A stretch of DNA of 27,050 nt from a virus. Under the pieces are notes generated by a model. The model saw only the letters and a list, made by a program, of their open reading frames with translations, did no database searches and was not told where the DNA came from. The stretch spans positions 1 to 27,050 of the IMG/VR virus record IMGVR_UViG_3300045999_011646, one strand, 5' to 3'. Shown here one piece after another: positions 1 through 27,050 of this stretch (within the stretch, counting starts at the first letter, position 1; the number at the start of each line of letters is the position of its first letter). Made by a program: the position numbers and the translations under genes.

Positions 1-93
1 AATAAGCTTATTTAAGCCTTGTTCATAAAGAATTTCAGTCAAACATTCTTTAATTAGCGGTTTAATTACTTTTTTAAGACTATTTTTATCCAT
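1..93 (-). CDS. Partial CDS: leader-bearing phage protein (N-terminus only)
   Basis: An ATG at 93-91 is preceded by a good ribosome binding site (GAGG, 6 bases upstream) and opens a frame without stops to the window edge, giving 31 residues. The peptide begins MDKNSLKKVIKPLIKECLTE and is an amphipathic, Lys/Glu-rich helix. It resembles the leaders of two other proteins in this window (1975-2628 and 3104-5950). In T4-like phages such leaders target internal proteins to the prohead and are removed by the gp21 protease after (I/L)-x-E; here LTE and LYE occur at residues 18-20 and 22-24. The body of the protein lies outside the window, so its product is unknown. Its place downstream of the protease gene suggests a head or internal protein, which is inference. 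Confidence 0.7.
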   Translation of the reverse strand, partial: MDKNSLKKVIKPLIKECLTEILYEQGLNKLI

Positions 94-110
94 ATTAACC
101 TCGTAAAAAC

Positions 111-119
111 ATTATAACA
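111..119 (-). promoter_or_regulatory. Candidate extended -10 promoter for the gene at 93
   Basis: On the minus strand the sequence reads TGTTATAAT, a perfect extended -10 (TG-n-TATAAT). A start 6-8 bases downstream would leave a leader of about 10 bases carrying GAGG before the ATG at 93. No good -35 is visible. The site lies just after the stop of the 123-956 gene, in an AT-rich context where chance matches occur. Confidence 0.4.
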
Positions 120-122
120 TAA

Positions 123-956
123 TTATGCTATTTCGTAACTTCCATTCCAAATAAATCTATCCGTATTTGTCCAAGTAAACGGCTGAGTTGCATTTACATC
201 ATTAGCAGTTCCATTTGAAGTATTCTGATATTGTATTGGTGCTTTATAATTAAATCCTGCTCTAGCCCCAGCCATTGTAGCATTATACCAAGCAGAACCA
301 TTATCTAATAGGGTTACTGTCATTAGGATCGCATCTGCATGCGATGCCGTGAATGGCATTGATACATACCACTCTCCACTGCCAAATGTTGTTGTGCTTC
401 CCATAACAATATTGCCTCTTACAAAACAAGTTTTACCAATTACTTTGTAGTAGCCCTCTATTGTTCCATTGCCAATTACAGGATTTGTAGAAGCAGCTGT
501 CCAAGTCGGTGTATATGCTGTCCAAGCGGTTTGGTCTACATCAACAGTCAAATTACCAACAGACTGCGACAAAGTAATATTTGTACCCTGCTTTAATGAA
601 AGTATATTGACACTTTTTCCAGTAGCGTTTGATGAAAATGCGTATGCTATTGGGTAAGTTGTACCATCATTATCACCAGCTTGTGATATATTTACATAAT
701 AACTTGAAGCAGTTGCAGCGTGGGATGCAGTTCCTATAATTCCTGCATTAGCAATTATTGGTGCATTAGCAGTTACTGTATCTAAAGAACTACTACCTAA
801 TATAACATTGTTTTTAAAATCAGCATTGGCATAGACATAAAGATCATCAACGTTACCATCATTATGTTCTAGTGGTGTACCAATAGTAAAAACATCTTTG
901 GCTGTTGAAGCCATGTTAAGACCACCAGAGACTGTGAGGGTTGTTAATACTTTCAT
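123..956 (-). CDS. Fibre-like virion protein (277 aa)
   Basis: This looks like a tail or head fibre protein. It starts MKVLTTLTVSGG, which matches the K-V-L-[TS]-x-L start of two other fibre-like proteins here (18823-19728 and 20261-22168). Around residue 75 it carries a GTAS-x-A-A-TAS motif typical of fibre shafts in marine phages. From about residue 143 there is a separate C-terminal domain opening WTAYTPTWTAA, with later motifs IGNGTIEGYYKVIGK and TTFGSGEWYVSMPF; this type of domain is recurrent at the ends of phage fibre or surface proteins and may bind the host surface. The start codon follows the upstream stop by two bases (TAA-AA-ATG), so translation is probably coupled. The fibre role is well supported; whether it sits on the head or the tail is not. 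Confidence 0.7.
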   Translation of the reverse strand: MKVLTTLTVSGGLNMASTAKDVFTIGTPLEHNDGNVDDLYVYANADFKNNVILGSSSLDTVTANAPIIANAGIIGTASHAATASSYYVNISQAGDNDGTTYPIAYAFSSNATGKSVNILSLKQGTNITLSQSVGNLTVDVDQTAWTAYTPTWTAASTNPVIGNGTIEGYYKVIGKTCFVRGNIVMGSTTTFGSGEWYVSMPFTASHADAILMTVTLLDNGSAWYNATMAGARAGFNYKAPIQYQNTSNGTANDVNATQPFTWTNTDRFIWNGSYEIA

Positions 957-958
957 TT

Positions 959-1363
959 TTAGCCAATACCTGTACTACCGCTGTACGATGCTGCTAAATC
1001 AAAACCAGGACGTATGCCAGTTAATTCCGCAGATAATGTGCCAGAAGTAACATTAGCTGCTGGTGAGTTTGACAATAAATATAGCTTATTTGTTTTTACT
1101 CTTAACTCAACAGTACCAGATGGTTCAACCAAGTAAAAATTATTCGCAGTCTTTAGACCATTTGCACTAAAGCCAACTCTTACATGAATTCCCCCATGAT
1201 TTTGAAAAATTATTCTTTGAGTAACAGAAGGGAAGACAATTTCTAAAGGTGTCGCACCAGCAGATGATGATGGACTAACTAAATTGCCTGTAACATATGG
1301 AATACCACTCACTTGATAATTTCCTACGTTTCCTAAACCTGCTTTTGGATATTCAAAACTCAT
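959..1363 (-). CDS. Small virion surface protein, probable (134 aa)
   Basis: A 134-residue beta-rich protein starting MSFEYPKAGLGNVGNYQVSG, with low charge, many Ser/Thr/Gly residues and no membrane segment. Its centre (QRIIFQNHGGIHVRVGFSA) followed by VEPSGTVELRVK looks like a small beta-sandwich. The C-terminal region of the 23833-25284 protein has a comparable arrangement (LIISNPSENELYIAIGSSS, then YPSGTYTADEY). It lies between the prohead protease and a fibre gene, so a capsid decoration or fibre-attachment protein is plausible. This is position plus resemblance to small structural proteins of marine phages, not a firm family assignment. Only a few bases separate it from both neighbours. 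Confidence 0.55.
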   Translation of the reverse strand: MSFEYPKAGLGNVGNYQVSGIPYVTGNLVSPSSSAGATPLEIVFPSVTQRIIFQNHGGIHVRVGFSANGLKTANNFYLVEPSGTVELRVKTNKLYLLSNSPAANVTSGTLSAELTGIRPGFDLAASYSGSTGIG

Positions 1364-1366
1364 TTT

Positions 1367-1972
1367 TTATTTTCCTATAATATCAGTAAGTAGTCTATTG
1401 AGACTATCTGCTTTTGTCATTACAATATTAAAATCTCTTTTTTTACCTTCGCTCATCATAAATGCACCGGGAGTTGATGGTTCTTGAACGAAATCAAAGC
1501 AAATTAATTGGAAATCATCTTCAACGATAATTTTACCAGATTCTTTTCTAGTTGATCCAAGACCTCTTGAAGAAATACCAAGCTTAACACCGCCTCTAAC
1601 AAGCGATTTTAAAATATTTCCTGAAGGTGTTTCTAAAACTTTAACTTTACCCATGACGTTATCGCCTTCCCACCACATTTTTGTTACCATGTGGGAAGTG
1701 TTTTTAAGATTGATTACAGAATCATCTGGGTGGTCTAATTCGCCAAGAGCACGACGATCTTCTATCAATTTTTGATAGACATCAATCTCTCTTTGTAGAA
1801 TTTTACGAGAATATATTCTACCGTTACCATTTTCTTGATTTGCTTTTTGCATTATGCCTGTTAAGATAAGCCCACCTGTTTTGACAAATAACTTTTCATC
1901 CTCTGTCAAAAGATCTTGACAGACTCCACCTTCGCATAATTCATAAAATTCTCTAAGTAATTCTTTTCCCAT
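1367..1972 (-). CDS. Prohead maturation protease, T4 gp21-like (201 aa)
   Basis: This is the serine protease that cleaves scaffold and internal head proteins during prohead maturation. Visible features are GRIYSRKILQREI (residues 51-63), ELDHP with the candidate catalytic His81, GISSRGLGS with the candidate nucleophile Ser134 or Ser135, and the downstream strand CFDFVQEPSTPGAFM. These match the herpes-assemblin/gp21 fold family of phage head proteases, and about 200 residues is the usual size. The first 28 residues form a charged helical stretch that may be a self-cleaved propeptide. The gene follows the 217-residue gene by two bases and precedes a small virion protein gene. Candidate substrates are the leader-bearing proteins at 1-93, 1975-2628 and 3104-5950. 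Confidence 0.85.
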   Translation of the reverse strand: MGKELLREFYELCEGGVCQDLLTEDEKLFVKTGGLILTGIMQKANQENGNGRIYSRKILQREIDVYQKLIEDRRALGELDHPDDSVINLKNTSHMVTKMWWEGDNVMGKVKVLETPSGNILKSLVRGGVKLGISSRGLGSTRKESGKIIVEDDFQLICFDFVQEPSTPGAFMMSEGKKRDFNIVMTKADSLNRLLTDIIGK

Positions 1973-1974
1973 GT

Positions 1975-2628
1975 TTATTTTATTCCAGCTGGATTAATCA
2001 AAATGGTAACTGTACCAGGTTTTGGGCCTTTATCTGGAAACATTGACCCTACATATTTTGCATTTGGTTTGTTAAGATGTTTTTGCAAAGCGGATAGTAT
2101 TTTAATATTGTTATTTTTATCTTGTGCTGGAACGACAACTTTATAAAACCCACTTTCTTCATCAAAAGCGACAGAAGAATCTGACGCTGCGGTAGCAGCA
2201 CCTTGTGAAGTGGCAGTAGGAACTGGCGTAACTTCATCAACGACAAAGCTACCCTCTTCTCCTTTTGGCTCAAGACCAGCAGCTTTAGCTTTATCAGCCT
2301 TAGCTTTAATTATACTATCTATATATTTTTGCGTTATTGCTTGAAGCTCAAAAGAGTCCATACCAGGTTTAGCACCAGGTATATCAATTGTATCTACATA
2401 CTTATCACCAGATAATTTATAGTGCATTTCTACTTTCATTGGATCAGCTTTAGCGGTACTAACGCCGCCAACACCAAGTAAAGGTGCAGCTAAAGCTAGG
2501 CCGCTAAGAAATCTTTTTATCGGTCCTTCTTGTAATTCTTCTTCGTTGATAATTTCAATTTGCTCTAGGCGAACTTTTTCAAGCTCTTCTTTTATTATTT
2601 CTTTTAGATATGTTTTTGTAATAATCAT
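1975..2628 (-). CDS. Candidate internal head protein with prohead leader and signal-like segment (217 aa)
   Basis: I do not recognise the mature domain. The first 34 residues (starting MIITKTYLKEIIKEELEKV) form a highly charged helix ending ELQE-GP, a textbook (L/I)-x-E-G site for a gp21-type protease at residues 32-35. Straight after comes a basic-hydrophobic segment (residues 37-61, PIKRFLSGLALAAPLLG, ending AKA before DP) that looks like a secretion signal. The rest is soluble and contains an Ala/Lys helix near residues 115-125 and a C-terminal alpha/beta part from about 165. The start has a usable RBS (AAGGA, spacing about 7). It lies directly upstream of the protease gene. An internal protein processed in the prohead is the simplest reading; membrane insertion after ejection is speculation. 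Confidence 0.6.
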   Translation of the reverse strand: MIITKTYLKEIIKEELEKVRLEQIEIINEEELQEGPIKRFLSGLALAAPLLGVGGVSTAKADPMKVEMHYKLSGDKYVDTIDIPGAKPGMDSFELQAITQKYIDSIIKAKADKAKAAGLEPKGEEGSFVVDEVTPVPTATSQGAATAASDSSVAFDEESGFYKVVVPAQDKNNNIKILSALQKHLNKPNAKYVGSMFPDKGPKPGTVTILINPAGIK

Positions 2629-2653
2629 ATTATTTTCCTTAGCAGATAGATTC

Positions 2654-2681
2654 GGCCCCTAGAGTTTTTTCTCTAGGGGCC
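2654..2681 (-). other. Perfect 11-bp GC-rich hairpin without U-tract
   Basis: GGCCCCTAGAG (2654-2664) and CTCTAGGGGCC (2671-2681) are perfectly complementary around a six-base loop, all A on the transcribed strand. Neither side carries a T-run, so it is not a standard intrinsic terminator on either strand. It lies 26 bases before the start of the 1975-2628 gene and contains the stop codon of the small ORF at 2659-2757. An RNA stability, processing or translation-control role is likely. Confidence 0.8.
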
Positions 2682-2757
2682 AAATACAGCTACCGTTGCA
2701 ACAACGTCTTACAGGTTGGAGCATATAGCGACGGATGTATGTAACTTGGTTACGCAT
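2659..2757 (-). CDS. Small ORF, 32 aa, Cys/Arg-rich, with very strong RBS
   Basis: An ATG at 2757-2755 is preceded by GGAGGTGATC ending four bases upstream, a 10-base complement of the 16S rRNA 3' end. The frame gives 32 residues beginning MRNQVTYIRRYMLQPVRR, then CCNGSC, and ending PLEKKL; TAG stops it inside the 11-bp hairpin. The peptide is basic (five Arg, two Lys) with three Cys close together and resembles nothing I know. By hand count the 104 bases 2654-2757 are about 47% G+C, well above the surrounding genes. The ORF overlaps several inverted repeats, so the conserved object may instead be a structured RNA with the reading frame incidental. The strength of the RBS is the main argument for translation. 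Confidence 0.45.
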   Translation of the reverse strand: MRNQVTYIRRYMLQPVRRCCNGSCIWPLEKKL

Positions 2758-2760
2758 GTT

Positions 2761-2776
2761 TGATCACCTCCGATCA
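2761..2776 (-). promoter_or_regulatory. Ribosome binding site displayed in a hairpin loop
   Basis: On the transcribed strand UGAUC and GAUCA (5 bp) flank the six-base loop GGAGGU, the Shine-Dalgarno core, three bases before the ATG of the small ORF. The stem would present the RBS in the loop or modulate access to it. The 3' side of the site extends the 16S complement to GGAGGUGAUC. Confidence 0.55.
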
Positions 2777-2778
2777 TA

Positions 2779-2788
2779 ATATAAATAG
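2779..2788 (-). promoter_or_regulatory. Conserved intergenic motif CTATTTATAT (copy 1)
   Basis: The 10-mer reads CTATTTATAT in the direction of the genes and ends 21 bases before the small-ORF ATG. Identical copies lie upstream of the genes starting at 20179 and 25284. It is a candidate phage late-promoter element; the role is inferred only from recurrence and position. Confidence 0.4.
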
Positions 2789-2792
2789 TGAA

Positions 2793-3089
2793 TTAAGGTT
2801 GTTTTTTCACTTTTATTGTTAATCCGTCATCGTCAGCAAGACGACTTAGTAAATATGATGTTCCTGAAGAAATACACCCAGCAATAAACCAATTAAATGA
2901 TAAATCTAAGAAAAATGAGTTAAATATTCCAACCCAGAATCCCATACACATGGCGCACTTAAGCATATATGAGATATATTCATTATTTAATGAATTTATA
3001 GCCACTCTTGGTTTTTCAAATAGCTTGCTATAGACAACAATCATTGTCATACCATAGCAAGCTAATATAAAAGTCAATAATTCCATCAT
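2793..3089 (-). CDS. Small membrane protein with CxxC motif (98 aa)
   Basis: A hydrophobic 98-residue protein. The N-terminal segment (about residues 3-20, LLTFILACYGMTMIVVY) is a transmembrane helix. A second hydrophobic region spans about residues 45-80, and between them lies LKCAMCMGFWVGIF, in which Cys-x-x-Cys abuts a membrane segment. The C-terminus is charged (ADDDGLTIKVKKQP) and probably cytoplasmic. The layout resembles small conserved membrane proteins of T4-like marine phages and DUF1360-type proteins; I cannot name a function. Two ATGs open the frame (3089, 3086). Neither has a Shine-Dalgarno sequence, and TATAAT ends six bases before the first, which suggests a leaderless message. 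It follows the 948-residue gene by 14 bases. Confidence 0.65.
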   Translation of the reverse strand: MMELLTFILACYGMTMIVVYSKLFEKPRVAINSLNNEYISYMLKCAMCMGFWVGIFNSFFLDLSFNWFIAGCISSGTSYLLSRLADDDGLTIKVKKQP

Positions 3090-3095
3090 TTATAC

Positions 3096-3101
3096 ATTAT
3101 A
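3096..3101 (-). promoter_or_regulatory. Candidate -10 box six bases before a start codon
   Basis: TATAAT on the minus strand is followed by six bases and the ATG at 3089, with no RBS between. Only a weak -35 (TTTAAA, 18-base spacing) is visible, inside the end of the upstream gene. The same TATAAT-N6-ATG arrangement occurs before the RuvC-like gene at 18750. Confidence 0.35.
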
Positions 3102-3103
3102 TC

Positions 3104-5950
3104 TTATAGAACTTTTTTATTTAAAACGAATACACCTTCTTTTAGTATAAACATTGGTTCAGGCTGTAATGATTCTCTAACTTGTTTAAAAGAAACTTCT
3201 TCTGGTTCGTCATCACCTTTGTCGCCATCATCGTAAGTATCATCAGTTTTTCTACGTCTACGTCTATTTATATTTTCTTCGTCTTCATCATCCGCTAAAT
3301 CATCAGTTGGTTCTATATATCTAATGCTTTTATCATCAGATTCTTCATTTTCTTCCTCTTCTTCATCATCGTCTGAGTCATCGCTGCCTTTTTTAATTTT
3401 TTTATACAAGCTAGGATCTTTTTGAATTCTTCGGGGAGGTGCAAATTTTCCTTTAACTGGTGCTGTTTCTACGCTCTCAGAACCATTATATTCAGCATAT
3501 AGTTCCTTAAAGGCGTTTATTAGTTCTTGTTGAAAGCTTAAAAGTAAATCTCTTTTTTGTTCTGGACTTAAATCAGCATCTTGTTTAAGTTCAGCGGCCT
3601 TTGGCTTTCTTCCCCTTGTTGCTTCAGACAATTGTAGTTTTTTAATCGCATCTTCAAAGCGTTTATTAATAGAGAAAATAACATTTTTTAAAGGGATAGG
3701 ACCATCATAATCAAAGGCTCTACTAATATCTGATTGAAAATCCATCATTAAATTTTCATATTTTTTAAAAATTGGCGCTATCTTTCCACTAACTTTTCCT
3801 TTAAACTCCGCTTTCTGCTGTGGCGTTTTAAGCGTTATAACATCTTCTTCTTCTGGTTCTTCAACAGACGGTGCTGGTGGTTGTTTTGTTGAAGGTTCTG
3901 GTACTGAAGGCTGTGCTGCTTTACCGCGTTTACCTCTTCTAGCAGTTGGGCTTTCAGTTCCTTGTGCTGCTTTTAAAGCAACATCTGGATCGGCAAGAGC
4001 CGCTGCTGCTGAATTATTTGCAGGTGCTACAACTGCCGCTGGCCCTGCGCTTATATCTGACTCAACTTCTGTTTTATCAGCGCCTAATTCACTGGCTGCT
4101 GCTACAATAGCTTTTCTATCATCTTCTGATGGATCGCCTACTGGTAGAGCTACTGAAACGGCGTTTGGTTGTTTAGTGTCTGCAACAGCTATACTTTTAC
4201 CGGCTGACTTAGCTTTGTTTGCTACTTTTTTAGCTTTTGCCTTTTTCACTGGTACTCTTGCAACGGTAACATCATCTGCTTGTAGAGCAGCTGTCGCTGC
4301 ATTGGCAGCACTTGGTACAGCGGCATCAACACCGGCTGATACTGCTGAGGAAGCATCATCACTCACAGTATCGGGCGCAGTAGCTGGAGATGTTGGTTCT
4401 GTTGTTTCTGGCATTTCTGCTATCTCTTTAGCTTTTGCAGCCAACACTACTTTTTCAGAAAATTTTTGAAGAGCTAACAGAACTTGTTTAATTGCTTTAT
4501 TTTCATAGCCTCTTGATTTTAAAAATCTTGTTAAATCAATTGTTCTTTTTGCTTCTTCCAAAATAATTTGTTTTATATATTTAACTTTATTTTCAGTAAT
4601 TTCATATTGATCATCTTGATCGGGAAACATGAATCGGCTTACATATTTTATAACTAATTCATCTGTGATACCAGCTTTTTTTAAAGAGTTTGAAAATTCT
4701 ATATATTGTGGATCTGATGGATCATGTAAAAAGTCAAGATCATCTGGCTCTCCTATTGAGGGGCCTTGACCTGTGTCTGTAGAGGCATCGGCTGTAGAGG
4801 TATCTGTAGAAGCATCCGTAGAAGCAGCGGTTGTAGAAGTGTCGGTAGGAGTAGATGATTCATCCTCACCAGCTTCTAATTCATTTGCGTCTACTTCCAG
4901 CTCTTCTTCTGGTGGTTCTGCGTCAACAATAACACCCACACCAAAATCTTCTGCAAATACGTTTCCGTAGCCAAAGTTGATAGTTAATTGACTTAAAATA
5001 TCAACAAATTTATTTACTTCTTTCTTTTGATTAGTATCTAAAGATGCAGTATGTTTTTTAATAATTTCTGAAAGTTTAATTTCTTTTTTATCTTCTTCCG
5101 TTATTTGACCAGATTTTACAGCAAAACTTTTAATTTCAGTTGTAAAATCGTTATATATACTTTCAATAGCTTTCCTAACTGCTTCATCTTTAGGATTAAA
5201 GGTTAAATATGAATTTTTAACAGCAGCTATTAGTGCTTCTTTGTTTTGTGGTTTTATACTTTTTTTACCAGCTGCTGGAGCTGTCGCTGCTGCTTCTGGA
5301 GCTTTTCCTGCTTCTGGAGCTTTTGCTGGAGGAGCAGTTGCTTCTGGAGCTTTTCCTGCTTCTGGAGCTGATGCAGCGGCACTTGTTGGTGACGAAGTTG
5401 GTGCAGCTGTCGCTCCAGCTCCTCTTGTTCTTGTGGCTCTTGTCGCCGCTGTTCCACCGCTTGGTCCACCAACCGTTGTGGTTGTAAAAGATGTTGAACC
5501 GCCGCCACTAACTCCTGATGATGCAGCTCTGGTTGCTACTGAACTGGGGCTTGAAGAAGCAAGACCGACTACTGATGGTGTCGCTCCTGCTGCCATTCCG
5601 GTAGAAGCACCGCCTGGTCCAGCCGCTGGTGCTGGTGCTGAAGCCGGTGTATCGCTGATTGCAGAAATAGCATCTGTTAGTTTTTTATATAATGCCGCGT
5701 CTGAAGTTTGTAAGCCAAGTTCATCAGCTCTTTGTTTAAGCTTTTCTAAATTTTGTTTATCACCATTAATTTTTTTTAAAGTTGATTCAATGTCTGATTT
5801 TAAAGAACCCATTTTATAAAGGCTTTTAACACCGCCAGCAATACCTTTGATACCGCCAACAATACTTTCTTCTACTTCTTGTTTTTTCTTGACTCTTACC
5901 ATTAAACTTTCAATGATAAGATTTTCTAAGTCTTTTTTGTCCAATTCCAT
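3104..5950 (-). CDS. Large low-complexity protein, candidate scaffold or internal head protein (948 aa)
   Basis: I do not recognise this protein. It begins with a charged helix (MELDKKDLENLIIESL) like two other prohead-leader candidates; IIE at residues 12-14 could be a protease site. Helical segments (about 40-100, 235-345, 405-525, 720-840) alternate with long Ala/Pro/Ser/Thr-rich linkers (about 100-235 and 525-720) and an acidic Thr/Asp-rich stretch (about 345-405). The C-terminal part is very acidic, then basic (RRRRRK), and ends with ILKEGVFVLNKKVL, where LKE-G again fits the (L/I)-x-E cleavage rule ten residues from the end. The start has a good RBS (AAGAGGA). Lying between portal-adjacent genes and the protease, a prohead core/scaffold or an internal protein is the best guess. 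Long antisense frames over it reflect its composition. Confidence 0.55.
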   Translation of the reverse strand: MELDKKDLENLIIESLMVRVKKKQEVEESIVGGIKGIAGGVKSLYKMGSLKSDIESTLKKINGDKQNLEKLKQRADELGLQTSDAALYKKLTDAISAISDTPASAPAPAAGPGGASTGMAAGATPSVVGLASSSPSSVATRAASSGVSGGGSTSFTTTTVGGPSGGTAATRATRTRGAGATAAPTSSPTSAAASAPEAGKAPEATAPPAKAPEAGKAPEAAATAPAAGKKSIKPQNKEALIAAVKNSYLTFNPKDEAVRKAIESIYNDFTTEIKSFAVKSGQITEEDKKEIKLSEIIKKHTASLDTNQKKEVNKFVDILSQLTINFGYGNVFAEDFGVGVIVDAEPPEEELEVDANELEAGEDESSTPTDTSTTAASTDASTDTSTADASTDTGQGPSIGEPDDLDFLHDPSDPQYIEFSNSLKKAGITDELVIKYVSRFMFPDQDDQYEITENKVKYIKQIILEEAKRTIDLTRFLKSRGYENKAIKQVLLALQKFSEKVVLAAKAKEIAEMPETTEPTSPATAPDTVSDDASSAVSAGVDAAVPSAANAATAALQADDVTVARVPVKKAKAKKVANKAKSAGKSIAVADTKQPNAVSVALPVGDPSEDDRKAIVAAASELGADKTEVESDISAGPAAVVAPANNSAAAALADPDVALKAAQGTESPTARRGKRGKAAQPSVPEPSTKQPPAPSVEEPEEEDVITLKTPQQKAEFKGKVSGKIAPIFKKYENLMMDFQSDISRAFDYDGPIPLKNVIFSINKRFEDAIKKLQLSEATRGRKPKAAELKQDADLSPEQKRDLLLSFQQELINAFKELYAEYNGSESVETAPVKGKFAPPRRIQKDPSLYKKIKKGSDDSDDDEEEEENEESDDKSIRYIEPTDDLADDEDEENINRRRRRKTDDTYDDGDKGDDEPEEVSFKQVRESLQPEPMFILKEGVFVLNKKVL
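5291..5368 (-). repeat. Direct repeat in the Ala/Pro-rich linker
   Basis: A 30-base unit at 5291-5320 recurs exactly at 5339-5368 (48-base period) and itself contains two copies of GCTTCTGGAGC. It encodes the repeated peptide KAPEAGKAPEA in the 948-residue protein. This looks like recent in-frame expansion of a flexible linker. Confidence 0.8.
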
Positions 5951-5975
5951 TTTTTTATCCTCTTAAAAATTATTA

Positions 5976-6500
5976 TTAGTAATTGTATCTGTAAATACCG
6001 CGAGTTGGGAAACCATACTTTGGAATAGAACCCTTGAATGGTTCTTGTGGAACTTCTCCAAGCTCTGTAGAATCTTCAATATCTGGTCTAAGTAGTTCTT
6101 TCTCCATCGCATCTTCAAATTCTTTTTCATAAGTGAAGATTGGTCTTTCATCTTCAATAAAATTTGCTATTGTATAAACAACTACTTGTAAAGGATCTTG
6201 TCCATCTGGTGGTTGTGCGGTATATAAGCCCTGCAAGGAACCATAAACATTTCCAGCTTGTATGCTTTCAGGCAAAATAACGCCTTTTTTTACCATATGC
6301 TTAAAAAGTTTATTTTGTAGAGTATATATAAAATCACTTTGTTCTTCTTTTGGTAATGCTAAAACTTTATTTTTTTGTGGCATTACAATAATATCAAGAT
6401 CGGGATGTTCTCTTAACATATAATCACCGCTAAGAGTTTTTGAAATTGCAACCTCTTTTGATACCCCAGTTTGTTTATCTTTTATAGAGATTTTTATCAT
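5976..6500 (-). CDS. Unknown protein between portal and head genes (174 aa)
   Basis: A soluble 174-residue protein starting MIKISIKDKQTGVSKEV. An N-terminal beta part (to about residue 50) is followed by a helical stretch (KEEQSDFIYTLQNKLFKHMVKK), a Gly-rich turn (GNVYGSLQGLY) and an acidic C-terminal region ending YGFPTRGIYRYNY, rich in Tyr. I see no catalytic motif. Its start overlaps the stop of the upstream gene by one base (TAATG), so the two are translationally coupled and probably made together. The position after the portal suggests a head-assembly or neck role, but nothing in the sequence proves it. Confidence 0.55.
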   Translation of the reverse strand: MIKISIKDKQTGVSKEVAISKTLSGDYMLREHPDLDIIVMPQKNKVLALPKEEQSDFIYTLQNKLFKHMVKKGVILPESIQAGNVYGSLQGLYTAQPPDGQDPLQVVVYTIANFIEDERPIFTYEKEFEDAMEKELLRPDIEDSTELGEVPQEPFKGSIPKYGFPTRGIYRYNY

Positions 6501-7318
6501 TATTTTTGCACCTCATGAACAAACTGTTGTATCTTTAAAATTTTTTGCAACATTTCTTGACTAATTTCTTTTACTTCCTTAAACGTATTTAAATAGTCAA
6601 TTGTTTGCTTTGTTCTATCTGTCAAATTTTTATCTGAACTAATTTCTTCAACTTTTAAAGCCTCGTTTAATTGATCTTTTAATCTATCTATTTCTTCATT
6701 CAAATAAATTTTTAAATCTAACCCTTCATTAACAAAAGAATTAATATATTTTGTTAGTAGTTCTTTTTGTTCGTTTAAAAGAACACCATATCTATCGTTA
6801 AATTTTTTAGTGAATGTTTTTAATAGCAAAGAATCGCTGTGTTCAATTAGTTGTTTAGCTTTATCTTCTTTTACAAGTTTTATTTTACTTAAAATTGTTT
6901 TTTCTAATAAAATCTTTTCTTTTATTGGGGTTGAAGAATTAAATACTTGTGATATTGAAGCTATATCTTTATAATCTGGTACAAAATTATCATAAACTGT
7001 AAAACCTAATAATTTATTAATTTTATTAATTAATTTTGTTTGTTCGTTAAAAATTGTTTGTTTATTTAGCTTATCATACCTACTTTTAACCTCTTGTAGA
7101 TATTTTTCTGCCATCTCTTCTTCAATGGTATTATCTTTTAAGCTTTGATAAAGTTCTAATTCTTTAAAAAGAATAGAGTTTTTATTAAAATGCTCAAAAA
7201 TCAACCATTTAATAAGTTTTGCTTTTTCAAAATCTTTTTCTATTGCAGATTTAGTTCCTTCACGCAATAGTGCTTCATAAAGAAAGGCTGTATTTCTTTT
7301 TTTATTATGTTTCATCAT
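6500..7318 (-). CDS. Unknown all-helical protein downstream of portal (272 aa)
   Basis: A Lys/Glu/Leu-rich protein predicted to be almost entirely helical, with heptad-like stretches (for example ELYQSLKDNTIEEEMAEKYL, and from residue 200 to the end). There is no transmembrane segment and no known catalytic motif. Two consecutive ATGs (7318, 7315) follow GGAG at 4-5 bases. The frame overlaps the last 14 bases of the portal gene and touches the next gene at TAATG, so portal, this protein and the 174-residue protein form a tightly coupled unit. A prohead core or portal-associated assembly factor is possible by position only. Confidence 0.55.
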   Translation of the reverse strand: MMKHNKKRNTAFLYEALLREGTKSAIEKDFEKAKLIKWLIFEHFNKNSILFKELELYQSLKDNTIEEEMAEKYLQEVKSRYDKLNKQTIFNEQTKLINKINKLLGFTVYDNFVPDYKDIASISQVFNSSTPIKEKILLEKTILSKIKLVKEDKAKQLIEHSDSLLLKTFTKKFNDRYGVLLNEQKELLTKYINSFVNEGLDLKIYLNEEIDRLKDQLNEALKVEEISSDKNLTDRTKQTIDYLNTFKEVKEISQEMLQKILKIQQFVHEVQK

Positions 7319-9287
7319 TTTTTTCTCCGCTTTGCTTCTTTTTATTTAACGATTCTGTTAGGCTTTTTAATTTTTGATCAACTTCTAGTAATAAAGCCTC
7401 ATCTTTTTTATATAAATCGTTTTCTGTTTGCTCTGCGATTCCTCTTCCAAGAGTATTAAGACCCTTGAAAACATTTCTATCTGTTTGAGAACTTAATTCA
7501 TTAGACCATTGTGATTGGAAATGCCTTGTTCTAGCGCCTCCACCACGGTCATCAGAACCAACTGGTGTATACCATTTACCTTTTGATCCAGGTGTTAAAT
7601 GTGGTTTTTTCACTGTAAACACAGAACCGTCTTCTCTTCTAGCTGGTGCTGCTAATAAAGGAGATTCTTCACCGCTTTTCTCGCCTCCAGCTTCTGGTGT
7701 GCTTTCTGGGGTTGTTGGTGGAGTGCTTTCACCTCCAGCTGGGGCTGAAAGATCAAGACCTCCTGTTGTTCCACCTCCACCAGCTTGTGCTTCAGCACCC
7801 ATGGCTTCTAAACTCTTTGTAAAACCAGCATCATAATATAGTTCTCTTTGAATTCTTTCAAAATCATGATCAGATGATTTAAATATATTTTCAAAAATCC
7901 ATCTCTTGCTAAATCCATTTTCTTTAGCTGCCGCAGCAACGCCCAATTGCGCCTTAAAGTGTTCAATTTCTTGCAATTCTGCTAGTTTTGATGGATTGTT
8001 AAGTTTAAGTCTAAACTTTAATAAATCATCGTTTCTAAATCCAATTGTGTAAAGGTGAATCATAGCTATTTTTTCTAATTCACTAACTACAACTCTTTGT
8101 AGTCTTTGTATTGTACGAGCAAAGCGCATATCTTTTTGCGCCAACATTGTTTTATCTTCAGCCTGACCTTCTCCGCGAGCTAAATAAGCTTGTGGAATCT
8201 TCAAACCAGAAAACAATTTATCTCTTAAATACTTAACGTCATCAATATCACCAACGAAGCTACCGCCTTGTAAAGTATCAATTTTTGTTAGATTTTGACC
8301 ACGTACTGGGATGTAATAGTCTTCATCAATACTCATTGGATTATAGCGTAAATCAACACGACCTGTATTTGGATCAACTATTTGATTACGTTTCATACCA
8401 GTAATAACTTTTTGCATATACTGTTCTACTTCTTGCGGAGAAACGTTACCTACGTCAATATAAAATACACGACGATCTGGTGCGCGAACAATACGGTATG
8501 CCATCATAGCGTCTTCTAACAATTGTAATTGACGCCAAATGCGTCTTACAGGCTCTAAAATGCTTGTACCATATGGGCTATATTTATCTTGTCCAAGAAT
8601 GCGAAAGTGTGCAATCTGCCAATTTTCAAAAGTTATCCCAGCACTATTCCATTGGAATTGTACATAGTTTGGGTTACTTTCATCTTCACCTTCTAAACGT
8701 TCAATTTCAGGGGATGGTAATCCAAGAACACTTTTAACACCTAAATGTTCATCAATATCTAGATAAAGAAAAAAATCTCCAAACTTGCACATTGTTCTTG
8801 TCCAAGAAAAAAGATTATATTCAACATTCAATGTTTTATAGAGTAAAGTATTTAATATTTGTTTTATTTCTTCATTTTTACAATCAACAGTGACTAATTG
8901 ACTAAATTGGTTGCTTGTAGTCATTTCATCAGAATAAATATCTATAGCGGATGCAATCTCTGGCATAAATTCCATCTGATCAAAATCGCTATAACGCTCA
9001 GCGCGACTTTGGTTAGCCATAATATTTGTCTGTATGGCTTCAAATGGATTATAGCTTTTCTTTTTAAAACTTTGACCGCTCGCAGAAGTAAATTTAAAAC
9101 GATCAAGATCTCTTCTTTTATATCTTATCTGTGATTGCTCACGATATGTCGCTAAAGGACCAGAAAATAATCTAGTTAATGCTGTATAAAGAGGGGATTC
9201 TTTATTTCTATTATTTCTTTTAGAAATATCTTCTTGTGTTTTTGTAACTGTATTTCTTGTATAAGGGTTACTCTGCTGCTTTGCCAT
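7305..9287 (-). CDS. Portal protein, T4 gp20-like (660 aa)
   Basis: This forms the dodecameric portal through which DNA enters and leaves the head. The central region shows the gp20-family pattern: MPEIASAIDIYSDEM, FGDFFLYLDID, SPYGTSILEPVRRIWRQ, then AYRIVRAPDRRVFYIDVGN. Later come VKYLRDKLFSGLKIPQAYL and the long helical part RFARTIQRLQRVVVSEL. The first 500 residues match the usual portal length. The remaining C-terminal extension is rich in Gly/Pro/Ser (about residues 505-560), then charged, and is likely disordered. The start follows the terminase stop by a few bases with AAAGG as RBS. Placement directly after the large terminase is typical of phage packaging modules. Confidence 0.9.
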   Translation of the reverse strand: MAKQQSNPYTRNTVTKTQEDISKRNNRNKESPLYTALTRLFSGPLATYREQSQIRYKRRDLDRFKFTSASGQSFKKKSYNPFEAIQTNIMANQSRAERYSDFDQMEFMPEIASAIDIYSDEMTTSNQFSQLVTVDCKNEEIKQILNTLLYKTLNVEYNLFSWTRTMCKFGDFFLYLDIDEHLGVKSVLGLPSPEIERLEGEDESNPNYVQFQWNSAGITFENWQIAHFRILGQDKYSPYGTSILEPVRRIWRQLQLLEDAMMAYRIVRAPDRRVFYIDVGNVSPQEVEQYMQKVITGMKRNQIVDPNTGRVDLRYNPMSIDEDYYIPVRGQNLTKIDTLQGGSFVGDIDDVKYLRDKLFSGLKIPQAYLARGEGQAEDKTMLAQKDMRFARTIQRLQRVVVSELEKIAMIHLYTIGFRNDDLLKFRLKLNNPSKLAELQEIEHFKAQLGVAAAAKENGFSKRWIFENIFKSSDHDFERIQRELYYDAGFTKSLEAMGAEAQAGGGGTTGGLDLSAPAGGESTPPTTPESTPEAGGEKSGEESPLLAAPARREDGSVFTVKKPHLTPGSKGKWYTPVGSDDRGGGARTRHFQSQWSNELSSQTDRNVFKGLNTLGRGIAEQTENDLYKKDEALLLEVDQKLKSLTESLNKKKQSGEKNDET

Positions 9288-9290
9288 CTT

Positions 9291-10868
9291 TTAACCTTTT
9301 AATAGCCAAGAAAATTCTTTATAAGTATTTTGGCTTTGTTGTATTCTTTGAGAATATTCATATTGTCTCATCCCGTTAATTGATGTGTTAAGATAATTAC
9401 TCGTTTTTGTAATGGATGATAAAAAAGCTTTTGAATATTCTAAATTTCTTTCATTGTTTATAACTGCTGTATCACGTACCCAACAAGCAATTGCAAGAGA
9501 CATAACTAAGTCGTCGTTATATCCTTTTTGAGCCTCTGGTCTACCATTTACCCAAACAAATGTTTCTAATTCATTAATTGACCTTTGAGAATTTATAACT
9601 AATATTTTATTTCTTATAAATTCTTCTAATTTTGCTATAATAAGAGGACGAGTTCTTTGAGTAGTTGTAAATCCAGGTACGCTATTACTGCTATATTGAG
9701 CCATAGAAGAATCCATGAACTCGTTAGTTGTTTTAGAAGAATAAAAGATATTAGGATATAGTAAATCAACTAGTTTAGTTATAACTGAGTATCCAATATT
9801 GTTGTTTTCAACAACAATCATACAATTACCGTATTCTCTACCTACATCAAATAATAATTTTGCAAAATTATCTGGATCAACTTTGCCTTGGTACTCTGCA
9901 ACTTGTTCCATGTTTTTAACGTCTATAACGTGGAATACTGAATAGTCTTTACCATCGCCTCTAGAAACGTCGGCTACTAAAATATAAGAACCACCAGCAT
10001 CGTATTCTTTCCAAACATGATAATTTCTATCAACCCAAGTTTTATATTTTGGATCAATAATAGTATTTTTAATTCTTTCTATATCAACAGGATTTACAAC
10101 AGTCTCACCAGATGCATTAAAATTGCACTCATATTCTTGTGCAATTTCACGGCGACTCATATTTTTGGTTATATTTTCAAACCATCTTTCGTCATATTCT
10201 GGGTGTACATTCCATGGTAATCTTGTCGGTTTAAAATTATTCTTACCGCTTTCTGCGTCAACGTAAGTTTTGTGAAACCAGTTACCAACACCGTTTGGAG
10301 TTGAAAGAGCTATACAACGACCACCAGTTGAAATCGTTGGTAACAAACCTGTCCAAAGATCATCCATATCGTCAACGAATGCAGCTTCGTCAATAATTAA
10401 AAGACTCAAAGCTTGACCACGACCAGCATCTTTGCTAGTTGGTGTACCTTGAATCTTTGATCCATTACTTAATTCAAATTTTGTTCTGTTGTTTACTTGT
10501 ACTGTAGCTATTTTAAGAAAGTCAGGGACAGACTCAATCATATCTCTGACTTTATCTACTATTTCAATAGCTGTATTTTGTTTCGTCGCCATAACAAGGA
10601 TGTTTTTTTCTTTGTAGAAAAGCATCATCCAAGCGACATAACCAGAAACAATTGTAGAGATACCAAGCTGACGACCTTTTAAAATTACATTAAATCTATG
10701 ATCGTGAAAGTCATTCAGCAGCTCTTTCTGAAATTTAAAAGTTCTAAAAGGAATTATACCTTTTTCTTGATGTGTAATTTTTGCATAATTATCTAAGAAA
10801 TATGCCGGATTTTTTCCGCATTTTAATATTTCATTTTTAATTTCTTCTTTAGATAATTTGTATGACAT
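9291..10868 (-). CDS. terL: Terminase large subunit, T4 gp17-like (525 aa)
   Basis: This is the ATP-driven DNA packaging motor and headful nuclease. The ATPase domain shows the Walker A variant KGRQLGIST (residues 64-72), Walker B LLIIDEAAF with Asp160-Glu161, and the coupling motif STPNG (189-193). The C-terminal RNase H-like nuclease shows VADVSRGDG (Asp300), VVENNN (Glu354) and YNDDLVMSLA (Asp452/453), the expected acidic triad. The length is normal for the family and no domain is broken. The ATG lies ten bases after the upstream stop without an obvious Shine-Dalgarno sequence, so re-initiation is likely. It is followed at once by the portal gene. Confidence 0.95.
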   Translation of the reverse strand: MSYKLSKEEIKNEILKCGKNPAYFLDNYAKITHQEKGIIPFRTFKFQKELLNDFHDHRFNVILKGRQLGISTIVSGYVAWMMLFYKEKNILVMATKQNTAIEIVDKVRDMIESVPDFLKIATVQVNNRTKFELSNGSKIQGTPTSKDAGRGQALSLLIIDEAAFVDDMDDLWTGLLPTISTGGRCIALSTPNGVGNWFHKTYVDAESGKNNFKPTRLPWNVHPEYDERWFENITKNMSRREIAQEYECNFNASGETVVNPVDIERIKNTIIDPKYKTWVDRNYHVWKEYDAGGSYILVADVSRGDGKDYSVFHVIDVKNMEQVAEYQGKVDPDNFAKLLFDVGREYGNCMIVVENNNIGYSVITKLVDLLYPNIFYSSKTTNEFMDSSMAQYSSNSVPGFTTTQRTRPLIIAKLEEFIRNKILVINSQRSINELETFVWVNGRPEAQKGYNDDLVMSLAIACWVRDTAVINNERNLEYSKAFLSSITKTSNYLNTSINGMRQYEYSQRIQQSQNTYKEFSWLLKG

Positions 10869-10877
10869 AACATTATT

Positions 10878-11387
10878 TTATTTTACGTTCATAAGCCAAC
10901 GTTTAGCAATATCTGCAAATTGTTCTTGTTCACTATCATAAACTTTTTTAGTTTTTGCATCAGTACCAGAATCTATTTCAACGCCCGATAATTTATAGAC
11001 TTGTGCTGCGTTTACATAACAGGTTCTACGATTTGCAGTTTGTACTAAAATTTCAATATCGCCTTCTTCTTTCATATTTAAAGCACTTTTAGTTACTTTA
11101 CGATATTCTTCTTTTAAGTGTTTAGTAATTTGTTTAACAGTATCACGAATATCAATTTCAAAATTTTTATCGTGTACTTTTGTTAGTGGCATCTCTGAAT
11201 GATACTTCAGCACTAACCTATCACCTTGAAATTGCACTCCAAATCCATCCATTACTCTTGGGTCATAAATAGAAACACCTTGTAAAAGGGCTTCCGTTTC
11301 TCTTTTAAGACCAAATTCAGCTCCACCTTCATGTTTAGCATGAAGGGCTTGTGATATTCCATTAATTACTTCAAGGACACTAGCCAT
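10878..11387 (-). CDS. Unknown protein before the terminase gene (169 aa)
   Basis: I do not recognise this family. I take the ATG at 11387 (MASVLEVINGISQALHAKH) because GAGGAT lies 8-9 bases upstream; the longer frame would need a TTG. The protein has an N-terminal helix, a beta-rich centre (YDPRVMDGFGVQFQGDRLVLKYHSE), a helix (DTVKQITKHLKEEYRKV) and a charged C-terminal region. No transmembrane segment, zinc site or nuclease motif is seen. It overlaps the preceding zinc-ribbon gene by eight bases. Its place before terL is where a small terminase can sit, but I see no convincing helix-turn-helix, so a role in packaging or neck assembly is only a suggestion. Confidence 0.55.
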   Translation of the reverse strand: MASVLEVINGISQALHAKHEGGAEFGLKRETEALLQGVSIYDPRVMDGFGVQFQGDRLVLKYHSEMPLTKVHDKNFEIDIRDTVKQITKHLKEEYRKVTKSALNMKEEGDIEILVQTANRRTCYVNAAQVYKLSGVEIDSGTDAKTKKVYDSEQEQFADIAKRWLMNVK

Positions 11388-11730
11388 TTTTTTTATCCTC
11401 AAGCTTACATAGATAGCATCTATAACAAGCTTTAAATTTATTTATATATAAATCGTCACGTTTTTCAAAAGAGTATTTATTACATATAGAGCAAATACTA
11501 TTGTTATTTTTATTAATTAGTTTCTTAGGCAATAAAACTCCATCAACCTCTACTTTTTCTCTTGATTCTTGATGACTGTATACTTTACTTATAAATTCTT
11601 TTTGTTGCTCTATGAACTCTTTTTCTTTTACTTCATCCCAAAATTGTTTTGGATTCTGGGTGGCTAAATCACCATACTTTTCTTTTACTGCCTTTTCTAG
11701 TGCTTGTATATAATTTAAATCACGCTTCAT
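11380..11730 (-). CDS. Zinc-ribbon protein of unknown function (116 aa)
   Basis: The N-terminal half is helical and charged (YIQALEKAVKEKYGDL, then PKQFWDEVKEKEFIEQQKEF). The C-terminal half carries CSICNKYSF and, about 20 residues later, CYRCYLCKLE; these C-x2-C pairs look like a zinc ribbon able to bind nucleic acid or protein. The start overlaps the stop of the upstream gene in ATGA, and the end overlaps the next gene by eight bases. Being just upstream of the packaging genes it could be a small DNA-binding packaging or transcription factor, but this is inference; the zinc-site reading is direct. Confidence 0.6.
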   Translation of the reverse strand: MKRDLNYIQALEKAVKEKYGDLATQNPKQFWDEVKEKEFIEQQKEFISKVYSHQESREKVEVDGVLLPKKLINKNNNSICSICNKYSFEKRDDLYINKFKACYRCYLCKLEDKKNG

Positions 11731-12188
11731 TTAGCAACCTGTACCGCAGCATAAAATATTGCTATTGATGCTGCAAAACCTAAAACAAAACTACCAATCA
11801 ATTTAGCATCATTCCATCTTTGTTCTGAAATAAGTTGGTCAACTCTATCCTGCCTAATTTTTAATAGACCTTCATACATTTCTTTATTAATATTAAGTTC
11901 TATTTCTTTTTTCTTAGTTACTGTTTCTAATTCTAAATCTTTCTTTTTTAATTCTGTGTCAAAATGTAGTTTTATTTTACCTAGTTCCTGTTCTCTATCA
12001 GTTATTAGCTTCACCATAGCATTTTTATGCAATAGGAAACCATCAAAAGGAGCGCTTTCTTGCTCCTTCAATTCAACATAGTCGCCTTCACCGTCGTCAT
12101 CAACATCAACTTCTTCAGCAAAGGCTGGCAGTGCCGTCAAATAAGAGGACAGCACAAGCAGCGTTAATATTTTTTTAAAATTAACCAT
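11727..12188 (-). CDS. Secreted, C-terminally anchored coiled-coil protein, lysis/envelope candidate (153 aa)
   Basis: A clear Sec signal peptide (residues 1-24, hydrophobic LLVLSSYLTALPAFA, cleavage before EE) is followed by a short acidic stretch and the motif SAPFDGFLLHKNAMVKLI. A charged coiled coil (about 65-120) follows, and a final transmembrane helix (130-150, LIGSFVLGFAASIAIFYAA). The predicted topology places the coiled coil in the periplasm, anchored to the inner membrane at the C-terminus. Proteins with this layout are common in marine phages and sit near lysis genes; a spanin-like or lysis-regulating role is possible. No lipobox is seen. The start overlaps the upstream stop (TAATG) and the end overlaps the next gene (ATGA). 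Confidence 0.6.
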   Translation of the reverse strand: MVNFKKILTLLVLSSYLTALPAFAEEVDVDDDGEGDYVELKEQESAPFDGFLLHKNAMVKLITDREQELGKIKLHFDTELKKKDLELETVTKKKEIELNINKEMYEGLLKIRQDRVDQLISEQRWNDAKLIGSFVLGFAASIAIFYAAVQVAK

Positions 12189-12577
12189 TATTTAGATGGT
12201 GCCTTCTTCTTTTTTTCTTTTAAGCCAAGAACTTCAGCAGCTTCTTTCTTGACTTCTTTTGTTGGAGCTTTCTTTAGTTTCTCAGCCTTCTCTTTTGTGC
12301 TGGCCTCTAATTTTGCTTCTGCTTCTTTCTTTTCTTCTTCTAGTTTGGCTTCCTTTTCTTTCTTTTCAGCCTCTAGTTTAGCAGTTTCAGCAGCTAATTT
12401 CTTGGCAGCTTCTTCTTTTGCTGCTTCCTCTTTAGCTTTTTGCTCTACTTCTGCCATTCCTGCTTTAACGTGTTCACGCCAAGCAACAGCACCTACTGCT
12501 AATCCAGCAATTAATAGCCCAACCAATAGTTTAATTTTCATCCAGAGTTCTCCTGCGATAGTTTTTACTGCTTCCAT
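12188..12577 (-). CDS. N-terminally anchored Ala/Lys/Glu coiled-coil protein, i-spanin-like candidate (129 aa)
   Basis: One transmembrane helix (about residues 16-33, KLLVGLLIAGLAVGAVAW) is followed by about 95 residues of Ala/Lys/Glu-rich repeats predicted to be one long coiled coil, with a Lys-rich end (KEKKKKAPSK). This is the layout of an inner-membrane spanin or similar envelope protein, although low complexity limits certainty. Two starts are possible: ATG 12577 with AAGGA, or ATG 12541 with the stronger AGGAG eight bases upstream. The second would give a 117-residue protein beginning MKIKLLVG. The gene sits between the holin-like gene and the secreted coiled-coil gene. Confidence 0.55.
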   Translation of the reverse strand: MEAVKTIAGELWMKIKLLVGLLIAGLAVGAVAWREHVKAGMAEVEQKAKEEAAKEEAAKKLAAETAKLEAEKKEKEAKLEEEKKEAEAKLEASTKEKAEKLKKAPTKEVKKEAAEVLGLKEKKKKAPSK

Positions 12578-12596
12578 GTTTTTTCCTTTTTACGGC

Positions 12597-12845
12597 TTAT
12601 TTATTGCCGTGTTTCCATTTTAATGCAATATCTGAAAATCCTTCTACGCCTACATAGCCTAATGATATTGCGGTCCATTCGTCTGGGGTGATCTTGCCAC
12701 ATGCCATAAACACTGTTGCTACTGTCCATACTAGCAGCTTTCTTGAGATAGCTTTAGCTGTAATAATATCTAATACACCACGATCATTTTCAGCTTCTTT
12801 CATTTCATTTTTTACTTCTTTCTTTACGTCGTCTAAGATACCCAA
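12597..12845 (-). CDS. Holin-like small membrane protein, TTG start (82 aa)
   Basis: A charged N-terminal helix (residues 1-30) precedes two hydrophobic segments (about 36-50, KLLVWTVATVFMACG, and 57-73, EWTAISLGYVGVEGFSD) and a basic tail (LKWKHGNK). This resembles small phage holins that end in a Lys/His tail, and its place before two membrane-anchored coiled-coil genes supports a lysis cassette. The only in-frame starts are TTG 12845 and ATG 12803. TTG has AGGAGG at the ideal eight bases, so I choose it. An out-of-frame ATG lies four bases upstream at 12849. The holin role is a family resemblance, and no endolysin gene is seen nearby. Confidence 0.55.
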   Translation of the reverse strand: MGILDDVKKEVKNEMKEAENDRGVLDIITAKAISRKLLVWTVATVFMACGKITPDEWTAISLGYVGVEGFSDIALKWKHGNK

Positions 12846-12857
12846 GCATTTTTCCTC

Positions 12858-15800
12858 CTATTGATTTATGTAAGCATATCCTTCTTTTTTATCAATAGTA
12901 ATTTGCAAGTCAACACAATCTTTTAAATAGTCAAGATGAGAAATAAGTATAACAGTCTTGAAGTATGATTTAATTAGTTCTAAAATACGCACAAATCCAT
13001 CTAAATTTTCCTGATCAAGCGCAGTTCCAGGCTCATCTAATATAAATATATCACTTACTGGCAAAGATGTTACGTTGATTAGTGCTAATCTTATAGCTGT
13101 TGATGCCAGTGTTTTCTCAGCACCGCTACCCATTTCAAGCGGACGAGCATCATGGCTTGGATGTTTGATCATAATATCTAGTTTATCATCATCATTTTCT
13201 AAAAATACATTAAAATTAACTATATTATTTAATATTTTTGATATTTCACTATTAATTTCTGGTAGTTTTTGTTTGATAATTTCATAGGAAATACCATTTG
13301 CGTGCATACACTTTTGGTAAAGATCATAGGCTGCATATTCATTGCGTAATTTTTCTAATTCTGTCTTTTGTTGCTTCAATGTTTCAACTTCTTTTAGATA
13401 AGAGCCATATGAAACACTTGCGATGTTCATTTCGTGCCTAATATTTTCAATATTTTGGCTTGCTCCTTTGATTTGTTGCTCAAGATTTTTCTTTTTTTCC
13501 TGTAATTCAATATAATTTTCAATTGCTTCTTTGTTTTCTTCGTAAATTTTAATTTTTTCTTCGTATTCTGCTATTTGTTTACTTGTTTTTTCAATATTAA
13601 GATTATTTCTTTCAATTTTTATCTGATTAGACGATAGCTGCTTTTCGCTTTCAAGCTTCTTTTGAGTGATTTTGTTCTTCTTGTTAAGCAAATCAGAAAC
13701 TTTTTGGTCTAATGCATCATATTTTTCATTTAATTCACTTAATTCTACGCTTTTTTCATTAAGTTCTGACCCTAGTTTTGGATAAATTTCTTTATATTCA
13801 AATGCATCTTTTATAAATTTACAAGTTGGAAACGTATCACCACAAGGAACACTATCTAGCAATTCTAATTTGTGTTTTGCGCTCTTTAGCTGTGCTGACA
13901 GAGAAGAAATTTCTTTCTCAAGAGGAATAATTTTCTTATTTAATTCTTCTAGATCATTATCGTCTTGTGTAAGCTGTTTACTATCAATAGTTGCTAGCAA
14001 TTCATCCGCTTTTACAATAATTGCTTCTAACTTTTTGTTTTCTAAGTCAAAATTAAGATTTTCAGCCGTGCTGTTATCAATAGCAAGCTTCAATTTGTTA
14101 AGAGCTTGTACGATCAACTCAAGATTGATAATATCGCTAGGAACATTCTTTAAAAGTTCTGTTAGTTCTTGCAAATTTTTTGCTAAATCAGCTGATTTGC
14201 TTATATATTCTGACAATAGGTTTGTCTTTTGTTTCGCATCTAAATTTGCTTTTTCTGCTTGCAATTCAGTATTTTTAATTAATTCATCATAATTATTATT
14301 AGCTTCAAGACGCTTTAAAAGCGCCTTTATTTCAGCACTATCTTCCTTAGCGAGTTTGAATTTTTTTTCAAATGTTTCTAAATCAAGGAATTTAGCTAAA
14401 ATTTGCTTTCTATTGGTTGATCCTTCGCTAATAAACGATAAATAGCCAAACTGTGATGCCATTGATGTTAAAAAGAAGTCATCAACAGTGCCAAAATACT
14501 TTCTAATAAGCTTATCTGTGTCATTACGGGCTAATCCGTTCAAAGAACCCGCATCGCTTGTGAATTCTACCTCCGTTTTAGCCTCTGTAGTCTCTACACC
14601 TTTAAGTTTTTTAGTGTATTTTTCTGATGAGCGATTAATGATATAAGTTTCACCATTAATATCAATTTCTACCTTACCAAAAGCTTTGTCTTTGGTTTGG
14701 TTAATGACGTTTAAGTTCTTACGATTGTTTTTAGAAGTAGTATTATAGATAGAATAAAGAATTGAGTCTACAACAGAGCTTTTTCCACTATAGTTCTTTC
14801 CAAAGATACCTACAATTCCATTTAAATTTTCAAAATTAATCTTATTGCCTTCTCCATAATTAAAAAGGTTGTCCCATTCAAGAGATTTTAGCTTCCACTT
14901 AATATTTCTATAGATATCATCTGTTTCTTCAATTGAAGAAGTATATCTTTTATTTAATTCAAGAACTTTTTGAATTATATCTTCTTCTGTTTTATAATCT
15001 TTCAAGAAATCCCGTATCAAACCTTCTTGTACTTTAAGATCACGAAGGTTTTGATTACCAGAAACGATATCTGAAACGTTATTTTGATCTATTTTTCCAT
15101 TTTTAGCCTTGCTAACATATGTTACTGACTCTGGATTGAACTTATTTTTAATAATATCAACAGCTTTCTTGCTCTTTTCTAGAGAAACACTTTTATTAGC
15201 AAGAATTCTTACTCTTGAACCTTCTTTTAGAGTTACTTCTGGAAGTATTCCTTCATCATCAAGTTCAATAGTAACATATGGACGTGGATTTGAAATACAA
15301 TAATGTTTACAAGTAAAAATATCTTTGCTTTCAATATTCCAAATCAAAAATCCTTTATCATCTAACTCACCAAAGTTACCTTGAACAGTAGAGCCAGGAT
15401 ATCTAACCCTTCCTTCTGCATCTACCACTTGATTTGATTTATGGATATCTCCTAGAAAAGCAAAATCATGCCCTTCTAGGGCATTAATATTATGCTCGCC
15501 ATTCTCTAAGGTATATCCACCATCAGTTTGCACGCCTGAAATAGCTCCATGATAAAGAGCGATGTTGATTTTATTAGGATTAGTTGGCTTTTTCCAATTT
15601 TCTTCATCAAGTCTACTGAGAATGTTTAAATTAATATCTTTATTAAGCTCATATTCTTGAGAATACTTGAAAAGGTGCAATGAAGTAAGATTTAGAGCTT
15701 TAATAATTGGGGTAATAGCATCTTGACGAGTATCATTCTTTAAATTTGTATCATGATTACCAAGAATAATATAGGTTGGAGCAATATCTGCTAGATTTTT

Positions 15801-15995
15801 GAAGAAATCACTTGCCATTTCAACAAATTCTGGACTGATTTGTGTTTTTGTGTGAGCAATATCCCCACAATGTACGATATAATCTACTTTTTCATCACGC
15901 AATATTTCATAAATCTTAGCAAAAACTTCCTTAAATTCATCGTGACGCTTGGTATTTAGTATATGTGTATCGGCAAGATGGGCAATTTTAGTCAT
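12858..15995 (-). CDS. Fused Mre11/SbcD nuclease-Rad50/SbcC ATPase (gp47-gp46 fusion, 1045 aa)
   Basis: One frame encodes both subunits of the DNA-end processing and recombination nuclease that T4 makes from genes 47 and 46. The N-terminal phosphoesterase has DTH (residues 9-11), CGD (43-45), GNHD (79-82), YHG (148-150) and GDIH (182-185), so the metal site looks intact. After a linker near 350-370 comes the Rad50-type ATPase: Walker A GKNYSGKS (399-406), a long coiled coil broken by a hook-like apex PCGDTFPTCKF (Cys718, Cys725; C-x6-C rather than C-x2-C), a signature variant MGSGAEKTL (955-963), Walker B DIFILDE (982-988) and the H-loop His1020. The start overlaps the upstream gene by eight bases. 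The product should be a self-sufficient end-resection machine for phage recombination-dependent replication. Confidence 0.93.
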   Translation of the reverse strand: MTKIAHLADTHILNTKRHDEFKEVFAKIYEILRDEKVDYIVHCGDIAHTKTQISPEFVEMASDFFKNLADIAPTYIILGNHDTNLKNDTRQDAITPIIKALNLTSLHLFKYSQEYELNKDINLNILSRLDEENWKKPTNPNKINIALYHGAISGVQTDGGYTLENGEHNINALEGHDFAFLGDIHKSNQVVDAEGRVRYPGSTVQGNFGELDDKGFLIWNIESKDIFTCKHYCISNPRPYVTIELDDEGILPEVTLKEGSRVRILANKSVSLEKSKKAVDIIKNKFNPESVTYVSKAKNGKIDQNNVSDIVSGNQNLRDLKVQEGLIRDFLKDYKTEEDIIQKVLELNKRYTSSIEETDDIYRNIKWKLKSLEWDNLFNYGEGNKINFENLNGIVGIFGKNYSGKSSVVDSILYSIYNTTSKNNRKNLNVINQTKDKAFGKVEIDINGETYIINRSSEKYTKKLKGVETTEAKTEVEFTSDAGSLNGLARNDTDKLIRKYFGTVDDFFLTSMASQFGYLSFISEGSTNRKQILAKFLDLETFEKKFKLAKEDSAEIKALLKRLEANNNYDELIKNTELQAEKANLDAKQKTNLLSEYISKSADLAKNLQELTELLKNVPSDIINLELIVQALNKLKLAIDNSTAENLNFDLENKKLEAIIVKADELLATIDSKQLTQDDNDLEELNKKIIPLEKEISSLSAQLKSAKHKLELLDSVPCGDTFPTCKFIKDAFEYKEIYPKLGSELNEKSVELSELNEKYDALDQKVSDLLNKKNKITQKKLESEKQLSSNQIKIERNNLNIEKTSKQIAEYEEKIKIYEENKEAIENYIELQEKKKNLEQQIKGASQNIENIRHEMNIASVSYGSYLKEVETLKQQKTELEKLRNEYAAYDLYQKCMHANGISYEIIKQKLPEINSEISKILNNIVNFNVFLENDDDKLDIMIKHPSHDARPLEMGSGAEKTLASTAIRLALINVTSLPVSDIFILDEPGTALDQENLDGFVRILELIKSYFKTVILISHLDYLKDCVDLQITIDKKEGYAYINQ

Positions 15996-16836
15996 TTTTT
16001 ACTCTTTCTTTGTAAATGTGTAATGCATAATCCTCAGTCGGATGAGGCGCATCTGAAAGGCTTGATTTTCCGTATTCTTCTGGCGGGATATTAATGATTG
16101 TACCTAGTTTATCATAAAACATCACAATCATTTCAGGTTTTAAAAATTTTGCATGCTTTACTAATATTTTAATGGCTGGGATGTATTTATGATCCGTAAC
16201 ACTTGATAACATTTTTATTAATATTTCATCTTTGTTGCTTTGTTCAAGGTCATAATCATCAGTAAGATATTTTTTAAGTCTTGAAAGAATATATTGACCG
16301 CTCAAATTATCAACACGAATAATTTTATCTTCTTCAAGTTTTTCCCAATCCTCTATCATCCATATGTTTTTTCCGTCTGTAGCAATTTTACAGTTAGAAA
16401 TATCAAAACGGTTTAAAACTTGCTCTGGCGCACCAGTACTTTTTGCAATAAACTGAAATTTTAAAGTATGAGGAAACTTTTTATCATTTAATTTTATAAT
16501 TCCTCTTCCTTCAAAAGCAAAACCAGTCATGCTATTAGGAGTAAATTTAGCACCATCTTTATTAGACTTTGAGATGAAAGAACCTTTAAGTTTAGCAAAG
16601 TGTTCAAACGCTTTTTCAGCTGCATCTTGATTATAAAAAAATAAATCAATATCTCCAGAGGCTAAAGAATTTTCAATAGTTTTTTCTACACTACCATTTT
16701 TAATAATTTTGCGAAGAAAACCACCAGCTAAATATCCGTCATTCATAAAATAATATGTCTGATCATTATAAAAATTAACAAAATCTGGGACACGATCAAG
16801 CAACCATGAAATGTCTTTTTTGATGATATTTTTCAT
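15988..16836 (-). CDS. Nucleotidyltransferase-fold protein (282 aa)
   Basis: The N-terminal half carries the polymerase-beta-type nucleotidyltransferase signature: YLAGGFLRKII (Gly38-Gly39) followed by SGDIDLFFYN with Asp62 and Asp64 as likely metal ligands. The downstream part (FQFIAKSTGAPEQVLNRFDIS) fits the third strand of that fold, where a further Asp is expected. The C-terminal third is helical. Substrate is unknown; related phage proteins have been annotated only as nucleotidyltransferases. GAGG four bases before the ATG is a good RBS and follows directly on the U-tract of the hairpin at 16848-16876. It overlaps the Mre11-Rad50 gene by eight bases, so the two are likely co-translated. 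Confidence 0.75.
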   Translation of the reverse strand: MKNIIKKDISWLLDRVPDFVNFYNDQTYYFMNDGYLAGGFLRKIIKNGSVEKTIENSLASGDIDLFFYNQDAAEKAFEHFAKLKGSFISKSNKDGAKFTPNSMTGFAFEGRGIIKLNDKKFPHTLKFQFIAKSTGAPEQVLNRFDISNCKIATDGKNIWMIEDWEKLEEDKIIRVDNLSGQYILSRLKKYLTDDYDLEQSNKDEILIKMLSSVTDHKYIPAIKILVKHAKFLKPEMIVMFYDKLGTIINIPPEEYGKSSLSDAPHPTEDYALHIYKERVKND

Positions 16837-16847
16837 TTTTCCTCAAG

Positions 16848-16876
16848 AAAAAACCCACTAGGGGTTAACTAGTGGG
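16848..16876 (-). terminator. Intrinsic terminator after the 131-residue gene
   Basis: On the minus strand CCCACTAG (16876-16869) pairs perfectly with CTAGTGGG (16861-16854) around a seven-base loop and is followed by TTTTTT (16853-16848). This is a standard rho-independent terminator closing the RuvC-primase operon. It lies immediately before the RBS of the gene starting at 16836 and overlaps the predicted start of a promoter at 16880-16908. Confidence 0.85.
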
Positions 16877-16879
16877 CTT

Positions 16880-16908
16880 AGAATACCATACAGCTTTGTC
16901 GCTGTCAA
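16880..16908 (-). promoter_or_regulatory. Sigma70-like promoter for the nucleotidyltransferase-recombination genes
   Basis: The minus strand reads TTGACA (16908-16903), a 17-base spacer, then TATTCT (16885-16880): a perfect -35 and a 4/6 -10 at optimal spacing. The -35 overlaps the stop codon of the upstream gene. Transcription would start near 16873, inside the first arm of the terminator stem. Confidence 0.6.
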
Positions 16909-17300
16909 CGTGCTAAAGTTTTTTCGCCTCTTCTATAGTCTATCTGAGCGGTTGAACTTGGTAACCTTGGAGATCTCATCCAATATTTGTCTGGGGTTCT
17001 GTGTTCATCGCTATCTGCTTTTGGAAAATCGGCAAATGCGTCTATCTTCATTTCTTCGCCGTATCCAAGCAACTTTACCATTTCATTATGCATATGGCAA
17101 GCATTTAAATAAAATTGGGGATCAACAGAATCTCTGTCAAACTTTCTTATAGCTTTTACTGGGATGGTCTTAGCGTTGACTAAATCATGGTACAGAACAT
17201 TCGGATCTTTTGTTTCTATGGCATTAATAAAAATATGCATAATTTCTTGTACAGAATTATTGGTCTTTAACTTATTTTTTTTAATTTTTATTTTTATCAT
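16905..17300 (-). CDS. Unknown small protein (131 aa)
   Basis: A soluble protein with a very basic start (MIKIKIKKNKLKTNN), a helical segment (VQEIMHIFINAIETKD), a middle part with FYLNACHMHNEMVKLLGYGEE and a basic C-terminal region (YWMRSPRLPSSTAQIDYRRG). No family is recognised and no membrane or metal site is evident. It overlaps the primase stop by ATGA and ends the RuvC-primase operon, its stop codon lying inside the -35 of the next promoter. A role with the replication proteins is possible from context only. Confidence 0.6.
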   Translation of the reverse strand: MIKIKIKKNKLKTNNSVQEIMHIFINAIETKDPNVLYHDLVNAKTIPVKAIRKFDRDSVDPQFYLNACHMHNEMVKLLGYGEEMKIDAFADFPKADSDEHRTPDKYWMRSPRLPSSTAQIDYRRGEKTLAR

Positions 17301-18241
17301 AGATTTGCTAGCTTATTTAGTAGAAAATAATCTTTACCATTAATTAGTTTTGCTTTTGATTTATGCTCTAAGAATTGATCATGCGACATATCGCCAACAT
17401 CAATTCCATAAGGAATATCAATTTTATAAACTTCTGCATCGTATTGCATTAAATCACTAATTAAACGTTCTGCTTTTTTTTCTGCATCTGGATCTAATGC
17501 AATGTATATCGCTGGGTCGTGCTTGATAACTTCTTTAAAGAGTCTGGAATTTTCCCGCATTGTGGAACCAAGAATAGGGATTGCATTTTTAGCTTTAATT
17601 GCATCAAAAACACCTTCAACAATTGTAACATCCTCACTCCAATCTACATAAAGTTCATTAAACACTAAATCTTTGCTTATATCTGGATTTTTATATTTAG
17701 ACCAGCCGCCACCGTCATATCTTCTACCTACATAATAATTAACTTTTCCATCGTTATTAAATGACGGAATGATAATTCTTCCCTCGTAATCGCCAGAGAC
17801 AGCGTATCCAATCTTCCAAAATAATATATCTTCTTGGGTAACGCCTCTTTCCCGTAAATATCTACGAGCTGGAAGCGATGTCAAAGAATTATCTTTATTA
17901 CAAAGCGTTTGAAATTCGTTTGGAAGTGCTGGTAACTCTATTTTTTCTTCTACTACTTCTGAAAAATCAAAGATTTTTTCATAATCTGAGATCTCAATAA
18001 TCCCATGAAGGTCATTCCATTCACGATTATGATTAAAATTACCAAAACGTACAACAATTCTACGAACAGTAGAACCATTCCAATCACAAACCCAACATTT
18101 AAATTTATCTTTGTTAAGATTGATAGAAAGTTTCTTTTTGTGATGTTTGCATTTTGGACAAAAGAAAAGATATTCGCTTCCAACATGCGTGCAGTCACCA
18201 AGAATTTCTTTTAAGATATTTATTTTTTTTGACTCTGACAT
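17297..18241 (-). CDS. DNA primase, zinc-finger plus Toprim (314 aa)
   Basis: It makes RNA primers for lagging-strand synthesis. The N-terminal zinc-binding domain shows FFCPKCKHH (Cys28, Cys31) and KCWVCDW (Cys49, Cys52). The Toprim catalytic core shows VTIVEGVFDA (Glu209) and YIALDPDAE (Asp250, Asp252), with IDVGDMS (280-286) as the third acidic site. At 314 residues it is close in size to T4 gp61-type primases and lacks a helicase domain, so a separate helicase should be encoded elsewhere. It overlaps the RuvC-like gene by 22 bases and the following gene by ATGA, indicating one operon. Confidence 0.9.
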   Translation of the reverse strand: MSESKKINILKEILGDCTHVGSEYLFFCPKCKHHKKKLSINLNKDKFKCWVCDWNGSTVRRIVVRFGNFNHNREWNDLHGIIEISDYEKIFDFSEVVEEKIELPALPNEFQTLCNKDNSLTSLPARRYLRERGVTQEDILFWKIGYAVSGDYEGRIIIPSFNNDGKVNYYVGRRYDGGGWSKYKNPDISKDLVFNELYVDWSEDVTIVEGVFDAIKAKNAIPILGSTMRENSRLFKEVIKHDPAIYIALDPDAEKKAERLISDLMQYDAEVYKIDIPYGIDVGDMSHDQFLEHKSKAKLINGKDYFLLNKLANL

Positions 18242-18750
18242 AGAATATAGCCAGCCTTTGCAATCACATAACTATCTGCGCGATCATAAGTTCCCGCTAC
18301 TGGATTGCCGTGCTTAGTATACTCTACTTTAAATGTAGGTTCAAGGGCTAGAATATGCTTGAGAACGATTTCTTTAGCGTTTGCGCCTTTTTCTACTTTA
18401 ATATCTAATTTTTTTCTTGCTGAAGAAGCGCCAATATAATTTGGTTCTTTTCCAAATAATTCACAGCATATCCAACTAACTATGCCATTAAATTTTCCAA
18501 GAGTCAAGATAACTTGTGCGCTGCTTAATCCTGGTCTGAAAGCATTAAGAGATTGTTCAATATAAATATCAGTTATATCATATAGGTCTTTTATTTGCTG
18601 TAAACGATCTTTTACTACTTGGGCTTTTTGAAACATTGATTCAAGTTTTTTAGAGTCTAAGCGTATTGCCTCGTTGTGAAGAATATGGCCGTCAACCGTT
18701 AATACGGTGAAGCCAGTTATTGAGGTACTTATATCTAATCCAAGTATCAT
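18220..18750 (-). CDS. RuvC-like Holliday junction resolvase (176 aa)
   Basis: An RNase H-fold endonuclease expected to cut branched DNA during phage recombination and before packaging. From the ATG at 18750 it reads MILGLDISTSITGFTV (Asp6), then DIYIEQSLNA (Glu65) and GTYDRADSYVIAKAG (Asp156, Asp159), the four acidic positions of RuvC. The conserved first Asp so near the start fixes the ATG; a longer frame from TTG 18786 adds 12 residues and would begin within the -35 of a promoter. There is no Shine-Dalgarno sequence; TATAAT ends six bases before the ATG, so the message may be leaderless. In T4 the unrelated gp49 does this job. It overlaps the primase gene. Confidence 0.85.
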   Translation of the reverse strand: MILGLDISTSITGFTVLTVDGHILHNEAIRLDSKKLESMFQKAQVVKDRLQQIKDLYDITDIYIEQSLNAFRPGLSSAQVILTLGKFNGIVSWICCELFGKEPNYIGASSARKKLDIKVEKGANAKEIVLKHILALEPTFKVEYTKHGNPVAGTYDRADSYVIAKAGYILCQSQKK

Positions 18751-18756
18751 ATTATT

Positions 18757-18786
18757 ATTATATACTGTTTGTTTGTTTATTTTCAA
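18757..18786 (-). promoter_or_regulatory. Sigma70-like promoter for the RuvC-primase operon
   Basis: Minus strand TTGAAA (18786-18781), an 18-base spacer, then TATAAT (18762-18757): 5/6 and 6/6 consensus. The predicted start falls at or beside the ATG at 18750, giving little or no leader. It marks the switch from fibre genes to replication and recombination genes. The AT-rich background lowers certainty. Confidence 0.55.
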
Positions 18787-18822
18787 AAAATTTTTATTAT
18801 CTTAAGAAAGCTTTAAATAACT

Positions 18823-19728
18823 TTATCCTATTATAAAACGATTTATATTTTCATTAACAGCTATAATTCTAAAACCAGTGTTAGGAACTGCTGGCGCATT
18901 TAAAGAAATGTGTATTTGCGATGAGCTAATATCTAAACTAAAAGCAAGTAAATCATTTACCCATTTTCCATCTTCATCAACTAAGGTATCAATTTTTATA
19001 TAATTAATATCCGAAATAGGAAATGAGTCACCGCCATTTTGTGTTAATGGAAGTAATATATCAGCTTCACCATTCCCGTCAAATGTTCCGCTAAATTGAT
19101 ATCTTAGGCGTTTATATGCGTTTTGTATTGATGTTGTCGCACCGTCTATAATTGTAGATGCAGTTAATGCATTTATTGCGTAACTTGATGTTTGAGCATA
19201 AGATGCTGATGTAGCAAAACTTGCAGTACCAATTAAATTCCCACTAAACCCATAAGATGCGGTAACTGCTCCTATTATTAATGGATCTTTTAAACTAATT
19301 GGATTTTCAACAATACCGCTGCCTGTGATACTGCCGCTTGTTGCTACTGTGCTTAAACCAGCATTGATAGCATAACTTGATGTATTTGCAAAAGATGCTG
19401 TACCATAAAGATTTCCGCTAAAACCAACAGATGCTGTTACTGTATTTATAATAAGAGGGTCTTTAAGAGATATAGGATTTGTTACAAGACCGCTTCCAGT
19501 TATACTACCAGAAGTAGAAACTGAAGAAATCCCACCAGATGCACTTATATTTGTTAGGTATCTACCATCACCAACAAAATATGAGGCAGTTATTGGTAAA
19601 GAAGAGCTTACATGACCATTTTCTAAATTTCCACTAATGTTAAATAATGTATTACCGTTTAAATCTTGTTTTATTATTTGTTTTTTAGTTAGGAGATCAG
19701 ATAAGACCTTTACTGGCTTTGTTGCCAT
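18823..19728 (-). CDS. Fibre-like virion protein with internal tandem duplication (301 aa)
   Basis: The start MATKPVKVLSDLLTKKQ matches the K-V-L-[ST]-x-L start of two other fibre-like proteins here. A shaft motif YFVGDGRYLTNIS (about residues 50-61) is followed by a near-perfect protein-level duplication (67-123 and 125-187), each copy holding SGSITGSG, NPISLKDPLII, GFSGNL and GTASFA. The C-terminal domain (about 215-301) contains KWVNDLLAFSLD and ends APAVPNTGFRIIAVNENINR; it is clearly related to the C-terminus of the 20261-22168 protein. A tail-fibre or appendage role follows from these features. GAGG eight bases before the ATG is the RBS, and it follows the 84-residue gene by three bases. 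Confidence 0.75.
   Translation of the reverse strand: MATKPVKVLSDLLTKKQIIKQDLNGNTLFNISGNLENGHVSSSLPITASYFVGDGRYLTNISASGGISSVSTSGSITGSGLVTNPISLKDPLIINTVTASVGFSGNLYGTASFANTSSYAINAGLSTVATSGSITGSGIVENPISLKDPLIIGAVTASYGFSGNLIGTASFATSASYAQTSSYAINALTASTIIDGATTSIQNAYKRLRYQFSGTFDGNGEADILLPLTQNGGDSFPISDINYIKIDTLVDEDGKWVNDLLAFSLDISSSQIHISLNAPAVPNTGFRIIAVNENINRFIIG
19168..19530 (-). repeat. Protein-level tandem duplication within the fibre gene
   Basis: Residues 67-123 (19530-19360) and 125-187 (19356-19168) of the 301-residue protein are duplicates of about 57-63 residues sharing NPISLKDPLII, SGSITGSG and GTASFA. Codons differ at many positions, so the duplication is old and kept by selection on the protein. 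Confidence 0.85.
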
Positions 19729-19731
19729 TAC

Positions 19732-19986
19732 TTATTCCTCTATGCCAAACTCTTTTTTAATCTGTTTTAGATTTTTCAAGAAATTTGGTTGAATGCCCAT
19801 TAAACGGATATTTTTATTCAATATATCTTTAATTAGTTCTAAATGTCGCTTTTGTGATTTTAATACATTTAGAGCGTCTTCTTTGTTAATTTTTTCTTTG
19901 TCTAATCTTACTCTAAAATCTTTTAAATTTGATCTGATTATATAAATCCAGTTTGCTACTTGTAAAAAATTAAAATTATTCTTCAT
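19732..19986 (-). CDS. Small helical protein (84 aa)
   Basis: A Lys/Leu/Asn-rich protein predicted to be helical throughout, with no membrane segment or metal motif. I choose ATG 19986 (MKNNFNFLQVANWIYII); a GTG at 19998 would add four residues. With the ATG it overlaps the preceding 67-residue gene by 11 bases. Both small genes sit between a terminator and a fibre gene, so they may be chaperones or assembly factors for fibres, but this is position only. No family is recognised. Confidence 0.6.
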   Translation of the reverse strand: MKNNFNFLQVANWIYIIRSNLKDFRVRLDKEKINKEDALNVLKSQKRHLELIKDILNKNIRLMGIQPNFLKNLKQIKKEFGIEE

Positions 19987-20179
19987 AGTCAGATTCACTT
20001 TCTAGTTCTATTTCTGCAATAATTTTATCATATTTTTTGCACATTTTATCAATTTCATCAATTATTTCTTTTTTATTTTTCATTAATTCCATTTGAGATT
20101 TTATATCTTTAGTGTGTAATAAAACTATACTCATCATATAATCAAAGTCTTTTAAAAGATATGTTATTTTACGTTTCAT
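19976..20179 (-). CDS. Small helical protein with acidic tail (67 aa)
   Basis: A 67-residue protein beginning MKRKITYLLKDFDYMMS, with a predicted two-helix coiled coil and an acidic end (ELESESDYEE). The RBS GAGG is four bases before the ATG. It is the first gene after the terminator at 20206-20238 and has the intergenic motif CTATTTATAT 11 bases upstream of its start, so it probably opens a new transcript with the 84-residue and fibre genes. Function unknown. Confidence 0.6.
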   Translation of the reverse strand: MKRKITYLLKDFDYMMSIVLLHTKDIKSQMELMKNKKEIIDEIDKMCKKYDKIIAEIELESESDYEE

Positions 20180-20190
20180 AAATCCTCAAA

Positions 20191-20200
20191 ATATAAATAG
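20191..20200 (-). promoter_or_regulatory. Conserved intergenic motif CTATTTATAT (copy 2)
   Basis: Identical in sequence to the sites at 2779-2788 and 25304-25313. It lies between the terminator U-tract and the RBS of the 67-residue gene, where a promoter would be needed. The proximity to the start codon (11 bases) would leave a very short leader. Confidence 0.4.
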
Positions 20201-20205
20201 TATAT

Positions 20206-20238
20206 AAAAAAACAGGGTGGCATTTTAAGCCACCCTGT
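20206..20238 (-). terminator. Strong intrinsic terminator after the large fibre gene
   Basis: On the minus strand ACAGGGTGGC (20238-20229) pairs perfectly with GCCACCCTGT (20221-20212), ten base pairs around a seven-base loop, followed by a run of T to 20206. It lies 22 bases beyond the stop of the 20261-22168 gene and is the clearest terminator in the window. Confidence 0.92.
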
Positions 20239-20260
20239 CCTAAATTAATTTCTTAATTTA

Positions 20261-22168
20261 TTATACAATCACGTTAGCTGTTTCATTTACTGCTATCAAG
20301 CGAATTTCTGCACCTGTTGTTGCTGCTGGTGCATCTACTGTAATCATAGGCCAGTAGAAGTCGTTTGATAATGCTGAAGCTGAAAGTTGAACAGAGACTA
20401 GATCATTAGACCATAAATTAGATGCCATATCTCTTACAGCTACGTCAAATGACATACCACCTAATTTTTGAATCAATGCAGCTGGTGTGCTTGCTGAAAG
20501 ACCAGTTATTGTAGAACCGTTTGGCGTTCTGCCATTTTGTCCCTGTACGCTACCAGATAATGTGAAAACGATGGTAGAATCACCAGATTGTTTTGTACCG
20601 CTTACAACTGTTCTAACGTTATAATATTCAGTTGGGGAAACTGATGCGCCATTCATCCCATTTATAGCAGTATCTAATTGCTTCAAAGCACCAGAAATAT
20701 TAAGTGTATCAAATCCTAAATCTGTGCGTTTTGTAATATAGGTATATGATTCATCGCTCTTAATATTTACAGCACCATCTACTAAAGTACCTGAAGTGTT
20801 GCTTGTAGAGCTGATATAAACACCATATGAGCTACCTGCGGCATTTATTCTAATACCGCCGTTTGCGCTAGATACGTTAATATCATTAGCACCAGCGCCT
20901 TCACCAGTGATTTCTACACCACCAGCACCACCGATTAATGTGACACCACCAACCATGCCTTCAATACCATTACCTCTAACTAGAGTTTGTAGTGAAGATG
21001 AAATATCAACAAATGTACCTTCTACTGGACCACCAGAAGAAGAAGCGACTGATACGTAAGAACCTAGTTCTTTGCCGTTATAAGAAACAATAACAGCATT
21101 TGTTGCACCTAAGTTTGGATGTTCAACTGAACCTGTGCCTAATGCAGCAACGCCACCAAGAGAAACTTTCTTTCCTGATGCTACTGCTACACCTTCTGAA
21201 GCGGTTAATTGACCAGTTGCTGTAACAACATCGCTGGAAGCGTTACCTAATGTAATGCTGCTTCCATCAAGTTTTACTTCTCCTGTGACGTTTAATGCAC
21301 TAGCTGTTAGTGATGTAATTGTGCCTAAGCTTGTTAGTGAAGATGCAGTAACGCCAGAACCAAGTGCGGTTGAAGAGAGGACTTCTGTGCCGTTAATTTT
21401 ATATTTCTTGGTGCTTGCAACGTCAACATCTACGTTTGATTTCCAAGCAGTAGAAGTATTGTTATATCTCCATTGAACTTCTGCGTTTGTGCCTAAATCA
21501 AGACCACCATCGCTTAATACTCCTAAGTCAGTGCTGCCAGTACCTAAGTTGATATTTTTATCGCCAATATTAACAGTAATTGAATCTACTGATGTTGTTG
21601 TACCACGAACAACTAAATCACCACCAACGATTACTTTACCACCGAAACTTGCAGTTGATGCGCTGGCACCTACAGTAATTGTTCCAGTTGATGTTCCGAA
21701 GATGCTCTTATTGTCACCTACGTTTGAAGCGACAACATCACCACCAAGTGTAACTTGACCAGTTAGTGTAGAAGCTCCATCAACCGTCAAAGCACCATTT
21801 GCTTGGATGTCACCAGCAGAAGAAACAGTTACGCCAGTAGATCCATAACCACCGCCAACATCTAAACTGCCAACTGCGGCATTATTTGTTACGCTTAATG
21901 CGCTTGCGCTAACTGCTACAGCACTTGCGTTTAAGGCCGCACCTGTTACTGTTACGCCGTTTTGTGCTGTGACTAAACCAGCAACAGTTGCTGTACCACC
22001 TGCTTGCAAATTACCTGAACCGCTGATAGTTGTTGCTGTTAATGCTTGAACTGCTGAAGCACCAGCAGAAACTGTTAAACCACCATTACCTCCAACAGTT
22101 AACGAACCGCTGGTTAATGTGCTACCTGATACAATCAGGTCTGTTAAAACTTTTAATGGATTAGCCAT
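20261..22168 (-). CDS. Large repetitive fibre-like virion protein (635 aa)
   Basis: The N-terminus (MANPLKVLTDLIVSGST) carries the K-V-L-T-x-L start of two other fibre-like genes. The first 400 residues are short Gly/Ser/Thr/Val/Ala-rich strands of the type DGASTLTGQVTLGGDVVAS, suggesting a beta-solenoid or trimeric beta shaft. The C-terminal domain (about 540-635) holds WSNDLVSVQLSASAL and ends TTGAEIRLIAVNETANVIV, matching the C-terminus of the 18823-19728 protein. I use ATG 22168, with GGGAG ten bases upstream, not TTG 22189. A long tail fibre or head appendage is likely. The gene is monocistronic in appearance: it has a 68-base gap upstream and a strong terminator downstream. Confidence 0.75.
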   Translation of the reverse strand: MANPLKVLTDLIVSGSTLTSGSLTVGGNGGLTVSAGASAVQALTATTISGSGNLQAGGTATVAGLVTAQNGVTVTGAALNASAVAVSASALSVTNNAAVGSLDVGGGYGSTGVTVSSAGDIQANGALTVDGASTLTGQVTLGGDVVASNVGDNKSIFGTSTGTITVGASASTASFGGKVIVGGDLVVRGTTTSVDSITVNIGDKNINLGTGSTDLGVLSDGGLDLGTNAEVQWRYNNTSTAWKSNVDVDVASTKKYKINGTEVLSSTALGSGVTASSLTSLGTITSLTASALNVTGEVKLDGSSITLGNASSDVVTATGQLTASEGVAVASGKKVSLGGVAALGTGSVEHPNLGATNAVIVSYNGKELGSYVSVASSSGGPVEGTFVDISSSLQTLVRGNGIEGMVGGVTLIGGAGGVEITGEGAGANDINVSSANGGIRINAAGSSYGVYISSTSNTSGTLVDGAVNIKSDESYTYITKRTDLGFDTLNISGALKQLDTAINGMNGASVSPTEYYNVRTVVSGTKQSGDSTIVFTLSGSVQGQNGRTPNGSTITGLSASTPAALIQKLGGMSFDVAVRDMASNLWSNDLVSVQLSASALSNDFYWPMITVDAPAATTGAEIRLIAVNETANVIV

Positions 22169-22236
22169 TAATTTAATGCTCCCGGCCAAAAGACCTATTG
22201 AATTATTTCTTTATTAAATAGTATTCCGATATTAAA

Positions 22237-23298
22237 TTAGCCAATAACAGTTACGACGTAAGAATTATCTGGAATAATCTCACCGGCATAGTCTATTGAT
22301 ATGTTATTTAAATCTATAAAAGTGACAGAAACTTGAACTTGCGAATAGTCTGGTCCAAAATTTTCTCTTACGGATATATAAAGATCTCTGCTGTTTAAAG
22401 CATGGTTTACAACATAAACTGAATCTATTCCATTTCCAATGGTAAAAGTTCTTTTTATAGCAACAGTAGAAGTTAATGGCACGCCACCATTTTGGGGCGG
22501 TGGTTGTGTTTTTTTCTTGTCTTCCTCTTGCAAAAATGTAACATTTTCTCTTGGTAATTTTATTTCAACTGCGTTTTCTTCTATAGATTGCTGCTCTTTT
22601 TCTTGATTTTCACCTTCGCCAATTAAATAACCAAGAACTTTTACCGTAACGACTGTTTTATATTTTCTTTCTTCTTCACCAAGGCTTGTTATACTTTCTT
22701 GTTGAAATCCTTGATCCATGAAACATTCATAGCGATGTGTATCATTAGAAATAACAAAATAATTTTGACCAGTTCTAGCCATAAAAGGCTGAACAGCTTC
22801 ATTCATTTGAGTTTGGTAATTTGTTAAAATATTTATTTTATATTCAACGCTTATATAAACAGGAACTGGTATTGAAATTGTTTGATAAACTTGTTTATTA
22901 TTTTTTTTTGAAGTAATAAAGTTTACTTGACCAACTTTTTTTAATGAATCATTATTAGCAAAATTAGCAGTTTTATCTTGATTTAGTATTCTTGTTATTA
23001 CTCTTCTATCGTCTTTTGGAGACACATTGGCCCAAAAAGAGCCTTTTTCCACTGTGCTTTTTGTGGTTGAAGTTCTTTCAAGAGATATTATAGGAGGTAT
23101 AAGAGAACCGTTTTTATCTCTTATCTCTTTATTATTTTTTATTTGATAGGCTCTTTCCGCTGATGACCATATTACTGGTATTTTTTCCCATCCATTAATT
23201 GTATTACAATGAATATTTAAACCTTCAACGTAGTTTAAAAAAGCTCCGTCAATGGTTTCTATATTACTAGGTGCAATATTTAAAGCTTTTTCATTCAT
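22237..23298 (-). CDS. Tail-completion protein, possibly gp15-like, with C-terminal beta module (353 aa)
   Basis: The part IPPIISLERTSTTKST (about residues 67-82) followed by ISIPVPVYISVEYKINILT and YQTQMNEAVQPFMARTGQ resembles the pattern of T4 gp15-type tail terminators: a conserved 'P-x-hydrophobic' strand, a strand typical of the inner sheet, then a helix. After a charged linker with PPPQNGG (about 258-274) comes a module TFTIGNGIDSVYVVNHALNSRDLYISV to VVTVIG, a beta domain that recurs in phage tail and fibre proteins. The fused second domain is unlike T4 gp15. The start has no obvious Shine-Dalgarno sequence and is 14 bases after the upstream stop. The gp15 assignment is tentative; a virion-structure role is much safer. 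Confidence 0.5.
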   Translation of the reverse strand: MNEKALNIAPSNIETIDGAFLNYVEGLNIHCNTINGWEKIPVIWSSAERAYQIKNNKEIRDKNGSLIPPIISLERTSTTKSTVEKGSFWANVSPKDDRRVITRILNQDKTANFANNDSLKKVGQVNFITSKKNNKQVYQTISIPVPVYISVEYKINILTNYQTQMNEAVQPFMARTGQNYFVISNDTHRYECFMDQGFQQESITSLGEEERKYKTVVTVKVLGYLIGEGENQEKEQQSIEENAVEIKLPRENVTFLQEEDKKKTQPPPQNGGVPLTSTVAIKRTFTIGNGIDSVYVVNHALNSRDLYISVRENFGPDYSQVQVSVTFIDLNNISIDYAGEIIPDNSYVVTVIG

Positions 23299-23312
23299 TG
23301 TAAATTAAATTT

Positions 23313-23831
23313 TTAAACAGACCCGCTATAAGAAAAATATATTGATAAAACGCTGCAAGTAACATTTGCAGCAGAGCATGAAAGTTCTATAGGAGCAGAT
23401 AATACTGGATAATGACCAGAGTCGCCGGGATTTTTACCAAAAGTATAAACAAACTCTGAATTTTTATTACTATCATTAAAAGCTTTATATCCATTATAAA
23501 ATGGTCCAAGCGGTCCACCTGGACCAGATGGAGTATAATATACAATATCAACAGGTATATCTAACAAATTTTTTGCTAACACCAATGAGCCAGTGGCATC
23601 AGACGCTCCAGTGACAAACGCAACAACGGTTAGATAATAAGAAGACCCAGAAAGATTGTACAAAAAATCACTTGGTAGAAAGAATGTTCCAACTTCTACT
23701 GGCGAAGTCCCAGTAACGCTAAAAGGAAATGTTGTATTAATAGTAGCTGGGAAATAAGGAGGTACAATTTTAGCAACTGTTGTGGTAGTTGTTACTGTAA
23801 CTCCTGATGAGTTTGGATATGAAATTGGCAT
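23313..23831 (-). CDS. Unknown virion protein, beta-rich (172 aa)
   Basis: A Ser/Thr/Gly/Pro-rich protein beginning MPISYPNSSGVTVTTTTTV, with many hydrophobic strands and almost no Lys/Arg in its first half. It has a short GPGGPLGP turn near residue 107 and ends in a probable beta strand (SIYFSYSGSV). No signal peptide or catalytic motif is seen. AGGA seven bases before the ATG, one base after the upstream stop, gives tight coupling to the 483-residue fibre-like gene. A small tail or decoration protein is likely from context and composition. Confidence 0.55.
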   Translation of the reverse strand: MPISYPNSSGVTVTTTTTVAKIVPPYFPATINTTFPFSVTGTSPVEVGTFFLPSDFLYNLSGSSYYLTVVAFVTGASDATGSLVLAKNLLDIPVDIVYYTPSGPGGPLGPFYNGYKAFNDSNKNSEFVYTFGKNPGDSGHYPVLSAPIELSCSAANVTCSVLSIYFSYSGSV

Positions 23832-23832
23832 A

Positions 23833-25284
23833 TTAGTATCCTATTCTTGTTACAAGTGCTTTTTGATTATTTACTGATTGACTAATATAGAAACCAGCAT
23901 GGAACAAGCTAGCCGCATATTCATCTGCTGTATAAGTACCAGATGGATAAATAATAAAAGCATAAGTTTCTGGTGCCGACTGTGTATTACTTAAGAAAAA
24001 TCCATTGACAAAACCAGCATCAGAACTGCTACCTATCGCTATATAAAGTTCATTTTCTGACGGATTAGAGATTATTAAAGACTTTCTATTTGTATCTGGT
24101 GTTGCCATTACAAACGTTCCGCTGTTTACGGTCCAATCAAAACCAAATACATTAGCAACATATCTTTGAGTTTGAAATGCAACCCCTGACCTTTTCTGTA
24201 CTTGCAAAGGAAAAGAGTTAGACGCTGTAATAAATAAAGCATTTGATGAAGAATTAGCAATATAAATTGGTTTATCGTTTTCAGAAATAACGTATAGTGG
24301 TTGATCTTTTGAAGATGTAACTCTTAAACCATTATCAATAACTACAGCGCCTGTAATATAAACTGGATTTGTATATGATGCAGTTACAGAGGTAATACCA
24401 GTAACATATAAAGGATTAGTTTGAGAAGAAGTAACGCTTGATGTGCTGTTATATAATCTTACAAGATTTTCTTGTCCAATTAATCCTACTGCAACGCCAG
24501 TTGTTGGAGTACCAATATTAGAAAATATAGTGTTGATCCCATCCAGTGTTACCACAGAAGAAGTTGTTTTTACTATAAGCGCCTGGCCTTCTGAGTATCC
24601 GTACTTAGAAACACCAATATCTGTAGTGCCAGTAATGAAAACTGCATCTGAATTATTGCTGCCTGTTATTTTTACAACTAATGCAGAACCGCCAATTCCT
24701 AATCCATATCTATTGACATCTGATAATCTAACATTTGCAGGATTTGCTATTGGATTTTCAATAGTGACACCACCAGAGCCGGTAGTAATAACCTTTAATC
24801 TATAATCACTATTTCCAAGATCTGTAGCGGCTGTTAAATAATTTACTAATTGCTGAAAACCAGTATTAGTTATGCTAGTTTCTGAGCCTGTTCCTCTGAC
24901 AAGAAGAATATCATAAGCACCTTCTTTAATTACGTTAGAGCCAGTTAGTTTAACTTTTAAAGAACCACCCGATAAGGAAGTGTATGAAGAAGAAAGAGCT
25001 ATTAAAGCTGAATCTGCCGCCGTGTTGCTTATTTGAGTTAATAACGGATTACCCACAGAAGTCGTAACACTAGCCGTTAAAGTGTCGCCTATAACTAGAT
25101 CAACGTTAACTGGCTGATTGACTGTGACTGCACCCGTTACGTATACTGGACTGGAAATAGATGAAGTTACAGTGACTGTACCGGACAAAACATGTTCTGG
25201 TATCAAACCAGTGCTAGAACTATTAGCAGAAAGTCTACTTATACTTCCATTTCCATCTTTTATTATTAAGCTATGAGTTGCCAT
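23833..25284 (-). CDS. Repetitive fibre- or tail-associated virion protein (483 aa)
   Basis: The sequence is dominated by a recurring strand pattern, (S/T)-x-P-(V/L)-Y-(V/I)-T-G-(A/I), for example SSPVYVTGAVTV, TNPLYVTGITSV and TNPVYITGAVVI, then QPLYVISENDKPIYIANSS and NALFITASNSFPLQV. This suggests a regular beta structure such as a fibre shaft. A C-terminal domain from about residue 395 (LIISNPSENELYIAIGSS, YPSGTYTADEYAAS) resembles the centre of the 134-residue protein at 959-1363. There is no signal peptide. AGGAAT precedes the ATG, and the intergenic motif CTATTTATAT lies 19 bases further upstream. It is the first gene after that motif and is coupled to the gene at 23313. Confidence 0.65.
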   Translation of the reverse strand: MATHSLIIKDGNGSISRLSANSSSTGLIPEHVLSGTVTVTSSISSPVYVTGAVTVNQPVNVDLVIGDTLTASVTTSVGNPLLTQISNTAADSALIALSSSYTSLSGGSLKVKLTGSNVIKEGAYDILLVRGTGSETSITNTGFQQLVNYLTAATDLGNSDYRLKVITTGSGGVTIENPIANPANVRLSDVNRYGLGIGGSALVVKITGSNNSDAVFITGTTDIGVSKYGYSEGQALIVKTTSSVVTLDGINTIFSNIGTPTTGVAVGLIGQENLVRLYNSTSSVTSSQTNPLYVTGITSVTASYTNPVYITGAVVIDNGLRVTSSKDQPLYVISENDKPIYIANSSSNALFITASNSFPLQVQKRSGVAFQTQRYVANVFGFDWTVNSGTFVMATPDTNRKSLIISNPSENELYIAIGSSSDAGFVNGFFLSNTQSAPETYAFIIYPSGTYTADEYAASLFHAGFYISQSVNNQKALVTRIGY

Positions 25285-25303
25285 TTTTTATTCCTATATT
25301 TTT

Positions 25304-25313
25304 ATATAAATAG
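25304..25313 (-). promoter_or_regulatory. Conserved intergenic motif CTATTTATAT (copy 3)
   Basis: Identical to the motifs at 2779-2788 and 20191-20200 and placed 19 bases before the ATG at 25284, in the 37-base gap after the 335-residue gene. Candidate phage promoter. Confidence 0.4.
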
Positions 25314-25321
25314 ACTTTAGA

Positions 25322-26329
25322 TTATAAATCTAACTTTAATTTAAATGTAAAATCTCTATCCTCTGTTTTTCTTATAGGTTTAGATGTTTTTGCAACAGCA
25401 ATTATATTTTTATTTTCATCATAAATATAAATTTTATTTATATAAGTTTCTTTTTGAAATGAAGCACTTGGTGATGTATAAATGCCTTTAGCGATATTTT
25501 TTATTGGTATAAATTGATCTTCTTGATAAAAAAATGAACCAGTTTTTACTGGTAAGCTAGAGGATGCATATAATATATATGTAGAATTATTAGAATGATT
25601 GTATTGTCCTTTTGGAGCATGTGCTAACATGACTAATTGTGGAATTTTGTTAATTCCATCAAATTCAATATCATAGCTTGTTTTTACTACTGCATCTTCA
25701 TTGGTGTTTGCAGAAATGCCCCAATTAGACCATCTTGGATAATCTCCATCAGCTGTATTACCGTTTGCTGAATAAAAACTTTCTGTAAAAACGGTCGTCA
25801 ATGGTGTTTTATCAAAAAGTAAAACTATGCCTTCATCGTAAAGCACTACACCAGCTACTTCTCTATTTTTGGTCAAAGTTTGCGAGCCAGAAACCCTAAC
25901 TAATTCACCGTTATAGCCGGTATCCTTAATTTTTGATAAAAGCACACCATCAACATAAGTAGATAATTCTACTGTACCTTTTTTTATAGTATCACCATAA
26001 AATATGCTTGGTATATTTACTATAGTTATATCATCATCCTCGTAAGATACATTGCTGGAAGAATATTGATAAAATGGGCTCATTAAAACATACTTATTTA
26101 ATACATTTTTTAATGATTTTATCTTTTTTCTTTGTGTATCTTTTAAAGAATATTGAGAGCTTGATGTGTTCGTTTCATCAGGAAAAAAATGGACTGAAAT
26201 AGAGGATGTTAATGGATAACTTTGAGATAAAAGAGTTCCTAAGTCAGTGGCAGCATAAGAGGTAGAGGAAACACTACCAAAGTATTCTGAGCTTCCTCCT
26301 TTATTATTGTATCTATAATAGTTGGCCAT
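25322..26329 (-). CDS. Virion structural protein sharing a C-terminal domain with its upstream neighbour (335 aa)
   Basis: The protein starts MANYYRYNNKGGSSEYFGS. Its C-terminal region (NKIYIYDENKNIIAVAKTSK, then PIRKTEDRDFTFKLKLDL) is clearly homologous to the end of the partial gene at 26578-27050. In between are beta-rich segments including VVLYDEGIVLLFD and IPQLVMLAHAPKGQYNHSNN. There is no signal peptide or membrane helix. I recall this C-terminal pattern from structural proteins of T4-like marine phages, but I cannot say which part of the particle. It follows the 80-residue gene by four bases and is the last gene before the motif at 25304. Confidence 0.6.
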   Translation of the reverse strand: MANYYRYNNKGGSSEYFGSVSSTSYAATDLGTLLSQSYPLTSSISVHFFPDETNTSSSQYSLKDTQRKKIKSLKNVLNKYVLMSPFYQYSSSNVSYEDDDITIVNIPSIFYGDTIKKGTVELSTYVDGVLLSKIKDTGYNGELVRVSGSQTLTKNREVAGVVLYDEGIVLLFDKTPLTTVFTESFYSANGNTADGDYPRWSNWGISANTNEDAVVKTSYDIEFDGINKIPQLVMLAHAPKGQYNHSNNSTYILYASSSLPVKTGSFFYQEDQFIPIKNIAKGIYTSPSASFQKETYINKIYIYDENKNIIAVAKTSKPIRKTEDRDFTFKLKLDL

Positions 26330-26333
26330 ATCA

Positions 26334-26576
26334 TTATATTAGTGGAACATACATTGAATTAGTGTCAATACTAAAATCAAGCATTGGATCAATAGTTGTA
26401 GTTATAGCTGGCGCTTCTAAATTAAGATCAAATATTCCTGCAAAACCGTCTGGTACTTCATTACCAAATTTTTTCTTATAAAATATCCTTGTATTATGAA
26501 TAGAAAATTTACAATGCGGTGTTGTTTTAACCGTGTTTAAAAATAAATCATTCTGTTCAAATTTTTTTATTGACAT
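26334..26576 (-). CDS. Small unknown protein (80 aa)
   Basis: I use ATG 26576 (MSIKKFEQNDLFLNTVKTTP), one base after the upstream stop; in-frame GTG 26597 and ATG 26585 would lengthen it slightly and overlap the neighbour. The N-terminal half is basic (KFSIHNTRIFYKKKFG) and the C-terminal half is acidic and hydrophobic (GFAGIFDLNLEAP, ending TNSMYVPLI). No family is recognised. It sits between two genes with the same C-terminal domain, so it probably works with them in the particle. Confidence 0.55.
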   Translation of the reverse strand: MSIKKFEQNDLFLNTVKTTPHCKFSIHNTRIFYKKKFGNEVPDGFAGIFDLNLEAPAITTTIDPMLDFSIDTNSMYVPLI

Positions 26577-26577
26577 G

Positions 26578-27050
26578 TTAAACATCCAATCTAACACGTA
26601 ACATCAATGAATCATCAGGTGTTTTCTTTAGTGGTTCCGAGACTTTAGCTACTGCTAATAATTCATTATCTATTGAATATAGACCAACTGTAGTAATATA
26701 AGATATTGGAGCATCGCTTCTAACATTTTTAACAACTATTTTGCTACCACTTAAATATGTTGGATTTGAAGAGTAATTAAACTCTGATGAATTCGCCCTA
26801 CAGAAATAAATTGTTGAATTTAATTCAGTTGTATTATTGAACTGTATGTTTTGTATTCTTCTTCTTAGACCGTCAGCACAGCCATCTATTGAAGCACTAA
26901 CTAAAACTACTGACATATTACCAGAAACAGCTGAAGTCCCGTCTGTTACTAACATTGGGGCTGGTACTGTTATTTGACCTTCTTGATTTCTATTAACGTT
27001 TGTTTTTGAATCAGCTGTTCCAGATACAGAAAATATGTGTGGGCTAAGAA
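26578..27050 (-). CDS. Partial CDS: virion structural protein (C-terminal 156 residues or more)
   Basis: The frame is open to the window edge: upstream of ATG 26955 the codons continue without a stop and read HIFSVSGTADSK and EGQITVPAP, so the true start lies beyond 27050. Internal repeats are absent. The C-terminal part (YITTVGLYSIDNELLAVAKV, then EPLKKTPDDSLMLRVRLDV) matches the C-terminus of the 335-residue protein at 25322-26329, so the two share a domain. It is beta-rich with several Asn/Ser loops. Role: structural, by homology to its neighbour; the exact part of the particle is unknown. Confidence 0.65.
   Translation of the reverse strand, partial: LSPHIFSVSGTADSKTNVNRNQEGQITVPAPMLVTDGTSAVSGNMSVVLVSASIDGCADGLRRRIQNIQFNNTTELNSTIYFCRANSSEFNYSSNPTYLSGSKIVVKNVRSDAPISYITTVGLYSIDNELLAVAKVSEPLKKTPDDSLMLRVRLDV

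Follow-up and report, generated by a model that had tools for sequence, protein, structure and literature searches.

A micro-gene with a two-cysteine peptide and a register-locked downstream hairpin in the head-assembly cluster of uncultivated T4-like phages

The interval at positions 2654-2788 of a ~27-kb virus record (IMG/VR record IMGVR_UViG_3300045999_011646) is best explained as a dedicated micro-gene of a head-assembly cluster. We refer to the whole 27,050-nt stretch of this record as the window. On its minus strand, the micro-gene comprises 32 codons plus TAG at 2659..2757 (MRNQVTYIRRYMLQPVRRCCNGSCIWPLEKKL). Comparison across related phages shows the micro-ORF to be a real protein-coding gene, near-universal and syntenic in its lineage, and started from its own Shine-Dalgarno site. 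The original prediction, made from the window alone, had proposed three readings: a small basic host-takeover peptide, a structured RNA that engages ribosomes, or control of the downstream head gene. The peptide stands, with codons kept in about 250 loci, while host takeover finds no support because the gene is fixed in the head-assembly cluster and, in the freshwater clade, has its own promoter-like motif upstream. If real, it would rank with the shortest genes known to be conserved, since several phages have a version of 16 codons, and it is carried almost universally by a widespread aquatic phage group.

Genomic setting and lineage

Profile matches identified T4-type terminase, portal (Portal_T4) and gp21 protease (Peptidase_S77) genes in the window. 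In gp21 and portal, the closest named phages are Flavobacterium phage immuto and Microcystis phage Mel-JY01, at 39-51% protein identity. This places the window in an uncultivated T4-like lineage, perhaps the 'Far-T4' phages (PMC4360716). The phages carrying the micro-gene form a large, widespread group of uncultivated aquatic T4-like phages. In Mel-JY01, a gene annotated as ribosomal protein S21 lies near gp21 (L229:5062-5289).

The head-assembly cluster around the micro-gene consists of terminase, portal, DUF1360 and gp21. In the window, the upstream gene (2793..3089, minus strand) encodes a 98-aa DUF1360-type membrane protein with a CAMC motif. The next gene downstream (1975..2628, minus strand) encodes a 217-aa protein of unknown function, and the gp21-type prohead core serine protease lies at 1367..1972 on the same strand. 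Across the lineage, the micro-gene is positioned between the gene for the DUF1360 CxxC membrane protein and that for the gp21 prohead protease. In most loci its start codon lies close to the DUF1360 stop or overlaps it, with overlap in many, and in some loci another gene intervenes between the two. The gene downstream of the micro-gene varies between loci.

Conservation of the micro-gene

The 32-codon ORF described in the original prediction is present, with its ATG at 2757 (minus strand), three cysteines, five arginines and a TAG inside the downstream hairpin (hairpin 4). This end is atypical, as the window has TGG where relatives such as L168 and L085 have TAG, so the last 7 residues of the window ORF are read through the hairpin. 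Proposed products range from 16 to 46 aa (mostly 16-36), nearly all ATG-started behind a ribosome site.

Relatives were gathered via gp21 and via the neighbouring membrane protein, and the micro-ORF was not used for this purpose. With a first regular expression, the micro-ORF was recognized ahead of gp21 in 121 loci and overlooked in another 13. Apart from L161, which is truncated at its contig edge, and L205, the overlooked loci proved on reading to carry diverged versions (LPVVRRCCNGS, IPRVANCCRGS, IPEVRRCCSGS, TNCRRCCSGSC) or typical ones extended by long tails. A DNA pattern for QPVRRCCxGS-stop was found in at least 120 viral contigs, and among the matches listed, 120 of 120 adjoined gp21 and/or the membrane-protein gene. 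Such contigs were chosen for the peptide and were thus left out of the selection and cysteine statistics. The hairpin, stop-context and tree analyses used all loci unless marked as unbiased.

Conservation centers on a core of 14 codons (RYMLQPVRRCCNGS; 2689..2730, minus strand) with the consensus [KR][WY]xLQPVRRCCxGS. The original prediction had suggested testing the codons in related loci. Among 73 unique 42-nt cores, pS was 0.82 and pN was 0.26, giving a ratio of 0.31 in frame, versus 1.46 and 1.33 in the two other frames. This difference implies that the core codons are selected for the peptide. Hence, two findings mark the micro-ORF as protein coding: purifying selection in one frame and a start codon with a ribosome site.

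The micro-protein had no profile match in PHROGs or Pfam, and a literature search for the core string found no paper. Genes this short are easily missed in family libraries such as those searched. Phage small genes of unknown function are a known class, with over 2 million predicted small genes as reviewed in PMC11323111, and the micro-gene family may stand nameless in published catalogues. Searching cultured phages with tblastn gave no credible match, and the micro-gene was not found beside actinophage, megaphage, immuto, Mel-JY01 or P-SSM7 genes. We also rejected a cellular source of the peptide: of 38 pattern matches in genome contigs, only L243, L263 and L268 had the full motif beside DUF1360, and these lie in phage-like MAG contigs; the remainder look like chance.

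Two recoding possibilities were discarded as well. Selenocysteine or a suppressed stop does not fit the codons found after the core, which include UAA, UAG, UGA and sense codons, and a search for frameshifting from the micro-ORF into the next gene showed no consistent frame. In one locus (L186), the interval between DUF1360 and gp21 holds, in this order, a micro-ORF segment (YIRRYMNQPV), an ORF for a GIY-YIG-like homing endonuclease and another partial micro-ORF (MIENGFYLPVVRHCCKGA), which looks like the insertion of a mobile endonuclease into the micro-gene.

A two-cysteine rule

All 73 unique cores contain exactly two cysteines in one of two spacings, and none has one or three. CCxG followed by a non-cysteine residue accounts for 65 of the 73, and CxxGC for the other 8. 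The third cysteine of the window peptide sits just outside the core. On a gp21 tree (FastTree, 121 loci), the switch from CCxGS to CxxGC required 4 changes, at least 3 of which are forced by strongly supported branches. The rule was also kept in loci selected by their hairpin, including the new variants CKKGC, CKSGC and CKAGC. The last core residue is variable (S, C, A, N, Q, R or K). This two-cysteine rule is the main reason to consider thiol chemistry.

A hairpin in register with the core

Hairpin 4 (2654..2681, minus strand) is present as originally claimed, with arms at 2654-2664 and 2671-2681 that reach 15 nt at 93% complementarity once extended. It overlaps the ORF end in the window and is the freshwater form of a register-locked downstream hairpin. 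A 146-nt region folds better than its shuffles (z -3.8), mostly because of hairpin 4. Among 80 unbiased loci, the outermost G-C pair of the best hairpin falls 8 nt (37 loci) or 9 nt (15 loci) past the last core codon, with 12 loci having other offsets and 16 having no hairpin. Three stem classes have this common start. The window's freshwater clade has long stems with A-rich loops, one marine clade has stems of the GNRA type, and many others have a 5-bp stem closed by a UNRYG loop. The register is kept even where the codon after the core is a sense codon. In six loci (L162, L176, L182, L183, L187 and L198), the stop after the core is absent, so that translation continues through the hairpin and yields tails such as VRVAPA.

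The commonest form, YCRN-5bp-UNRYG-5bp, was examined most closely. All five pairs form in 78 of 79 sequences chosen by loop alone. In a 46-sequence alignment, double changes occurred at 4 of 6 pairs, and covariation was above all 500 shuffles on every measure, which is strong support rather than a probability since kinship among sequences can exceed such shuffles. A peptide-blind scan of the collection for the hairpin gave 81 new pattern places, and the peptide stood in exact register at 75 of the 80 that were readable (67 by script motif and 8 divergent ones by eye). The other 5 look like chance in GC-rich DNA. Hence, the position of the peptide predicts that of the hairpin exactly, and vice versa, which makes it decidable whether the peptide acts freely or on the ribosome.

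One rival account, that the hairpin is an ordinary terminator or 3' stabilizer and the peptide an unrelated late structural or host-directed microprotein, is unlikely. The stems do lie directly behind the stop codon, and some have T-runs. However, there is no U-tract at the hairpin in the window and none consistently in relatives, as an intrinsic terminator would have. In addition, copies of the UNRYG hairpin number 85 at the micro-ORF versus 5 elsewhere in 2.23 Mb, and the exact register holds even without a stop. Rfam gave no family match in the window; local scores were below gathering, the best being freshwater-2 at 19.4 bits versus 49.9 in L214. The freshwater-2 matches in the window lie elsewhere, and control genomes also give matches.

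We regard as very improbable a second account, in which the peptide is an RNA-binding factor that recognizes the hairpin behind its own gene for autoregulation or antitermination. The peptide is short and basic, it co-occurs with the hairpin, and the commonest hairpin has a 5-bp stem, a pentaloop and a conserved 5' flank, much as lambda N pairs a short basic peptide with the 15-nt pentaloop hairpin boxB. In contrast to boxB, the hairpin here belongs to another loop class, is variable or absent, and keeps an exact register to codons that free binding would not require. Moreover, stem class and loop differ by clade, and the hairpin can vanish while the peptide hardly changes.

The context of the stop codon pointed toward the ribosome. 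A C at +4 is a weak termination context in E. coli. CU directly follows the post-core stop codon in 94 of 152 cases (62%), versus 25 of 1589 other ORF stops (1.6%); in the unbiased subset, it does so in 19 of 48. The influence of the base after the stop codon on termination in E. coli was reported by Poole et al. 1995, as referenced in PMC9841425.

These observations bear on a third account, the main and a serious rival to our preferred reading, to which we give a tentative place with the chances against it: a ribosome-coupled nascent-peptide element, in which the core in the exit tunnel, the stop-CU and the hairpin would together pause the ribosome at the end of the micro-ORF. The hairpin would lie 5 nt past the codon in the A site, the pause would tune how the head operon is translated or how stable its mRNA is, and the released peptide would have no job. 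Pausing would account for the constant +8/+9 start of hairpins from unrelated stem classes, with or without a stop codon, for the recovery of the peptide in register by a scan blind to it, and for the CU at stop +4/+5. In most loci the stop directly follows the core, and the N-terminus is free; arrest peptides, ~20 residues in length (PMC7829197), share this arrangement. Like SecM, TnaC and ErmCL, the micro-gene carries a short conserved stretch toward the end of a very small ORF, with an RNA structure downstream. Unlike them, it has two switchable cysteines, a variable last residue, no fixed regulated gene and a hairpin that is sometimes absent (16 of the 80 unbiased loci). The two-cysteine switch has no evident role in a tunnel, sense codons can take the place of the stop, and no single downstream gene would be regulated across all loci. 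Were pausing correct, the nascent two-cysteine peptide and the register-locked hairpin would form a new type of ribosome-coupled module that paces or senses head-operon translation, a proposal drawn from comparative patterns that we rate as possible but more probably wrong than right.

The bypass signal of T4 gene 60 is also alike in combining a nascent peptide, a stop codon and a hairpin, and KYKLQNNVRRSIKSSS resembles KWKLQPVRRCCKGS. We rejected homology because the resemblance is weak, being equalled by 18 of 20000 random 46-mers for the best variant and by up to 1901 for others. A check for bypass of this type found no consistently open frame or frame relation downstream of the micro-ORF.

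The DUF1360 neighbor and a preferred reading

Arg28 and both cysteines of the CxxC are invariant in 64 homologues of the upstream membrane protein. A DUF1360 Pfam match was obtained for 50 of the 64 at E up to 0.1 (best 3.4e-13), and the window copy falls below the cut-off (14.8 versus 21 bits). An AlphaFold2 model of the window protein (pLDDT 88) matched viral DUF1360 models with Foldseek (prob 1.00, E 0.009), and Foldseek against the PDB returned nothing useful. The neighbor is thus of the DUF1360 / phrog_781 type of phage membrane protein, to which the micro-gene is not homologous. In the actinophages Rhinoforte, Sour, Sixama and Pumpernickel (L230, L231, L232 and L234), a remote homologue immediately precedes the portal gene, and the micro-gene was not found beside the actinophage members examined. 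Such placement next to portal genes may point to a general role of these proteins in portal biogenesis. In 92 loci of the sister T4-like clades of immuto and Mel-JY01, neither DUF1360 nor the micro-gene was found, apart from one marginal DUF1360 match on the opposite strand. The joint absence makes a link to DUF1360 plausible, but it may rest on a single gain.

Our preferred reading, held with slightly less than even confidence, is that a minimal two-thiol peptide acts with the DUF1360 protein in head assembly and that an RNA module paces the ribosome at the peptide end. We infer that the peptide is the minimal two-thiol partner of the membrane protein encoded by the adjacent gene. Its CC (or CxxxC) and the invariant CxxC of DUF1360 would form one four-cysteine site, probably binding zinc, at the cytoplasmic face of the membrane, within a complex for portal or prohead assembly there. 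The hairpin and stop-CU would act on the ribosome finishing the peptide, either slowing termination or spacing it from the next cistron. They would be auxiliary because the hairpin is missing from some loci. On the gp21 tree there are 17 changes of hairpin class, which likewise suggests that the hairpin is labile and probably auxiliary.

We favor the two-thiol peptide for two reasons: the cysteine rule is a chemical one, and loci that have lost the hairpin still keep the peptide. Purifying selection, synteny, the actinophage portal adjacency and the start near the DUF1360 stop also count for it. Against it stand the possible single gain, the intervening genes and the occurrence of DUF1360 elsewhere without a detectable micro-gene. 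A strict hairpin register kept without a stop codon is not expected if only a free peptide matters; the register and the stop context imply that the ribosome finishing the peptide also matters. If real, this reading would place DUF1360, a family without known function that adjoins portal genes in unrelated phages, in a possible head-assembly pathway.

Upstream elements and remaining predictions

The claimed motif and Shine-Dalgarno site are both present on the minus strand, as CTATTTATAT at 2788-2779 (2779..2788) and GGAGGTGATC at 2771-2762 (2762..2771), and the latter is the only exact copy in the window. The four claimed hairpins are likewise present, although conservation is restricted to the type of hairpin 4 and does not extend to hairpins 1-3 as structures. 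For hairpin 1, full pairing is limited to the window copy, L085 and L166, with 0-4 of 5 pairs elsewhere; many relatives retain GGAGGT but not the stem around it. We thus rejected display of the anti-SD sequence by hairpin 1. Hairpin 2 is a 5-bp stem within variable N-terminal codons for which no common helix was evident by eye in relatives. Hairpin 3 (CGTTG/CAACG) is the spelling of R-C-C-N/S-G codons when arginine is CGY, and it weakens when arginine is AGR or the next residue is lysine; we dismissed it as a selected RNA in favor of a coding by-product. Accordingly, a structured RNA engaging ribosomes survives from the original prediction as the downstream hairpin and not as hairpin 1. Control of the downstream head gene by the micro-gene is possible, and is unproven because loci vary in which gene comes next and roughly one in five has no hairpin. 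The G+C content of 2654-2788 is 43.7% rather than the claimed ~47%, versus 33.6% for the window.

Across the window and 13 clade loci, CTATTTATA is intergenic in 15 of its 16 sense occurrences, where intergenic DNA makes up 3-5% of the sequence, and it directly precedes the micro-ORF in most clade loci. From this enrichment and placement, CTATTTATA is probably a late promoter of the window's lineage. A second junction in the window, at 20191-20238, consists of a gene end, a perfect 10-bp hairpin (20212-20238), CTATTTATAT (20191-20200) and the next gene, in a terminator-promoter-like arrangement. A third sense copy of the CTATTTATAT motif lies at 25304.
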